A stretch of DNA of 64,000 nt from contig CAMDUE010000005.1 in the NCBI GenBank assembly GCA_945877575.1, forward strand, positions 1 through 64,000. The letters are read 5' to 3'. Under the pieces are notes generated by a model. It saw nothing but the letters and a program-made list of their open reading frames with translations, was not told the origin of the DNA and made no database searches. Of the stretch, positions 1 to 64,000 are shown in pieces. A program made the translations under genes and the position numbers. This DNA comes from Chitinophaga pinensis. GTDB taxonomy: Bacteria; Bacteroidota; Bacteroidia; NS11-12g; UBA955. The number at the start of each line of letters is the position of its first letter. The first letter of the stretch is position 1.

Positions 1-82
1 CTTTTTGTTTTTTGAATTCATCGCTAAATCTTCGTTTGCGACGTTCTACTGCACTAAGTGCAAATTGTTCTCTTGTTGCCAC
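1..82 (-). CDS. Transposase, IS3-type OrfA, N-terminal fragment cut by window edge
   Basis: An open frame runs leftward off the window from a GTG at 82-80. Its 27 visible residues contain VERRKRRFSDEFKKQKV, a basic start typical of the helix-turn-helix OrfA of IS3-family elements. The remainder, any OrfB and the terminal inverted repeats lie outside, so activity cannot be judged. The GTG start is chosen because the frame closes soon upstream and no ATG is available. It could also be a stand-alone HTH protein. The next feature upstream of its start is a 7-bp repeat array. Confidence 0.5.
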   Translation of the reverse strand, partial: MATREQFALSAVERRKRRFSDEFKKQK

Positions 83-153
83 TGTTTATTTCGTTTTAAA
101 GGTTGTTTTTGTCCTTCAAAACGGTCAACATATTTCAGGCAATGACAGGTAGA

Positions 154-257
154 GGGCTACGGGTATCGGGTTTCGGACCACGGACTACTGACTACTGACT
201 ACGGACCACCGACTACGGACCACCGACCACGGACTACTGACTACTGACTACGGACTA
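154..257 (-). repeat. Heptamer repeat array H1 (15 units)
   Basis: From 154 the sequence reads as 15 consecutive 7-bp units with no insertion or deletion, such as GGACTAC, TGACTAC and GGACCAC, ending at the stop codon of the DUF4199 gene at 258. On the minus strand the units read TAGTCCG, TAGTCAG, TGGTCCG, then AAACCCG and ATACCCG. This is the NNRYCNG pattern of the arrays near 37.8, 42.1, 45.2 and 45.4 kb. It therefore begins directly after the stop codon of a leftward gene, as the others follow rightward genes. Function unknown. Confidence 0.85.
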
Positions 258-725
258 TCATTTCCGGCTGGAAGCGAAAGCAATAACAACACTTAAAAAT
301 ATTCCCTGGGTAGACTGCGCTATTAATGTTTGTTCAAGGTAATTGTCGTGGTTGAAGTATTCAATCGCGGAAGCCTTGTCATGGAGGCCATTGGTGACTG
401 AGTAGTTGATGAAGTCTTTGTAGAAATTGGGATTGATGAAGTTCTCGAAAATCCAAAGTCCTACGGGGGAGAGTGCGGTGTTGAATGCTGTTAGTGATAA
501 TCCGAAAAAGAGGGCGTGTGCAAATGTGATTTTGCCGCCGCATTTGAAGCGGTATAGTTGAGTAGATTTTGCGGTAATGAGAATGATGAAAATGGGTAAA
601 ATCATGGTTACGTATTGATGGTACGTAATGAATTTACCGTGAAGACCAATCAATTTTTCAAAGGCCAACCAAAGTGTGGACACAATGAAAATGAAAACCG
701 ATACGGTTAACGCTGATCGAATCAT
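258..725 (-). CDS. DUF4199-type membrane protein
   Basis: A 155-residue membrane protein with about four hydrophobic segments: residues 5-25, 38-52, 68-90 and a C-terminal one near 138-152. The segment around 125-130 (IEYFNHDNY) resembles the region before the last helix in DUF4199 proteins, a Bacteroidota family of unknown function. The ATG at 725 is the natural start. The gene is leftward, 66 bp from the permease gene, and its stop codon abuts heptamer array H1. Family assignment rests on length, topology and the FN-rich segment. Confidence 0.65.
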   Translation of the reverse strand: MIRSALTVSVFIFIVSTLWLAFEKLIGLHGKFITYHQYVTMILPIFIILITAKSTQLYRFKCGGKITFAHALFFGLSLTAFNTALSPVGLWIFENFINPNFYKDFINYSVTNGLHDKASAIEYFNHDNYLEQTLIAQSTQGIFLSVVIAFASSRK

Positions 726-791
726 GTGGCCAATCTATCGAATCTTGTGTATAATTCAAAGGATTGGTCAAAATTTTTTATAAACAGTACT

Positions 792-2099
792 TTATGATTG
801 TCTTATCCATTTGACAAAATCTTTCCAAGTAGGCTTTTTGCCGTAGGAAAGTATGCCAATTCGATAAATTTTAGCTGAAAGCCATACCATTAATATAAAT
901 GTGAGGGCGAGCAGGGTGAAGCTTGCAACGATTTCCGAAAGCGGCACTCCAAAAGGAGCTCGAACGGCCATGACTACCGGACTGGTAAGTGGAATCATGG
1001 AGAATATTTTAGCCAATTTGCCGTGAGGTGCTTGGAAAACTACTGATTGGGCGATGATGAATCCGAAAACTAAGGGAAGGCTGACGGGCATCATGAATTG
1101 TTGAACGTCAGTATCTTGATTGACGGCTGAACCTATGGCAGCGAAGATGCTGGAATAGAGGAGATATCCCCCGAGGAAAAAAAGCAAGAAAACAATTCCA
1201 ATTTCCCAATAAGGAAGGCTGTGAAGCTGAGAAATGAGTTCCAAACCTTTGTTTGAATTGGTTAAGCCATTGGGTGTTTCAAGGCCTTGTGGTATGGTGG
1301 TGTTGCCAATTTTAAGGAAGGCAGAAGCCCCCGAAATGAGCGCCAAAGTAAGAATAATCCAAGCGAAGAATTGGGAAAGACCCACTAGGGCAACGCCTAA
1401 AATTTTGCCCATCATCAATTCAAAGGGTTTGACTGAACTCACAATGACTTCCACAATGCGGTTGGTTTTTTCTTCCATCGCAGAGCGCATAACCATGGAG
1501 CCGTAAATGAAGATGAACATGTAAATGATCAATGCCATAGCAAAGCCAATTCCGCTTTTGATGCCTGTGGCACTCGATTCAGTATTTCCGGAATCACCTA
1601 TTTCTAGGCTATTGATGCCTCCTATGACTTCTGCCGAATCTAGAGTGGATTTGTTTATTCCTTGGTTTTGTAGGATTTTTTGACGGATTTCGTCTTTGAT
1701 GAATCCTTCGATGGCGCTATTTTGTGTGAGCGACAATGAACCATTGCTTATTAGTTCTGAACTATCGAGGCTTTGGAGGTCAAGATCATTGATGTTGAGC
1801 CAGGCATCTGCAGTATTGTTTTGAATGGATGCAAGAATGGAGTCTCTATTTTGATTGGTTTTTATGAATATGAACTTATTGTGATTTATGGTTGATTCTC
1901 CGGGTCTGATCCAATCTTTTTGAGTGGATAAATAAATGGTTTGGGTTCTGTTATCTTCGGCGCCTTGGGTGGCGAAATAAATGGCTCCGGCATAAAATGC
2001 AACCATTAAAACCGGACCTAAAAAGGTCATAATGATGAACGATTTGTTCTTGATTCGGGTGAGGTATTCCTTTTTTAGGACAACTAAGATGTTTTTCAT
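792..2099 (-). CDS. ABC-2 type transporter permease (NatB-like)
   Basis: A 435-residue permease with one N-terminal transmembrane segment (about 20-42), a large extracytoplasmic domain (about 45-180) and five or so C-terminal membrane segments. The segment MRSAMEEKTNRIVEVIVSS (about 204-222) is the conserved cytoplasmic stretch of NatB/YhaP-like exporters. Its start overlaps the stop of the ATPase gene in an ATGA, so the two are translationally coupled. They should form a two-gene exporter at the inner membrane. NatAB exports sodium in Bacillus, but the substrate here cannot be read from sequence. Confidence 0.9.
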   Translation of the reverse strand: MKNILVVLKKEYLTRIKNKSFIIMTFLGPVLMVAFYAGAIYFATQGAEDNRTQTIYLSTQKDWIRPGESTINHNKFIFIKTNQNRDSILASIQNNTADAWLNINDLDLQSLDSSELISNGSLSLTQNSAIEGFIKDEIRQKILQNQGINKSTLDSAEVIGGINSLEIGDSGNTESSATGIKSGIGFAMALIIYMFIFIYGSMVMRSAMEEKTNRIVEVIVSSVKPFELMMGKILGVALVGLSQFFAWIILTLALISGASAFLKIGNTTIPQGLETPNGLTNSNKGLELISQLHSLPYWEIGIVFLLFFLGGYLLYSSIFAAIGSAVNQDTDVQQFMMPVSLPLVFGFIIAQSVVFQAPHGKLAKIFSMIPLTSPVVMAVRAPFGVPLSEIVASFTLLALTFILMVWLSAKIYRIGILSYGKKPTWKDFVKWIRQS

Positions 2100-3001
2100 G
2101 CGGTTTTAACTTGGTCTACAAAAATTTGATGCATAGAAGGTACATATTCTTGGAATCCAATCATTTGATGGGTTTCTTGAGCCCATTTGATGAGTTCTTG
2201 AACTTGATTGGGGTCTATGACTTGAACCCTGATTTTTAGGTGCTCAAATTCAGAAAACTGGGTGTTTTCCAAGGTAGCCCAATGAGGAAGTTGGGCAGGT
2301 ATTTCTTTTGATTGGAAATGGATATCGTATTGGTTGTTGAAATAAGACCTGCGCACTTCGTTGATGGCGCCGTCAAGTACTTTTTTGCCTTTGTGTATGA
2401 TGGCTAATCTGTCGCAGAGCTCTTCTACATTATCCATTCTATGCGTAGAGAACAAGATGGTGGTTCCGCCCTTTTTAAGTTCAATGATTAAATCTTTCAC
2501 CATATCAGCATTTACGGGATCGAAGCCGCTGAAGGGTTCATCTAAAATCAAGAATTTGGGTTGGTGCAATATGGTGGAAATGAACTGTATTTTTTGAGCC
2601 ATCCCTTTAGATAATTCTTCCATTTTTTTGTCGGCCCAATCAATGATGTCAAGGCGTTTCAACCAAAATTTCACTTGTTCTTTTGCCTGAGAACGTTTCA
2701 GTCCTTTGAGTTCCGCAAAATAGAGCAGTTGATCAACCACTGACATTTTTCGGTATAATCCGCGCTCTTCGGGCATGTAGCCAATAAAAGGAATGTGCTT
2801 ACTTGTGAGGGGTTCGTTATGGAATAATATTTGCCCACGGTCAGGCGTTGTAACGGTAGACAGCATTCGCATGAGGGTGGTTTTCCCTGCGCCATTAGGT
2901 CCTAAGAGCCCGAAAATACTGCCTTCTTTGATTTCTAGGGATATGTCATCGTTGACACAGAATTCATCGAAATACTTGTAAAGATGTTCTACTCGAATCA
3001 T
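2096..3001 (-). CDS. ABC transporter ATP-binding protein (NatA-like)
   Basis: A 301-residue nucleotide-binding subunit with Walker A GPNGAGKTT (34-42), signature LSKGM (130-134), Walker B LILDEP (151-156) and the switch histidine in STH (about 185-187). Residues after about 220 form the C-terminal extension (DUF4162-like) common in ABC-2 exporters. It is the first gene of the pair with the permease, overlapping it by 4 bp. Upstream on the minus strand a TACATTCG element lies 7 bp before the ATG and may be the -7 box. The enzyme energises export; substrate unknown. Confidence 0.93.
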   Translation of the reverse strand: MIRVEHLYKYFDEFCVNDDISLEIKEGSIFGLLGPNGAGKTTLMRMLSTVTTPDRGQILFHNEPLTSKHIPFIGYMPEERGLYRKMSVVDQLLYFAELKGLKRSQAKEQVKFWLKRLDIIDWADKKMEELSKGMAQKIQFISTILHQPKFLILDEPFSGFDPVNADMVKDLIIELKKGGTTILFSTHRMDNVEELCDRLAIIHKGKKVLDGAINEVRRSYFNNQYDIHFQSKEIPAQLPHWATLENTQFSEFEHLKIRVQVIDPNQVQELIKWAQETHQMIGFQEYVPSMHQIFVDQVKTA

Positions 3002-3053
3002 TTAAACACGAATGTAGGGAATTCAGGGATATACTGCTGTTAATCTCGATGAG

Positions 3054-3503
3054 TTAACATACTTTATCGGCAGCATAACTCGCACATAGGCTGTACGGTT
3101 TTGTTCTGGCCACATATCCCATAGATTCAACCAAGCCAACCGCTGCTCTAACCACATCGTTTGATTTAAACCGCGGGTCAGGATTAAGATCTAAATCAAT
3201 GAAGGTAGGTTTAGGAATTCCCAATTCTACCAGTTCATTGGCTAAGTTCACGGAAATTTCAACTTCATGCCAAAGTCTATTCCAACGCTCTTTGATGCGA
3301 GGAATTCGCTTTTTTGAGTAGAGTACGTGTCCGCCACGGTGGGGTTTGTAAAGAACGACAACTACTGCATAAATGGTTTGAGAATCTCTGTTTTTAGAGT
3401 CACATCCAATGATAATTTGGGTATCTTTGTTCTCCAATAGATATGCATTTAGATATTCTACCAAATCAACGGGAAAATCAGTTTGAAGTATCCTAAATTG
3501 CAT
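3054..3503 (-). CDS. YkuK-family protein with RNase H-like fold (DUF458)
   Basis: A 149-residue protein containing IIIGCDSKNRD (about 31-41) early and FIDLDLNPD (about 101-109) in the second half. These match the acidic motifs of the YkuK/DUF458 family, predicted to adopt a ribonuclease H-like fold. Length fits the family (about 150-170). Its biochemical role is unproven; nuclease activity is inferred from the fold. It stands alone between the leftward ABC pair and the rightward DUF1801 remnant. The short segment TATATTCG just upstream of the ATG may be its -7 element. Confidence 0.75.
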   Translation of the reverse strand: MQFRILQTDFPVDLVEYLNAYLLENKDTQIIIGCDSKNRDSQTIYAVVVVLYKPHRGGHVLYSKKRIPRIKERWNRLWHEVEISVNLANELVELGIPKPTFIDLDLNPDPRFKSNDVVRAAVGLVESMGYVARTKPYSLCASYAADKVC

Positions 3504-3585
3504 ACCAACGAATATAGTTATATAAATGAGTGATTAGCGTATATTAACGTTTATATATCAATAAGATAATCTAGCGATTTAAAAC

Positions 3586-3951
3586 ATGACGGTCGAGGAA
3601 TATATAGCAGGGTTTCCACAAGAAGTACAGGATAAAATGAGGTCTATCAGATCATGGATTTTGGAGTTGGTTCCTTCAGCAGAAGAGTCATTTTCATATG
3701 GAATGCCCGCGTATAAATACAACAAAAAGCCCCTGATTTATTTCGCTGGATACAAGAACCACATAGGGATTTATGCTACACCGAACACCCATGACGCATT
3801 TTCTGAAAAGTTGAAAAGCTATTAGCAGGGAAAAGGGTCGGTTCAATTTCCCTTGGGAGATGCACTTCCTGAAATGTTAATTAAAGAAATGATTCAACAC
3901 AGAAAGGAGACTTTGAAATTTGTTATTCAACTTGAAGAACAAAGCGAGTAA
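3586..3951 (+). pseudogene. DUF1801 (YdhG/Fra-like) gene with in-frame TAG
   Basis: The frame starts MTVEEYIAGFPQEVQDKMRS and continues through YGMPAYKYN and YFAGYKNHIGIY, all typical of DUF1801. A TAG at 3823-3825 interrupts it after KLKSY. The same frame then runs 41 more codons (QGKGSVQFPLGDALPE onward) to TAA at 3949-3951. In the family this position reads roughly YKQGKGSVQFP, so TAG is one base from the expected lysine AAG. There is no frameshift and the downstream part is well kept, so the mutation is recent, an assembly or sequencing error, or a read-through site. The 3' end overlaps the convergent gene by 29 bp. Confidence 0.8.
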
Positions 3952-4474
3952 AATTTTGATGGTATTCTTCGAAACCAAGGCCGTTTCCTGAAGTTTTGGG
4001 ATTGTCTTCTTTGATTTTTTCACCCAAAGCAGGGTAGGCTTTGATTACTGCAAGAATCATGGAAATCATGTTTGGGGTTTCCATTTCGGTGAAATAAGAG
4101 TAACGCTTTTCGATTGTTTGAAAATGCAGTTTGGGGTGATTTTCTATGAGCTTCAAACCAGTGGCAGAGTCTTTGATGGCGAAGCCCGCAAACGATCTTA
4201 ATTTCTCTTCTTCTACTGAAGCGGGATCGTCAAAATATACTCCTACAAACAACGATGAATCTAATTTTTCATTCTGTTGGATTTGTTTGACTTTGTCAAA
4301 AACAGTAGCAATTTTCTGGTAGGAACCTTTGTGGTCCAAGCCAATGAGGAGATGTCCTCCTTGTTGCCCCTTTTGAACTACAACCGTTTTAAAAGCACCG
4401 TTGTATGCAAGGGTTGAGAAAATCATCACACCAATCGATGCGATGATGATGGTAGCAATTTTGATGTATTTCAT
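3923..4474 (-). CDS. Membrane-anchored GyrI-like domain protein
   Basis: The ATG at 4474 gives 183 residues. A longer frame reaches 4621 but would run through the divergent promoters and into the neighbouring gene, so it is rejected. Residues 5-25 form one hydrophobic anchor. The rest resembles the GyrI/SOUL-like small-molecule-binding fold, with a GVYFDDP segment followed by KLRSFAGFAI, as in GyrI-like proteins and the TEX264 family. Ligand unknown. The 3' end overlaps the broken DUF1801 gene in convergent orientation, and the promoter faces that of the SRPBCC gene. Confidence 0.65.
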   Translation of the reverse strand: MKYIKIATIIIASIGVMIFSTLAYNGAFKTVVVQKGQQGGHLLIGLDHKGSYQKIATVFDKVKQIQQNEKLDSSLFVGVYFDDPASVEEEKLRSFAGFAIKDSATGLKLIENHPKLHFQTIEKRYSYFTEMETPNMISMILAVIKAYPALGEKIKEDNPKTSGNGLGFEEYHQNFTRFVLQVE

Positions 4475-4481
4475 AGCCTTG

Positions 4482-4503
4482 CAAAGGTAAATAGATATCT
4501 TTG
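4482..4503. promoter_or_regulatory. Divergent -7 elements for the GyrI-like and SRPBCC genes
   Basis: On the plus strand TATCTTTG (4496-4503) ends 4 bp before the ATG at 4508. On the minus strand TACCTTTG (4489-4482) ends 7 bp before the ATG at 4474. Both match the Bacteroidota -7 consensus TAnnTTTG. No clear -33 TTTG at the usual spacing is seen for either. If functional, both mRNAs would be leaderless or nearly so. Confidence 0.4.
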
Positions 4504-4507
4504 TTTT

Positions 4508-4933
4508 ATGGAAATGATTGAAATTGAAGTGGTAGTGAATGTGCCAATGAACGTTGTTTGGGATTGTTTCAATTCCAGCGAGCACATTGTGGGTTGGAAC
4601 TTTGCCTCTGATGACTGGCATTGTCCGGAGTCAGAAGTTGATTTTCAAGTAGGAGGAAAGTTCAGCAATAAGATGTCAGCCAAAGACGGGTCTTTTAGTT
4701 TTGATTTCTGGGGATATTACCGCGAGATCGTTCCTCAATCTCGCTTGGTTTTTAGCTTGGGCGAAGACCTTGGAGAGAACAGAATGGTTGAAGTGGAATT
4801 TGAAGAAGTGGCAGATGGCATCAAAGTGATAGAGAAATTCACTCCCGAAGACCAGAATTCAGCTGACTTGCAAAAACAAGGTTGGCAAATGATCTTGAAT
4901 AATTTCAAGAGTTATTGCGAGAATTTAGGATAG
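4508..4933 (+). CDS. SRPBCC (AHSA1/START-like) domain protein
   Basis: A 141-residue single-domain protein. It opens with a beta strand and the helix start VPMNVVWDCFNSSEHIVGWN, then FQVGGKFSNKM, and ends with the long helix GWQMILNNFKSYCENL, the standard AHSA1-type SRPBCC pattern. These domains bind hydrophobic ligands or act as co-chaperones; the ligand here is unknown. It starts 34 bp from the divergent GyrI-like gene, itself a ligand-binding fold, and ends 2 bp before the convergent SPFH gene. Confidence 0.85.
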   Translation: MEMIEIEVVVNVPMNVVWDCFNSSEHIVGWNFASDDWHCPESEVDFQVGGKFSNKMSAKDGSFSFDFWGYYREIVPQSRLVFSLGEDLGENRMVEVEFEEVADGIKVIEKFTPEDQNSADLQKQGWQMILNNFKSYCENLG

Positions 4934-4935
4934 AT

Positions 4936-5817
4936 TTACTTTCCACCATCGGGTATTCCTAGCAACGGGGTTTTCCCATCGGTAATAATCACCTTTGAAT
5001 TATTGCTGTTTGAAAGTGATTTGAACGCTTCAATTTGGTTGTTTTTTAACACTTCTGGTGTGAGCGATTTAGAAATCATTTCGTTGGCTTTTGCCTTAGC
5101 ATCCGCTTCAATTTTTGTAGCGTTTGCAATACCTTCTGCTCGAATTTTATCTACTTCGGCAAATCCTTGGGCGGCAATGATGACTGCTTGTTTTTCACCC
5201 TCCGCGGCTATTGCTTTTCTCTCAGCCTCTAATTTTTCTTTTTGTTTGGTGAATTCCATACGCTGAGCTTCTTGTTCGGCTCTGAGTTTCTCTTCAATGG
5301 CGGCAGATAATCCCGAAGGAAGGCTGATAGATTTTAAAAGTACATTTTCTACTACGAATCCTTTATCGCCTAATACCGCCATCATGGTGTCGCGAATGTT
5401 TCGTTCAATTCTCGCACGTTCACCGCTGTGCATGTCCTTAGCAAAAAACTTGGAAGTTACATCGGCGGCGGCAGATCTAAATACGGGTAAAATCACTACT
5501 TCTTCGTAGTTCATGCCAATGTTTTTAATGACATCTGGCCCTGCATTTTTCTCTATTCTATAGAGAATTGAAATCTCTGATTGTATGGTTAGACCCTCTT
5601 TGCTGGGTAGTGGAAGTCGCACTTCTAAATTGACTGTTCTTATAGGAAGTCTTAGAATAGTTGATAAAAATGGATTATAGAGTTGAATACCTGGGTCATA
5701 CGCTTTGTCATTGAGTTTGCCCAGTCTACGTTTTACTCCGGTTTCTCCTGGTTGGACGATAGTGCAAGAGCTGATTAATACAGCAGCAATGGTTGCGACA
5801 CTCAAATATTTTTTCAT
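4936..5817 (-). CDS. Prohibitin/SPFH-domain lipoprotein
   Basis: A 293-residue protein with a lipoprotein signal (LISSC, lipidated Cys18), an SPFH domain from about 20 to 190 (start TIVQPGETGVKRRLGKLND) and a charged coiled coil about 185-250 rich in KAEA/EGEKQA repeats. SPFH proteins assemble into ring-like membrane scaffolds and often work with FtsH-type proteases. Most bacterial members use a transmembrane anchor, so a lipid anchor is a mild oddity, though seen in Bacteroidota. It stands alone; the next leftward gene ends 99 bp upstream. Confidence 0.9.
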   Translation of the reverse strand: MKKYLSVATIAAVLISSCTIVQPGETGVKRRLGKLNDKAYDPGIQLYNPFLSTILRLPIRTVNLEVRLPLPSKEGLTIQSEISILYRIEKNAGPDVIKNIGMNYEEVVILPVFRSAAADVTSKFFAKDMHSGERARIERNIRDTMMAVLGDKGFVVENVLLKSISLPSGLSAAIEEKLRAEQEAQRMEFTKQKEKLEAERKAIAAEGEKQAVIIAAQGFAEVDKIRAEGIANATKIEADAKAKANEMISKSLTPEVLKNNQIEAFKSLSNSNNSKVIITDGKTPLLGIPDGGK

Positions 5818-5916
5818 GGTTTTGGAAAATAACTAAGTTTTGATGCCTTGAAATGAGGCATTCGTTGAAAACGAAAAAGTTTTGGACGAAATTCCTTGAT
5901 TAGGGATAATTGAAAT

Positions 5917-7470
5917 CTATTCAGCCCCGTCGCTTTTTGCTCTGGAAACTGCTTTGTTACCAACAGATTTACCCATTTTCATGCCCACTTCAATATCGCT
6001 GCGATAATGTATAGCACCTATCAATCTACTTCTACTTGCTTCTTCTGCCATCGCATTGTATTGAGTTGATTTTAGGCCATTAATATGCGAGAGAACTGTT
6101 GCTGCTGCACCACTAAATGTGCTATGTCCGCTGACATATGCAGGGAAATTAGGAACTCCAGTTAGAGTTTTAATTTTTGGATTCATTTGACTTGGGCGCG
6201 GATTGAAGTAAAAATATTTAGCATCCCAACAACAAATAGCAGCATCAAACATGGCCATATTTAAGAGAGCTAAATTTCGAGCCCAACGTATTTCACTGAA
6301 ATTCAATTGCACAAAATCTTCACACGCAATGGCGTTCCAATGTCCGGGTGGGGTGTAAGTTCCTACACCATCACCCCAGAAATGAACCACTCTCATGTTT
6401 TCGCGAGTTGCGTTTTGGCTATATTCGAGAACTTCATTGAGTTCTTTTTGGAATTGCTCTGAAGATGTAGAAGGCGGAGGTGTTGGTCTTCCGTTCACTA
6501 CTTCTGTAGTGTCTATTAAAAATCCGATGGTTCTTCCGAATAATGGCAACATGGGAGGTCTAGCGGGTGATTCAAGGCTCTTCCAAGGTGTTTCACCTTT
6601 ATTTTCTGTTATTGTTACAAAAAGTTGCCAGTCAGAAGGCGTGCCAACTGCTTTTCCTGCGCGGTCTTGTCGGGCCCGGTTAATGAATTTTTGAGCAACT
6701 TGCTTGCCTAGTTTTAATCCAGCTTCAATCTCAGTGCGTACGTTGTATCCTCCGAAAAGGCGACTATTTATGCAATCGAGAAGTTTAGATTGTAAAAAAT
6801 CTTGTTCTCCGGGAAACAATTGGCTTAACATTGCGACACTCGCTCCAGCAATTACTGCTTGTTCACTTGGGTAGGAGAAGTCGTTTATTTCAGGTCCTTT
6901 TAGCTTAATGTTAGGGTCGATTTGATAAGGTCTCAGCCTTTTGAATTTCTGCTTGTAGTGATAGGCAATAACTAAAGCATCATATTGCGCAGCACTAACA
7001 TATGCATACGCTCTAGCGGCATAAGGTGGATTAGCAAAGGGAAACAATGGGTATGCTAGCGGGTTGTTTGGGTTTGGAATTGGGTAAGTGCCATCTTGAT
7101 TTTCGTAGGGTGGTAGATTGTATTTCGCCACCAATTCTCTTAATATTTCGTTCCACCTCAAAATGCTTCCTGCGCTCCAGTAATTAAAATTGTTTAATTC
7201 GGAGAGTTCATTTTTTGCTTGGATGCTTCTTACCTCTTGCAATTCTAGTTTGTAATTCTGAGATGTAATTGGTTCTGGTGTTTCCAAAGCAAATTCTTCA
7301 TTGTTGGAAAGTAGAATTGGAAGCCAATTTCCTCCGGTAGTATCTAAATTTGATGGTGAAAGAGGTGCGAAACTTAAGTTTCGTTCATTGATTTCTTTAT
7401 TGCAGCCCAACGACATTATTGCAACAATGAAAAAGTATCCTAAATTATATGTAAAACGGCTAAAATTCAT
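5917..7470 (-). CDS. Vanadium-dependent haloperoxidase / PAP2-fold lipoprotein
   Basis: A 517-residue lipoprotein (lipobox MSLGC, Cys23) with two PAP2-type halves. The C-terminal half keeps the active-site set: K418 through R425-P426, SGH (447-449) and S481-R482 with H488 and D492 in SRLIGAIHYRSD. The N-terminal half repeats the pattern but has decayed: K173 to RP (180-181), PSEQ instead of PSGH (201-204), and N243 and E247 where His and Asp are expected. The fold serves acid phosphatases and vanadate haloperoxidases. Near phosphoesterase and phosphonate genes a phosphatase role is plausible but unproven. The start overlaps the upstream barrel gene by 11 bp. Confidence 0.85.
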   Translation of the reverse strand: MNFSRFTYNLGYFFIVAIMSLGCNKEINERNLSFAPLSPSNLDTTGGNWLPILLSNNEEFALETPEPITSQNYKLELQEVRSIQAKNELSELNNFNYWSAGSILRWNEILRELVAKYNLPPYENQDGTYPIPNPNNPLAYPLFPFANPPYAARAYAYVSAAQYDALVIAYHYKQKFKRLRPYQIDPNIKLKGPEINDFSYPSEQAVIAGASVAMLSQLFPGEQDFLQSKLLDCINSRLFGGYNVRTEIEAGLKLGKQVAQKFINRARQDRAGKAVGTPSDWQLFVTITENKGETPWKSLESPARPPMLPLFGRTIGFLIDTTEVVNGRPTPPPSTSSEQFQKELNEVLEYSQNATRENMRVVHFWGDGVGTYTPPGHWNAIACEDFVQLNFSEIRWARNLALLNMAMFDAAICCWDAKYFYFNPRPSQMNPKIKTLTGVPNFPAYVSGHSTFSGAAATVLSHINGLKSTQYNAMAEEASRSRLIGAIHYRSDIEVGMKMGKSVGNKAVSRAKSDGAE

Positions 7471-8368
7471 ATTGATACACTAAGCCTGAATACCATGAAA
7501 AGGATTTACCCACGTTTTTGCCATAAACCGTTTGAGTCAAGCCCCCAATTGCACTGAAACCTTTATTTTTTATGATTTCCTTCTTCCCAGAAAGTCCAAT
7601 TCGAACCATATCCATTTCATTGCTTGGGAAAGGCATATCGTTTTTACGAATATTGAAACCGCCAATAGAATTGTTGAATTCACCAGTGAATTCAACGTAA
7701 TTATCGGGTGATGGGCGATAACCTAATCGGATGTTGTGATTCCAGAGGTTGGGTAATACTACTTGGTTACTATAAATCAAACGATCAGTATAATAAGAAT
7801 TTCTGTCAATAGTTATGGTGCTTCGGGCAATGTAAGAACTTGACAGGGTTAAAAAGTAGTCTCTTTTTTGGATATCCATCAAAAAACGCATGGATGCAGT
7901 TCTGGCGCCTGATCCAATGCTCAAGGGTAAATAATCTACTACATAATTAGAAATTGGAGTTGAAACACCAGCTACTGCAACCAAGGATGTTAAAAACCCA
8001 TTGATGTTTTTTGCCCATAATTCGTGTTTCAGAAAAAGGTTTGCATCTTGAAACCCTTTTTGTTCTAACAAAGTTCCTTTGGTTGTAAAATTCTGGATGT
8101 AGGACGTACTCAAAATCAAATTGGTTTTTGATGTAAATCCATAGTTGGCCATAAAGCTCATTTGTCTAGATTTCAATTGGCCAATATTTTCATTGGTTCT
8201 GAGATAATCTCCCTCCCAATATTTTTGCCATTGACTTTGGCCATATACAAAACCGCCGCAAATGTTTCTCTTTCCCATAAATAAACCATCTATTTCGGTT
8301 TGTGATTTTAAAGGGAAAAAACATCCACAGAATAAAATCAGCAATATGGGAGATTTCAGGTTAAACAT
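7460..8368 (-). CDS. Outer-membrane beta-barrel protein, function unknown
   Basis: A 302-residue protein with a signal peptide (about 1-22, ending LKSQ) and repeated amphipathic strands, ending in aromatic YQYEF, the C-terminal phenylalanine signature of outer-membrane barrels. I do not recognise the subfamily. It precedes the PAP2-fold lipoprotein in the same operon and overlaps it by 11 bp, so the two probably act together at the outer membrane. A TATATTTG element on the minus strand (8400-8393) lies 24 bp upstream of the ATG and may be its -7 box. Confidence 0.65.
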   Translation of the reverse strand: MFNLKSPILLILFCGCFFPLKSQTEIDGLFMGKRNICGGFVYGQSQWQKYWEGDYLRTNENIGQLKSRQMSFMANYGFTSKTNLILSTSYIQNFTTKGTLLEQKGFQDANLFLKHELWAKNINGFLTSLVAVAGVSTPISNYVVDYLPLSIGSGARTASMRFLMDIQKRDYFLTLSSSYIARSTITIDRNSYYTDRLIYSNQVVLPNLWNHNIRLGYRPSPDNYVEFTGEFNNSIGGFNIRKNDMPFPSNEMDMVRIGLSGKKEIIKNKGFSAIGGLTQTVYGKNVGKSFSWYSGLVYQYEF

Positions 8369-8410
8369 TATTACTGCAGATTTCAGTTAAAACAAATATA
8401 ACCAAATAAT

Positions 8411-8869
8411 TCAATATTCATTCATTGTCATTGAGTTGGTTTTTTTCTTGGAATTTAATGAAATAAGAAGAGAAATCAAGAGAATTGAAATCACTACATT
8501 AATTATACCTGGAATGATAGATTGCTCACCTTGGTATAAACCATTTCCGAAGCTACTGTCAGATGTTCTAAAGTCAAGATAAACGTAATAAGATATGGCG
8601 ATCAGGATAAATACTGTAATTGATCTTTGATGTTTCAAGTTCGTCACTGATTGACCCAAGAAAAATATCAGTCCACCAATGAAAATCTGATGAATATAAA
8701 CCCATTTTAGGGCGTCTAGGTAGTGTTCAGAGTTTAGGGTTATGTCCGGGACTTTGAACTCCATCATGCTTGTTTTCAATCCTTTAGCAAATAATGAAAT
8801 TGAGAGTAAAACAAAGACAATGCCAATGCTACTCAAGATAATTTTGAAATTTGGGGTTAGAATTTTCAT
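8411..8869 (-). CDS. Small integral membrane protein, unknown
   Basis: A 152-residue protein with four likely transmembrane helices (about 9-28, 55-72, 83-98 and 118-137) and a charged, KKK-containing tail. No family recognised. It is 42 bp upstream of the barrel gene on the same strand and probably heads that three-gene operon, divergent from the phosphoesterase genes. No catalytic motif is visible. Confidence 0.6.
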   Translation of the reverse strand: MKILTPNFKIILSSIGIVFVLLSISLFAKGLKTSMMEFKVPDITLNSEHYLDALKWVYIHQIFIGGLIFFLGQSVTNLKHQRSITVFILIAISYYVYLDFRTSDSSFGNGLYQGEQSIIPGIINVVISILLISLLISLNSKKKTNSMTMNEY

Positions 8870-9023
8870 ATTGGCAATTATTATAAATATTAGGAAATAT
8901 TTAATTGGTTGATTTTAGACTTATTAGAAAAGGATTGTTATTTTGTTATTCGAGAATGTCAATTTTAGGTTCAGATTAACACAAAAGTATCTCATTGGAA
9001 ATAATAGGGTCTTTTTAGGGATC

Positions 9024-9031
9024 TACTTTTG
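9024..9031 (+). promoter_or_regulatory. Putative -7 element TACTTTTG
   Basis: TACTTTTG matches TAnnTTTG and ends 4 bp before the ATG at 9036. This supports the shorter start of the phosphoesterase gene and implies a leaderless or near-leaderless mRNA. No convincing -33 TTTG is present at the usual spacing. Confidence 0.35.
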
Positions 9032-9035
9032 GTTG

Positions 9036-11807
9036 ATGAAATTCTTACCCAATTTAGCCAAATCGGTTCTGTTTTTTATTGCTTTGCATTTTTATTCAAG
9101 TCCAATAATTGCCCAACAAGACTTAGAAATTCCCGGACGGAATGAGTACTGCAAGGTCAATCCTTCGGGAAAATCAGTATTGCCTTCAGGTAGATGGGTT
9201 AGCCCTGTTGGCGAAGCTAAAACTATAACAAGAGCTCCATATGGTTTGGCAGTTTCGGCTGATGAGCGTTGGGCAGTAGTGGCCCACAGCAACGCCATTT
9301 CATTGGTGGATTTAAGTGGGAATTTAATGAATATTCAACGATTTCCTGAGTTTAATGGAAGCGGTGTAGATGTTATTAAAGGTGCATCATTTATCGGCTT
9401 GCAATTTCTTGAAGACAATAAGACAGCGGTTATTGGTGGCGGTGATAAAGGTATGATTTGGTTTTTTGATTGCGAAAAGAAAACAGTTATTGACTCAATT
9501 GATATTGGAAAGTTTCACCCCGTTCATCCCAAAGAAGCATTTTTGACAGATATAGTATATGATTCGAAAAGGAAAGAGCTTTGGGTTTTAGATAGGGGTT
9601 GGCAAGAACTTTATAGAATTGATGTCCAAACAAAAAAATTGTTAAAATCCTTTCAGACGGGTAGAATTCCTTTTGGATTAGCCCTCAGCGATGATCGAAA
9701 CAAAATATTGTTTTCTAATGTGGGTATTTACCAATACAAAAAGCTTCCGGAAATTACAAAAGATAATAAGGACACCTTTTTCTTACACTTTCCACCTTTT
9801 GGAGCTCATACTTCTGAGTCTGATACAGGAGTTTGGATCAATGGTAGGAAGGTCGCTGGGCTTGGACCTGCTGATAATGATGAGTCTATGTCTGTATGGA
9901 TTATTGATCTCTTACAAAATGAATTGGTACATAAGGTAAAAACGGGCTTGAGAATAGGTGAAATGTTAGAGGATGCCGAAATTGTAGGAGGTTCGCACCC
10001 GAATTCTATAGTGTGCAAAGGAAATTTCGCCTATATATCGCAAACACAAAATGATAATATAGCAATTATTGACATTTCAACGGGCAAAGTATCCGGCTAC
10101 ATCCCCATCAAAACCAATAGCGCTTTGGATAAGGTCAGAGGTTATTTTCCTTATGGCTTAGATATTGATCAATCGGGTAAGAAAATTTATGCGGCCTTGT
10201 TGGGTTACAATGCGGTCGCAGTAATTGATGTTAAGAAACGCACGGTTTTGGGTTTTATTCCCGGTGGTTGGGGCGTAACTCGTGTAAAGTGTTTAAATAA
10301 GAAAAGTGAAATATTGATGACTTCGGCAAGAGGTTATGGTGCAGGACCCAATGGGGGCTATGGTTTTAAGCCTCCGGTTCAAGGAACATATGTGGGTGAT
10401 ATTCAATTGGGGTTGATACAAAAGGTAGCTATCCCCAATCAAAAACTCCTGAATCAATGGAGTCAGACCTGTTTGAACAATACATTCAGTCCGATTAAGG
10501 CAAAAAAATTGGAGAATTTAGCTTCTATTAAACATGTGGTTTATATCACCAAGGAGAATAGAACTTTTGACGAGGTTTTGAGCCAAGTGCCAGGGGTTGA
10601 AGGTGACACATCCCTTGCTAGATTTGGAGTTGATTGTGAGGAAGTGATTAAAAAGGAAATTCGTGAGAAACTAACTCTGTTGAGTGATAATTCTTCTGAA
10701 TCTATCAACTGGGAACTGTTAAAGAAATATGGTTTGGATTCAATTACCTTAGACAATTTGATGAACGCTGAAAAAATCCGCATCACTCCAAACCATCAGA
10801 AATTAGCAAGAAACTTTGCTTTGTCGGATAATTTTTATTGTGATAGCGATGCATCCATTCACGGGCACCACTGGATGATGGGAACCATTCCCAATGAATA
10901 TGTAGAAACCAATTCAGCCAACAGCGGAGGTTATAGGATTTTTTCACCTGCACCGGGAAGGATTTTCCCTAGAACTACTGGGGCACAAGATCCTGAAGAT
11001 TACAATGAAGTTGGAGGTTTTTGGGAAGCATTGGAAAGAAAGAATGTATCAGTTTACAATTTTGGTGAAGCAAATGAATATACCGATGTTCAAGAAGAAT
11101 GGTATGACACAACCAATGGAACTGCTCTACCCGTTGCTTTTCCTATGCCTAAATCTATTTTCCCTAAAACTTCGAGAAAGTATGCTGGATATAATATGAA
11201 TATTCCGGATCAATTCAGGGTTGAACAATTTGAAGAAGAATTTACAGAGAAATGGTTGAGTGGCAAGGATTCGATGCCCCAAGTCATCACCATTCAATTG
11301 CCTAATGATCATACTACAGGCCCAAGGCCCGATGATGGATATCCATTTGTTCACTCATATGTTGCAGATAACGATTTGGCTTTGGGCAGAATGATTCATT
11401 TTTTGAGTCATACCCCCTATTGGAAAAATATGCTTATTGTAGTGACGGAAGATGATCCACAAGGTGGTGTAGATCACATTGATGCACATAGAAGTCTTTT
11501 GATGATGATCAGTCCTTTTGTGAAGCGTAATTATGTATCGAAGACACACGCAAATTTCGGTTCAATTTTAAAAACGATATATGGCATTTTTGAGATTCCT
11601 GCGGTTAATCAATTTGATTTGACTTCTACTTTGTTGGATGATTTTTTCACCAACGAGCCTGATTATCGTCCGTATGAATTGGAAAAAAGCGATTTACGAA
11701 TTTTTAATCCCGAGGCCGTAATGAAAAAGTACAACCGCACTATTCCTTGGAGGGAAGTTAATATGAGTGAGCCCATGGATAATGAAAGTTACATAAAAGG
11801 TAAATAA
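9036..11807 (+). CDS. YncE-type beta-propeller / alkaline-phosphatase-superfamily phosphoesterase fusion (1)
   Basis: The ATG at 9036 gives 923 residues beginning with a signal peptide (MKFLPNLAKSVLFFIALHF, cleavage near IIAQQ). A start 31 codons upstream is rejected because the signal peptide would be internal. The N-terminal half is a YVTN/YncE-like propeller with repeats such as NIAIIDISTGKVSGYIP and AVIDVKKRTVLGFIPGG. The C-terminal half is a phosphoesterase of the PF04185/alkaline phosphatase superfamily, with ENRTFDEVL, NDHTTGPRPDDGYP, VADNDLALG and EDDPQGGVDHIDAHRS supplying the metal and catalytic residues. An exported phosphate-ester hydrolase is expected. It heads an operon with its paralogue 1 bp downstream. 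Confidence 0.88.
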   Translation: MKFLPNLAKSVLFFIALHFYSSPIIAQQDLEIPGRNEYCKVNPSGKSVLPSGRWVSPVGEAKTITRAPYGLAVSADERWAVVAHSNAISLVDLSGNLMNIQRFPEFNGSGVDVIKGASFIGLQFLEDNKTAVIGGGDKGMIWFFDCEKKTVIDSIDIGKFHPVHPKEAFLTDIVYDSKRKELWVLDRGWQELYRIDVQTKKLLKSFQTGRIPFGLALSDDRNKILFSNVGIYQYKKLPEITKDNKDTFFLHFPPFGAHTSESDTGVWINGRKVAGLGPADNDESMSVWIIDLLQNELVHKVKTGLRIGEMLEDAEIVGGSHPNSIVCKGNFAYISQTQNDNIAIIDISTGKVSGYIPIKTNSALDKVRGYFPYGLDIDQSGKKIYAALLGYNAVAVIDVKKRTVLGFIPGGWGVTRVKCLNKKSEILMTSARGYGAGPNGGYGFKPPVQGTYVGDIQLGLIQKVAIPNQKLLNQWSQTCLNNTFSPIKAKKLENLASIKHVVYITKENRTFDEVLSQVPGVEGDTSLARFGVDCEEVIKKEIREKLTLLSDNSSESINWELLKKYGLDSITLDNLMNAEKIRITPNHQKLARNFALSDNFYCDSDASIHGHHWMMGTIPNEYVETNSANSGGYRIFSPAPGRIFPRTTGAQDPEDYNEVGGFWEALERKNVSVYNFGEANEYTDVQEEWYDTTNGTALPVAFPMPKSIFPKTSRKYAGYNMNIPDQFRVEQFEEEFTEKWLSGKDSMPQVITIQLPNDHTTGPRPDDGYPFVHSYVADNDLALGRMIHFLSHTPYWKNMLIVVTEDDPQGGVDHIDAHRSLLMMISPFVKRNYVSKTHANFGSILKTIYGIFEIPAVNQFDLTSTLLDDFFTNEPDYRPYELEKSDLRIFNPEAVMKKYNRTIPWREVNMSEPMDNESYIKGK

Positions 11808-11808
11808 T

Positions 11809-14253
11809 ATGAAATCACACAAGAATATTGCATTTTTTCTGATGTTGATGGCATTCGCACAGAGCATCACGTTGATAGGTCAGATAGAAACAACAAAAAT
11901 TGAAGCTACAGAACTCCCTAATGGATGGAAAATTTCTCCGGTAGGTAAGCAGATTAGAGTGGGAGATTTACCCATGAAAATGGTGAGCCACCCTTCGCAA
12001 AATTGGATTATTGTTCAGAATGCGGGTCAAAGTGATCACTCTTTGATGGTGGTAGATGTGAAGAAACGGAAAATATCCGATAGTATGCAGTTGAATAAGA
12101 CCTTCTATGGTATGTGTTTTAATCAGAAAGGAAATATTTTGTATGCAAGTGGTGGGAACAATAACTGGATTGAAATATTTGAGTTTAAGAAAGGTAAATT
12201 ATTGAGAAAAGACACCATACTTCTGGGGTTACCCTGGCCTAATCGTATTTCGCCAACAGATATGGTTTTGAGTGCAGATGAAAGCAAATTATTCGTAGTA
12301 ACAAAGGAAGATTCTTCGGTTTACTCTATTCAGCTTTCGAGCAAAAAGATCTTATCTAAAACAAAATTGAAATCTGCGAATTTCTCGCTGCTTTTATGTA
12401 AGAGAAATACTTCGCTGTCTCTGACTGAAGAAAATTCTGAAATTATTGTAAGCGAATGGGGTAATGAGGCACTTGTAATCATAGATCCCAAAGATTTAAA
12501 CATAAAATCTAGAATTTCTGTGGGTTCAAATCCTAATGAACTTGTTTGGGATCCGAAATCCGATAGGATTTTTGTTGCCTGCGCTAATGATAATTCAGTG
12601 CATGTTTTTGATAGGAAACAAAATAGAATAACTGAAATTCTAAATACTTCTTTCGAACGAGACGCTCCAACCGGCTCAACCCCCAATTCGGTTTGTTTAA
12701 ATTCAAATCGTTTGTACGTCGCAAATGCTGACAATAATAACGTGGTTGTTTTTGATGTTTCTGAAATTAACGAAACTAAAACCTTGGGCTTTATTCCAGC
12801 AGGTTGGTATCCAACACAAGCAATTTTTGCAAAAAATGAACTTTTTATAGCCAATGGTAAGGGCGTAAGTTCAATGGCTAATCCTCAGGGTCCCAATCCA
12901 ACAGCAAAAAGAAATCAGGTAACCTACCAAGGTGGAATCAAGTCAATGCCGGTTCAATACATTGGTTCGCTTTTTAGAGGTTCGTTGCAAATCATCGATA
13001 GGAAATGGATCACTGATTCTAGAAACTTAGATTGGGGTACGATGCAGTGTAAGTTGAACAGTCCGTACAACAAGCTAAAAGAGCGCGAAGATGTGAATAT
13101 TCCATTGAATAATCCGATTCCTTCAAGATTGGGAGACACGTCACCCGTAAAGTATGTATTTTATATAATCAAAGAAAATAGAACGTATGATCAGGTATTG
13201 AGCGATATCCCAAGGGGCGATGGAGATACGAGCCTTTTGTTATTTGGTGAAAATATTACACCTAATCAACACAAATTAGCTCAACAGTTCGTCTTGTTAG
13301 ATCATTTTTATGTTGATGCCGAGGTCAGTGCTGATGGTCACAACTGGAGTACAGCTGCCATTGCTAATGATTACACCGAAAAAACTTGGCCAACTAGTTA
13401 TGGCGGCAAAGGGGGCGAATACGTTTATGAAGGCCAATGGAAAATTGCACATCCCCACAAAGGGTTTATATGGGATCACGCAAAAAATGCGGGTATTTCT
13501 TACAGAACTTATGGGGAGTTTGCCGATGATTATAAAGCGAACATTAAATCTTTAGAGGGGCAATTTTGTCGTTATTTCACCTCATGGGATGAGTCAATAA
13601 AAGATAGTCTTAGATTTTTTCAATGGAAAAGGGATTTTGATTCGCTTTTAAATATTGGGAAGGTTCCTCAATTGAGTACACTCAGGTTTATTAATGACCA
13701 TACTGAAGGTGTTCGTAAAGACAGACCCACACCATTTGCACATGTGGCTGACAATGATTTAGCGGTTGGAATGTTTGTAGATTACTTGTCAAAGTCGCCC
13801 ATTTGGAACCAAAGTTGTGTTTTTATTTTGGAGGATGATGCTCAAAATGGACCTGATCACATTGATGCACATCGTTCAACGGCTTACCTCGCAGGTGGTT
13901 GGGTGAAGCGCGGTTTCGTTGATCATACGCACTATACCACTTCATCGATGTTGAGAACTATGGAGTTAATCTTAGCTATGCCTCCCATGAGCCAATACGA
14001 TGCAGGCGCTACATCTATGTGGAGGTGTTTTTCAGATACTTTGATTTCCGGGGAATTTGAATTCGAGAAACCAAGAATAGATTTGAACGAAAAGAATTCT
14101 GCAACCAATCCAAAGTCAACATCTTATTTGATGCAAAGAAGCGAACTACTTAATCTTTCAAAAGAAGATGAAGCCGATGAATTTATCATGAATGAGGTTC
14201 TTTGGAAGTACGTTAAAGGTGAGAATTCAGTTCTTCCTCCGATAAAGAGATAA
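11809..14253 (+). CDS. YncE-type beta-propeller / phosphoesterase fusion (2)
   Basis: An 814-residue paralogue of the preceding gene with the same order: signal peptide (about 1-25, ending LIGQ), beta-propeller with VIIDPKDLNIKSRISVG and VVVFDVSEINE repeats, then the phosphoesterase. Key motifs are ENRTYDQVL, FINDHTEGVRKDRPTPFAH, VADNDLAVG and EDDAQNGPDHIDAHRS. It lacks the roughly 40-residue insert found after GDTSL in copy 1. One base separates it from copy 1 and two from the TonB receptor, so the three genes form one transcript. The paralogues may differ in ester substrate. Confidence 0.88.
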   Translation: MKSHKNIAFFLMLMAFAQSITLIGQIETTKIEATELPNGWKISPVGKQIRVGDLPMKMVSHPSQNWIIVQNAGQSDHSLMVVDVKKRKISDSMQLNKTFYGMCFNQKGNILYASGGNNNWIEIFEFKKGKLLRKDTILLGLPWPNRISPTDMVLSADESKLFVVTKEDSSVYSIQLSSKKILSKTKLKSANFSLLLCKRNTSLSLTEENSEIIVSEWGNEALVIIDPKDLNIKSRISVGSNPNELVWDPKSDRIFVACANDNSVHVFDRKQNRITEILNTSFERDAPTGSTPNSVCLNSNRLYVANADNNNVVVFDVSEINETKTLGFIPAGWYPTQAIFAKNELFIANGKGVSSMANPQGPNPTAKRNQVTYQGGIKSMPVQYIGSLFRGSLQIIDRKWITDSRNLDWGTMQCKLNSPYNKLKEREDVNIPLNNPIPSRLGDTSPVKYVFYIIKENRTYDQVLSDIPRGDGDTSLLLFGENITPNQHKLAQQFVLLDHFYVDAEVSADGHNWSTAAIANDYTEKTWPTSYGGKGGEYVYEGQWKIAHPHKGFIWDHAKNAGISYRTYGEFADDYKANIKSLEGQFCRYFTSWDESIKDSLRFFQWKRDFDSLLNIGKVPQLSTLRFINDHTEGVRKDRPTPFAHVADNDLAVGMFVDYLSKSPIWNQSCVFILEDDAQNGPDHIDAHRSTAYLAGGWVKRGFVDHTHYTTSSMLRTMELILAMPPMSQYDAGATSMWRCFSDTLISGEFEFEKPRIDLNEKNSATNPKSTSYLMQRSELLNLSKEDEADEFIMNEVLWKYVKGENSVLPPIKR

Positions 14254-14255
14254 AA

Positions 14256-16316
14256 ATGAGTGTAAAAAATATTTTGGTTGTTGTTCTTTTCTTTTTGCTG
14301 AATTGCGGACAGGTTTTTGGGCAGGGGTTGAATAACCTCGTGCAATCAAATATTGATACGGTATTTGTGACTTACAGAAGCGGTGAGTCTGGTTTCAAAT
14401 CTTCTTACACGGTTCACAAATTGTCTAATCCCTTGCAGAATAATTTAAATAGAACCATTCCAGAATCACTGATGGAAGTTCCTGGTCTGCAAGTTCAACG
14501 AACCAATTATGGAGGTGGTAGCCCATACCTAAGGGGGATGACAGGAAATCAAATTTTAACAGTAGTGGATGGTATTCGTTTGAATAACAGTACTTTTCGT
14601 TATGGGCCAAACCAATATATCAATACTTTGGATGGATTGGCAATATCTTCATTAGATTTGGTATTGGGTACAGGGAGTGTTCAGTTTGGAAGTGATGCAA
14701 TGGGAGGTGCTTTATCTGTGAATTACAGGTCTGCAAATTATTCCAAAGAAAAAAAATTAGCTCTTAGTAAAGTTGGGGGTAGTACTCGTGTTTCAGCTCC
14801 AACTGGTGAGTTTTCACAAAGAATTTTTGTAGATTTTAGCACTGATAAAATAGCGTTAACTACGGGCATTACTTTTCGAAAATTTGGTGATGTGGTAGTT
14901 CCTGGTTCTGATGCAAACAAGTCTGTTAAATTAAGTCCAACGGGCTACTCAGAAGTTGACGGTGATTTTAATTTGAGGTTAAAAGCCCGAAACGGAGAAT
15001 GGACTTTTGCCGGAAATACGGTGAATCAGAGAAATATTCCTGTTTACCATAAAATTGCCTTAGAGAATTTTGAAAAGAACGCTATGGATAGACAGGATCG
15101 TCATCTTTTGTATCTGAGGAGGACTTTCAATGTAAATAGAGCAACGCAACTCAAGTTCACAGCGGGTTTGCAGAACAGTTATGAATCGCGCTCTATGCAA
15201 AAACGCAATTCCGATAAATTAACTCAAGAAACTGATGTTGTTCAAACGCAGTTTTTTTTGACAGAATTAAACCAACAATTATCAAGGAACTGGAGTTTGA
15301 GCAGCGGTTATGAATTTTATCGCGACAAAGTGCTTTCCTCTCGATACAATACAAATACCTTAACTGGAAATACACTAAGTAGCCGCGGGTTATATCCAGA
15401 TCATTCAGGGCTTTTTCAACACAGCGTATTTTTGATGTCAAAGGGTGTATACTCTAGATTTGAGTTTACGGGGGGCTTAAGGTTACAGCAAACGAGTTCT
15501 GAGATGAATATTGAGCCTATCGGAGAAATTTTGGATAGAAATTTGGCTCTTGTTCAAACGTTGGGACTGTCAATTGATCTTTCAGAATTAAACCCTATTA
15601 AAGGTGGAGAATTAAGGGTTTTCTCTAATTATTCAAGTGGTTTCAGAGCACCAAATTTAGATGATTTGGGTACATTGGGAATAGTTGATTTTCGCTATGA
15701 AGTGCCTCAGTATGATTTGCGTCCTGAATATTCTAAAAACCATGAGATTGGTTTTAAGTTTCGATCAAAGGGAGTTCGAGCTCAAATTTCTGCTTATCAG
15801 AACTATCTATTTGATGTCATATCAAGAACTAAATCAGGAAATGACTCTATTCAAGGGTATCCTGTATATCAAAAGGAAAATATTGAAAGAGCATTATTCA
15901 ACGGTTTAGAGATGATGTTTGAGTTTTCCTTGAGAAAGAACTTTAATATTAAGGGTGGTTTAGCCTACACTTATGGAGATAATTTATCTAAAGGAGAGCC
16001 AATGCGAAGAGTACCTCCTTTGAATGGAATGTTACAAATGAATTACTTGTTTGGTAAGAACCGAAATCAATCAATTTTTTGTCGATACACTGCGTCGAAA
16101 TCCCAAACCCGTCTTGCGTCTGGTGATATTTCTGATAACAGAATTGGTCGAAATGGTACTGCTGGATTTGTGCAATTTGACCTTGGTTATCAAATTTTAT
16201 TAAACGATTACCGTATTGCGGTGTGTATGCAAAATTTGAGTAACGAATATGTTAAAATTCATGGAAGTGGTGTTCCGATGGCTGGGAGGAATTTGGCATT
16301 GTTATTAAGTTTTTAA
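14256..16316 (+). CDS. TonB-dependent outer-membrane receptor
   Basis: A 686-residue receptor with a signal peptide (about 1-23), a plug domain including IPESLMEVPGLQVQRTNYGG, RGMTGNQILTVVDGIRLNN and GSVQFGSDAMGGALSVNYRS, and a beta-barrel ending in LALLLSF with a C-terminal Phe. It carries no carboxypeptidase-like N-terminal extension, so it is not SusC-like. As third gene of the phosphoesterase operon it probably imports a phosphorus compound or product, or a metal cofactor the phosphoesterases need. Substrate not readable from sequence. Confidence 0.92.
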   Translation: MSVKNILVVVLFFLLNCGQVFGQGLNNLVQSNIDTVFVTYRSGESGFKSSYTVHKLSNPLQNNLNRTIPESLMEVPGLQVQRTNYGGGSPYLRGMTGNQILTVVDGIRLNNSTFRYGPNQYINTLDGLAISSLDLVLGTGSVQFGSDAMGGALSVNYRSANYSKEKKLALSKVGGSTRVSAPTGEFSQRIFVDFSTDKIALTTGITFRKFGDVVVPGSDANKSVKLSPTGYSEVDGDFNLRLKARNGEWTFAGNTVNQRNIPVYHKIALENFEKNAMDRQDRHLLYLRRTFNVNRATQLKFTAGLQNSYESRSMQKRNSDKLTQETDVVQTQFFLTELNQQLSRNWSLSSGYEFYRDKVLSSRYNTNTLTGNTLSSRGLYPDHSGLFQHSVFLMSKGVYSRFEFTGGLRLQQTSSEMNIEPIGEILDRNLALVQTLGLSIDLSELNPIKGGELRVFSNYSSGFRAPNLDDLGTLGIVDFRYEVPQYDLRPEYSKNHEIGFKFRSKGVRAQISAYQNYLFDVISRTKSGNDSIQGYPVYQKENIERALFNGLEMMFEFSLRKNFNIKGGLAYTYGDNLSKGEPMRRVPPLNGMLQMNYLFGKNRNQSIFCRYTASKSQTRLASGDISDNRIGRNGTAGFVQFDLGYQILLNDYRIAVCMQNLSNEYVKIHGSGVPMAGRNLALLLSF

Positions 16317-16490
16317 TTAAAATTCGTTTTTTATTTTTGTTTAATTGATTGATAATCAATATTCATAAGGTTTGTATTAATATAAAATTAATATTCAATA
16401 TTAATTATTTGTGAATTATAATTGAGTAATATTCTATACTTTTTCGCTTAATATTTGACGAGTTGATTTGAATACCAAATTAACTGTAAA

Positions 16491-19400
16491 ATGAAATCTT
16501 TCACAATTTACAAAGCAAATCGATTGATTGCTGCAGTGGCATTAGTTTTAATGGCTAATCCACTATCTGCTCAACAAGCGGAAAGCGACACTGACACCAC
16601 GAACGTGGGGGAGGTTGTAGTTACCGCGTTGGGTATTAAAAAGGAAAAAAAGAAACTAGGTTTTGCCGTTTCTGAAATCCAAGGTGCCTCTTTAGTTAAA
16701 GCTCGAGAAACCAATGTTGTTGACAACATGGTGGGTAAAGTTGCTGGTTTGACTATTGGTCAAAGTGCAGAGCTTTTAGGTACTTCTCAGATTGTTCTTC
16801 GTGGTAGTGATATCAGAAGAGGTCAATCTGTGCTTTTTGTGGTTGATGGTGTTCCTATTAACTCAGATGCTTACAATTTATCACCTGATGATATTGAAAA
16901 GGTATCTGTATTGATGGGGCCTGCTGCTGCTGCTTTATATGGATATCGCGGACAAAACGGTGCGATTGTAATCACTACAAAAAGAGGTAGTAAAGATGGA
17001 ATCACTGTAGAGGTTAATTCTTCAGCTATTATGGAGAATGGGTTTTTAACTATCCCAAAAGTTCAAGATAAATATGGACCTGGTGATCACGGTAACTACT
17101 CATTTGTAGATGGTTTGGGTGGTGGAAACAATGATGGTGACTACGACGTTTGGGGACCAGCTTTAAATGGTCAATTGATAGCTCAATACGATAGTCCTGT
17201 TGACCCTGTTACTGGACAACGTATACCTACTCCATTTGTAGCCCGTGGTGCAAATAATTTGCAACGTTTCTTGCAAGCAGGTTTATTGAATACCAATAAT
17301 TTCAGTATAGCTTCATCAACTAAAATGATGGATGTGAGATTCTCCTTTAGTAATTTAAATCAAAGAGGAATTGTACCAAACACAGGTTTGAATAGCAACA
17401 CCTTTAACATTTCAAACACGATTCGTTTTTCTGATAAATTCAGAATGAATGCAACTGTAAACTACAACCGTCAATCAACTGAGAATATCAATGATGTGGT
17501 TTATGGTCCTAACTCATTAATATACAGCGTGATTATTTGGCAGGGTGCTGATTGGGATGTAATGGCTGATGACATTCGCGGCATTTGGCAGCCTGGTAAA
17601 GAAGGTGTTCAATCTATTCACTCAGAATATAAAAGATATCAAAATCCTTGGTTCGTTGCTTACAAGTGGTTGCGTGGCCATTATAAAAATGATCTATATG
17701 GATATACCAGTTTTGATTGGGATATCAACAAGAACGCCAATTTAATGGTTAGAACTTCTGTAACTACTTATGATGTTTTAAGAACTGAAAAAATGCCCTT
17801 TAGTGCTCATCCATACGGACGTGAAGAAAATAGAGGTGATTACCGTGAAGACCGTCGCGCATTGTTTGAGATAAATAATGATTTCTTATTCAATTATGAA
17901 AAAAAGGTTCGCGGTATAGATGTACATGCTTCATTGGGAGGAAATCGTCGTGATTTCAATTACAACAGTAGTTGGGCAACTACAGATTATTTAAACGTGC
18001 CAGAGGTATACAACTTTGCAAACAGTGCTAATCCCGTGCGAGTTTTCAACTTTAATTCTTCAATGGCTGTAAATTCATTATATGCATTGGCAGATTTTGG
18101 ATCGAAATATTTGTTCGTCAATTTAGGGGCACGTATGGACCAACTTTCAACCATGCCTGCTGATAATAATACGTTTGTGTATCCTTCAGCCTCTGTATCT
18201 TTCTTGCCTACGGAGTTGTTTGGAAAATTGAAATCTAAAACGGTTAGCTTTTGGAAGCTGCGCGCTTCTTTTGCACAAGTTAAAGGTGGTTTAACTTCTC
18301 CTACAATCTCTCAAGCGGGCAGTACACTTGGGTACGGTTCAAACTATTCATCACCCTACGATGGACCAGCATACGTAAATGCAGGTATCTACAATACCCC
18401 TTTGCTTTACAACGGTAAACCTTCAGCAAACTTTACGAATGTACTGCCGAATGCGAGCCTTGCTCCATTTCAAAGAACTGATTTTGAGTTTGGTACTGAG
18501 TTGAGATTGTTTAACAATCGCTTAGGTGTAGAGGGAACGTATTATGTTTATAATGACGGTCCTGGAATCTTCTCTAGAACAATTTCTGAAGCTACAGGAT
18601 ATACCAATCAAGTGGTAAATGGAATTGAAACTCAGCGCAGAGGTTGGGAAGTAAGTTTCAAAGGTGATATCATCAAATCTAAAAGAGAAGGTGATTTAAC
18701 TTGGAATTCTATGTTGAACCTTTCTCGTTATAGAGAATTTTTAACTGCTGTATACGGTGATGTTGATCAGATTTCTGCAAACTATTTTGTTTCTGATAAT
18801 TCAAGTAACAGATTTTTGAAAGTAGGAGATAGAATTGATGCGCTTTACACAAATGGTTTTGCTAGAAATCAAGAAGGTCAGTTGATCAACGATGCAGGTG
18901 GAAGACCTATTGTGTTGCCAAAAGGACAGTTCCAAGGTTATACATTGCCTGATTTGGTGATTGGTTTCTACAACCAAGTAAAATACAAGAATTTTACTGT
19001 TGGCGTTCAGTTTGATGGTAGAATTGGTGGTTTAATTGTAAATCAAATTCAAAGACAAACTTTCCGCGGTGGCCGTCACATTGAAACAGTTCAAGACAAT
19101 TATACCGATGCTAATGGAAATTCTATGGCAAATGCGAGAGAAGCAGATACCCGTGGAGAGAAAACATGGTTGGGTGAAGGTGTTCAAGTAGCTTCAGGTT
19201 CAATAAAATACGATCCAATAACAGGTGAAATTACGAACTATGAAGAATTGGCATTCAAGAGCAATGAGACTCAAACTTATTTGCAAGATTATATCAGTCG
19301 TTATTACGGTCAATACGAAGCAAATATTATGAAAAAGGATTACTTGAAACTTCGTGAGGTAACCATCACTTATAATATTCCTTCAGCAATGATGGGCAAA

Positions 19401-19565
19401 ACGTTTAAGGCAGCTTCTATTTCAATCGTAGGTAGAAACCTGATCTATTTTGCAAATGGTTTGCATGACTTGGATTTGGATCAGTTCCCAGGAATGACTG
19501 GCTATTCTGCACTTCAGTCACCAACAATGAGAAGATACGGTATCAATTTGAATTTGACATTCTAA
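16491..19565 (+). CDS. SusC/RagA-family TonB-linked outer-membrane protein
   Basis: A 1024-residue SusC-type transporter. The signal peptide ends near PLSAQQ, then VGEVVVTALGIKKEKKK, the hallmark SusC junction, leads into the plug (LRGSDIRRGQSVLFVVDG, GYRGQNGAIVITTKRG) and barrel, ending NLNLTF. The usual N-terminal carboxypeptidase-regulatory-like domain is absent: only about 15 residues lie between signal peptide and plug. It pairs with SusD 18 bp downstream. The 174 bp upstream are very AT-rich and should hold its promoter, but I see no clean TAnnTTTG. Downstream phosphonate genes suggest an organophosphorus or glycan-linked substrate; SusCD-like systems responsive to phosphate have been reported in Flavobacterium. 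Confidence 0.95.
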   Translation: MKSFTIYKANRLIAAVALVLMANPLSAQQAESDTDTTNVGEVVVTALGIKKEKKKLGFAVSEIQGASLVKARETNVVDNMVGKVAGLTIGQSAELLGTSQIVLRGSDIRRGQSVLFVVDGVPINSDAYNLSPDDIEKVSVLMGPAAAALYGYRGQNGAIVITTKRGSKDGITVEVNSSAIMENGFLTIPKVQDKYGPGDHGNYSFVDGLGGGNNDGDYDVWGPALNGQLIAQYDSPVDPVTGQRIPTPFVARGANNLQRFLQAGLLNTNNFSIASSTKMMDVRFSFSNLNQRGIVPNTGLNSNTFNISNTIRFSDKFRMNATVNYNRQSTENINDVVYGPNSLIYSVIIWQGADWDVMADDIRGIWQPGKEGVQSIHSEYKRYQNPWFVAYKWLRGHYKNDLYGYTSFDWDINKNANLMVRTSVTTYDVLRTEKMPFSAHPYGREENRGDYREDRRALFEINNDFLFNYEKKVRGIDVHASLGGNRRDFNYNSSWATTDYLNVPEVYNFANSANPVRVFNFNSSMAVNSLYALADFGSKYLFVNLGARMDQLSTMPADNNTFVYPSASVSFLPTELFGKLKSKTVSFWKLRASFAQVKGGLTSPTISQAGSTLGYGSNYSSPYDGPAYVNAGIYNTPLLYNGKPSANFTNVLPNASLAPFQRTDFEFGTELRLFNNRLGVEGTYYVYNDGPGIFSRTISEATGYTNQVVNGIETQRRGWEVSFKGDIIKSKREGDLTWNSMLNLSRYREFLTAVYGDVDQISANYFVSDNSSNRFLKVGDRIDALYTNGFARNQEGQLINDAGGRPIVLPKGQFQGYTLPDLVIGFYNQVKYKNFTVGVQFDGRIGGLIVNQIQRQTFRGGRHIETVQDNYTDANGNSMANAREADTRGEKTWLGEGVQVASGSIKYDPITGEITNYEELAFKSNETQTYLQDYISRYYGQYEANIMKKDYLKLREVTITYNIPSAMMGKTFKAASISIVGRNLIYFANGLHDLDLDQFPGMTGYSALQSPTMRRYGINLNLTF

Positions 19566-19583
19566 TTATTAAAAATCAAAAAA

Positions 19584-21170
19584 ATGAAAAAGATAATTTT
19601 CGCAATATGTACTGTTTTCGCTTTGGTAGTGATGAACAGTTGTTCAGTGGAAGGTTTGGATAATGATCCGAATCGTCCTACTCAAGTTACTCCTGACTTG
19701 GTGTTGAACGGTATTTGTTTTTCAATAAATCAGAGACCTTGGGGTGGAGATGCTCGAATTTGCCAGTATAATTTGTGCAATTATAACTACTACGGCAATA
19801 ATGAATACAATTGGGGTGGTGCTTCATGGTCATATACTACCTTGAAAAACGTAATCAAAATGGAAGAGGAAGCAAAGCGTGTGGGTAATCCTGATGTGAA
19901 TCCTTATTCTGCTTTAGGTAAGTTTTTCAGAGCTTATTTATTTTACCAAATGACTATGTTGACCGGTGATGTTCCAATGTCTGAAGCATTACAGGTTTCT
20001 AACTTCATGCCCAAGTACGATTCTCAAAAGGAAGTATTTAAGCAGGTATTGGTTTGGTTAGACGAAGCTAATTCTGATATGACTACTTTGATAAATTCTG
20101 GAAACTCTACGTTTTCAGGTGACATTTATTACAGCAACAACCTTGCTTCTTGGCAGAAAATGAACAACGCTTTTACATTGAGAGTATTGATGGCATTAAG
20201 CAATAAAGAAGCAGATGCTGACTTAAACGTAAAAGGTCGTTTTTCATCAATTGTTACTAATCCATCGAAATATCCATTATTTAATTCTAATGGTGATGAC
20301 ATGCAGTTTATTTACAATAGCACATTGAATAAATATCCTGTAAGTCCAGATAACTATGGTTTTGACGCATTGCGTTACAATATGTCTTCTACAAACCTTT
20401 CCATCTTAACTTACTTGAAAGATCCTCGTGTATTCTTGATTGCTGAGCCAGCAGGTGCTCAATTAAAAGCTGGAAATGGGTATACAGATTTCAATTCTTT
20501 TGTTGGAGCTGATGCCAATCAAGATTTAGCAGACATGTCAACTAAAATGCAGGTTTCAAATGGAGGCGATTTTTTGAATGGAGAATATTCACTATACAAT
20601 CGTTACCGTTGGTATCGCTCTTTTACTGCGGAACCATGTATTCAGGTAGGATATTCAGAGATGTGTTTTAACATTGCTGAAGCTGCTCACAGAGGTTGGA
20701 TTTCTGAGAGTGCATCTGATTGGTATGAAAAAGGAATCAAGGCAAGTATGCAGTTCTATGGAATTAGCAACGGACCCGTTGATGTATATGCCTTCAGAAA
20801 TGGTGGCTCACCTACTGATGCCGGCGACTACATAAAGAATGTATACAATTTTGATGAAGCTGCTTATTTTAATCAGATTACTGTAAAATACGCTGGTGCT
20901 AACAATAATGGGTTACGTCAAATTGTTTCTCAAAAGTACTTAGCGTTCTTCCAGAATAGCGGTTTGGAGGGGTATTTTAACTATCGTAGAACTGGCCTTC
21001 CAGCATTCTCAGATAATGGCCCTGGAACAGGTAATAGCGGAAAATTACCAAAGCGTTTCCAGTATCCCTCAAGCGAAAGAACCAACAATGCTTCGAGTTG
21101 GAAAGCAGCGGTTGATTCACAGTTTGGTGGATCAGACGATATTAACGCTGAAATGTGGTTATTGAAGTAA
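19584..21170 (+). CDS. SusD/RagB-family nutrient-binding lipoprotein
   Basis: A 528-residue surface lipoprotein: lipobox VVMNSC (Cys19), then EGLDNDPNRPTQVTPDLVL, typical of the SusD-like_2 branch. The TPR-like helices and ending DDINAEMWLLK agree with SusD length (about 500-550). It forms the lid of the SusC transporter encoded 18 bp upstream. A strong rho-independent terminator follows 17 bp after the stop, so SusCD form their own transcript separate from the HD gene downstream. Confidence 0.93.
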   Translation: MKKIIFAICTVFALVVMNSCSVEGLDNDPNRPTQVTPDLVLNGICFSINQRPWGGDARICQYNLCNYNYYGNNEYNWGGASWSYTTLKNVIKMEEEAKRVGNPDVNPYSALGKFFRAYLFYQMTMLTGDVPMSEALQVSNFMPKYDSQKEVFKQVLVWLDEANSDMTTLINSGNSTFSGDIYYSNNLASWQKMNNAFTLRVLMALSNKEADADLNVKGRFSSIVTNPSKYPLFNSNGDDMQFIYNSTLNKYPVSPDNYGFDALRYNMSSTNLSILTYLKDPRVFLIAEPAGAQLKAGNGYTDFNSFVGADANQDLADMSTKMQVSNGGDFLNGEYSLYNRYRWYRSFTAEPCIQVGYSEMCFNIAEAAHRGWISESASDWYEKGIKASMQFYGISNGPVDVYAFRNGGSPTDAGDYIKNVYNFDEAAYFNQITVKYAGANNNGLRQIVSQKYLAFFQNSGLEGYFNYRRTGLPAFSDNGPGTGNSGKLPKRFQYPSSERTNNASSWKAAVDSQFGGSDDINAEMWLLK

Positions 21171-21187
21171 TAGTTTGTGTTTGTTTT

Positions 21188-21219
21188 AAAGGGAGGGGTT
21201 TTTATTCCTCCCTTTTTTT
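21188..21219 (+). terminator. Rho-independent terminator after susCD
   Basis: A 9-bp stem AAAGGGAGG/CCTCCCTTT with a 10-base loop, followed by a run of T. It lies 17 bp after the SusD stop and ends 8 bp before the HD gene ATG. Confidence 0.85.
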
Positions 21220-21227
21220 ATTTTTAT

Positions 21228-21770
21228 ATGCAACCAATTGAAGTTATTGATCAAATACAGAAGATTTTCTTGGAAAAGGGGAATCTAAACTACGGTGAAA
21301 ATATCACTCAAATAGAACATGCCGTTCAATGCTGGACCTTGGCATTAGAGTCGGGTTATGATGTTGAGTTAAGAGTAGCAGCCTTTTTGCACGATATTGG
21401 TCACTTGTATTACGATGAAAGTGAATCAAAATCCGATATGCGCCATGAAATATTGGCGGCTGAAGTACTGTCTAAATGGGGCTTTTCTGAGCGGATGGTT
21501 CAGATTGTAGAGTCACACGTTTGGGCAAAACGGTGGTTAGTGACTCATGTTGAATCATATTATAATAACCTATCAGAAGCGAGTAAGTTGAGTCTTGTTA
21601 AGCAGGGTGGATTCTTATCTGAAGAAGAAATAGAACATTATAAGCACTATCCATTTTTTGAAGATAGTCTGCAACTTCGTAGGTGGGATGATGAGGGTAA
21701 GAGAGAAGATATTTCCCAAGATATTCCTCAAGAGGTTTGGTTGGATATAGCCAAATGTTTGAGTTTATAA
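21228..21770 (+). CDS. PhnZ-like HD-domain oxygenase (phosphonate degradation)
   Basis: The ATG at 21228 gives 180 residues; an earlier ATG-less extension would cross the terminator. Candidate di-iron ligands H31, H55-D56 (FLHDIGH), H73, H97 and D154 keep nearly the spacing I recall for PhnZ (H34, H58-D59, H80, H104, D161): intervals of 24, 18 versus 22, 24 and 57. E24 aligns with the PhnZ active-site Glu27. PhnZ oxidatively cleaves (R)-1-hydroxy-2-aminoethylphosphonate to glycine and phosphate. No PhnY dioxygenase is nearby. It converges on, and overlaps by 6 bp, the FAD oxidase gene of the phosphonate operon. It belongs to the phosphonate-associated HDIG family. Confidence 0.75.
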   Translation: MQPIEVIDQIQKIFLEKGNLNYGENITQIEHAVQCWTLALESGYDVELRVAAFLHDIGHLYYDESESKSDMRHEILAAEVLSKWGFSERMVQIVESHVWAKRWLVTHVESYYNNLSEASKLSLVKQGGFLSEEEIEHYKHYPFFEDSLQLRRWDDEGKREDISQDIPQEVWLDIAKCLSL

Positions 21771-22883
21771 TTTCGAAACATATTCTTCGGCCATTCCCCA
21801 ACTCAGAGTCATACCTGCTCCCCCAGGGCCGTTGGCAATGTATGTTGTTGAATCAATTTGTTCAAACCATTCACTCTTTCCATTGGTCATTTTTAAATAT
21901 TGACCTGTCCATCTTTGTGCAATACCCAAGTACTCTAGATTGAGTAATTTATTCATGTAATCTAAGATAAACTGATCAACGCTGCTCATTTGGAATGGGT
22001 CATGATGATTTCCGTAATCGTGCGAATCTCCAATGGTTAGCTCACCGAGTGGCGATTGGGAAATAAGAAGGTGAATGCCGTGTTTGATTTGATTTGGAAA
22101 TTCAGAATTACAATAAGTTTCGTATTCGTTTAAGGTCTTACAGACCGAGTAAGATGGATAATGCAAAAAGCTTAATCCACCGCAAATAGAAGGAATTAAA
22201 TCACTAATAGGATAACTTCTCAACATGTTCAAGCTTGAAATGGTTACGGGAGCTTGATTAAATATTTCGGGAAAAAGCAGTTGAGTTTCGTAGCCACTCG
22301 CTAAAATGGTTAAGTCGGCTGAATGTTTTTTCCCAAGATGCGTGGTAACTGAGCCTTCCTCAACCGATTTAATCAAGGTGTTAAAATGAAATTTAACGCC
22401 CATTGTTTTTTCGAGGTATTCGGGTATTTCCCGAATGGCCGAACGCGCTTCAACGATCATTTCAGTGGGACTGAAAAGGGCACCTCTTACCGTTTGCTTA
22501 TTGATAAACGGGACCAATGATTCAACCTGTCTCCAAGTGAGAAAATCTAAGCCTGGTCTAGCGTATTTTTCCTCGTCGTAAAATTCTTGGCCAAGGCTTA
22601 TTTCTATAGGATTTGTTAACAATTGAAGTGAACCGCTTTCCTTGTACCAAATTTTTGCATCATCGCAAACTTCCTTCCAAATTTCTCTGGTTCTAAGAGC
22701 TCTTTGAAGAGTTTGGTCTTTGTGTTGTCCTATGGGCCATATCATTCCAAAGTTTCGGATGGATGAGCCACTGGCTTTGGGGGTTCTTTCAAAAACACTG
22801 ACGGAATAACCTTTTTTTGCAAATGCTCTTGCAAATGCAAGCCCAAGAATTCCAGCGCCAATAATATTTACGGATTTATTCAT
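21765..22883 (-). CDS. FAD-dependent amine oxidase, phosphonate-associated (HpnW-like)
   Basis: A 372-residue DAO-family flavoenzyme with the dinucleotide fold NIIGAGILGLAFARAFAKKG at residues 5-24 and a C-terminal NGPGGAGMTLSWGMAEEYVS segment. Relatives typically encoded next to PhnX-like HAD hydrolases are proposed to deaminate an aminophosphonate, possibly 1-hydroxy-2-aminoethylphosphonate, giving an aldehyde for the HAD enzyme. It is the last gene of the leftward operon HAD, transporter, oxidase and overlaps the transporter gene by 8 bp. Glycine oxidase-like activity on another amine is the alternative. Confidence 0.75.
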   Translation of the reverse strand: MNKSVNIIGAGILGLAFARAFAKKGYSVSVFERTPKASGSSIRNFGMIWPIGQHKDQTLQRALRTREIWKEVCDDAKIWYKESGSLQLLTNPIEISLGQEFYDEEKYARPGLDFLTWRQVESLVPFINKQTVRGALFSPTEMIVEARSAIREIPEYLEKTMGVKFHFNTLIKSVEEGSVTTHLGKKHSADLTILASGYETQLLFPEIFNQAPVTISSLNMLRSYPISDLIPSICGGLSFLHYPSYSVCKTLNEYETYCNSEFPNQIKHGIHLLISQSPLGELTIGDSHDYGNHHDPFQMSSVDQFILDYMNKLLNLEYLGIAQRWTGQYLKMTNGKSEWFEQIDSTTYIANGPGGAGMTLSWGMAEEYVSKL

Positions 22884-24129
22884 TGGATTTTAAAGTAAAT
22901 TTAGTGGGGTAAAAACCTTTTATGATTGGGTAAATAGAGATGAAAAATATGGCAGTTGAACCAACGGCTATTAGGGTTTCATACACGTTGAACCATTTAA
23001 CTGCATCTTTTGTCCCAAAAAGAGCCAAACACAATATTGCAATTGAGGTGAGATAGCCTGATGCATCTGCTGAATACATGAGAAAGCCGCAATTTCCGGG
23101 GTTCTTTCTGTATGCAACAATACGATTCATGATACTGATATTGATTAAAATATATCCGCCATACAGTCCAAAGCCAGTAATGAGAATGAAAATGCTTCCA
23201 GAGATGAAATTAGATTGAAATAAATACAGTCCTATTAAATTTATAATACTGCCAATGAGCGCAACAAAGAAGGTGAGTTGTATTGCGGCAAAGTGATTTC
23301 TAATTAGTGAAATAAGTGGGATGACGGCAATTAGAATTACAGATATAATCGTTTCGTACTGCGCGATTATTTGTCCGCTTAAATTATGATCTTCATGAAG
23401 CATTTCAGCGGTAAAATTGTCTCTAAAGTCTCTCATTAAAGTGAGAAGAGCATAAATGGCTATGGCGGGGATCAGGAAAAATTTATTTTGTTTGAAGAAG
23501 GAATTTTGCTCGTGTTTTGATAAGGGCAATCTGCGTGCGTTATGCACTATTTCTTCCTCAGTGGGTGGAGGGGTTTTGTTGAGTAGGTATGAAAAAAAAG
23601 CTGCGCAAAAACATGCCAATCCGGAGACTGTGGCACTTGCAAACACTGGAGAAACCAAAAAGTTTTCTTGTATGGTTATGGCTAAAAATTTGACGAATCC
23701 CGAAGAGAAAACGAAAGTACAAGCGAGGATAGCACCCATGAATTCGGTGAGGTCTCTTCCTTCGAGATAACTAAAAACAATTCCCCAAACAATTCCCAAA
23801 GGAAAGCCATTTAAAAGCATCAAAATGGGCCAAAATTGAATGGGGGTTATAGTCATCAACCATAATGGAAGTGAAGCTGCACATAGCAGTAATATTAGAT
23901 GTTGCCTTCGCTTATGGCGTTCTAATTTACCAATGAAACGAATGCCAAAGAATTTGCTTAATGTGTACCCCAGCAATTGAGCAATTACCAACCAATTTTT
24001 GATGTTGTAACCTAATAAAGTTTGATCATAGATGAATCCGGCAAACGGTTTGCGTATGGCATACATGCATGAATACGTCGCGAAGGCGACAAAACCTAAA
24101 ATGATAGCGGGAATGAGTTTTTTACCCAA
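22876..24129 (-). CDS. MFS-fold transporter, DUF5690-like
   Basis: A 417-residue membrane protein with about twelve helices, starting with a helix containing GFVAFATYSCMYAIRKPFAG. This resembles the first-helix signature of organophosphate:phosphate antiporters (GlpT/UhpT), and the overall look fits the Bacteroidota DUF5690 family. It lies between HAD and FAD genes with a 12-bp gap upstream and an 8-bp overlap downstream, so uptake of a phosphonate or organophosphate across the inner membrane is the likely job. The substrate is inferred from context. Confidence 0.75.
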   Translation of the reverse strand: MGKKLIPAIILGFVAFATYSCMYAIRKPFAGFIYDQTLLGYNIKNWLVIAQLLGYTLSKFFGIRFIGKLERHKRRQHLILLLCAASLPLWLMTITPIQFWPILMLLNGFPLGIVWGIVFSYLEGRDLTEFMGAILACTFVFSSGFVKFLAITIQENFLVSPVFASATVSGLACFCAAFFSYLLNKTPPPTEEEIVHNARRLPLSKHEQNSFFKQNKFFLIPAIAIYALLTLMRDFRDNFTAEMLHEDHNLSGQIIAQYETIISVILIAVIPLISLIRNHFAAIQLTFFVALIGSIINLIGLYLFQSNFISGSIFILITGFGLYGGYILINISIMNRIVAYRKNPGNCGFLMYSADASGYLTSIAILCLALFGTKDAVKWFNVYETLIAVGSTAIFFISIYPIIKGFYPTKFTLKSNE

Positions 24130-24141
24130 AAGGTGGGAGTA

Positions 24142-24813
24142 TTATTTAAAATACGAAAGCACAGGTTCTAGGTTTGCAATGATCTGGGTGTAAGGCGCCA
24201 CTCTCAATTCTTCATAATTTTGAGCTCCTGTTAACACCCCAATGTTGTAGGCACAGCCAGCTGAAAATCCTTCGTATAAATCGCTGACCGTATCACCAAT
24301 TTTCATGACTTGATGTGAATAGCTAACTTTTGAAAGTTCCATAGCTTTGTGAATCATGTGGGGGTGAGGTCTTCCCATTTCTACCTCGTCAGAGGCAATG
24401 TAACCGTCAATCAATGTGCCAAGGTCAAGTGTATTTACAATTACGGTTGCGATGCTTTTTTCAAAACCGGTATTTAGATAAATTTTGGTGTTTTTTCTGC
24501 GCATAGCCAAAAACAATTCCTGAGTGTAGGGCATTAAGGAGATGTTGTTTTTGTCAGAGTATAATGCCTTTAGTTCATTGTTGAAATAAGTAACCAACTT
24601 TGTGATGACTTCATTGTCAGATGGAGCACCAGATATAGAGCATAGAGTTTGAAAGGCCGTTCCCTTTGGTATGCCCATGACTTTGTCTGCATCGGCTTTG
24701 GTTATTGAAATGTTCGATATATTCAACATGGCGTTGATGGCCGCTTGTTGAACCAGCCCACCATCGTTGATCGTGGTTCCGGCCATGTCTAATACTGCTA
24801 GTTTGGGTTGCAT
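24142..24813 (-). CDS. PhnX-like phosphonatase (HAD superfamily)
   Basis: The ATG at 24813 gives 223 residues (a TTG two codons earlier is less likely). HAD motif I is DMAGTT (D9), with the alanine characteristic of phosphonatases. A cap-domain lysine, K50 in VMGIPK, lies 41 residues after D9, the same spacing as Asp12 to Lys53 in PhnX, and should form the Schiff base. Motif III uses arginine (GRPHP) and motif IV is KIGDTVSDL, both features of the PhnX-like clade. It should split phosphonoacetaldehyde or its hydroxy form. It heads the operon with transporter and oxidase and has no PhnW transaminase beside it. Confidence 0.85.
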   Translation of the reverse strand: MQPKLAVLDMAGTTINDGGLVQQAAINAMLNISNISITKADADKVMGIPKGTAFQTLCSISGAPSDNEVITKLVTYFNNELKALYSDKNNISLMPYTQELFLAMRRKNTKIYLNTGFEKSIATVIVNTLDLGTLIDGYIASDEVEMGRPHPHMIHKAMELSKVSYSHQVMKIGDTVSDLYEGFSAGCAYNIGVLTGAQNYEELRVAPYTQIIANLEPVLSYFK

Positions 24814-24927
24814 GTCCAAAAGAACTTCAGCAATAGAATTTGTATGTTATGCGCTCATTAAATAATTGAAACGAAAGTAAATTGGTTCAATAAATAAGTT
24901 GTTAATTTCTAATTTCGTTCAGTAGTT

Positions 24928-25125
24928 ATGATTAGCTCCTTTAAGTGGTTGTTTGCTTGGGTTCATGATTTTTGGTTGTATTTTCAGCGAAAAATTTACT
25001 TATTGCCTAAATGGGCATATTATACGGCAGTTTTTTTATGGCTTTTGCCTATGGGCACAATTTGGTCTTCTGTTTTCTTGTATTTTATGATTCCTAGAAA
25101 AATATCCCCCGAAAAAAAACCGTGA
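24928..25125 (+). CDS. Small membrane protein coupled to GH1 gene
   Basis: A 65-residue frame with one strong hydrophobic segment (about 31-52) and aromatic-rich flanks (FKWLFAWVHDFWLYFQRK), ending basic (PRKISPEKKP). Its stop overlaps the GTG start of the beta-glucosidase gene in GTGA, which argues that it is translated. No family recognised. It may be a leader gene rather than a functional partner. Confidence 0.5.
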   Translation: MISSFKWLFAWVHDFWLYFQRKIYLLPKWAYYTAVFLWLLPMGTIWSSVFLYFMIPRKISPEKKP

Positions 25126-26546
25126 ATAGAAAAGAATGGCTGTTGAAGGCGGGAGTAATGCTCGGCAGTTCAAAGACGTTATTGGGTCAGTCTTTGGCTG
25201 AGAATGATAAGAAATTATTTTGTGACTTGGGAAATAACTTCCATTTTGGAGTGGCAAATGCCGCATTTCAAGTGGAAGGTGCGTGTATTGTTGATGGTAA
25301 ATTGCCTTCTATTTGGGATGAATTTACACGGCACAAAGAGAACATCAAAAACGGACAGAACGCTCTTGAGGCCTGTGATTTCTATCATCGCTTTTCCGAG
25401 GATATTGCCTTGGCTAAGTCTTTGGGATTTAAGCATTTTCGGTTTTCCATTTCTTGGACAAGGGTAGTTCAAGCAGATTTAACAACTAAAAATCAGTCTG
25501 GAGTAGACTTCTACCGTAAAGTTATTCATGAAATTTTAAATGCAGGTTTGCAACCGTGGGTGACATTGTATCATTGGGATTTACCGCAATTAATTGAAGA
25601 TGAAGGTGGTTGGGCCAATAGAGGCGTTGTGAAACATTTTGATCATTACGTGAAACTTTGCGCCAAAGAATTTGGAGGGTTTGTGGAACGTTGGATTTTG
25701 GTTAACGAGCCAGCTGCTTTTGTTTCTTTGGGATATTTAAACGGTTACCATGCTCCGGGCAGGAAATCTCCCTTCGCTTTTTTAAGAGCGGTTCATCATG
25801 TTTGTTTAGCGGTTGCTCAAGCTGGACAAAGTTTGCGTGAAATTTACCCTAATTCAAAATTGGGAATTGCCTATAGCTATTCGCCGGTGCACGGAAAGTC
25901 AACTAAAGATCATCTCGCTGTTAAGCGGGTAGATGCTTTTATCAATCGGTTGTTCGTAGAACCTTTTTTGGGATTGGGTTATCCGAGTGGCGATTTGCCT
26001 GTACTAAAAAGATTAGATAAATATATTGAGCCTGGTGATATGGATAAGATCAAGTTTAACTTTGATTTTGTAGGTGTTCAGTACTATTTTAGGGTTGTAA
26101 TAGGAAGTTCGCCTTGGGTTCCTTTTTTCGGGGGAAGGGAAATTCCTGCAGCAAAAAGGGGAGTGATGATGAATTCAATGAAGCGTGAAATTTATCCGGA
26201 AGGAATGCGAGAAAGTATTGAAAGGTTTCATACTTATGGATTTAAAGAAATTGTTGTGACAGAGAATGGTGTTTGTTACAATGATGAACCAAAGATTATC
26301 AATGATGTTGAAGTTATTGAAGACCAAAAACGTATTGAATTTTACAGAAGTCACCTGGAGCAGGTGGCCATTGCAAAAGCAAATGGTGCTCCAGTGACTG
26401 GTTTTTTTGCTTGGAGCCTATCAGACAACTTTGAATGGGCCGAAGGATATAGTGATCGTTTTGGTTTGGTATATATTGATTTCAGTTCGCAAAGACGGAT
26501 ATTGAAAGACTCCGGACGTTGGTGGCAGGGCAATTTATGCGGTTGA
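25122..26546 (+). CDS. Glycoside hydrolase family 1 (beta-glucosidase-like)
   Basis: A 474-residue GH1 enzyme starting at GTG 25122. Residues 1-26 (MNRKEWLLKAGVMLG onward) look like an export leader, Tat-like but with RK instead of RR. GH1 motifs follow: FGVANAAFQVEG, SWTRV, LYHWDLPQ, acid/base Glu in VNEPAAF, nucleophile Glu in VTENGV, and FAWSLSDNFEWAEGY near the end. It hydrolyses beta-linked glucosides or galactosides; an exported GH1 is less usual than a cytoplasmic one. It is coupled to the small membrane protein upstream. Confidence 0.92.
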   Translation: MNRKEWLLKAGVMLGSSKTLLGQSLAENDKKLFCDLGNNFHFGVANAAFQVEGACIVDGKLPSIWDEFTRHKENIKNGQNALEACDFYHRFSEDIALAKSLGFKHFRFSISWTRVVQADLTTKNQSGVDFYRKVIHEILNAGLQPWVTLYHWDLPQLIEDEGGWANRGVVKHFDHYVKLCAKEFGGFVERWILVNEPAAFVSLGYLNGYHAPGRKSPFAFLRAVHHVCLAVAQAGQSLREIYPNSKLGIAYSYSPVHGKSTKDHLAVKRVDAFINRLFVEPFLGLGYPSGDLPVLKRLDKYIEPGDMDKIKFNFDFVGVQYYFRVVIGSSPWVPFFGGREIPAAKRGVMMNSMKREIYPEGMRESIERFHTYGFKEIVVTENGVCYNDEPKIINDVEVIEDQKRIEFYRSHLEQVAIAKANGAPVTGFFAWSLSDNFEWAEGYSDRFGLVYIDFSSQRRILKDSGRWWQGNLCG

Positions 26547-26611
26547 TCATTGTTTTTTGTTATCTGTAAAGTAATTGTTTTGATTCGGTTTTTTTATGTA
26601 ACTTGCTTTAT

Positions 26612-27022
26612 ATGAAAAAGATAATTTTAACAATTGGTGTAATTTTTGGAGTAAGCGGCTTGTACGCTCAAGGCATCGCTCCAAGCAAAGTAAATGCTAA
26701 AGCTCCAAGTCAATCAGCTCCTGATGCTAAGGGAATACCTGTTCCAGCAACGTCGTTGAATTCTAGTAATGGTAATTCTAACCAAACTGAAGGTCAAGTT
26801 AAGCCAGCCTCTTCCACAAAGCAATCATCAGCGGGTAAGATTGGGTCTTCTACGTCACAGGCTGCTTCGGCTAACAAGTCAAACGCTGCTGGTCCCAATA
26901 AAGGGGGTCAGTCGACTTCAGATGCTTCTGGTGCTCCAAAAGCTGGAACCATTCAAAAAGGGAGTACCCCAAAGTCTGGTACAGCTCCTGCAACTGGCGG
27001 TTCTACCAATAAAGGCAACTGA
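26612..27022 (+). CDS. Secreted low-complexity protein
   Basis: The ATG at 26612 gives 136 residues: a signal peptide (MKKIILTIGVIFGVSGLYAQ) and then a disordered region made almost only of S, G, A, P, T, N, K and Q, for example SQAASANKSNAAGPNKGG. No aromatic residue occurs after the signal peptide and no cysteine anywhere. It may be a surface or periplasmic linker-like protein; function unknown. A terminator follows 20 bp downstream, so it is a single-gene transcript. Confidence 0.7.
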   Translation: MKKIILTIGVIFGVSGLYAQGIAPSKVNAKAPSQSAPDAKGIPVPATSLNSSNGNSNQTEGQVKPASSTKQSSAGKIGSSTSQAASANKSNAAGPNKGGQSTSDASGAPKAGTIQKGSTPKSGTAPATGGSTNKGN

Positions 27023-27042
27023 TAAATTTTATAAACTCAACT

Positions 27043-27093
27043 AAAGCCTGGCTCAATCACGGTTTAAAAGCTTTGAATGAACCAGGCTTTTTG
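27043..27093 (+). terminator. Rho-independent terminator
   Basis: AAAGCCTGG at 27043-27051 pairs with CCAGGCTTT at 27082-27090 across a roughly 30-base loop, followed by T residues. It closes the low-complexity protein gene. Confidence 0.65.
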
Positions 27094-27202
27094 CATTTAA
27101 TTCTATCCTATTTTACGCTGGTCATAGTTAATGACCCTGCAATGTGCAAGGTGAGGAGAAGGGCATTTTTAAATACAGTTATTTTATTTGATATTTGGGG
27201 CA

Positions 27203-27622
27203 ATGAAATTCAAACTTTTTGAGAACAAAGGTCCTTTAGAGCATGATTGGTTGCTATTTATGGTGAGACTCGCCGCCTCTTTATTTATGATGTTCCATGG
27301 ATATCATAAATTGGAAAAATTATTAGCCGGCGGGGATATTAAATTTTACAACTTTTTGGGATTGGGACCAAAGATTTCGCTGGTGCTTTGCATTATAGGT
27401 GAGTTTGTGGCTCCAATCTTTGTTATTTTGGGTTATCAATTTCGTTGGGCTTGTTTTTTGGTAATCTTCACGATGTTTGTTGCGGCTTATGGTGCCCATT
27501 TTGGCGAACCCTTTTCCGAAAAAGAACACTCTCTGATTTACTTTTTGCTGTTTTTATTGATAAAGCAAACGGGTCCAGGGAAATTTAGCTTAGAATATTT
27601 TTTAAAATCGCGCAAGGCATAG
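27203..27622 (+). CDS. DoxX-family membrane protein
   Basis: The ATG at 27203 gives 139 residues with four hydrophobic helices, including LFMVRLAASLFMMFHGYHKL near the start (the DoxX opening helix with its HG dipeptide) and SLVLCIIGEFVAPIFVILG in the middle. DoxX proteins are small membrane proteins linked to quinone or thiol redox reactions; the role here is unknown. The GNAT gene begins 8 bp downstream and is probably co-transcribed. Confidence 0.82.
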   Translation: MKFKLFENKGPLEHDWLLFMVRLAASLFMMFHGYHKLEKLLAGGDIKFYNFLGLGPKISLVLCIIGEFVAPIFVILGYQFRWACFLVIFTMFVAAYGAHFGEPFSEKEHSLIYFLLFLLIKQTGPGKFSLEYFLKSRKA

Positions 27623-27630
27623 CATTTAAT

Positions 27631-28149
27631 ATGCTCATTAGAAGAGGAACTGAGAAAGATGCTGAATTGCTGCATCAAATAGGAGTAAAGACCTTCGACG
27701 ATACCTTTGGTGGCACCTGCACCAAGGAGGATATGAAATACGTATTGAATGAATTCTTTTGCTTGGGTCAATGCAAGAAAGACCTCAGTGATGAGAATGA
27801 TTTTTTCTTCTTTTTGGAGGATAATAACACGGTGAAGGGCTACATGCGAATCAACTCATTGCATGAGTCACCCGTAAATGAATGGTTGGATAAAAAATGC
27901 GTAGAGCTGGTCAGGTTGTATGTATTGAAGGAATACCACGGAACCGGTGTTGCCAACGATCTCATGAATTTTGCTGTGAATTTTGCGGTAGACAGCGGAT
28001 TTGAGCACATGTATTTATCGGTATGGGAATACAATTTCAGGGCACGCGGATTTTACGAAAAACACGGCTTCAAAAACAGTGGAATAAAAAATGATTTTCC
28101 GTTGGGTACAACACCACAAACTGATTATTGGTTTGTGAGGGATTTGTGA
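27631..28149 (+). CDS. GNAT-family N-acetyltransferase
   Basis: A 172-residue acetyltransferase. The acetyl-CoA pyrophosphate loop is EYHGTGVANDLMNFAV (about 105-120), and the C-terminal ARGFYEKHGFKNSG segment is the usual beta6-alpha4 element. Substrate not predictable. It lies 8 bp after the DoxX gene. The promoter of the next gene is embedded in its last codons. Confidence 0.88.
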   Translation: MLIRRGTEKDAELLHQIGVKTFDDTFGGTCTKEDMKYVLNEFFCLGQCKKDLSDENDFFFFLEDNNTVKGYMRINSLHESPVNEWLDKKCVELVRLYVLKEYHGTGVANDLMNFAVNFAVDSGFEHMYLSVWEYNFRARGFYEKHGFKNSGIKNDFPLGTTPQTDYWFVRDL

Positions 28150-28161
28150 TTCGTACATTTG
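28132..28161 (+). promoter_or_regulatory. Bacteroidota-type promoter for the VOC gene
   Basis: TTTG (28132-28135), 18 bp of spacer, then TACATTTG (28154-28161): the best -33/-7 pair found in the window. The -7 ends 4 bp before the ATG at 28166, predicting a leaderless mRNA. Confidence 0.5.
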
Positions 28162-28165
28162 CGTC

Positions 28166-28594
28166 ATGTCTACCTCTTTTTCTATTTGTCTTTGGGATAA
28201 CAGTGCGCTAGAAATGCCGTCCTATTATCAGAACGTATTTGAAGATTTTAAATTGGTTTCAGAAAGTCCTATTGCCGTTGTATTTGAAATAGCAGGCGTT
28301 CGAATCATGGTTCTAACACATGCGGTTCCTGAGATGAAATTCAACGAGAAAATTTCTTTGGTCTTGACGGTTGAAACTCAAGAAGAATTAGACAAATATT
28401 GGAATTATTTTACTAAAGAGGGTAGAGCTGGTCAATGTGGTTGGTTGGAAGACAAATACGGCATTTCATGGCAAATAGTTCCTTCTGTTCTGGGTGAATT
28501 AATGTCGAATCCGCAAACTATTGGTTCGGTTTCATCGGCCATGATGAAGATGTCGAAATTGGTTATTGCTGAATTAATTGATGCATCAAAGTGA
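28166..28594 (+). CDS. VOC-family protein (PhnB-like)
   Basis: A 142-residue glyoxalase-fold protein. It begins with FSICLWDNSALEMPSYYQNVF and closes with AGQCGWLEDKYGISWQIVP, the pattern of PhnB/3-demethylubiquinone methyltransferase-like VOC proteins, followed by a helical tail AMMKMSKLVIAELIDA. Members are metal-dependent or non-catalytic; no activity can be assigned. It overlaps the convergent NTF2-like gene by 9 bp. Confidence 0.82.
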   Translation: MSTSFSICLWDNSALEMPSYYQNVFEDFKLVSESPIAVVFEIAGVRIMVLTHAVPEMKFNEKISLVLTVETQEELDKYWNYFTKEGRAGQCGWLEDKYGISWQIVPSVLGELMSNPQTIGSVSSAMMKMSKLVIAELIDASK

Positions 28595-28933
28595 CTTCTG
28601 CTGCTCCATGAATGAAAGTTTATCCCAATACCCTCTCTGATAAATTATTTTATCATTTTCTATCCAAAAAAATCCACAACCTCTAAGACCTTTGGGGTCT
28701 TTCCACTCTAACATTCCGACATTGCCATCTTCAAAAATGTTTTCAATAATGCAAACCATCTCAAATTGCTCAAATTCGTGCTTGAACATGAGTTTGATAT
28801 TTTCCTTTCCTTTTGTGATGCCATTTGGTGTTTGATGATTTGTGCAATCTTCTGCATACAATTCACTTAATCCATCATAGTCGTATTGGTTAAATAATTC
28901 AACCCACTTTTGAAGTATCTCTCTTGGTTTCAT
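28586..28933 (-). CDS. NTF2-like / SnoaL-type protein
   Basis: A 115-residue single-domain cone-fold protein: LQKWVELFNQYDYDGLSELY at the start, then DCTNHQTPNGITKGKENIK and VGMLEWKDPKGLRGCGFFWI, typical of the SnoaL-like/ketosteroid isomerase superfamily. Substrate unknown. The gene is leftward and convergent with the VOC gene. Confidence 0.8.
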   Translation of the reverse strand: MKPREILQKWVELFNQYDYDGLSELYAEDCTNHQTPNGITKGKENIKLMFKHEFEQFEMVCIIENIFEDGNVGMLEWKDPKGLRGCGFFWIENDKIIYQRGYWDKLSFMEQQKSL

Positions 28934-29063
28934 GACAAATTTAAAAAGAGTTATAGTCTACAAGTATAAGTCATTTTTATATTTACCAGCTCCTATTTTA
29001 CTTCAAAATTGCACCGGTAATTCGATGTATGATTACGCACAAACAAGTGAATTTAAGGATACA

Positions 29064-29243
29064 CTATTTAGGCCTATTCAAAAAGTCGATAATTGCACCA
29101 ATTACAATCCCTATTGTTAGACCCATAGCAATAAATTGCATAGGATTAGAAGAGTTACGACCAATAGCATATCCCAAAGCCAAACCAATGGATGCACCAA
29201 TGCCGATGCCATTGCCGGAATTTATTTTAATTTTACTTTTCAT
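29064..29243 (-). CDS. 59-residue glycine-zipper membrane protein
   Basis: A short frame starting at ATG 29243: a basic start MKSKIKINS, then two hydrophobic stretches rich in spaced glycines (GNGIGIGASIGLALGYAIG and GLTIGIVIGAIID) and a tail FLNRPK. The GxxxG-like spacing suggests a helical hairpin in a membrane. Its ATG overlaps the TGA of the DUF5946-like gene (ATGA), which supports real translation. No family recognised. Confidence 0.6.
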   Translation of the reverse strand: MKSKIKINSGNGIGIGASIGLALGYAIGRNSSNPMQFIAMGLTIGIVIGAIIDFLNRPK

Positions 29244-29788
29244 AGTGTTGTTTCATTGTAATAATTGGCTAAAAAACCTTCTGCAATTTGAGAAACTATT
29301 CCATGGTTTGAATTCCATGAATGATATACTTCATCCGCCCATTTTATAATTAGCTGAGCACATTCTTCTGCTGTTGCTGCATTAGTCAAATCTCTCGCAG
29401 TAATTTTTCCCCTATTCAATGATTCTGGGGCTTTAAGAAACTCATTTGGTTTGTTTGATTTATATCTATTCAAGTAGTCACTGAGAAGGGGTGATTTATT
29501 GTAGTTCCAGATTTGTTTCTTTTCAATTATTAAATTCAACCTTGTTAAATGAAAATGATTGCTCCATCGTCCATGAATTTCTGGGTGTTGTAAGGCATGA
29601 GCATCAACACTCATAAATCTAAATATGTGATTTTTCGAATCATTAAAATCGAAATATACAAGTCCATTGTTATAGTTTTCCATACATTCAAAAATGCCAT
29701 TTTGATAGTCCGCACCACAAAATTGACACTTTCCATTATTGAGAAGTATTATACCATTTTTTGCGGCTTGATCTATGAAGTCTTGCAT
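29240..29788 (-). CDS. DUF5946-like protein
   Basis: A 182-residue soluble protein with an N-terminal CxxC knuckle (KCQFCGADYQNG, about 20-31), a histidine-rich centre (SVDAHALQHPEIHGRWSNHF, about 59-78) and a C-terminal LIIKWADEVYHSWNSNHG. The CQFCGA start followed by DAHALQHPE is the pattern I associate with DUF5946; metal binding is likely, activity unknown. It is coupled by ATGA to the small membrane protein downstream. Confidence 0.65.
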   Translation of the reverse strand: MQDFIDQAAKNGIILLNNGKCQFCGADYQNGIFECMENYNNGLVYFDFNDSKNHIFRFMSVDAHALQHPEIHGRWSNHFHLTRLNLIIEKKQIWNYNKSPLLSDYLNRYKSNKPNEFLKAPESLNRGKITARDLTNAATAEECAQLIIKWADEVYHSWNSNHGIVSQIAEGFLANYYNETTL

Positions 29789-29858
29789 GATTTGTATTGA
29801 TTTATTGTGTTTGCCTAGATTCAGTTCAAAATTACTGACATTTTAGATGAAACAAAAA

Positions 29859-29967
29859 AGCCATCATTTCTGATGGCTTTCATTTGGCTCCCCTTTTCGA
29901 CGAAAGATGCAGCTATAATGCGATGATAGAGTTTTTTACTATTAAGAAATTAAAGGGTTGAACTTCC
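29859..29967 (-). repeat. tRNA-end/hairpin repeat, copy 1 (subfamily A)
   Basis: A perfect hairpin AAGCCATCA-TTTC-TGATGGCTT is followed at 29888 by GCTCCCC (the tRNA-Asn 3' end read on the minus strand) and about 70 bp ending in GGGTTGAACTTC. The downstream part matches copy 3 at 32817-32926 closely, including AAAGATGCARCTA. It lies in the 298-bp gap between the DUF5946-like and M50 genes. Confidence 0.8.
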
Positions 29968-30086
29968 TGAAATTTTTCACAAAGTTTAGCGTTCTATTAT
30001 TTGATAATTGAAATCATCCATTTATGTAAATTCTAGTATTTGATTTCTGACAATTTAATATTTTTGATTAATATTCTTGTAATCTA

Positions 30087-30929
30087 ATGAACAATAAAAC
30101 ATTCAAAGACAGCTTAATTGGTCTATTTTTAGGAATGGCAGTAATGCTGAGTGCCTATTACTTAATTCCGAAAGAATCTCTTCTTAAGATATTACCTAAC
30201 TCTTCGCTTGAAACAACCATTTTTATTGGCTCTATCGTTTTATGTCCGTTCATTGCAATTTTCATTCACGAGCTCGGGCATTTATTAGCCGGTCTTATTC
30301 AAGGATTTAAATTGCAATTATTCGTAGTGGCATTTTTAGGAATAAAAAGAGTAGACGATAAAATTGAATTTTATTTTAATAAGGAACTGCAATTTTTTGG
30401 TGGAATTGCTGCCACATCGCCTCTACAAATTTCAAAAAATCTGAAAAACCAGTTTGCTTATATTTTAATTGCTGGACCGTTATTTTCATTGATTTTTGGC
30501 ATGTTGTTAATTTTATTATTCAACCTAAATGATAGTGTATTTAATTCTAGCATAGTAATCACAGGTGTCATTTCGATAGGTTTATTTTTCGCCACTACTT
30601 TACCTAATAAGTCTGGTGTGTTTTTTACTGATAGAAAAAGAATGCAACGACTTCTTGATAATGGCAGAACAGGCGAAATCGAATATTCTTTTATTAAAGT
30701 TAGTAGTCAATTGTTGATTGATAGTCATTATAAAAACATCTCAATTGAGGACTTAAAAATGATTCAATCAGACGAAGAACCAATTATCCAATTTTGGGGA
30801 CATTACTATGAATTCAAGCATTTTGAAGATATTGGAAATTCAGAGAAAGCTGCCTTGATAAAAGAAAAATTACAAACCTATAAGGAAATCGTACCCGTAA
30901 ATATATGGAATAGCCTATCGATAAATTAG
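30087..30929 (+). CDS. M50-type membrane metalloprotease-like protein
   Basis: A 280-residue protein with a zinc-binding HELGH motif within a hydrophobic helix (IAIFIHELGHLLAGLIQGF, about 57-75), four or five membrane segments in the first 170 residues and a soluble C-terminal part (about 185-280). The motif and topology suit an M50-like site-2 protease or relative; I do not see the second-site LDG/NPDG aspartate motif clearly, so activity is uncertain. It is followed 15 bp later by a GNAT gene in the same cassette-like block. Confidence 0.7.
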   Translation: MNNKTFKDSLIGLFLGMAVMLSAYYLIPKESLLKILPNSSLETTIFIGSIVLCPFIAIFIHELGHLLAGLIQGFKLQLFVVAFLGIKRVDDKIEFYFNKELQFFGGIAATSPLQISKNLKNQFAYILIAGPLFSLIFGMLLILLFNLNDSVFNSSIVITGVISIGLFFATTLPNKSGVFFTDRKRMQRLLDNGRTGEIEYSFIKVSSQLLIDSHYKNISIEDLKMIQSDEEPIIQFWGHYYEFKHFEDIGNSEKAALIKEKLQTYKEIVPVNIWNSLSIN

Positions 30930-30944
30930 TTAACAAATTAAACT

Positions 30945-31541
30945 ATGTACACTGTCATAAATTTTGCAAATTCATCAGATAATACATTCGAGATTGCCCG
31001 ACTTATATTTGAAACAGACAATGTAATCCCTTTTATTTTTGGAGAAAGAACAGTTGCCATTCCAAAAATTAAAGACCTTGTTGAGAGAACAGATAATGTG
31101 TTTTCATATCAAAATGTCCTGGTTTACAAAAGTAGCGAAGATGAAATCAAAGGATTACTTCTTTTTTATGCTCCCAAGAATTTAGATAAAAAATTAGAAA
31201 ATCAAGTATTCTCTAACGTGTTCTCCACTAGAGAGCTTATCGTACTTTGGTTTAAATCTCTTTTTTTAAAATCAATAAATGATAAATCAGCAATTGATGG
31301 AATTTATATACAAAACATTTCTGTTGATTCATCTTCAAGAGGTGAAGGTATTGGAACTAAGTTGATGAATTATATAGAGGAATATTCAATTAAGCAATCC
31401 TATCATTCATTATGGTTAGATGTTGCTTTTGATAATCCCAAAGCTAAAAAATTATATGAAAGACAAGGGTTTATCGAAATGTCACGTCATAAAATTATGT
31501 TTTCAAACAATGGATTCTATCGAATGAAGAAAACTATATAG
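30945..31541 (+). CDS. GNAT-family N-acetyltransferase
   Basis: A 198-residue acetyltransferase. The acetyl-CoA loop is SSRGEGIGTKLMNYIEEY (about 125-142), and the C-terminal AFDNPKAKKLYERQGFIEMS element is canonical. Substrate unknown. It is 15 bp after the M50 gene, and the downstream repeat copy 2 starts 6 bp after its stop. Confidence 0.85.
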   Translation: MYTVINFANSSDNTFEIARLIFETDNVIPFIFGERTVAIPKIKDLVERTDNVFSYQNVLVYKSSEDEIKGLLLFYAPKNLDKKLENQVFSNVFSTRELIVLWFKSLFLKSINDKSAIDGIYIQNISVDSSSRGEGIGTKLMNYIEEYSIKQSYHSLWLDVAFDNPKAKKLYERQGFIEMSRHKIMFSNNGFYRMKKTI

Positions 31542-31547
31542 AAAATA

Positions 31548-31675
31548 AAAAGATGCAACTACCCTAACTTACTGAAAGACAACAAAAAAGGCGACATTTC
31601 TGTCGCCTTTTGCACTCTTGCTCCCCAAGGTGGTCTATTCTCGAACCAATTTTGAGATGAATTGAGGGTTTATGC
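31548..31675 (-). repeat. tRNA-end/hairpin repeat, copy 2 (subfamily B)
   Basis: AAAAGATGCAACTACCCTA (31548-31566) leads to a perfect 10-bp hairpin with TTTC loop (31587-31610), then GCTCCCC at 31620 and a segment with TCTCGAACCAATTTTG that matches copy 5. The flank before the hairpin matches copy 4. On the minus strand the element reads as a degenerate tRNA 3' part, GGGGAGC, then a terminator with a GAAA loop. Confidence 0.8.
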
Positions 31676-31859
31676 GACATTGAACTATCTGATTATTCAA
31701 GTGGTGCATAATCGTGGAGTTGTATTGATTCTAATTGTTTTAGCAATTTTGTGATGATAACTCTAGTAGCGGGAGGTTAGGCGATTTCTGACTTCTTGGA
31801 AGGGCATGAAATGGTGGTTGACTTTTGGAAATATATGACTAGGCGAGATGAATGATTTT

Positions 31860-31928
31860 TATTCAGAACATGAAACCCCTGCCATTGACACGCCCGAGGA
31901 TGTGGCGAAGGCGTTGAGGTTTGTTTGA
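31860..31928 (+). pseudogene. Possible 3' remnant of kdsB (CMP-KDO synthetase)
   Basis: In the otherwise gene-free stretch 31676-32155, one frame ends YSEHETPAIDTPEDVAKAL plus three residues and TGA. The IDTPEDV segment is the usual C-terminal motif of KdsB. An in-frame TGA 21 bp upstream and the lack of any KdsB body show it is only a fragment, possibly carried as a passenger in this repeat-bounded zone. Chance similarity cannot be excluded from 22 residues. Nothing else is evident in this gap. Confidence 0.35.
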
Positions 31929-32155
31929 ATTCCTTACAGGGGTCATTGGCTTGAAATGTCGAATCTAACTCAGTTCGAAAAAGGGGGCACTTACACACGC
32001 GTCTTTGTTTTTGCCGCAATCTTTAGCATAGCGTAAAACCCTTAATTTGGTTGAAAATTTTAAATAATCAATGATTTCTTTTGTTTTTTCCATATCAATA
32101 GTACTAACTTAGTATTTTACTAATTTAGTCTACGATGATCTGCTGTATTCACAAA

Positions 32156-32809
32156 TTAAATTTGGGTTTTCGTCCCAACAGCTACAAATAATTTTCCTCC
32201 AACTTTACTTTCCTTTACTGGTAGATATTCATGATGAAAATTGGATGTTTTTGTTTGAAGTGTTTGCCATATTTTTCGATTAAGGTCTGCTTTGGCAATT
32301 TTTTCAACCAACCAAGTGTTGAAATCTCTTTTTTCTGCAAATACGTCAACAATAATAATTTTCCCGTTTTCTTCTAACATCTCAATTAGATTTTCCAACA
32401 CCAATTCCCACTCTGGGATCACCGATAATCCAAGAACGCATATGATTCTGTCAAATTTAATTTTTTTCTTGATGTGAATTTCAATTGTAGAATAGTTGAT
32501 TTCTCTGGCGTCTGCTTGAAAGAGAAAGGTATTATTCCATCCATTTCTTTCTATTTGTGATTGACTTTTTTCAAGCATTCCTTCAGAATAATCTGTGCCA
32601 TACAAAAAGATATTTTTGCTACTTCCTAGTATGTGTTTGAAATTCGCTCCTGTTCCACAGGCAATGTCAAGAACAGTTAGGTGGTCTTTCAAGTCTAATA
32701 ACTCCGCAGCTCTTTTCCGACTACTGAAGTATAGTCTTTCCAATGAACTATCGTAAAAATTAGAGAAAATATCATACCATTTCATGTTTTTATCTTTTGG
32801 GGTAGCCAA
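32156..32809 (-). CDS. Class I SAM-dependent methyltransferase
   Basis: A 217-residue methyltransferase with motif I LDIACGTGANFKHI (about 44-57), an acidic strand-2 position in LYGTDYSEGML and FDRIICVLGLSVIPEWE as motifs II/III. It resembles UbiE/MenG-like small-molecule methyltransferases; substrate unknown. The start codon lies 8 bp from repeat copy 3, so it nearly fills its cassette. A quinone or lipid methyltransferase is possible. Confidence 0.85.
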   Translation of the reverse strand: MATPKDKNMKWYDIFSNFYDSSLERLYFSSRKRAAELLDLKDHLTVLDIACGTGANFKHILGSSKNIFLYGTDYSEGMLEKSQSQIERNGWNNTFLFQADAREINYSTIEIHIKKKIKFDRIICVLGLSVIPEWELVLENLIEMLEENGKIIIVDVFAEKRDFNTWLVEKIAKADLNRKIWQTLQTKTSNFHHEYLPVKESKVGGKLFVAVGTKTQI

Positions 32810-32816
32810 GGTATAA

Positions 32817-32926
32817 AAAAAGCCTCACATTTCTGTGAGGCTTTTTGCTCCCCTTACAGACGAAAGATGCAACTATCATGCGATGATTGAGTATGTGACT
32901 ATTAAAAAATTAAAGGGTTGAACTTC
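32817..32926 (-). repeat. tRNA-end/hairpin repeat, copy 3 (subfamily A)
   Basis: A perfect 13-bp stem AAAAAGCCTCACA/TGTGAGGCTTTTT with TTTC loop, then GCTCCCC (32847-32853), AAAGATGCAACTA (32863-32875), a small palindrome ATCAT-GCG-ATGAT and AAAGGGTTGAACTTC. It is nearly the same length as copy 1 (110 versus 109 bp). Nothing else is evident between it and the DinB gene. Confidence 0.82.
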
Positions 32927-33033
32927 GTGCAAACTTGCAAGAGGTGATATTTAAATCTCTTTTGAAGAACCGAACTTGATACGAAGCGCAAGCTCCACTT
33001 AAGAATTGTACCTGTTTTTTTATCAAACAGCTG

Positions 33034-33585
33034 TTAATGACTGGTGTTATTTTTCATTAGTTGTAATATTTCTTTCGCTTGTTCTAAATGTCTTTGTTCG
33101 TGAGAAACAATAATATCAAATGCTGTTTCCAATTTGTAAACAATGTTCTTGTTTGCTGGTGAAGAAATAACAATTCCTTTCTCAACAAGTTCTTTTGCAC
33201 CTTCTATTTTTTGTATAAGTTCAATTTGATGATTTTGAAACCTGTTCAGAATGTCACCAATTACATTGCTAGTAGTTGGTTCCCATATTGGAAATGTCTT
33301 TATTTTCTTCTTTCTATCTGGCTGAACTCCATTTAATACTATCTTACCTAAAAATGAAACCATAAAACCAATTTTCGCAATGAAAGGTGTTTTATATGTC
33401 CCCGCTTTTAGGGATGCTAAAACAAGATAGTAAGTTTCATTGACTACAATCAAATGGTCTAAAATTTGAGCAATACTCCAAGTGTTTGGATTTGGTTTCC
33501 AATTTAACTGTTCACTTGACAATGACCCAAATTCAGTTAAGATCTGTCTTGAAATGTCGCCTAATGTTGATGTCCAATTTTTCAT
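33034..33585 (-). CDS. DinB-family protein
   Basis: A 183-residue four-helix DinB/YfiT-like protein with the three metal-binding histidines in place: H44 region (AQILDHLIVVNE) and the HEQRH pair (about 162-166) in VSHEQRHLEQAKEIL. Members include thiol-dependent transferases and metal-dependent hydrolases; no specific activity assigned. It is alone in its repeat-bounded block. Confidence 0.83.
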   Translation of the reverse strand: MKNWTSTLGDISRQILTEFGSLSSEQLNWKPNPNTWSIAQILDHLIVVNETYYLVLASLKAGTYKTPFIAKIGFMVSFLGKIVLNGVQPDRKKKIKTFPIWEPTTSNVIGDILNRFQNHQIELIQKIEGAKELVEKGIVISSPANKNIVYKLETAFDIIVSHEQRHLEQAKEILQLMKNNTSH

Positions 33586-33755
33586 TTTATTTCGTTACTG
33601 TTTTTTTGATACACTTGGCACTAACTAGCTATTATGTGATACAAACATTCGCCAATCCACACAATCTTTGATTTGAAATGACTGTGCATTTGAGGGTATA
33701 AAAAAGAGGATAAAGGTAGTTGCAAAGAATAAGTTTTTCAGAAAACAAATATAAC

Positions 33756-33880
33756 AAAAGATGCAACTACCCTAACTCACTGATGGACAAAGAAAAAGCC
33801 ATCATTTCTGATGGCTTGTCCAGTTTGGCTCCCCTAATTGACCAAAAATACAACCATCAACCGTTGATTGAGTATGTAGC
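33756..33880 (-). repeat. tRNA-end/hairpin repeat, copy 4
   Basis: AAAAGATGCAACTACCCTAA (33756 on) as in copy 2, hairpin AAGCCATCA-TTTC-TGATGGCTT (33796-33817), GCTCCCC (33828-33834) and a palindrome ATCAAC/GTTGAT that replaces the ATCAT/ATGAT palindrome of copy 3. The 449-bp gap 33586-34034 otherwise shows only AT-rich sequence; a 64-codon frame across the repeat is not credible. Confidence 0.75.
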
Positions 33881-34034
33881 TCTTTGTAAAATGTATGCAA
33901 ACAACATTGCATGAGATAGAATTTATCATAAAATGAATGAAAACACATCCACTGAATTGAAATTCATTTGCGGATGGGTTAAACTTTTTTATCATTAAAT
34001 CGTCTATAACATAAAACAGTAAATTCTATGAAGT

Positions 34035-34877
34035 ATGTATAAAGCTATCATCGTGATTTTAATCGTATTTTTTTCTTGCAAATCACAAGAACCTATAATT
34101 CCAAGCAAACCAATTGCATACAGGCAATCAAAAACAATTCAATATAATCAAAAACAAATTGATATTGTTGTTGATAAGCCAGCATTAGATGCTGTGGATG
34201 TGCTTATGGTTTTTCATGGGACTGTTTTGAATGACAGCAATCTAGTGGAAGCAGCCAATAATACTTTGGATAGTTTCAAGGCATTGTTAGATTCTAACTC
34301 AATGATGATTATTAGTGTGATTTACCCACAAGAAAAAATATTGCTCGGCGATAATGTGCAGTTGTGTGAATCTGCGCTTTTATGGTTGAAATATAGTGCA
34401 AGTAGCGAATTGGGTATCAAAATAAATAAGATATTTTTAGCTGGACATTCCCAAGGTGCTTATGTTGCAACACGACTAAATACTTTGTACCAAACCAATG
34501 GTGTTATTGCAAATGCTCCAGGGCCATTAAATTTAGTTTATAGGTGTACATTGGAGGAAGATGGGAAAATAAAATCAGGTGTAGAATGTTCGAAATTAAG
34601 GCAGGAATATGGTTCAACTATTGATAACTCAGATGCATATTTTCAAAGGTCACTGATGAATTTTACCCATGGATATAAGTCGGACATTTTATTTGTTCAA
34701 GGTTTAGATGATTCGCCAATTCAGTTATATTCTTGGCCAACATTCAAGCAAGAAGTTTTGAATTGCACGAATTGCAACAAAAGACAGTTTGTTGAAGTGC
34801 CTCAAAAAGGACACGGTTCTTTATTTCAAGACTCGAATGCTCAGAAGGAATTTAATCTATTTTTAAAATCACATTAA
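34035..34877 (+). CDS. Alpha/beta-hydrolase lipoprotein (esterase-like)
   Basis: A 280-residue protein with a lipoprotein signal (VFFSC, Cys15). The nucleophile elbow is GHSQGAY (Ser of GHSQG, about 137-141), with likely acid Asp in FVQGLDDSP and base His in QKGHGSL near the end. LMVFHGT (about 57-63) supplies the oxyanion strand. Four other cysteines (for example NCTNCNK) may form disulfides. Substrate unknown; a surface or periplasmic esterase or peptidase is likely. It is the only gene of its block. Confidence 0.8.
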   Translation: MYKAIIVILIVFFSCKSQEPIIPSKPIAYRQSKTIQYNQKQIDIVVDKPALDAVDVLMVFHGTVLNDSNLVEAANNTLDSFKALLDSNSMMIISVIYPQEKILLGDNVQLCESALLWLKYSASSELGIKINKIFLAGHSQGAYVATRLNTLYQTNGVIANAPGPLNLVYRCTLEEDGKIKSGVECSKLRQEYGSTIDNSDAYFQRSLMNFTHGYKSDILFVQGLDDSPIQLYSWPTFKQEVLNCTNCNKRQFVEVPQKGHGSLFQDSNAQKEFNLFLKSH

Positions 34878-34952
34878 CTAAATGGGTTTTTAATTTCCAA
34901 CAAATAAAAGCGTTTGTAGTCGTGATTGATAATTCTAAATTGAAAACATAAA

Positions 34953-35038
34953 AAAAAGCCCCACATTTCTGTAAGGCTTTTTGCTCCCCAAGGTGTTCTA
35001 TTCTCGAACCAATTTTGGGATGAGTTGAGAGTTTACGC
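34953..35038 (-). repeat. tRNA-end/hairpin repeat, copy 5 (subfamily B)
   Basis: Hairpin AAAAAGCCCCACA-TTTC-TGTAAGGCTTTTT has two mismatches mid-stem, then GCTCCCC (34983-34989) and about 50 bp with TTCTCGAACCAATTTTG nearly identical to copy 2. It lies in the 318-bp gap before the AAA ATPase gene, which also contains the left palindrome. Confidence 0.8.
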
Positions 35039-35138
35039 AGCTTTGGTATAAATGCAGCTTAATTCATATTGGTAAAATTTCGTATGGCTTAAGAACAATA
35101 TCGTTTTATTTTGATTATGTAATGAAGTAAAATGCTTT

Positions 35139-35185
35139 TATAATTCGCCAAAACTAATTTTATTTCGTACTTTTGGCGAGTTATA
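35139..35185. repeat. 47-bp palindrome, left of AAA ATPase gene
   Basis: Arms TATAATTCGCCAAAA (35139-35153) and TTTTGGCGAGTTATA (35171-35185) are near-perfect inverted repeats with a 17-bp spacer. It ends 10 bp before the ATG. TACTTTTG inside it (35168-35175) could be the -7 element, so the palindrome may be an operator or an element end. A copy of the same length follows the gene. Confidence 0.8.
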
Positions 35186-35195
35186 AGTTGTTATT

Positions 35196-36611
35196 ATGAG
35201 TAAAATTATTGGAAGAAATTTGGAGCAGGCTCTGCTGAAAGAAGCCATTGACAATGACAAGTCTGAATTAATTGCCCTATACGGGCGAAGAAGAATTGGT
35301 AAAACATATCTGATACGTGAATACTTTAAGACTAACCTTGTTTTTGAAATGTCAGGATTGTTTGGTGGCTCACTAAAAGATCAACTCGAAACTTTCAGTA
35401 AGGAGCTCTTCAATAGAACAAAGCGAACGGAATTGGAAACTGCGAAATCATGGTTTCAAGCGTTCACGATGCTTGAATCGTATTTGGATAAATTTAAATC
35501 AGGAAGTAAGAAAGTAATATTTATCGATGAATTTCCTTGGATAGCTACTCCCAAATCGAAGTTTTTAATGGCTTTTGAAAACTTTTGGAATACCTATTGC
35601 ACCAAAAGGAATGATTTGATTGTGGTTATTTGTGGCTCAGCTGCTTCATATATGGTTCAGAAAATTATAAAAAACAAAGGCGGACTGCATAATAGAATCA
35701 CAAGAAAAATACGTTTGCTTCCATTTAATCTAAATGAAACGGAAGCTTTTTTGTTAAAGAATGGTATAAAATTCACTCGTTATGACGTGATACAGATTTA
35801 TATGACTTTAGGTGGGGTGCCACACTATTTAGAAAAACTGAGTAAAGGGTTGAGTGCATCTCAAAATATTGATAAGTTATGTTTTAGTAAAGATGGTGTA
35901 TTAAACGATGAGTTTAACCATTTGTTTGCTTCGCTATTTGACGACTCTGAACGGCACATGAAACTTATAAAAACGTTGGCAAAATCAAATAAAGGACTCA
36001 CGAGAAATGAATTAATAAATCAATGTAAAATGTCGTCTAGTGGTGATTTTTCTTCAAAACTTGAAGAGTTAATTGAATCTGGCTTTGTAACGGATTATCC
36101 ATACTATCAGAATAAGAAACAGCTCACCCTTTATCGCTTATCGGATGAATATTCTAAATTTTACCTAAAGTTTATTGACAATAATAAGAATGGTGGAGAT
36201 GGGACTTGGCAAAAACTATATAGTACACAATCCTATCTCTCATGGTCTGGGTTTGCTTTTGAAACGCTTTGCCTTAAACATATTCAACAAATCAAGAAGG
36301 CGTTGAGAATAGATGCTATTTATACAACGAGCAGCAGTTGGTTTAATGAAAATGCCCAAGTCGATATGTTGATTGACCGTAGCGATAATGTTATGCAATT
36401 GTGTGAAATGAAGTTTTATAATGCTGTTTTTACAATTGATAAATCATACTATCTGAATCTAAAAAATAAAATTGCAGCGCTACAACAAGATACCAAAACA
36501 CGAAAAAATATTTTTGTTACACTAATTACTTCTTATGGAATCAAGGAAAACGAATACAGCAAAGAATTAGTTCATAGTCATTTGGGAATGGATGTTCTGT
36601 TTATTGATTAG
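35196..36611 (+). CDS. AAA-family ATPase with DUF234-type nuclease-like C-terminus
   Basis: A 471-residue ATPase: Walker A LYGRRRIGKTYL (about 27-38), Walker B VIFIDEFPWI (about 105-114), sensor CGSAASYM (about 148-155), winged-helix segment near 260-300, and a C-terminal DUF234 region with QVDMLIDRSDNVMQLCEMKF, whose Asp, Glu and Lys spacing resembles PD-(D/E)xK nucleases. Such ATPases occur in many copies in archaea and Bacteroidota; the function is unclear, with mobile-element or toxin-like roles suggested. The gene is flanked by matching 47-bp palindromes and sits next to tRNA-Asn. Confidence 0.85.
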   Translation: MSKIIGRNLEQALLKEAIDNDKSELIALYGRRRIGKTYLIREYFKTNLVFEMSGLFGGSLKDQLETFSKELFNRTKRTELETAKSWFQAFTMLESYLDKFKSGSKKVIFIDEFPWIATPKSKFLMAFENFWNTYCTKRNDLIVVICGSAASYMVQKIIKNKGGLHNRITRKIRLLPFNLNETEAFLLKNGIKFTRYDVIQIYMTLGGVPHYLEKLSKGLSASQNIDKLCFSKDGVLNDEFNHLFASLFDDSERHMKLIKTLAKSNKGLTRNELINQCKMSSSGDFSSKLEELIESGFVTDYPYYQNKKQLTLYRLSDEYSKFYLKFIDNNKNGGDGTWQKLYSTQSYLSWSGFAFETLCLKHIQQIKKALRIDAIYTTSSSWFNENAQVDMLIDRSDNVMQLCEMKFYNAVFTIDKSYYLNLKNKIAALQQDTKTRKNIFVTLITSYGIKENEYSKELVHSHLGMDVLFID

Positions 36612-36615
36612 TGTT

Positions 36616-36662
36616 TATAATTCGCCAAAATTCATCAATTTGGCTTGTTTTGGCGGAATATA
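36616..36662. repeat. 47-bp palindrome, right of AAA ATPase gene
   Basis: Arms TATAATTCGCCAAAA (36616-36630) and TTTTGGCGGAATATA (36648-36662) with a 17-bp spacer. The left arm is identical to that of the upstream copy; the spacers differ. It begins 4 bp after the ATPase stop. Confidence 0.8.
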
Positions 36663-36688
36663 AAATTTCCAAAAGTATGCACCAACAA

Positions 36689-36716
36689 AAAAAGCCTCGC
36701 ATTTCTGTGAGGCTTT
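36689..36716 (-). terminator. Terminator hairpin of tRNA-Asn
   Basis: Stem AAAGCCTCGCA/TGTGAGGCTTT with TTTC loop; on the minus strand it has a GAAA tetraloop and ends in T residues 12 bp or so past the tRNA. It is the parent-like version of the hairpin in repeat copies 1-5. Confidence 0.75.
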
Positions 36717-36727
36717 CTCTTTTCTTG

Positions 36728-36801
36728 CTCCCCGAGCTGGACTCGAACCAGCGACCTATTGATTAACAGTCAATTGCTCTAACCAGCTGAGCTATCGAGG
36801 A
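36728..36801 (-). tRNA. tRNA-Asn (anticodon GTT)
   Basis: A 74-nt tRNA on the minus strand. The acceptor arms TCCTCGA and TCGGGGA pair over seven positions with one T-G. The D arm has AGCTCAGCTGGTTAGAGC, the anticodon loop CTGTTAATC gives GTT, and the T loop is TTCGAGT. The discriminator is G; CCA is not encoded. Its 3' end and terminator face the repeat-bounded cassette zone, the side on which integrating elements usually accumulate. Confidence 0.97.
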
Positions 36802-36858
36802 GTCTGTTATTCCCCTTACGGGAGTGCAAATTTAATATATTTTTGAGCTAAATTTCAA

Positions 36859-36866
36859 TACCTTTG
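36859..36866 (+). promoter_or_regulatory. Putative -7 element TACCTTTG for the PfkB gene
   Basis: TACCTTTG matches TAnnTTTG and lies 26 bp before the ATG at 36893. A TTTG at 36842 is closer (13 bp) than the usual spacing for a -33. Confidence 0.35.
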
Positions 36867-36892
36867 TAAAAAAAATTATAAAAAAATTTCAA

Positions 36893-37804
36893 ATGAGTCT
36901 CTTAGTTATTGGTTCTGTTGCATTTGACGCTATTGATACCCCCTTCGGTTCTACCGGAAAAATTGTGGGTGGGGCAGCTTCTTACATCTCTTTGGCCACT
37001 TCCCTCCTTCACGATCAGGTGGGTTTGGTTGCCGTGGTGGGTGAAGATTTTGATTTCAATTTTGTGGAAACCCTCAATCAAAGAGGTGTGAATACTGATG
37101 GACTTCAAGTTAAAAAAGGAGAGAAATCCTTCTTTTGGCACGGAAAATATCACCTTGATATGAATAGCCGCGACACCATCACTACTGAACTCAATGTTTT
37201 AGGCGATTTTGATCCCATCATTCCCGATAGTCAAAGTGCACCCCATTTCGTGATGTTGGGGAATTTAAGTCCCCAAGTACAGTTAAAAACCATCGAAAGA
37301 ATTTCTCAAAAGCCCAAGTTGGTAGTCATGGATACCATGAACTTTTGGATGGATATTGCTCTTGACGAGCTAAAAGAAGTTATTGCAAAAGTAGATGTTC
37401 TGACCATCAACGATGAAGAAGCGCGCCAACTTTCTGGTGAATATAGCTTGAGAAAAGCCGCGAGAATCATTCAAGCAATGGGTCCTCAAACGCTGATCAT
37501 CAAGAAAGGCGAACACGGAGCGTTATTGTTCGGTACTGACGATCAGGTGTTTTTCTGTCCTGCGTTGCCTCTAGAAGAAGTTTTCGATCCCACTGGGGCT
37601 GGCGATACGTTTGCCGGTGGTTTCGTTGGATATTTAGCCAGCAAAGGAGCCACCGATTTCGAATCAATGAAGAAAGCCGTAGTTTACGGAAGTGCACTTG
37701 CTAGCTTCTGCGTGGAGAAATTCGGCACCGAACGCTTAGAAAGTGTAACCCACGATGAACTAAATGCGCGTCTTTCTCAATTTGAGAAGATGATGACGGT
37801 TTAG
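36893..37804 (+). CDS. PfkB-family sugar kinase
   Basis: A 303-residue ribokinase-type kinase with an N-terminal GGAASYISLATSLL (PfkB signature 1 region) and the ATP/anion-hole motif DPTGAGDTFAGGF (about 229-241), whose Asp in GAGD is the catalytic base. Substrate (fructose, adenosine or another sugar) not resolved. The stop TAG is the first three bases of heptamer array H2. Its neighbour across that array is a convergent GH13 amylase, so a role in sugar use is plausible. Confidence 0.9.
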   Translation: MSLLVIGSVAFDAIDTPFGSTGKIVGGAASYISLATSLLHDQVGLVAVVGEDFDFNFVETLNQRGVNTDGLQVKKGEKSFFWHGKYHLDMNSRDTITTELNVLGDFDPIIPDSQSAPHFVMLGNLSPQVQLKTIERISQKPKLVVMDTMNFWMDIALDELKEVIAKVDVLTINDEEARQLSGEYSLRKAARIIQAMGPQTLIIKKGEHGALLFGTDDQVFFCPALPLEEVFDPTGAGDTFAGGFVGYLASKGATDFESMKKAVVYGSALASFCVEKFGTERLESVTHDELNARLSQFEKMMTV

Positions 37805-37927
37805 TCGATAGTCTGTGGTCTGTGGTCTGTGGTCTGAAGCCCGGAGCCCGAAACCCGAAACCCGAAACCTGCTACCTGCTACCTGCTACCTGCTACCTGC
37901 TACCTGCTACCAAATACCAGATACTAA
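37802..37927 (+). repeat. Heptamer repeat array H2 (18 units)
   Basis: Eighteen 7-bp units without phase break, running from the TAG stop of the PfkB gene to the TAG stop of the convergent amylase gene. The order is TAGTCTG and TGGTCTG types, AAGCCCG and AAACCCG types, then CTACCTG five times, ending in ATACCAG and ATACTAA. Most units fit NNRYCNG. Runs of identical neighbours point to expansion by whole units. Confidence 0.9.
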
Positions 37928-39840
37928 TTAAACAACTCGTAAATCTCCGAACCCTGTGGGCGGAGAATCATAGATTTATTTTGGAATAATATAACTTCGC
38001 CTGAGAAGATGTTGCGCATGCCGCGGTATTTGCGGGTGATTTCTTCGTAACGGGTGAGGTCTATGGTGAGGGACTTTTCTGATTGGCTGTAAATGCAAAA
38101 GACCGCTTGATTTTCGGTGTATCGGAAGTAACTGTAGGTTTCGTCTTTACCGGCGAAGTGAACCATTTTGCCGTTTAGAAATACGGGATTTTGTGCTCGA
38201 AATTTGGCTAGTTTTTGGATGTGCAAAAACGCCTGTTGCTCCTGAGCGGTTCGGCCTTGGGGTTTGAATTTGTTGATGCTATCAGACTTCCATCCTCCGG
38301 GAAAATCAAATCGAACATAAGCGTCAGACGGACTTGTCTTTCCCTTCATCAGAATTTCGGTTCCATAGTAGAGTGAAGGCATCCCCCGAAGAGTAAAAAG
38401 TAAATTTTGAGAGCGCTTCCATGCGTTGAAATCTTCGTTTAAAACGGAGTAAACTCGCGAAAGATCGTGGTTGTCGAGGAAGGTGAGATTCTTGTTGGGG
38501 TCTTGATATAGGTAGTCTTCGCCGAGGGTTTGATACACTCGATTCAGGCCTTCCAGCCAACCGTATTTTTCGTATCCGGCCTTTTGCATGGCCCAGCACA
38601 ACACGAAGTCAGTGACGCCAGGAAGTTGATTTTTTTCGAAACCTTTGATGTTATTCTTCGTAAATGCCACCTGGGTTGCCGTTTGCTCCACCCAAGTTTC
38701 GCCGTAAATGACCAATTTTGGATAGTATTTGAGCAGCATTTCACACAGGTGATTCATGTAATCTTGGTCTGGATAAGGGTAGGTGTCAATTCGGTAGCCG
38801 CTGAGTCCGCCGAATTCAATCCACCACAAATAAAGTTGATCCAAAAAACGCTTGATGTGCTCGTTTTTTTGGTTAAAGTCGGGCATGGTTCTTACAAACG
38901 CCCCATCCACATTTTGCGAGCGATCTTGAACTGAACTGTATGGATCCATGACTGTATTCGCGCGGAAGTTGGTTTGCACGAAAGAATCTCTAAAATTGAA
39001 CCAGCCGGTATCATAATTTTGGTACATCCAGTGGTTGTTTCCAACGTGGTTGGGAATGATATCCATGACCAATTTCATGTTGCGTTTGCGCATCAATTCA
39101 CCCAGTTTTCGGTATAGTTCGTTGTTCCCAAATCGAGGGTCAATTCGGTAGTTATCGGTGATGGCATATCCGTGGAAACTTTCCTTTTCTTGGTCGTTTT
39201 CTTGCACCGGATTCAGCCAAAGCGTTGATACCCCTAGTTCTTGGAGATAGTCTAATTTAGATATGATTCCTTCTAAATCGCCGCCGTGTCGGCCTTTCAG
39301 GGCCTTTCGGTTGACTTCTTCAGGGTATTGAACTTCGGCATTGTCATTGGTAGGGTCCCCATTGGCAAATCGGTCGGGAAAGATTAAATAAGTAACATCT
39401 TGCGACGTGATAGGTAACATTGGCTCTTTACGACGCTCCTTGATCTCATAAGAAAATTCGAAGGAACGCAGTTTTTTATCGATGTTTGGAATGGGGGTAG
39501 CCGTGAATTTTAGTGTTTGCGTTTTTGCGTTTCGGGGGATGTTTAATCGAAGATAGACCACATGCCTGTTCGCTGAATTTAAAAAGGTGTCAAACGTGAT
39601 GAGGCTGGCTATTTCAGATTCATTGAGGGAATAGGTGAAAAAAGAAGCGTTTTCAGCGTGTAAAATGATTTCTAACTGAGATTCGTCGAACCCAGTATAC
39701 CAATGTGGTGGAGCAACGTGATAAATTTTTTGTTGAATTTTGGGTTTTCCCCAGAAATTAAAAAACTGCGCGTTTGAGATATCTATAAAAACTAGGTTGA
39801 AAGCAAATAATAGGCACGAGATTACGGACTTTTTGTTCAT
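37924..39840 (-). CDS. Alpha-amylase family (GH13) enzyme, exported
   Basis: A 638-residue GH13 enzyme with a signal peptide (about 1-24), an N-terminal beta domain (about 30-140) as in cyclomaltodextrinase/neopullulanase-type enzymes, and a catalytic barrel. Region I is MDIIPNHVG, region II GLSGYRIDTYPY (nucleophile Asp), region III IYGETW (acid/base Glu) and region IV TFLDNHD. It should hydrolyse starch or maltooligosaccharides in the periplasm or outside. It is divergent, across 99 bp, from a secreted protein with starch-binding-like repeats. The start at 39840 precedes the signal peptide directly. Confidence 0.93.
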   Translation of the reverse strand: MNKKSVISCLLFAFNLVFIDISNAQFFNFWGKPKIQQKIYHVAPPHWYTGFDESQLEIILHAENASFFTYSLNESEIASLITFDTFLNSANRHVVYLRLNIPRNAKTQTLKFTATPIPNIDKKLRSFEFSYEIKERRKEPMLPITSQDVTYLIFPDRFANGDPTNDNAEVQYPEEVNRKALKGRHGGDLEGIISKLDYLQELGVSTLWLNPVQENDQEKESFHGYAITDNYRIDPRFGNNELYRKLGELMRKRNMKLVMDIIPNHVGNNHWMYQNYDTGWFNFRDSFVQTNFRANTVMDPYSSVQDRSQNVDGAFVRTMPDFNQKNEHIKRFLDQLYLWWIEFGGLSGYRIDTYPYPDQDYMNHLCEMLLKYYPKLVIYGETWVEQTATQVAFTKNNIKGFEKNQLPGVTDFVLCWAMQKAGYEKYGWLEGLNRVYQTLGEDYLYQDPNKNLTFLDNHDLSRVYSVLNEDFNAWKRSQNLLFTLRGMPSLYYGTEILMKGKTSPSDAYVRFDFPGGWKSDSINKFKPQGRTAQEQQAFLHIQKLAKFRAQNPVFLNGKMVHFAGKDETYSYFRYTENQAVFCIYSQSEKSLTIDLTRYEEITRKYRGMRNIFSGEVILFQNKSMILRPQGSEIYELFN

Positions 39841-39939
39841 CGATTTACAAAGAAAACCATTTTTTCTGAAGGAGTAATTGTCAACGTGACACTTTTTTGT
39901 TTAATATTGTGATGAAGATTAACAAATTACTCTTTAAAT

Positions 39940-42081
39940 ATGAAAAAACTATTACTTTTATCAGGTGCACTTGCTTTGGTGGCAGGTGTATTTGCCCAAA
40001 AGCGCATGGTTAAGTTTTCTGTAGACATGTCATCAGAAACTGTAAGTGCCAATGGGGTTCACGTAGCCGGAAACTTCCAAGGTTGGAGTCCATCTGGAAC
40101 CAAATTAACTCAAGAGGGATCGACAGGAATTTACTCAGTGTATGCTGAAGTAGATGAAAACGCAGTTGTTGAATACAAATTCATCAACAACAACGATTGG
40201 TCATCAGGAGTAGAAGGTGTTCCAGCTATTTCACAAAAAGGACACAAGAACAATGGTGAGACGAATGATAACCGTTGGTTTTGGTCTGGTACTGGTAAAG
40301 ATACCTTAGGATTGCCTGCATTTAAGTTTGGCGGAAGTGCGCCAGCAAATCAATATGCAGTTCGTTTTGCCGTTGATTTAAAGGCTGAAGCTAGTGTTAG
40401 CGCAGACGGAGTTCACCTAGCAGGAAACTTGCAGGGATGGGATCCAGGTAAATCGCGTATGGTCAATTTATACAGCAGCAATAAGATTCATGAAATCATT
40501 TTCTGCCTAGACAATGCTACATATGCATACAAGTTTGTAAACGGAAATGCATGGGGTAAAGACGAGTCAGTACCAGGAGCATGTGCTGTAAACAACAATA
40601 GAGAAGTAACTGTAAACGGAGCTAATGTTGAGCAATCAATTGTATGCTATGGATCATGCGCAGCATGTCCAGGTGCACCAGCTCCCAAATTTAGAGTTAC
40701 CTTCCAAGTTGATATGGCAAGTGAGTGTAACGTAGACGACGTAGATATTGCCGGTGGTAAAATCAACGGATGGTCAGGCGGAACTATGCTTTCAAACCAA
40801 TCAGGATTGAGCGGCGACTGGAAAATCACCAAAATTGGTGTAGGTCCATCTAAAGGTGATATCAGCTGGTTCAGCGAGAGCATCAATGCAACTACACGTG
40901 CATGTATGCAAGATGACCGCGTAATCTTGAACAGAGATGGTTCATTCCACAATGTTTTTGGTAAAGAGACATGGATTGAAGGATGGCAGAAAACAGGAGC
41001 AAACGGTTGTGGAACTCCAGTAGCTCCATTTGATGGATCAACAGCAGGAACATGGAAAGACCACGGAAACGGATCCTTCACTGTATACGGAAAAGGAAGT
41101 CACGTAGGTTTACCAAAAGTTGTTAATGGTGCTGAAATCAGTAAAAATGAAGATGCTCGTGATTCAGTTACTTACGAATATTCAATCACAGGAACCAAAT
41201 TAACCACTTACATCAACTTTGGTGGTGGATACTGGCAGTTTGAATACGACAGAAACACTTCAAAATCAACTGTTTGGAGCACGACTATCGTATTGGATTC
41301 AGGAGCAGAAATTGCACACAAAATCAGAAAGATCACCAAATCAAACGGATCAGACATCGTATCTTGGGAAGGTGGATCAGACCGCAAGATTTTCGCACAC
41401 GGCGATACTACTTTGTTAGCTCGTTGCTTCGGTAAAGACGAGGCTTGCTCAGGAACACCAATTGCTCCAGCAGACGTAACTTTCAAAGTAGATATGTCAC
41501 AAGAAATCGCTGCTGACACAGTATGGTTGATGGGTTCAATGACCATCCCAGCTTGGCAGTCAGGAGCAATTGCTATGACTCCATCAGCAACTGAGAAAGA
41601 CGTTTACGAGACAACGGTAAAAGGAATTTGTCCAGATTATTTCGAATACAAATTTGCAAATGAAGCGATGAATTCACAAACTACCGGTGAGAAATTCCCA
41701 GATACAACAGACCGCAGCTGTTTAGTTGATAACGGTTTGGGAGCATTCAACCGCAAGTTGACACGTACCAACGGAGATGCAATCACTGTGTTCTACATGT
41801 TCAATAGTTGCGCAATTCCAATTGGCGGAAATGTTGCAGACTTGTCTTCAGAGGTTAGCATTGCACCAGTACCAGCGGTAGAAAGCTTCACAGTAAGATT
41901 GGCAGGATCAACTGCTGCTCAAGTGAGCATCATGAGCATCGACGGACGTTTGGTTCGCAGCATGAATACCAATTCTTCAACTGTTGAAATGAACTGTTCA
42001 GGATTGAACGGCGTTTACTTGGTAAGCATCGTAGATCAAATGGGCAGAACAGCGGTAAAGAAAATAGTCTGTGGTCAATAG
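39940..42081 (+). CDS. Secreted protein with starch-binding-like repeats and T9SS sorting domain (1)
   Basis: A 713-residue protein: signal peptide (about 1-19), a first beta domain with VHVAGNFQGWSPSGTKL, a second with VHLAGNLQGWDPGKSRM, an uncharacterised middle (about 245-500) with WIEGWQKTGANGCGTPVAP, a third repeat with VWLMGSMTIPAWQ, and a C-terminal T9SS type-A sorting domain (about 635-713). The GNFQGW-type repeats resemble CBM20/48 starch-binding modules, in line with the divergent amylase. The last residues VCGQ and the stop are encoded by heptamer array H3. About 2.2 kb, including the 3' region, is duplicated downstream. Confidence 0.85.
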   Translation: MKKLLLLSGALALVAGVFAQKRMVKFSVDMSSETVSANGVHVAGNFQGWSPSGTKLTQEGSTGIYSVYAEVDENAVVEYKFINNNDWSSGVEGVPAISQKGHKNNGETNDNRWFWSGTGKDTLGLPAFKFGGSAPANQYAVRFAVDLKAEASVSADGVHLAGNLQGWDPGKSRMVNLYSSNKIHEIIFCLDNATYAYKFVNGNAWGKDESVPGACAVNNNREVTVNGANVEQSIVCYGSCAACPGAPAPKFRVTFQVDMASECNVDDVDIAGGKINGWSGGTMLSNQSGLSGDWKITKIGVGPSKGDISWFSESINATTRACMQDDRVILNRDGSFHNVFGKETWIEGWQKTGANGCGTPVAPFDGSTAGTWKDHGNGSFTVYGKGSHVGLPKVVNGAEISKNEDARDSVTYEYSITGTKLTTYINFGGGYWQFEYDRNTSKSTVWSTTIVLDSGAEIAHKIRKITKSNGSDIVSWEGGSDRKIFAHGDTTLLARCFGKDEACSGTPIAPADVTFKVDMSQEIAADTVWLMGSMTIPAWQSGAIAMTPSATEKDVYETTVKGICPDYFEYKFANEAMNSQTTGEKFPDTTDRSCLVDNGLGAFNRKLTRTNGDAITVFYMFNSCAIPIGGNVADLSSEVSIAPVPAVESFTVRLAGSTAAQVSIMSIDGRLVRSMNTNSSTVEMNCSGLNGVYLVSIVDQMGRTAVKKIVCGQ

Positions 42082-42204
42082 TCTATGGTCTATAGTCTAT
42101 AGTCTATAGTCTATAGTCTATAGTCGGTAGTCGGTAGACGGTAGTCGGTAGTCGGAAGGCTAGAGGCTAGAGACTAGAGGCTAGAGACTAGAGACTAGAG
42201 ACTC
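42065..42204 (+). repeat. Heptamer repeat array H3 (20 units), starting inside the coding region
   Basis: Twenty phased 7-bp units: TAGTCTG, TGGTCAA, then mainly TAGTCTA, TAGTCGG, and GAGGCTA/GAGACTA types, ending with GAGACTC. The first two and the start of the third encode the C-terminal V, C, G, Q and TAG stop of the upstream protein. A terminator follows 17 bp later. Confidence 0.92.
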
Positions 42205-42221
42205 GTAAAATAAAACAAATG

Positions 42222-42250
42222 AACCCGGGGCGAAAGTTCCGGGTTTTTTT
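42222..42250 (+). terminator. Rho-independent terminator after array H3
   Basis: Stem AACCCGG/CCGGGTT with 9-10 base loop, then seven T. An identical hairpin follows array H4. Confidence 0.88.
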
Positions 42251-42445
42251 GTGGTAGGGTAGGCGATCACCAATTTCCAAAGGCAAGATGGGATAAAAGA
42301 TTTTCATAAACTTTCATTAACATTTCGAGTTTAGATTAACCTTTATTTAATTATTATTTGATTTATTTTAATAATATACAATGGTAGAAATGACACTTCT
42401 ATTTCAGTACCTTTGTATTAAACAATTAATTACATATTAAAAATT
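42251..42445 (+). promoter_or_regulatory. Promoter region of the second secreted-protein gene
   Basis: AT-rich spacer unique to this copy. TACCTTTG (42408-42415) matches the -7 consensus and lies 30 bp before the ATG at 42446; no clear -33 at the usual distance. With arrays H3 and the terminator it makes up the 364-bp gap between the two genes. Confidence 0.45.
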
Positions 42446-45163
42446 ATGAGAAAAATCACTCAGTTATTTGGTTTATTAGGGATGATGTGGGCTGCGCAAA
42501 CAAATGCACAGACTATATTTTTCTCTGAATATGCCGAAGGAACTCAAGGTAACAACAAGTACATTGAGATCGCAAATCCTACAGATAAAGCGGTTGACTT
42601 GTCAGACTATTTATTGGTGGGTAACATCAATGGTGGTTCCACACGTCGAGATTCTTGGGATTTAGACGGTTCTTACATGATTGTAGGTGTGGTATTACAA
42701 CCAGGTCAAGTTTACACTATTGCAAACAATGCTGCAAAAAATCACATCTTATCTAAAGCTGACACAGCATTTGGATTCGTAACGGGTAAATTAGGTATCA
42801 GTTTCAACGGTGATGATTGGTTCGCTTTGTTGCGTAAATCAGATTCATCTTTTGTTGACGAAATTGGTCTTCCTGGTGCTGATCCTGGAACTGGTTGGAA
42901 TGGTGCAGGTGTTACTAACGTAACAGTTGATAAAACTTTGGTTCGTAAGCCTGGTATCAAGTCAGGCAATACTTGGAACAATAGCGCTGGCACGGATGCA
43001 GCATCAAGCGAATGGTTAGTTTCAGTTGGACCTAATGATACTGTTGTAAACTCTGGTATTGGATCACATAAATTCGAAACCTTGCGTATGGTTAAGTTTT
43101 CTGTAGACATGTCATCAGAAACTGTAAGTGCCAATGGGGTTCACGTAGCCGGAAACTTCCAAGGTTGGAGTCCATCTGGAACCAAATTAACTCAAGAGGG
43201 TTCAACCTCTATTTATTCAACCATTGTTGAGTTGAATCCAAATTCACTTGTGGAATACAAATTCATCAACAACAACGATTGGTCATCAGGAGTAGAAGGT
43301 GTTCCAGCTATTTCACAAAAAGGACACAAGAACAATGGTGAGACAAATGATAACCGTTGGTTTTGGTCAGGCACAGGTAAAGACACTTTGGTTTTACCCG
43401 CGTTTAAGTTTAGCGGAAGCGCACCTTCAGGTCAATATGCAGTGCGTTTTGCCGTTGATTTAAAGGCTGAAGCTAGTGTTAGCGCAGACGGAGTTCACCT
43501 AGCAGGAAACTTGCAGGGATGGGATCCAGGTAAATCACGCATGGTCAATTTATACAGCAGCAATAAGATTCACGAGATCATTTTTTGCTTGTCAGACGGT
43601 ACTTATGCTTTCAAATATGTAAACGGAAATGCATGGGGTAAAGACGAGTCAGTACCAGGTGCATGTGCTGTAAACAACAATCGTGAGGTTGTAGTGAACG
43701 GTGCAAACATTGAATTAAATAAAGTTTGTTACGGATCATGCGATGTATGTCCAGGTGCACCAGCTCCAAAATACAGAGTTACCTTCCAAGTTGATATGGC
43801 AAGCGAGTGTAACGTAGACGACGTAGATATTGCTGGTGGTAAAATCAACGGATGGTCAGGTGGAACAATGCTTTCAAACCAATCAGGTTTGAGCGGCGAC
43901 TGGAAAATCACCAAAATTGGAGTAGGTCCATCTAAAGGCGATATCAGCTGGTTCAGCGAGAGCATCAATGCAACTACACGTGCATGTATGCAAGATGACC
44001 GCGTAATCTTGAATAGAGATGGTTCATTCCACAATGTTATGGGTTCTGAGACTTGGATCGAAGGATGGCAGAAAACAGGAGCAAACGGTTGTGGAACTCC
44101 AGTAGCTCCATTTGATGGATCAACAGCAGGAACATGGAAAGACCACGGAAACGGATCCTTCACTGTATACGGAAAAGGAAGTCACGTAGGTTTACCAAAA
44201 GTAGTTAATGGTGCTGAAATCAGTAAAAATGAAGATGCTCGTGATTCAGTTACTTACGAATATTCAATCACAGGAACCAAATTAACCACTTACATCAACT
44301 TTGGTGGTGGATACTGGCAGTTTGAATACGACAGAAATACTTCAAAATCAACTGTATGGAGTACAACCATCGTATTGGATTCAGGAGCAGAAATTGCACA
44401 CAAAATCAGAAAGATCACCAAATCAAACGGATCAGACATCGTATCTTGGGAAGGTGGATCAGACCGCAAAATCTTCGCACACGGAGATACTACCTTGTTG
44501 GCTCGTTGCTTTGGTAAAGACGAAGCATGCTCAGGAACACCCATTCCAGCAGCAGACGTAACTTTCAAAGTAGATATGTCACAAGAAATTGCTGCAGACA
44601 CAGTATGGTTGATGGGTTCAATGACCATCCCAGCTTGGCAGTCAGGAGCAATTGCTATGACTCCATCAGCAACTGAGAAAGACGTTTACGAGACAACAGT
44701 AAAAGGAATTTGTCCAGATTATTTCGAATACAAATTTGCAAATGAGGCGATGAATTCACAAACTACCGGTGAGAAATTCCCAGATACAACAGACCGCAGC
44801 TGTTTAGTTGATAACGGTTTGGGAGCATTCAACCGCAAGTTGACACGTACCAACGGAGATGCAATCACCGTGTTCTACATGTTCAACAGCTGTATGATGG
44901 GTGGTAATAGCAATGTTGCAGACTTGTCTTCAGAGGTTAGCATTGCACCAGTACCAGCGGTAGAAAGCTTCACAGTAAGATTGGCAGGATCAACTGCTAC
45001 TCAAGTGAGCATCATGAGCATCGACGGACGCGTTGTTCGCAGCATGAATACCAATTCTTCAACTGTTGAAATGAACTGTTCAGGATTGAACGGAGTTTAC
45101 TTGGTAAGCATCGTAGATCAAATGGGCAGAACAGCGGTAAAGAAAATAGTCTGTGGTCAATAG
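42446..45163 (+). CDS. Secreted LTD/starch-binding-like protein with T9SS sorting domain (2)
   Basis: A 905-residue protein. After the signal peptide (about 1-21) comes a lamin-tail-type domain (about 23-170) beginning TIFFSEYAEGTQGNNKYIEI, absent from copy 1. From MVKFSVDMSSETVSANG (about 215) it is nearly identical to the first protein, including all repeats and the C-terminal T9SS domain. It also ends VCGQ from heptamer array H4. Lamin-tail domains are frequent on secreted Bacteroidota proteins. It is probably surface-displayed with the first protein; a role in binding starch-like glycans is inference. Confidence 0.85.
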   Translation: MRKITQLFGLLGMMWAAQTNAQTIFFSEYAEGTQGNNKYIEIANPTDKAVDLSDYLLVGNINGGSTRRDSWDLDGSYMIVGVVLQPGQVYTIANNAAKNHILSKADTAFGFVTGKLGISFNGDDWFALLRKSDSSFVDEIGLPGADPGTGWNGAGVTNVTVDKTLVRKPGIKSGNTWNNSAGTDAASSEWLVSVGPNDTVVNSGIGSHKFETLRMVKFSVDMSSETVSANGVHVAGNFQGWSPSGTKLTQEGSTSIYSTIVELNPNSLVEYKFINNNDWSSGVEGVPAISQKGHKNNGETNDNRWFWSGTGKDTLVLPAFKFSGSAPSGQYAVRFAVDLKAEASVSADGVHLAGNLQGWDPGKSRMVNLYSSNKIHEIIFCLSDGTYAFKYVNGNAWGKDESVPGACAVNNNREVVVNGANIELNKVCYGSCDVCPGAPAPKYRVTFQVDMASECNVDDVDIAGGKINGWSGGTMLSNQSGLSGDWKITKIGVGPSKGDISWFSESINATTRACMQDDRVILNRDGSFHNVMGSETWIEGWQKTGANGCGTPVAPFDGSTAGTWKDHGNGSFTVYGKGSHVGLPKVVNGAEISKNEDARDSVTYEYSITGTKLTTYINFGGGYWQFEYDRNTSKSTVWSTTIVLDSGAEIAHKIRKITKSNGSDIVSWEGGSDRKIFAHGDTTLLARCFGKDEACSGTPIPAADVTFKVDMSQEIAADTVWLMGSMTIPAWQSGAIAMTPSATEKDVYETTVKGICPDYFEYKFANEAMNSQTTGEKFPDTTDRSCLVDNGLGAFNRKLTRTNGDAITVFYMFNSCMMGGNSNVADLSSEVSIAPVPAVESFTVRLAGSTATQVSIMSIDGRVVRSMNTNSSTVEMNCSGLNGVYLVSIVDQMGRTAVKKIVCGQ

Positions 45164-45272
45164 TCTATAGTCTATAGTCGGTAGTCGGTAGTCGGTAGTC
45201 GGAAGACGGTAGACGGTAGTCGGTAGTCGGAAGGCTAGAGGCTAGAGGCTAGAGACTAGAGACTAGAGACTC
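45147..45272 (+). repeat. Heptamer repeat array H4 (18 units)
   Basis: Eighteen phased 7-bp units. The outer units match H3 (TAGTCTG, TGGTCAA at the start; GAGACTA, GAGACTC at the end), but the inner runs differ: two TAGTCTA after TGGTCAA here, against five plus one TGGTCTA in H3, and more TAGTCGG here. The first units encode the protein C-terminus and stop. Confidence 0.92.
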
Positions 45273-45289
45273 GTAAAATAAAACAAATG

Positions 45290-45318
45290 AACCCGGGGCG
45301 AAAGTTCCGGGTTTTTTT
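45290..45318 (+). terminator. Rho-independent terminator after array H4
   Basis: Same AACCCGG/CCGGGTT hairpin and T run as at 42222-42250. Confidence 0.88.
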
Positions 45319-45319
45319 G

Positions 45320-45494
45320 TACTCGGTACCTTGTACCGGGTACTTGGTAATTGGTACTTGGTAGATGGTGTAGGGACCAGGGTCTAGCGATAAGAGACGA
45401 GCCCGGTCCCCGGTCCCCGGTACCCGAAGCCTGCTACCCGAAACCCGAAACCCGAAACCCGAAACCCGGTATCCGGTATCCGGTACCCGATAAT
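45320..45494 (-). repeat. Heptamer repeat array H5 (25 units)
   Basis: Exactly 25 units of 7 bp fill the space from the terminator of the secreted-protein gene to the stop codon of the convergent FAH-family gene. Units include TACTTGG, CGGTCCC, CGAAACC (four in a row) and CGGTATC. Less uniform than H2-H4 in the left third, but the 7-bp phase holds throughout. Confidence 0.85.
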
Positions 45495-46120
45495 TAGTAA
45501 ACCTGAAACGAAAACATCTCAGTAGATTCAATGAAGCCCGTGAGATGGTCGCCGGGGGTGACGGGGCCTACGCCGGCGGGAGTGCCAGTGAAGATGTAGT
45601 CGCCGATTTTTAATGTGAAATATTGGGAAACGTGGCTGATGATTTCGTCAATGTTGTTGATCATGAAATCAGTGTTGCCCTGTTGAGCAACCACGTTGTT
45701 TTTTTGAAGGCTGAAATTTAATGTTTTGATGGATTCTTTTGGGGCAAAGCCAAACTGTTCCAAAGGGAGGAATTTGCTGATAACAGCTGAGTGATCAAAG
45801 CCTTTCGCTTTTTCCCAAGGAAGGCCTTTTTCTTTGAGTTTTGACTGTATATCACGAGCGGTGAAGTCTATTCCGAGGGCAATTTCAGAGTAATAGTCTC
45901 TGGCAAATTGAATGGGAATGTGTTTACCTAATTTGTTGATTTTGATGACCAGTTCTACTTCGTAGTGAACGTCGTTTGAGAATTCTGGGATGAAAAATGG
46001 AGCGTTATTGCGAAGCAGTGCTGAATCCGGTTTTATGAAAATGACTGGCTCATCGGGAATTTCGTTGTTGAGTTCGCGAATGTGTTCGGCGTAATTTCGG
46101 CCAATGCAAATGATTTTCAT
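45494..46120 (-). CDS. Fumarylacetoacetate hydrolase-family protein
   Basis: A 208-residue FAH-fold protein starting MKIICIGRNYAEHIREL, with the metal ligands in HYEVELVIKINKLG (Glu residues about 53-55) and ALGIDFTARDIQ (Asp about 84), and GDYIFTGTPAGVGPV near the end. The short form is typical of FAHD1-type acylpyruvate hydrolases/oxaloacetate decarboxylases; exact substrate unknown. It lies 12 bp downstream of purA and is probably co-transcribed. Confidence 0.9.
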   Translation of the reverse strand: MKIICIGRNYAEHIRELNNEIPDEPVIFIKPDSALLRNNAPFFIPEFSNDVHYEVELVIKINKLGKHIPIQFARDYYSEIALGIDFTARDIQSKLKEKGLPWEKAKGFDHSAVISKFLPLEQFGFAPKESIKTLNFSLQKNNVVAQQGNTDFMINNIDEIISHVSQYFTLKIGDYIFTGTPAGVGPVTPGDHLTGFIESTEMFSFQVY

Positions 46121-46132
46121 AAAAGGGAATGA

Positions 46133-47401
46133 TTAGTTCCTGACTAAGGTCTCGTCGCGGCCAGGTCCCATGGAAATGACTGAGATTTTGCTTCCTATAT
46201 AATTTTCTACGAACTCTACGTAGTTTTTGAAAGTTGAATCCATGGCATCGTATCCCGCATTGAGGTTTAGATCTTTTCCCCAGCCAGGGAAGGACTGATA
46301 AACGGGTTCAATTTGAGTATTGCACAAATTTGCGGGGACTTCTTGAGTCAATTGATCGCCAATTTTATAAGAAGTGGCAACATTCAATTCTTCGAATCCA
46401 TTGAGGACATCACCTTTCATCATGATGAGTTCATCAACACCGTTAAGCATGCAAGTGTATTTTAAAGCTACTAGGTCTAACCAACCAGTTCTGCGTTCAC
46501 GACCCGTAGTGGCACCGAATTCATGTCCGAGCTGACGAATTTCTTCTCCTAGGGCATTGTCAAGTTCAGTTGGGAAGGGGCCAGAACCTACACGAGTGCA
46601 ATAGGCTTTAAAAATGCCGTAAACTTTGCGAATGTGCTTGGGTGCTACTCCTAGTCCAGTGCAAACACCGCCTGAAAGTGTGTTGCTTGAGGTAACGTAT
46701 GGATAAGTTCCAAATTCAACATCGAGCATGCTGCCTTGAGCACCTTCCGCAAGGATTTTTTTACCTTCGCTGATGTATTGATGAATGAGGTATTCGCTGT
46801 TTACGAGTTTCAGTGTTTTGAGTCTTTCGATGGCAGCAAAAAACTTGGTCTCTTCAGATGGTAGGTCAAAGTCTGTGTAGCCATAGAACTCAATTTGTTT
46901 GAGGTGGTTTTCTACGGTAGAGCGGTATTTCTGATTGAAATCAGGGTCTAGAATGTCGCCAACGCGCATGCCTGAACGGCCGATTTTATCGCGGTACGTT
47001 GGGCCTATTCCACGCAGAGTACTTCCAATTTTATCTTTTCCTTTGGATGCTTCTGAAGCAGCATCTAAGATGCGGTGAGTTGGTAAAATGAGGTGTGCTT
47101 TTTGAGAGATGAGAAGTCTTTCATGATAGTCGGGACACTCATCTTTGATACGGTCAATTTCTTCTCCAAGGCGGACAGGGTCTATGACAACGCCGTTGCC
47201 TATCAGGTTAAGTATATTTTTACGGAAAATTCCTGATGGAATGGTATTCAAGACAAATTTTTTGCCTTCAAATTCAAGGGAATGCCCAGCATTGGGACCT
47301 CCTTGAAAGCGAGCCACTAGGTCGTATTTAGGAGTTAAGTAATCTGCAATTTTGCCTTTTCCTTCGTCGCCCCATTGGAGGCCTAAAATAACGTCAATCA
47401 T
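46133..47401 (-). CDS. purA: Adenylosuccinate synthetase
   Basis: A 422-residue enzyme joining IMP and aspartate with GTP to give adenylosuccinate in AMP synthesis. The signature LGLQWGDEGKGKIADYL (6-22) carries the catalytic Asp and GTP loop; PNAGHS and the GSTLRGIGPTYRDKIGRSG segment bind IMP. Length is normal (about 420-430). It follows the fur-like gene by 9 bp and precedes the FAH gene by 12 bp. Confidence 0.98.
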   Translation of the reverse strand: MIDVILGLQWGDEGKGKIADYLTPKYDLVARFQGGPNAGHSLEFEGKKFVLNTIPSGIFRKNILNLIGNGVVIDPVRLGEEIDRIKDECPDYHERLLISQKAHLILPTHRILDAASEASKGKDKIGSTLRGIGPTYRDKIGRSGMRVGDILDPDFNQKYRSTVENHLKQIEFYGYTDFDLPSEETKFFAAIERLKTLKLVNSEYLIHQYISEGKKILAEGAQGSMLDVEFGTYPYVTSSNTLSGGVCTGLGVAPKHIRKVYGIFKAYCTRVGSGPFPTELDNALGEEIRQLGHEFGATTGRERRTGWLDLVALKYTCMLNGVDELIMMKGDVLNGFEELNVATSYKIGDQLTQEVPANLCNTQIEPVYQSFPGWGKDLNLNAGYDAMDSTFKNYVEFVENYIGSKISVISMGPGRDETLVRN

Positions 47402-47410
47402 GTAGGGTGT

Positions 47411-47902
47411 TTAAATTATGGATTTTTGGCATTGAGCACATGACCCGTCTTCGTTGGTCAGGGGTTCGCCATAGAGGTGTAATGAATGTGAACTGATATC
47501 AAATTTGAGTAATCCGCCCATGGTGGAGCTGATTTGTTGTACTCGAGGATCGCAAAATTCCATCACTTTTTTGCATTTATTGCAAATGAGGTGATCGTGT
47601 TGTCGGTAACCGTAGGCTTGTTCAAAGTGGCTGGTGTTTTGGCCAAATTGGTGCTTTTTTACCAATCCTGCTTCAACTAAAAGATCAAGGGTGTTGTATA
47701 CGGTTGCGCGACTAACATGGTAGTTGCGGGACTTCATTTTCAAGTAGAGTTGATCTACATCAAAATGATCCTTGTAGGTGTAGATTTCGTCAAGGATGGC
47801 ATAACGTTCGGGAGTTTTGCGTTGCTTGTTTGTCTCCAAAAATTGGGTGAACAACTCTCTGACTTCGTCTTTGACTTTTTGGATTTTCGGGTCGATTTTC
47901 AT
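47411..47902 (-). CDS. Fur-family transcriptional regulator
   Basis: A 163-residue repressor with a winged-helix N-terminus (recognition region VSRATVYNTLDLLVEAGLV, about 68-86), a metal site HDHLICNKCKK (about 108-118) and a second CxxC (CAQC, about 155-158), the structural zinc of Fur/PerR proteins. Whether it senses iron, zinc or peroxide is not clear. The SPOR gene precedes it by 3 bp and purA follows by 9 bp, a typical Bacteroidota grouping. Confidence 0.92.
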   Translation of the reverse strand: MKIDPKIQKVKDEVRELFTQFLETNKQRKTPERYAILDEIYTYKDHFDVDQLYLKMKSRNYHVSRATVYNTLDLLVEAGLVKKHQFGQNTSHFEQAYGYRQHDHLICNKCKKVMEFCDPRVQQISSTMGGLLKFDISSHSLHLYGEPLTNEDGSCAQCQKSII

Positions 47903-47905
47903 GTC

Positions 47906-48292
47906 TTACTCTTCTCGTTTGAAGGGAATAGGCATTCTGATTTTTTTGGCGTTAGAATAATATTTGCGAATTTCAGCCATAGCGGCGTCTGCCTCATTGT
48001 TTGTGGAGTATGCACCTACGTACACTTTGAAATTAGGTTCATCGTAGATGATTTGAGCAGAATATAGAGAATCCAACTTTTCGTCTACTTCTTGTTTTAG
48101 TGAAATTGCATCTGCGCGGTTGCTCCGCATGCCTATGAAAATTCTAAAACCTGCTACAATATGATCTTCGGCACTGCGGCGATTGAGTCTGGCTTTTTCG
48201 GCATTAATGACTGATTCTTCAGCAATGATTTGCACCTGTGCATAGGCGTCAAAACATCCCCAGAAAAGCAAAAACAAAAAAGCGCTGCGCAT
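47906..48292 (-). CDS. SPOR-domain exported protein
   Basis: The ATG at 48292 gives 128 residues: signal peptide (MRSAFLFLLFWGCFDAYAQ) and then a SPOR-like repeat (about 48-122) with HIVAGFRIFIGMRSNRADA and PNFKVYVGAYSTNNEADAA, which binds denuded peptidoglycan. A longer frame would run through the divergent gpmI start and is rejected. It lies 3 bp from the fur-like gene. Confidence 0.75.
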   Translation of the reverse strand: MRSAFLFLLFWGCFDAYAQVQIIAEESVINAEKARLNRRSAEDHIVAGFRIFIGMRSNRADAISLKQEVDEKLDSLYSAQIIYDEPNFKVYVGAYSTNNEADAAMAEIRKYYSNAKKIRMPIPFKREE

Positions 48293-48339
48293 AAACCACA
48301 AATATCGTATAAAATCATCGAGTTGAGGTAAGGCTTCCG

Positions 48340-48347
48340 TAAATTTG
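48340..48347 (+). promoter_or_regulatory. Putative -7 element TAAATTTG for gpmI
   Basis: TAAATTTG ends 5 bp before the gpmI ATG at 48353, predicting a very short or no leader. Confidence 0.35.
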
Positions 48348-48352
48348 TAGGA

Positions 48353-49870
48353 ATGTCGAAAAAAGCTGCAATTGTGATTCTGGATGGCTGGGGCTTGGGT
48401 AATAAGTCGAAGTCTGACGCCGTTTATTGTGCCAATACTCCTTTTACGGATTCTTTGACGGTGAAATTTCCGCACGCCACGTTGAGGACGGATGGTGAAA
48501 ACGTAGGACTTCCAGAGGGTCAGATGGGAAACAGCGAAGTTGGGCACATGAACATTGGCGCAGGAAGAGTAGTTTGGCAGATGTTGGCTAAAATCAATAA
48601 GTCTTTTAAAGATGGTGAAGCCGCTAAAAATGAAATTTTGCAAGAAATATTTCAGAAATCCATTCAATTGAACAAGCCATTACACTTGTTTGGTCTGGTT
48701 TCTGACGGTGGAGTGCACGCTCATATTGATCACCTCATTCAATTGTGCCATCTAGCAACGCAAAAAGGGGTGCAAGATATTTATATTCATGCATTTCTGG
48801 ATGGAAGGGATACTGATCCTAAATCGGGTCTAGGTTTTTTGAAAAAGTTACAAGAGGGAATTCAGGGAACAGCGGCGCAAATAAGTACCGTTGTGGGAAG
48901 GTATTTTGCCATGGATAGAGACCTTCGATGGGAAAGAGTGAAAAAAGCCTACGATGTTATGGTTAAAGGAACGGGTGAAATGGCTTGCGGATTGTTTGAA
49001 ACCATTGAAAGTCATTACAACAAAGGTGAAACCGATGAATTTATGTCTCCCATTCGCTGTTTAGACGGTGAAGAAGGGTTGATAAAAGAAGGTGATGTGG
49101 CGTTGTGTTTTAATTTCAGAACTGATCGTGGAAGACAAATCAGCAGAGCGCTCACTCAGGAAGATTTTCACGAGTACAACATGCACGCCTTGAAATTGTA
49201 TTTTTACACCTTGACCCAATACGATGAGAAATTCAAAATTTCTGGAGTGGTATTTGAAAATGATAACTTGCAGATGACCTTGGGTGAAGTTTTGGAAGCT
49301 GCTGGAAAGAGCCAATTGAGAGCTGCAGAAACCGAGAAATATCCTCATGTTACCTTCTTTTTTAGCGGGGGACGTGAACAAGAGTTCAAAAGTGAAACCC
49401 GTATAATGGCCAATTCGCCCAAAGTAGCTACTTATGATTTACAACCCGAAATGAGTGCCGTTGAATTGACAGATAGGGTCATAGAATGTATTGATTCAGA
49501 GCAACCCGATTTTGTGTGTTTGAATTATGCAAACGCAGATATGGTGGGACATACAGGCGTTTACGAAGCCATTGTGAAAGCGGTTGAAACAGTAGATCAT
49601 TGTTTGGAAAAGTTGATGGGTTCATTGGTGAAAAACGGTTACGAAACTTTGGTGATTGCTGATCACGGTAACGCTGACTTTGCCATCAATGACGATGGAA
49701 CTCCAAACACGGCTCACACCACCAATCCGGTTCCCGTATGGATGATTTCCGACCAAAATCATCAAATACACGATGGGAAATTAGCCGATGTTGCTCCTAC
49801 TATTTTGGATTTGATGGGGTTAATTCAACCGGCTGAGATGACTGGAAAATCACTAATTACGAATCAATAA
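48353..49870 (+). CDS. gpmI: 2,3-bisphosphoglycerate-independent phosphoglycerate mutase
   Basis: A 505-residue glycolytic enzyme interconverting 3- and 2-phosphoglycerate. The alkaline-phosphatase-type motifs are VILDGWGLG (metal Asp), GNSEVGHMNIGAGR (phosphorylated Ser, about 62) and VIADHGNAD near the C-terminus. Length is standard. It begins a rightward cluster with the lipoprotein gene 3 bp downstream. The start is supported by the -7 element just upstream. Confidence 0.97.
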   Translation: MSKKAAIVILDGWGLGNKSKSDAVYCANTPFTDSLTVKFPHATLRTDGENVGLPEGQMGNSEVGHMNIGAGRVVWQMLAKINKSFKDGEAAKNEILQEIFQKSIQLNKPLHLFGLVSDGGVHAHIDHLIQLCHLATQKGVQDIYIHAFLDGRDTDPKSGLGFLKKLQEGIQGTAAQISTVVGRYFAMDRDLRWERVKKAYDVMVKGTGEMACGLFETIESHYNKGETDEFMSPIRCLDGEEGLIKEGDVALCFNFRTDRGRQISRALTQEDFHEYNMHALKLYFYTLTQYDEKFKISGVVFENDNLQMTLGEVLEAAGKSQLRAAETEKYPHVTFFFSGGREQEFKSETRIMANSPKVATYDLQPEMSAVELTDRVIECIDSEQPDFVCLNYANADMVGHTGVYEAIVKAVETVDHCLEKLMGSLVKNGYETLVIADHGNADFAINDDGTPNTAHTTNPVPVWMISDQNHQIHDGKLADVAPTILDLMGLIQPAEMTGKSLITNQ

Positions 49871-49873
49871 ACC

Positions 49874-50449
49874 ATGAGATTTTTACATTTAATTATAATT
49901 GGACTTGTTTTCGGGGGATGTTCTTCCGACGCTCAACTGCCTGAAAATATAACAGATGGCTATGCCATTAATGTGATTAAGGATCTGGAATCAATGTCAA
50001 AACAATCGCGCTTGACCTTGGTGCGCAGTGTGGCTATTGGCGAGAAAATTGAGTCAACAGAAATGGTCATTGATACCATGAAAAGTAAAGCAGCGAAATT
50101 GGAGGCATTAAAGTCAGAGTATGTGGCTTTTTTGAATATTCAAACGGAGACTTTGTTAAAAAACATGAATTTGACCGTAGATAGTGGTGGGGGATATGAG
50201 AGCCGTAACTATTCCAATAAAGATACCACTGCTTTTTTACAAGAGTTTAAAATCATTAAAAGCCGTGGTCAATTGCAAGGGTATTTTTGGAAGACCCGTC
50301 AGCGCAATTGGTTGGTAGATAGAGATATTGAGAATTTTTATCTTCCCCAGAAGGGATACGTAACTCAAATTATAGAAAATACTTGGTGGAAGTCCCCCGA
50401 AAGAATAAACATACAATTAGAGGTATTAGGACCCCAAAACGCTCGTTAA
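49874..50449 (+). CDS. Hypothetical lipoprotein
   Basis: A 191-residue protein with lipobox LVFGGC (Cys16). The region about 35-90 is helical and charged (EMVIDTMKSKAAKLEALKSE); no domain recognised. It sits 3 bp after gpmI and 18 bp before the aldehyde dehydrogenase gene. Not assigned a function. Confidence 0.7.
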   Translation: MRFLHLIIIGLVFGGCSSDAQLPENITDGYAINVIKDLESMSKQSRLTLVRSVAIGEKIESTEMVIDTMKSKAAKLEALKSEYVAFLNIQTETLLKNMNLTVDSGGGYESRNYSNKDTTAFLQEFKIIKSRGQLQGYFWKTRQRNWLVDRDIENFYLPQKGYVTQIIENTWWKSPERINIQLEVLGPQNAR

Positions 50450-50467
50450 CAAATCAATAAGGCTACG

Positions 50468-51901
50468 ATGAACATTTTAAATTATATAGATGGAGAATTG
50501 AAAGAGCCCTTGATGGGTTCTTATTTAGATAATTATGATCCAAGTATAGGTCAGGTTTACGGACAAGTACCTGATTCAGATGCAGGCGATGTTGCTGAGG
50601 CATATAAATCAGCGGCATCCGCTCAAAAGAGTTGGGAAAATACCCCAGCTGAAGATAAATTCAAGGTTTTGAATGCTATTGCAGATGGCATAGATGCTAA
50701 GAGGGAAGAATTTGCTCAAGCGGAAAGCAGAGACCAAGGAAAGCCGCTTTGGTTATCCAGAAATGAAATGATCAGAGCTGCACAGAATTTCAGGTTTTAT
50801 GCCACAGCAGCCATGCAGTTCGCTTCTGAAAGCCATGCTATGGAAAACAGAGCCATCAATTATACCTTGAGGCAAGCCATTGGTGTGGTTGGGTGTATAT
50901 CGCCGTGGAACTTGCCGCTGTATCTATTTAGTTGGAAGATTGCGCCGGCCTTGGCTGCAGGAAACGCCGTGATTGCTAAGCCGAGTGAATTTACGCCAGC
51001 AACTGCGTTCTTGTTGTCTGAGGTTTGTATGCAGGCAGGCTTGCCTAAGGGGGTGTTGAATATTGTTCACGGATTGGGTCCAAAAGTAGGACAGGCGATG
51101 GTAGAACATCCCAGAATTAAGGCCATTAGTTTTACGGGTGGAACGGTGACGGGCAAGTATATTGCAGCAACTGCGGCGCCCATGTTTAAGAAATTGAGCT
51201 TGGAGTTGGGCGGTAAGAATCCCAACATCATTTTTGCGGATGCCGATTTAGACAAGGCGGTTAAAACCACCGTGAATACTTCTTTCATGAATCAGGGTGA
51301 GATTTGCCTTTGCGGTAGTAGACTTCTCATAGAAGAAAGTATTTACGAACAGGTGAAGAACGCGCTGATAGAGGAAGTTAAAAAATTGACCGTAGGCGAC
51401 CCTATGAATGCTGATACCAGAATAGGTGCCATCGTTTCTAAACCGCACTATGAAAAAGTGAAATCTTACATTGATTTGGCACAACAAGAAGGCGGTAAGA
51501 TATTGGTTGGCGGCAATACGGTTCATCCCGAAGGAAAAGAAAACGGCTGGTACATTCAACCTACCATCATTGAAGGTTTACAAAGTACTTGTAGAACCAA
51601 TCAGGAAGAAATTTTTGGGCCAGTAATAACCATTATGCCCTTCAAGAATGAAGCTGAAGCTTTAGAAATAGCCAATGGAACGGAATATGGATTGGCAGCT
51701 ACATTCTGGACCAACGATCTCAAACGCGCACACAGATTGGCATCGGAACTGGAATTTGGAATAGTTTGGGTGAATTGCTGGCTTTTGAGAGATTTGCGCA
51801 CACCGTTTGGTGGAGTAAAGAGCTCAGGCGTTGGAAGAGAAGGCGGTTGGGAAGCCATGAGATTTTTTACAGAACCAAAAAACGTTTGTATCGCTTTGTA
51901 A
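50468..51901 (+). CDS. NAD-dependent aldehyde dehydrogenase
   Basis: A 477-residue ALDH with SPWNLPLYLFSWKIAPALA, the general base Glu in LELGGKNPN (about 247-255) and the catalytic Cys in NQGEICLCGSR (about 280-286), plus EEIFGPVITIMPF. It resembles 2-hydroxymuconic or 2-aminomuconic semialdehyde dehydrogenases more than betaine aldehyde types. Substrate uncertain. The gene is 18 bp after the lipoprotein and 15 bp before thiL. Confidence 0.9.
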   Translation: MNILNYIDGELKEPLMGSYLDNYDPSIGQVYGQVPDSDAGDVAEAYKSAASAQKSWENTPAEDKFKVLNAIADGIDAKREEFAQAESRDQGKPLWLSRNEMIRAAQNFRFYATAAMQFASESHAMENRAINYTLRQAIGVVGCISPWNLPLYLFSWKIAPALAAGNAVIAKPSEFTPATAFLLSEVCMQAGLPKGVLNIVHGLGPKVGQAMVEHPRIKAISFTGGTVTGKYIAATAAPMFKKLSLELGGKNPNIIFADADLDKAVKTTVNTSFMNQGEICLCGSRLLIEESIYEQVKNALIEEVKKLTVGDPMNADTRIGAIVSKPHYEKVKSYIDLAQQEGGKILVGGNTVHPEGKENGWYIQPTIIEGLQSTCRTNQEEIFGPVITIMPFKNEAEALEIANGTEYGLAATFWTNDLKRAHRLASELEFGIVWVNCWLLRDLRTPFGGVKSSGVGREGGWEAMRFFTEPKNVCIAL

Positions 51902-51904
51902 GCC

Positions 51905-51912
51905 TAAATTTG
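51905..51912 (+). promoter_or_regulatory. Putative -7 element TAAATTTG for thiL
   Basis: TAAATTTG ends 4 bp before the thiL ATG. A TTTG at 51885-51888 is 16 bp upstream, near the expected -33 distance. Confidence 0.4.
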
Positions 51913-51916
51913 CAGT

Positions 51917-52966
51917 ATGTTTGATAACAGCGATCGCACAGAATTGTCGCAGCTAGGTGAATTTGGATTGATTCAGCACCTGACTCAACACTTCGAAAAT
52001 CAACAGAAATCTACCCTACTTGGGGTAGGAGATGATGCTGCTTTGATAAAAATGGGCAGTAAAATTGCTGTTTGGAGCACAGATATTATGTTGGAAGGGG
52101 TCCATTTTGACTTGTCCTACACGCCATTGAAGCACTTAGGCTATAAAGCCATTGCCACCAATGTCAGTGATGTATGTGCCATGAATGGAAAAGCCACTCA
52201 AGTATTGGTATCCGTTGCCTTAAGCAACCGTTTTTCTTTGGAAGCCATTGAAGAACTTTATTTGGGAATGAAAATCGCTTGCGATAAGTACCAAGTAGAC
52301 TTAGTGGGCGGTGATACCAGCACTTCTCGGTCTGGACTGGTTATCAATGTAACCGTTCTTGGTGAGGTTGATTCAAAAAATATTACCAAGCGTTCTGGAG
52401 CAAAACCCGGCGATCTTTTAGTTGTTTCGGGGGATTTGGGTGGCGCTTATATGGGACTACAAATCTTGGAACGCGAAAAGAAGGTCTTCATAGATCATCC
52501 AAGCATGCAGCCCGATCTTGAACCCTATGATTATATTGTAGGCAGACAGTTGAAGCCCGAAGCCCGCGTAGATATCATTGAAACTTTGAACGAGTTAAAC
52601 ATTGTTCCTACTTCCATGATGGATATCAGTGACGGAGTAGCATCAGAAGTTTTTCACCTAGGCAAGGCCTCTAAGGTGGGATTTGATGTTTACGAGAATA
52701 AACTTCCCATAGATTCACAAACCATGGAAACGGCAATGACTTTTAATTTGAATCCAAGCATTGTAGCACTAAATGGAGGAGAAGATTATGAATTGCTTAT
52801 GACCATTGATCAAAAACACTACGATCAATTGAAAAATCACATGGATTTTACCATCATTGGTCACGCCACGGCCATGGAGGGTAAACACCAATTGCATACC
52901 ACCGCCGGCAATGTGTTTGATATTAAAGCACAAGGCTGGCAACATTTTAAACAAGAAGAAAAATAA
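51917..52966 (+). CDS. thiL: Thiamine-monophosphate kinase
   Basis: A 349-residue ATP-dependent kinase of the AIRS/ThiL superfamily, making thiamine diphosphate. [12 protein letters not shown] near residue 36, [12 protein letters not shown] (about 55-66), VGGDTSTSR (about 131-139) and [17 protein letters not shown] carry the metal and ATP sites. aspS follows 4 bp after the stop. Confidence 0.95.
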
Positions 52967-52970
52967 AATT

Positions 52971-54719
52971 ATGTATCGTTCACATACCTGTGGAGAATTA
53001 AGAATAGAACACGTTGGACAAACCGTTGAATTGTCTGGGTGGGTTGCTAAAAACAGATCTTTAGGAAGCATGGCCTTTGTTGATCTTCGCGATAGATACG
53101 GCATTACCCAGTTGGCTTTCAATGAAGTATACAACCAAGAACTGCTCAATAATGCCAATGATTTGGGTAGAGAGTACGTTATTCGTGTGAAAGGAACCGT
53201 TGCTGAAAGAAGCAGCAAAAACACCAATATCCCTACGGGTGAAATTGAAGTGATTGTTTCTGAACTTCAAGTATTGAATGCCTCAAAAACGCCCCCATTT
53301 ACCATCGAAACCGAAACAGATGGCGGTGACGAGTTGAGAATGAAATACCGTTATTTGGATTTGAGAAGGGAAGTGGTACGCAAGAATTTAGAGCTTAGAC
53401 ACCGTTTGGCGCAAGAAATTCGCAGGTATCTATCAGATCAAAATTTCTTGGAAGTTGAAACTCCTGTTTTGATTAAAAGTACCCCAGAAGGAGCTAGAGA
53501 TTTTGTGGTTCCCAGCCGACTTAATCCCGGTGAGTGGTACGCATTGCCACAAAGTCCGCAAACCTTCAAGCAATTGTTGATGGTGAGCGGTTTTGACAGA
53601 TATTTTCAAATTGTAAAGTGTTTCAGAGACGAAGATTTACGCGCAGATCGTCAGCCTGAGTTCACTCAAATTGACTGTGAATTGAGTTTCATTGAGCGCG
53701 ATGACATATTGAACATCTTCGAAGGCATGGTTAGACATCTTTTCATACAGGAAAAAGGACTTCATTTCGAAGATTTTCCAAGAATGACCTATGCCGATGC
53801 TATGAAATATTATGGATCTGATAAGCCCGATGTTCGTTTCGGGATGAAATTTGTTGAATTGAAATCTGAAGAAAGAGACCTTGTTTCAGGTGTTGGATTC
53901 GGAATTTTTGATGCTGCGGAGAGTGTTATAGGAATTTGTGTTCCGGGTGCAGCAAGTTTTACACGCAAGCAGATAGATGCGCTGACCGAATACGTTAAGC
54001 GTCCACAAGTGGGTGCTTCGGGTATGATCTGGTGCCGAAAAGAAGAATCTGGAGAACTCAAGTCATCGGTAGATAAATTCTACGATGCCGATAAATTGGC
54101 AAGTTGGTCTGATGCATTTGACGCTCAAAACGGCGATTTGATGCTTCTGCTAGCAGGCCCAATAGATAAGACACGCAAGCAATTGAATGAACTTCGATTG
54201 AAGGTGGCGGCAGATTTGGGATTGAGAAACCCCAACGAATTCGCTCCTTTGTGGGTGGTTGATTTCCCCTTGTTGGAATGGGACGAGGATTCTCAAAGAT
54301 TCCACGCTATGCATCATCCCTTCACAAGTCCGTTACCTGAACATAGGGAATTGATGAAGACAGAGCCGGGCAAGGTAAATGCCAATGCCTATGATTTGGT
54401 AATAAATGGGGTTGAAATAGGGGGTGGTTCTATCAGAATTCACGATCAGCAATTGCAATCTGAAATGTTTGGCTTGCTGGGATTTTCGCCTGAGGAAGCA
54501 CAAGCGCAGTTTGGATTTTTACTAAATGCATTTGAATACGGCGCTCCTCCACACGGTGGTATTGCTTTGGGATTTGATCGTTTGAGCAGTTTGTTTGGCG
54601 GAAGCGATAGCATCAGAGACTACATTGCTTTCCCCAAAAATAACAGCGGAAGAGATGTAATGATTGACGCACCAAGCGCTTTAACCAAAGAGCAATTGAG
54701 TGATTTAGATCAGAAGTAA
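52971..54719 (+). CDS. aspS: Aspartyl-tRNA synthetase
   Basis: The ATG at 52971 gives 582 residues starting [17 protein letters not shown]; earlier in-frame codons lie within thiL and do not match the family. The OB-fold anticodon domain (about 1-110) precedes the class II core: motif 2 [19 protein letters not shown] and motif 3 [15 protein letters not shown], with the bacterial GAD insert between. It charges tRNA-Asp. It ends 3 bp from the convergent dgkA-like gene with no terminator visible between them. Confidence 0.98.
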
Positions 54720-54722
54720 ATT

Positions 54723-55094
54723 TTAAAGAATAGCTAGAATTCTGGGTAACAGAATATAGCCCCCAACTATCAATGCAACCGTTGATGCAATGAGTGTGGC
54801 TCCCGCAGCCATGTCTTTTGCACGTCCAACACCTTCGTGTCTATCGGGGTGGAGGGTGTCAAGGGTTTTCTCAATGGCGGTATTCAAGCTTTCCGAAACA
54901 AACACCAATCCCATGGTAGCCCAAAGTATGGCCCATTCCAAACGATTGAGGTGTTGGCCTTGTGAATTTAAGAACCAACCCAATGCTAAGACCGCAAACA
55001 TCACCCAAATGATGATTTTAAAATTGCGTTCGGTTTTTGCTAGGAGAATGACTCCGTTAAGAGCAAACTTAAAAGATCTATAGAAGCGCAACAT
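54723..55094 (-). CDS. Diacylglycerol/undecaprenol kinase family
   Basis: A 123-residue membrane kinase with three helices and the DgkA motif ESLNTAIEKTLD (about 68-79) plus KTERNFKIII near the N-terminus. The Gram-positive-like sequence DRHEGVGRAKDMAAGA fits undecaprenol kinase. It recycles lipid carrier or diacylglycerol at the inner membrane. Confidence 0.92.
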   Translation of the reverse strand: MLRFYRSFKFALNGVILLAKTERNFKIIIWVMFAVLALGWFLNSQGQHLNRLEWAILWATMGLVFVSESLNTAIEKTLDTLHPDRHEGVGRAKDMAAGATLIASTVALIVGGYILLPRILAIL

Positions 55095-55113
55095 GATCGG
55101 CGAAAATAAATGA

Positions 55114-55149
55114 AAAAAGGGCAGTCTTTGGATTAAGACTACCCCTTTT
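55114..55149 (-). terminator. Terminator of dnaA
   Basis: An imperfect hairpin of about 13 bp around GGGCAGTCTT and AAGACTACCCC; read on the minus strand it ends in a T run, 25 bp beyond the dnaA stop. Confidence 0.75.
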
Positions 55150-55173
55150 GTATGAAAGTGTGTATATTATCGA

Positions 55174-56613
55174 TTAGAACGTGTTGATTTTGATTCTCTT
55201 TTCGATTTCTTCCACGTCTTGGCGGAATTTTTTATCGGTTTCAATCAAATCATTTACTGTTTGACAAGCATGGATTACCGTAGAGTGGTCACGTCCGCCG
55301 AAGAAAATACCGATGTTTTTCAAAGAAGCTTTAGTAAGGTCTTTGGTAAAGTACATGGCAATTTGGCGGGCTTGCACGATTTCGCGCTTACGGGTTTTTG
55401 ATTTAACGGCTTCAACAGGAATATTGTAGAAATCACAAACCAATTTTTGGATGTAATCAATGCTGATTTCACGGGTTGAATTTTTAACGAAGTTCTTAAC
55501 GGTTTGTTTCGCCAAATTCAAATCAAGGTGTTTACGAGTCAATGAACCCTGAGCAAGAAGGGAGATCAAGGCACCTTCCAACTCGCGAACATTGGTGTCA
55601 ATGTTGTGTGCAAGATATTCTACCACATCTTTGTGAAGAGTGATACCGTCTTGATACATTTTATTCTCTAGAATGGAAACACGGGTATCGAAATCTGGCG
55701 TGCTGAGGTCAGCAGACAATCCCCATTTGAAACGGCTCAACAAACGCTCATCCATATTTTTTAAGTCTTTGGGAGCGCGGTCACAGGTTAATATGATTTG
55801 TTTTCCGTTTTGGTGTAGGTGATTGAAGATTTGGAAGAAAACTTCTTGGGTTCTTTCTTTTTTGGAGAAAAACTGAACATCGTCAACTATCAACACATCT
55901 AGGTATTGGTAGAAATTCACAAACTGGTTGTTATTGCCTTGACGGGCAGAATCTATGAATTGATTGATGAATTTCTCGGCGCTTACAAACACCACTACTT
56001 TTTGTTTGTGTTGTTGTTTGATCAAGTTTCCAATGGCATGAGCCAAATGGGTTTTTCCTAGGCCGCATCCTCCGAAAATCATCAACGGATTAAAAGCGGT
56101 TCCGCCAGGTTTTTGTGCAATGGCCAAACCAGCGTTTCTAGCCAATTTATTGCATTCACCTTCTACAAAATTGTCAAAGGTGTAACGCGGATTCAATTGG
56201 CTGTCAATGTTCATTCGGCGAAGGCCCGGAATGATGAATGGGTTTTTGATGGGGCTGTCCATATTTATGGGCATACCCAACTCGTTATTTACGGGTTTGG
56301 AGGAGTTGCCGGTGGGCAAATTGATGGTAAATGGTTCAGAATGTTGTGAGGTTGCGTTCTCAACAATTACTGAATATTCTAATTTGGCATTTGGGCCAAT
56401 GACTTTCTTGAGTGTTTTGTGAAGGATCTGCACGTAATGCTCTTCCAGCCATTCATAAAAGAATTGACTGGGTACTTGTATGGTAAGAATTTTGTTTGAA
56501 AGTTTCATTGGTTTGATGGGTTCAAACCAAGTTTTGAAGCTTTGCGGGTTGACATTGTCTCTAATAATTTCAATGCATTCTTGCCATGCAAGTTCGTGTG
56601 CTTTTCTTTCCAT
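55174..56613 (-). CDS. dnaA: Chromosomal replication initiator DnaA
   Basis: A 479-residue AAA+ initiator. Domain I is about 1-80; Walker A is FGGCGLGKTHLAHA (about 180-193), Walker B LIVDDVQF (about 242-249), and domain IV carries the DnaA-box-binding GGRDHSTVIHA (about 438-448). The 159 bp upstream are AT-rich but show no convincing TTATCCACA boxes, so I do not place the origin here. Flanked by a methylmalonyl-CoA mutase gene upstream and dgkA-like downstream, both on the same strand. Confidence 0.98.
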   Translation of the reverse strand: MERKAHELAWQECIEIIRDNVNPQSFKTWFEPIKPMKLSNKILTIQVPSQFFYEWLEEHYVQILHKTLKKVIGPNAKLEYSVIVENATSQHSEPFTINLPTGNSSKPVNNELGMPINMDSPIKNPFIIPGLRRMNIDSQLNPRYTFDNFVEGECNKLARNAGLAIAQKPGGTAFNPLMIFGGCGLGKTHLAHAIGNLIKQQHKQKVVVFVSAEKFINQFIDSARQGNNNQFVNFYQYLDVLIVDDVQFFSKKERTQEVFFQIFNHLHQNGKQIILTCDRAPKDLKNMDERLLSRFKWGLSADLSTPDFDTRVSILENKMYQDGITLHKDVVEYLAHNIDTNVRELEGALISLLAQGSLTRKHLDLNLAKQTVKNFVKNSTREISIDYIQKLVCDFYNIPVEAVKSKTRKREIVQARQIAMYFTKDLTKASLKNIGIFFGGRDHSTVIHACQTVNDLIETDKKFRQDVEEIEKRIKINTF

Positions 56614-56772
56614 ATATATCTTGGGGCCTGAGTGTTATTAACTTGTTTAAATCCTGATTTAACTGATTGATTATCATAGATAGTCAAAAAGTCAATTTCC
56701 GTTTGTAAAGAAATAGAGAATTTTCACAATTTGCTAATTTTTTTTACTTGATTTTTCAGTTTTTTTAGTGTA

Positions 56773-58314
56773 TTAAATCGCGAATTCTCCATACACTTTT
56801 CTCAAAGTAAAAGCAATTTCACCCAAGGTGGCATATTCTTCAACGCTTTTCAAGATTTTGGGCATTAGGTTTTCACCAGATCGTGCTGAAGATTCTAAAT
56901 TTCCCAAAGCCAAATCAACAGAATTTTGGTTTCTTTCTTGTTTTAGGGCATTGATTTTCTCGGTTTGAGTCTCTCTAATGCTATCATCAATTTTGAAAGA
57001 AGGTATATTTTCACTCTCTTGAGAGGTGAATTGATTCACTCCTACAATGATTTGCTCTTTTGATTCTACTTGTTTTTGGAATTCGTAACTGCTTCGTGCA
57101 ATTTCTTCTTGCATCCATCCGCTTTCTACAGCAGCTACCGAACCACCCATTTTTTCAATTTGCGACATGATCAACAGTGCATCATGTTCAATTCGATCAG
57201 TCAGTTCTTCCACGTAAAAACTTCCCCCGAGAGGATCAACCGTATTTGTAACCCCGCTTTCAAATCCAATGATTTGCTGAGTTCTTAAAGCAATTCGAGC
57301 TGCCTTTTCTGTAGGAAGGTTCAACGCCTCATCGTAACCGTTGGTGTGTAGGCTCTGAGTTCCACCCAAAACCGCTGCCATAGCTTGTAATGTTACCCGA
57401 GAAATGTTGTTTTCAGGCTGCTGGGCGGTAAGTGTAGAGCCTCCGGTTTGTGTATGAAATCTCAACATCATGGCCTGTGGATCTGTTGCTCCCATTTCTT
57501 TCATGATGTTGGCCCACATTCTTCTGGCCGCCCTGAATTTGGCTATTTCTTCGAAAAAGTCGTTGTGTGCATTGAAGAAGAACGACAATCGCTTACCGAA
57601 AACATTGATATCTAAACCGGCTTTCAATGCCGACTCTACATACGCTTTTCCGTTTGATAAAGTGAACGCTAATTCCTGAACTGCCGTACTTCCCGCTTCG
57701 CGAATATGGTAACCGCTGATAGAAATGGTATTCCATTTGGGAAGTTCTTTGCCGCACCACTCAAAAATATCAGTGATGATTTTCATGCTTGGGCGAACTG
57801 GATATATATAGGTTCCTCTTGCGGCGTATTCCTTTAATAAGTCATTTTGGATGGTTCCGCTGATTTGTGATAAATCGGCATTTTGTTTTTTCGCCAATGC
57901 CACATACATTGCCAACAGCGTTGACGCCGTGGCGTTGATGGTCATGCTGGTGGTGACCTTTTGGAGCTCAATTCCTTTAAAAAGGGTCTCCATATCTTTC
58001 AATGAGTCAATGGCAACACCCACTTTTCCCACTTCACCTTCGCTCATGGGGTGATCACTGTCATAACCTATCTGTGTGGGCAGATCAAATGCCACCGATA
58101 GGCCCGTTGTACCTTGATTCAGTAAATAATGGTATCTCTCGTTGCTTTCTTCGGCGGTGCTGAAACCTGCGTATTGTCTCATGGTCCATAAGCGTCCACG
58201 ATACATGTCTTTTCGCACTCCGCGGGTGAAAGGGAACTCACCCGGGTTTTCTGTTGCGTTTTTAACGCCGTTGTATACTTCTTTAATTTCTATGCCACTG
58301 CTGTTCTTTTTCAT
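56773..58314 (-). CDS. Methylmalonyl-CoA mutase-family large subunit, short form
   Basis: A 513-residue acyl-CoA mutase that contains the TIM-barrel catalytic domain but no cobalamin-binding domain, so it needs a separate B12 subunit, not seen here. Y48 (RQYAGFST) and H203 (SGYHIREAG) correspond to catalytic Tyr89 and His244 of Propionibacterium MCM. At the position of the substrate-binding Arg207 it has K178 ([12 protein letters not shown]), so the substrate may not be methylmalonyl-CoA. A 66-bp spacer separates it from the DUF7935-like gene upstream. Confidence 0.88.
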
Positions 58315-58379
58315 TTTTTCGAGGGATATTTTTTCGGGGGATGTTAATTCAGGTATTGTTTAGTGAGGACTTGTGGTTC

Positions 58380-58913
58380 TCAATTGAAGATCAATTCCAT
58401 TTCGCCACGAATCATTTGAAGTCCTTTTTCGTGAGGAATTTCGCCGTTGTTTTTCATGTGATTGATTAATGAGTCACAGAATTCAGCGGCCGATAAATTT
58501 GCATCGATTTTAGATTCTACGGTTTTTATCAGGATTAAGGTTTGTTCTTTAACAATTTTAATGGTACCCCAAGTTTGGGCACTCACAAAAATTTGTTGCG
58601 ATACATTGTAATTAAACTCTTCGTTGATGGATGCACGCATGAGTTGTGCAATTTGAGAAGTATTCAATCCTGGTTTGGCAAACTTGTGAATGAGAGTCGG
58701 AACGGATGTTCTTTCAAGCATCAAGCTCAGTCTTTCGTACGCGGCCAACTTCAATTTGACGAAATCTTTGTTGTTTTGACGCAGTATTTCGCTTCTTAAA
58801 GTCTTTTCTAAGTTGCGAGACATGCTCTTCATAATCATTGATGAACTCACAATTACCAACACCGAGGGCGCCAAAATGTATAGCGCGGCTTCTAATAATT
58901 CAAAGGTTTCCAT
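58380..58913 (-). CDS. DUF7935-like membrane-anchored protein
   Basis: The ATG at 58913 gives 177 residues starting METFELLEAALYILAPSVL; an 11-codon extension upstream would cover the probable -7 element TATCTTTG (58931-58924). One N-terminal helix anchors a long helical cytoplasmic part (about 30-177), with LKLAAYERLSLMLERTS. Function unknown. It is probably co-transcribed with the mutase gene and diverges from the iscA-like gene. Confidence 0.7.
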   Translation of the reverse strand: METFELLEAALYILAPSVLVIVSSSMIMKSMSRNLEKTLRSEILRQNNKDFVKLKLAAYERLSLMLERTSVPTLIHKFAKPGLNTSQIAQLMRASINEEFNYNVSQQIFVSAQTWGTIKIVKEQTLILIKTVESKIDANLSAAEFCDSLINHMKNNGEIPHEKGLQMIRGEMELIFN

Positions 58914-58985
58914 GGGTTTTCGACAAAGATACATTCTTTGTCGCACAACACTAAAATCAAACCGACCAAGGCAATTAAGAATTGA

Positions 58986-58993
58986 CTAAATTT
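58986..58993 (+). promoter_or_regulatory. Putative -7 element TAAATTTG for the iscA-like gene
   Basis: TAAATTTG ends 6 bp before the ATG at 59000, predicting a very short leader. Confidence 0.35.
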
Positions 58994-58999
58994 GTAGTT

Positions 59000-59335
59000 A
59001 TGGAAAGTTTGCCCGTAAAATTCACTCAACACGCCATTGATGAGCTTCATAGATTGCAAGATAACTTAGAATTAAAAGATGATTCAGTTTTGAGGATAGG
59101 AGTTAAAGGCGGCGGATGTTCAGGTATGAGCTATCTTTTGGCCTTTGACAAACGCGAAGAAGGTGATAAAGAATACGACCTAGAAGGAATTCCTGTAGTG
59201 ATGAATAAAGCCCATGTAATGTATGTCATTGGTATGGAAGTAGACTGGGAACACGGATTGAACAATCGTGGTTTTTCTTTCAACAACCCCAATGCTTCAG
59301 AAACTTGCGGCTGTGGCCAGTCATTTTCGGCATAA
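59000..59335 (+). CDS. HesB/IscA-family iron-sulfur carrier
   Basis: The ATG at 59000 gives 111 residues (an upstream ATG six codons earlier overlaps the promoter). The three conserved cysteines are in GGGCSGMSY and TCGCGQSF, the A-type carrier pattern, so it should bind and deliver Fe-S clusters. Members in Bacteroidota often accompany the SUF system, which is not in this window. Confidence 0.93.
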   Translation: MESLPVKFTQHAIDELHRLQDNLELKDDSVLRIGVKGGGCSGMSYLLAFDKREEGDKEYDLEGIPVVMNKAHVMYVIGMEVDWEHGLNNRGFSFNNPNASETCGCGQSFSA

Positions 59336-59356
59336 CCATTAGACCAAACATAGCCA

Positions 59357-60598
59357 TTGTTACAAGTCGTTGAAAATATTCGTCAAGGGTTCTCATCCCT
59401 CAAATCACACAGAACCCGAGCAATCATCACGGCTTCCATAATAGCTATAGGTATTTCGGCTTTGGTAGGCATTTTAACCTCTATAGATGCCATGAGCAGC
59501 GCCATCACTAAGACCATGTCAAGGTTTGGTGCACAGAGCTTTTCCGTAAATAATAGACTAACAGTACAACGTTGGGGTGTGCCTGATGATTTTAAACCCA
59601 TCAGCTACGATCAATCCCAAAAATTTGAAGAACTATATCGCGGAACCGGAGTCATTGGAAAGACCATCAACGCTTCTTTTACCTCAAAGGTTAAATACAG
59701 AAACATAGAAACCAATCCCAACATCAAAATCATGGGAGTGGATGAAGACGTCATTTTTACATCCAGTTACGAGTTAGCAGCAGGTAGATCTTTCACTAAG
59801 AACGATGTTTTTATGAGTTTGCCATTGGTGGTGTTGGGATCTGATGTTGTGGTTCAAATTTGGGGCGCAGCCTACAAAGAAGGCATCAGTGTTGGAAAAG
59901 ATATTTCCATTGATGGAAAACCCTACAAAGTAATAGGTGAATTAAAGAAAAAAGGTTCAAGTATGGGAATGTCTGGCGGCGATAGAATGGTTATAGTGGG
60001 AATCAATAAAGCCCGACAAGATTTTACGCAAGTCATCAATAACGTGAACATGAGTGTCATGTCTGAATCGGTAGAAAATTTAGATGCTGACATTTCAGAA
60101 GCCAGAATCATCATGAGAAGAATTAGGAGGTTGGCCCCGCATCAAGAAGATGATTTTTCCATTACACGAAGCGACTCTTTAGCAAACAATGTAAAGGAAG
60201 ATTTAGCCATGGTTTCTTCGGTGGGAATGCTGATTGGAATTATTACTTTATTGGGGGCTGCAGTGAGCCTCATGAATATCATGTTGGTAAGCGTCACCGA
60301 AAGAACCCGCGAAATTGGATTGAGAAAATCCCTCGGTGCTACAGCCTCCGCCATCCGAAATCAATTTTTAGTAGAAGCGGTTGTCATTACCCAGTTGGGT
60401 GGTTTAGGTGGAATCATTTTAGGCATTATAATGGGAAATGCCGTAGGAATTTTATTGAACAGCGGATTTATCATTCCTTGGTTTTGGATTTTCTTCGCCG
60501 TAATTATTTGTATAGTTGTTGGTTTGGTTGCAGGGCTTTATCCTGCGGTAAAAGCATCCAAACTTGATCCCATCGAAGCCTTGAGACACGAAGGCTAA
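59357..60598 (+). CDS. MacB/FtsX-type ABC transporter permease
   Basis: A 413-residue permease with a TTG start: the preceding in-frame stop is only two codons upstream and the next ATG is inside the protein after the first helix. The N-terminal helix is at about 24-44, a periplasmic domain covers about 45-275 and three C-terminal helices follow (about 283-305, 330-360 and 370-392), with the [20 protein letters not shown] segment before the second. It ends [12 protein letters not shown], as in FtsX/MacB permeases. No ATPase partner is adjacent. Substrate unknown. Confidence 0.9.
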
Positions 60599-60632
60599 AA
60601 AAAACGCCCTTCTTTTGAGAAGAGCGTCTTTA
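60597..60632. terminator. Terminator between the permease and gcvT
   Basis: Hairpin ACGCCCTTCT/AGAAGAGCGT with one C-A mismatch and a TTTG loop, a run of A on its left. Read leftward it has a T run and would end gcvT; it may work less well rightward for the permease. Confidence 0.7.
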
Positions 60633-60653
60633 CTTTGTATTATAATCTTGAAT

Positions 60654-61748
60654 TTAAACCAAGAAAGGAATCTTTACCACTTGGGCTTTAAGCAATTTAC
60701 CTCTCACTTCAATATAGATTTCAGATCCTGCAGCGCTGTTTTCAGAGCTTACATAACCCATACCTATGGCTTTATTGAGTGTAGGACTCATGGTTCCTGA
60801 GGTAACTTCACCAATTACCGTTCCATCGGCTGTGCAGATGGGGTAGTGTTGACGGGGAATGCCTCGGTCTATCAATTCAAACCCAACCAATTTCTTGGTA
60901 GGTTTATTGTTCTTGATTTCCAAATGGTGTTCGCTCATGTGGAAAGGATTGTTGAATTTGGTGATCCAACCCAATCCAGCTTCAATAGGCGAAGTCTCGT
61001 CATTGATGTCATTTCCATAAAGGCAGAAACCTTTTTCCAATCTCAAGGTGTCACGAGCACCCAATCCGCAGGGTTCGATGTTGAATTCTGCTCCTGCATC
61101 CATTACCGCATTCCAAAGGGCTTCAACTTCGTTGTTTTTTACGTAAAGTTCAAATCCACCAGCACCGGTATAACCTGTATTTGAAATGATCATGTTCATT
61201 CCAGCTAAAACTCCTTCGGTGAAGTGATAGTAAGGAATATCTGATAAATTTACTTCGGTTAATTTTTGCAATGCATTGATTGCCTTAGGACCTTGAATGG
61301 CTAACAAAGAATAATCATCTGATTTGTTTTCTATGGTAGCACCAAATTTTTCGTTTTGTTTGTGCATCCAAGCTAGGTCTTTTTCAATGTTTGACGCATT
61401 GATTACCAAGAAATAACGGTCATTAGCAAAACGGTATACCAACAAATCATCTACTATTCCACCCTGATCGTTGGGCATGCAAGAATATTGCACACGACCA
61501 TCTGATAAGGCAGAAACATCATTAGAGGTCATGTATTGCACCAAATCAAAAGCTTTGTCACCTGTAATGAAAACTTCGCCCATGTGGCTCACATCAAAAA
61601 TACCTACAGCATTTCTCACTGCGTGATGTTCTTGAATCAAATTTTTATACAACACAGGCATGTCGTAGCCAGCAAAAGGAACCATTTTGGCGCCCAATGC
61701 TCTGTGAACATGGTTGAGCGCGGTTAATTTCATTTCAGTGTTCTCCAT
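60654..61748 (-). CDS. gcvT: Aminomethyltransferase (glycine cleavage T protein)
   Basis: A 364-residue folate-dependent enzyme. KMVPFAGYDMPVLY at the start, FDVSHMGEVFITG (about 49-61), GYTGAGGFELYV (about 176-187) and GLGARDTLRLEKGFCLYG (about 225-242) match T protein. It transfers the methylamine-carried carbon to tetrahydrofolate. A TACTTTTG element 7 bp upstream of the ATG on the minus strand (61763-61756) may be its -7 box. Confidence 0.97.
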   Translation of the reverse strand: MENTEMKLTALNHVHRALGAKMVPFAGYDMPVLYKNLIQEHHAVRNAVGIFDVSHMGEVFITGDKAFDLVQYMTSNDVSALSDGRVQYSCMPNDQGGIVDDLLVYRFANDRYFLVINASNIEKDLAWMHKQNEKFGATIENKSDDYSLLAIQGPKAINALQKLTEVNLSDIPYYHFTEGVLAGMNMIISNTGYTGAGGFELYVKNNEVEALWNAVMDAGAEFNIEPCGLGARDTLRLEKGFCLYGNDINDETSPIEAGLGWITKFNNPFHMSEHHLEIKNNKPTKKLVGFELIDRGIPRQHYPICTADGTVIGEVTSGTMSPTLNKAIGMGYVSSENSAAGSEIYIEVRGKLLKAQVVKIPFLV

Positions 61749-61783
61749 TTCGGTACAAAAGTAACCAATTTTGTTCAGTGGTT

Positions 61784-62365
61784 TTATTGAATTGATGAAT
61801 ACGGGAAATCAATTTCTGCATCGGTTTCTCCTACATCGCAACTGCCATTCTTGATGCCGTTGGGTTGGTGTTTTAAGCTGATGCGAACTGCCCCTTTTTC
61901 GGAAATTAAGGCTTTCCACTTAGAGGTTAGTCCCAATTCTTTGCCCTGGTTATCTTTATCGGTTCGAGTGATTTCTAATATGACCACTTGTATGAGTTGA
62001 ATGGGACTGAAACAAACCAGATGTTCGTCTGCTTCATTTCTAATTTCAGTATTCACCAGGTGCTCTCCGCCGTTATAAACATGTTTATAGCTCAATTCAG
62101 CGGTATATTGAATACCCGGGGTTAGTCTTATGGTATCGGGCAGAATTGGGGCATTCCCTCCGTCTCCGTCAAGGTCGCTCCAAACCACCGTTTGTGCTGG
62201 TAATCCAAGAGAGTCAGGTGTCAATGTTAATTCCACCTTGTTGATTGATTCTTCTTCGTGCTTGTGGTCATCGTCGTGATGGTGGTCGGTGCAAGAATTG
62301 AAATTCAGTGCGAGCAATGCAAATACTACTGATTTGCTGCTCAAGCTAAGGATGTGTTTTTTCAT
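61784..62365 (-). CDS. His/Asp-rich lipoprotein, possible metal binding
   Basis: A 193-residue lipoprotein (NFNSC, Cys25) whose mature end begins with a strong His/Asp cluster, TDHHHDDDHKHEEE (about 26-39). The remainder has no recognised domain; the C-terminal IDFPYS is unremarkable. Such clusters bind zinc or other divalent metals. Its start overlaps the upstream TonB receptor gene by 20 bp. Zinc acquisition is the best guess. Confidence 0.7.
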   Translation of the reverse strand: MKKHILSLSSKSVVFALLALNFNSCTDHHHDDDHKHEEESINKVELTLTPDSLGLPAQTVVWSDLDGDGGNAPILPDTIRLTPGIQYTAELSYKHVYNGGEHLVNTEIRNEADEHLVCFSPIQLIQVVILEITRTDKDNQGKELGLTSKWKALISEKGAVRISLKHQPNGIKNGSCDVGETDAEIDFPYSSIQ

Positions 62366-64000
62366 GATAATGTATGTTGATGTTTAATTTTAAACCAATG
62401 TTCCTGCCCATGGCAGGGGTGAAATAGCGGAATCGGTCTAAGTAATTCCGATATCGAGTGTTTAGAAGATTGTTCCCGTTTAAGGTAAGTTCATATTTAG
62501 AACCTTTTTTAAGGGTAATTCCCGCATCCAATAATTGAAATCCTTCAGGTGGAGGCATTAAATCGGTGGAAGCCGTGAAATAACGTTGCTGGAAAACCCT
62601 CACATATTTAATGTAGTATTCGCCGAATTTGAACTGGCCTACCCATCCAACAGAAAGTTCGCTGCAAGGAAGCAATGTGGGGTAGCGTTCTGGCTGGAGA
62701 ATTCGGCCGTAAGTGTATTCGCCACCAAGTGTAAACTTCCCCCGAGAAAAAAAGAATTCTTGGTATGCAGATGCACCACTGAGAATGGTGGGGAGCTGCT
62801 CGTATTTATAATGCGGAAATGCGCCGCGAAACGTCAATATGGGTGAGGATTGAGGATTCAGGTGAATGTAATTGGGCGACCATAACCCGAAAGTGCTGAG
62901 TTCAAAATTGCTTTTTTTGAAGGATTTTTTCCATTGAAATTCCAATTTATCACCCCATTCGGGTGTCAAACCTGCATTGCCTTCTTCGTAACTGGCATTT
63001 CCGTGGTGAACTCCTGCCGAAAACAGTTCATTTACTGCTGGGGCACGCCAACTGTGATTTATAAACAATTGAACCGTGTTGCGATTTTGAATTTTGCGAG
63101 CAGAATAGGCGGCAGAAATTCCTTTGAATGTTTGTTCATTCATGGATTCATCTTTCAATAAAGTGCTTCTGTGCAGAAAATCCAACCTTAGGCCCCAATT
63201 CTGAAGAAGATTTGGACGTTCATTGTGGCCTTTTAGCACTCCAAAATACTGTTGCGATGTGAATTCAGGAACTAAAAAGTATCCGCCATAACTTTGTTCT
63301 TGCCATTCGCTACCCACTTGTGCCTGTGAAATCAATGATAAGTGGATCGGAATTTCTTGTCTGACCTGAACCGCATTCAATCTGACGTTCAACTGGGGAA
63401 AGGAGTTTTTCGGATTTCGATGAGGATCAAATTCCTGTCGGGTGTTTTGCTGAAAAGATATTTGGGTTTTCAATCCATCGTGCCTTTGAATCACGGCCGA
63501 AGCGCTGATGTGTTCCGCTGCTTGTTTGGGTTTATTGATTTGATAGCTTCCGCAAGGTATAAGCACATTTGGATCTTTTCTATTGATGCTATTGACAAGG
63601 TCAGTGGTGTTCCCAATATGGCTCCCGGCATAAATGCCATTCTCGTTGAAGAACCAACTGAAGTCAGATTGCATTGCCCAATGCTCATTCAATCTTTGTG
63701 TTAAACCTCCCATGATTGAAAATTCTTGGGTCGCGGTATTTCTCAGAATTCCATTTTTTGTTCCTGGGGATGTTTTTATGCTTCCTGTTTGTGCTTCGTT
63801 ACTCAGCGGTACCGAATAGTCTTGACTGACGAAACCTTGTCCTTGAAGATACCAGCCCATACCAGCATGGTGTGTTCCTTGGTTGAGTTTGAAGTTTGCT
63901 AGAAGGGCGTTGCCATTGCTTGAATAGCCCAATCCAGATTGCACATTGCCGGCATGTGAATGGTAAGTGGGTTGGTATTCAACTTGAACAGCGTTACCCC
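62346..64000 (-). CDS. TonB-dependent receptor, C-terminal part (start outside window)
   Basis: The frame is open to the window edge, with residues GNAVQVEYQPTYHSHAGNVQSG preceding the first in-window non-ATG start candidate, so the real N-terminus lies beyond 64000. At least 552 residues are visible: barrel strands such as SAVIQRHDGLKTQISFQQNT, a plug fragment is not clear, and the end reads GRNIGLKLNINIHYHEKTHP. Its gene overlaps that of the His-rich lipoprotein, suggesting a metal-uptake pair. Confidence 0.88.
   Translation of the reverse strand, partial: GNAVQVEYQPTYHSHAGNVQSGLGYSSNGNALLANFKLNQGTHHAGMGWYLQGQGFVSQDYSVPLSNEAQTGSIKTSPGTKNGILRNTATQEFSIMGGLTQRLNEHWAMQSDFSWFFNENGIYAGSHIGNTTDLVNSINRKDPNVLIPCGSYQINKPKQAAEHISASAVIQRHDGLKTQISFQQNTRQEFDPHRNPKNSFPQLNVRLNAVQVRQEIPIHLSLISQAQVGSEWQEQSYGGYFLVPEFTSQQYFGVLKGHNERPNLLQNWGLRLDFLHRSTLLKDESMNEQTFKGISAAYSARKIQNRNTVQLFINHSWRAPAVNELFSAGVHHGNASYEEGNAGLTPEWGDKLEFQWKKSFKKSNFELSTFGLWSPNYIHLNPQSSPILTFRGAFPHYKYEQLPTILSGASAYQEFFFSRGKFTLGGEYTYGRILQPERYPTLLPCSELSVGWVGQFKFGEYYIKYVRVFQQRYFTASTDLMPPPEGFQLLDAGITLKKGSKYELTLNGNNLLNTRYRNYLDRFRYFTPAMGRNIGLKLNINIHYHEKTHP

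Follow-up and report, generated by a model that had tools for sequence, protein, structure and literature searches.

Which substrates reach two different carbon-phosphorus-cleaving enzymes that are encoded tail to tail at one locus? The first-pass annotation had proposed that both converge on 1-hydroxy-2-aminoethylphosphonate. The pair lies in the window, by which we mean the whole 64,000-nucleotide stretch of DNA analysed, and comes from a 2.5-Mb genome that is 99.9% complete (Table 1). The plus strand carries two phosphoesterase genes, a TonB receptor, SusC-SusD, and then the HD gene, and the minus strand carries an operon (24813-21765) in which HAD and DUF5690 are separated by a 12-base gap and DUF5690 and the FAD oxidase overlap by 8 bases. 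The HD and FAD genes share 6 bp at their 3' ends, and the coordinates thus uphold the earlier description of opposite strands with overlapping 3' ends. The hairpin in the SusD-HD gap is followed by a T run and ends about 13 bases upstream of the HD start codon. The family-f1 relatives that were folded have comparable hairpins with T runs in this gap despite their differing sequences, a pattern that suggests HD is controlled by attenuation or read-through. Because so strong a terminator-like hairpin directly precedes HD, its co-expression is uncertain.

Table 1. Features of the aminophosphonate locus, with positions in the window.
Feature	Position	Strand	Support
Phosphoesterase-domain protein 1 (PF04185), probably secreted	8943..11807	+	Pfam 43 bits vs 23
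Beta-propeller/phosphoesterase-domain protein 2 (PF04185), probably secreted	11809..14253	+	Pfam 38 bits vs 23
TonB-dependent receptor	14256..16316	+	PF00593/PF07715
SusC-like outer-membrane transporter	16491..19565	+	TIGR04056 352 bits, slightly under cut-off 368
SusD-like lipoprotein	19584..21170	+	PF12771, PF12741
Intrinsic-terminator-like hairpin, SusD-HD gap	21188..21215	+	-17 kcal/mol, z -4.0
HD-domain mixed-valent diiron oxygenase, PhnZ/TmpB-like, gate YxE (Y22, E24)	21228..21770	+	
FAD-dependent aminophosphonate oxidase, TIGR03364/PbfD type	21765..22883	-	361 bits vs cut-off 285
DUF5690 major-facilitator protein, likely inner-membrane aminophosphonate importer	22876..24129	-	PF18943 330 bits
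PhnX-like HAD phosphonatase, nucleophile D9, Schiff-base K50	24142..24813	-	TIGR03351 best match, PhnX alignment

The absence of phnW and phnY noted at the outset extends to the whole genome, where a profile search did not find PhnW (best match 28 bits vs 401) and gave no match for a PhyH-family PhnY, so the HD protein has no paired PhnY*/TmpA hydroxylase. PbfA was not found in the genome either (best 185 vs 525), which fits a report that PbfA and PhnZ exclude each other within clusters (PMC8154272). A role in phosphonate biosynthesis was ruled out because PepM is absent from the genome.

The arrangement is conserved. Within the window's family, the order phosphoesterases, TonB receptor, SusC, SusD, and HD, convergent with FAD, DUF5690, and HAD, recurs in many genomes; HD and FAD converge at the same spot in the members that have both, and the TonB receptor usually holds the same position in relatives. 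Both PF04185 phosphoesterases are conserved along with the locus, the first of them in family f1 and also in genus g16 of family f2. In some genomes of the window's family the HAD gene lies a few kilobases away or on a separate contig, and in two genomes from another family of the order all locus genes are on one strand. Chance placement of HD was ruled out, as the pairing recurs in many relatives. In many of these (L119, L117, L109, L095, and L097) a gene for a HisJ-like PHP-domain phosphatase, absent from the window's locus, adjoins DUF5690, often in the order DUF5690-PHP-HAD.

In a set of 80 FAD loci taken from named genomes, a sample that does not include the assayed PbfD2 of Mariniblastus fucicola, the fetched stretch held DUF5690 in 72, HAD in 63, and HD in 59. 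The orientation of HD varied: it was convergent in 12 of the loci, divergent in 19, and co-directional in 28. It is therefore the association, not the convergent overlap, that is essential. A survey of 345 genomes of the class found HAD in 29 of 30 FAD genomes (odds ratio 885) and gave odds ratios of 59 for HD with HAD and 77 for HD with PhnW, values that overstate independence because the genomes are related. HD thus accompanies PhnW clusters as strongly as FAD clusters, and PhnW is present in six of the ten genomes that have HAD but lack FAD. The HAD/FAD/HD trio is found repeatedly in Bacteroidota and also in Prochlorococcus (L198, L204-L207), where HAD-FAD is convergent with HD with a 3' overlap of 4-12 bases and adjoins PhnS2-T2-U2 genes for a putative 2-aminoethylphosphonate (AEP) ABC transporter. 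The portions of the Prochlorococcus phosphonate literature considered here describe PhnYZ, not this cluster.

The FAD oxidase exceeds the curated cut-off of TIGR03364. Enzymes of this family were assayed as PbfD by Zangelmi et al., and the available text of that study (PMC10590968) reports that they convert N-methyl-AEP and AEP to phosphonoacetaldehyde and proposes them as a replacement for PhnW. PbfD prefers N-methyl-AEP, PbfD2 oxidises AEP with similar efficiency, and activity is given in that text only for M1AEP, N-ethyl-AEP, AEP, and M2AEP. An old TIGR03364 annotation note that proposed a 1-hydroxy-AEP route is quoted there and then superseded (PMC10590968). By analogy with these enzymes, the oxidase in the window would yield phosphonoacetaldehyde from AEP and N-methyl-AEP.

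The HAD protein has D9 in DMAGTT, K50 in MGIPK exactly 41 residues later, and a GRP arginine motif from residue 147, so that the Schiff-base lysine and arginine motif III attributed to it earlier hold to the residue. It aligns to Bacillus cereus PhnX (1RQL; E 5e-15). TIGR03351 is the best profile match, and although the score falls below the curated cut-off (168 vs 218.9 bits), as do those of most relatives' HADs in conserved cassettes, the DxAGT nucleophile, cap lysine, and GRP arginine expected of a TIGR03351-type protein are all present. PhnX-like TIGR03351 genes cluster with PhnW in L095, L210, L211, and L212; three of these loci (L095, L211, and L212) carry an HAD-HD-PHP-DUF5690-PhnW operon without FAD, and HAD adjoins PhnW in a fourth related genome. 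The product of PhnW is phosphonoacetaldehyde. Since these otherwise matching cassettes have PhnW where the window has the FAD enzyme, the HAD substrate is almost certainly phosphonoacetaldehyde rather than a hydroxylated analogue, and HAD and DUF5690 would therefore belong to AEP catabolism. A further cluster, SusCD-HD-PhnA-PhnY-PhnW with DUF5690 nearby (L215), indicates together with these operons that HD and DUF5690 accompany whichever route leads from AEP to phosphonoacetaldehyde. Some relatives (L105, L109, L111-L113, and L115) have a second, degenerate HAD near DUF5690 that has lost catalytic motifs, including the cap lysine, and is possibly a pseudoenzyme.

All six iron ligands of the HD protein (H31, H55, D56, H73, H97, and D154) are present and invariant in the alignment, in agreement with the PhnZ ligand pattern ascribed to it by the first-pass annotation. 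Its best profile match is TIGR03276 (Phn-HD), at 184 bits below the curated cut-off of 214.6; a literature search for Phn-HD together with PhnY/PhnZ gave no match. The protein is closer in sequence to PhnZ (E 3e-30, 109 bits) than to TmpB (E 2e-21, 80 bits), and its AlphaFold2 model (pLDDT 93) matches PhnZ (4N6W) and TmpB (6NPA) with Z 25.9 at 1.9 A, far above the next fold. E24, which aligns with the amine-contacting glutamate of PhnZ, is retained. The YxxE gating loop described for PhnZ/TmpB HD oxygenases (PMC8177086) is one residue shorter here, YGE (YxE), as in all f1 relatives aligned, and the HD substrate may for that reason differ from that of PhnZ. A shortened YxE gate also occurs outside the window's family, in an HD protein of Chitinophaga oryziterrae (L144:17853-18437). 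In the HD tree the f1 clade branches deeply, and members from PhnW clusters are nested among those from FAD clusters, with three changes of partner. TmpB has the Prochlorococcus protein as its closest neighbour there, and the substrates of HD enzymes therefore probably differ from one locus to another.

Searching solved structures by sequence gave no match for DUF5690, and its structure was therefore predicted. The model has a major-facilitator fold whose nearest solved structures are SLC37 sugar-phosphate carriers, with SLC37A4 ranked first (Z 32.8), although other MFS carriers score almost as high (30-31); an R26-K27 pair is invariant. DUF5690 may thus be an MFS importer of the organophosphate type; no paper in the literature searched mentions it. 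SusCD with phosphoesterases and phosphonate genes is known from phosphate utilisation systems (PusCD; PMC8115612), and the two phosphoesterases are presumably secreted and free aminophosphonates from lipids or glycans.

We therefore favour, with a probability of about two in three, the reading that the locus scavenges phosphate from external aminophosphonates, with an FAD and HAD route for AEP and N-methyl-AEP and an HD side branch for (R)-1-hydroxy-2-aminoethylphosphonate (R-HAEP) or its N-methyl form. The phosphoesterases and the TonB/SusCD receptors would probably release and import the head groups, and DUF5690 would carry aminophosphonates over the inner membrane. In the cytoplasm, the FAD oxidase would replace PhnW and turn AEP and its N-methyl form into phosphonoacetaldehyde, as shown for other family members, and the HAD would use a K50 Schiff base to yield acetaldehyde and phosphate, as its residues and the PhnW swap suggest. 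HD would oxidatively cleave R-HAEP, or the N-methylated form, to glycine, or N-methylglycine, and phosphate, filling the role of PbfA in phnWX clusters; PhnY would not be needed because the hydroxylated compound is natural and imported. Zangelmi et al. (2021) reported that PhnZ homologues in phnWX/phnWAY clusters never occur with PbfA, and these have been read as a separate outlet for R-HAEP, which PhnW-PhnX handles poorly (PMC8154272). The simplest reading of HD is likewise that it disposes separately of R-HAEP, or of a methylated form, taken up from outside.

The earlier proposal has both branches acting on 1-hydroxy-AEP: the FAD enzyme deaminates it, HAD cuts the hydroxy-aldehyde to glycolaldehyde and phosphate, and HD cleaves it oxidatively. 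A genome without phnW and phnY agrees with this, as does the old TIGR03364 note quoted in PMC10590968. However, the PbfD enzymes tested, in the available text of that paper, make phosphonoacetaldehyde from AEP and N-methyl-AEP, PhnW substitutes for the FAD enzyme in otherwise matching cassettes, and HD is an equally strong companion of PhnW-only clusters, all of which makes this proposal very improbable. What survives of it is the pairing of two different chemistries and an HD that most likely uses an imported hydroxylated substrate; the assignment of FAD and HAD to 1-hydroxy-AEP is not supported. The PbfD product, the PhnW swap, and the poor use of R-HAEP by PhnW-PhnX make the branches look complementary rather than directed at the same substrate.

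Other readings concern HD itself. A locus specialised for N-methyl aminophosphonates, in which HD cleaves a hydroxylated mono-, di-, or trimethyl compound and not plain HAEP, would accord with the PbfD preference for N-methyl-AEP given in the available text of PMC10590968, with TmpB equalling PhnZ in fold closeness, with the grouping of the Prochlorococcus HD with TmpB, and with the deep f1 branch and its altered gate; we consider it unlikely, since HD in the window is closer to PhnZ by sequence and retains E24. It is also rather unlikely, and offered tentatively, that the f1-family HD, with its shortened gate loop and deep separate branch, cleaves a hydroxylated aminophosphonate preferred by neither PhnZ nor TmpB and that the whole phosphoesterase-SusCD-DUF5690 locus is dedicated to stripping lipids or glycans of their aminophosphonate head groups. 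HD could instead detoxify R-HAEP that arrives through the AEP importer, given that growth is inhibited by HAEP on uptake (PMC8154272) and that HD is found with all AEP routes; we think it quite improbable that this is not a nutritional branch, as phosphate is also released, although sequence cannot separate nutrition from detoxification.

With two complementary branches as the preferred reading, the locus probably puts known enzyme families together in a new way and combines two separate routes of known type. The PbfD-PhnX pathway of Mariniblastus fucicola, as presented in the available text of PMC10590968, also joins a TIGR03364-type FAD oxidase to a phosphonatase in a genome without PhnW; the window has a TIGR03351-type HAD, together with a PhnZ-like HD, DUF5690, and SusCD. 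HD shares its diiron oxygenase fold and iron ligands with the PhnY*-PhnZ and TmpA-TmpB pathways, from which it differs in lacking a hydroxylase partner and in having YxE in place of YxxE. Like phnWX/phnWAY clusters with phnZ or pbfA (PMC8154272), the locus pairs a hydrolytic AEP route with a separate R-HAEP outlet, but has an FAD oxidase where those have PhnW. The SusCD with phosphoesterases and phosphonate genes resembles PusCD of Bacteroidetes (PMC8115612), a paper that covers Flavobacterium loci. New in detail are the possible likeness of DUF5690 to organophosphate-type importers, TIGR03351 beside PhnW, and a YxE gate one residue short.

These results give a concrete, testable role to DUF5690, a transporter family without a name, and to TIGR03351, a PhnX-like family, and they correct a TIGR03364 annotation note that names the wrong substrate. 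They also suggest that an aminophosphonate route that dispenses with PhnW and has a PhnZ-like side branch is widespread among Bacteroidota and extends to Prochlorococcus, a spread that bears on who recycles organic phosphorus.
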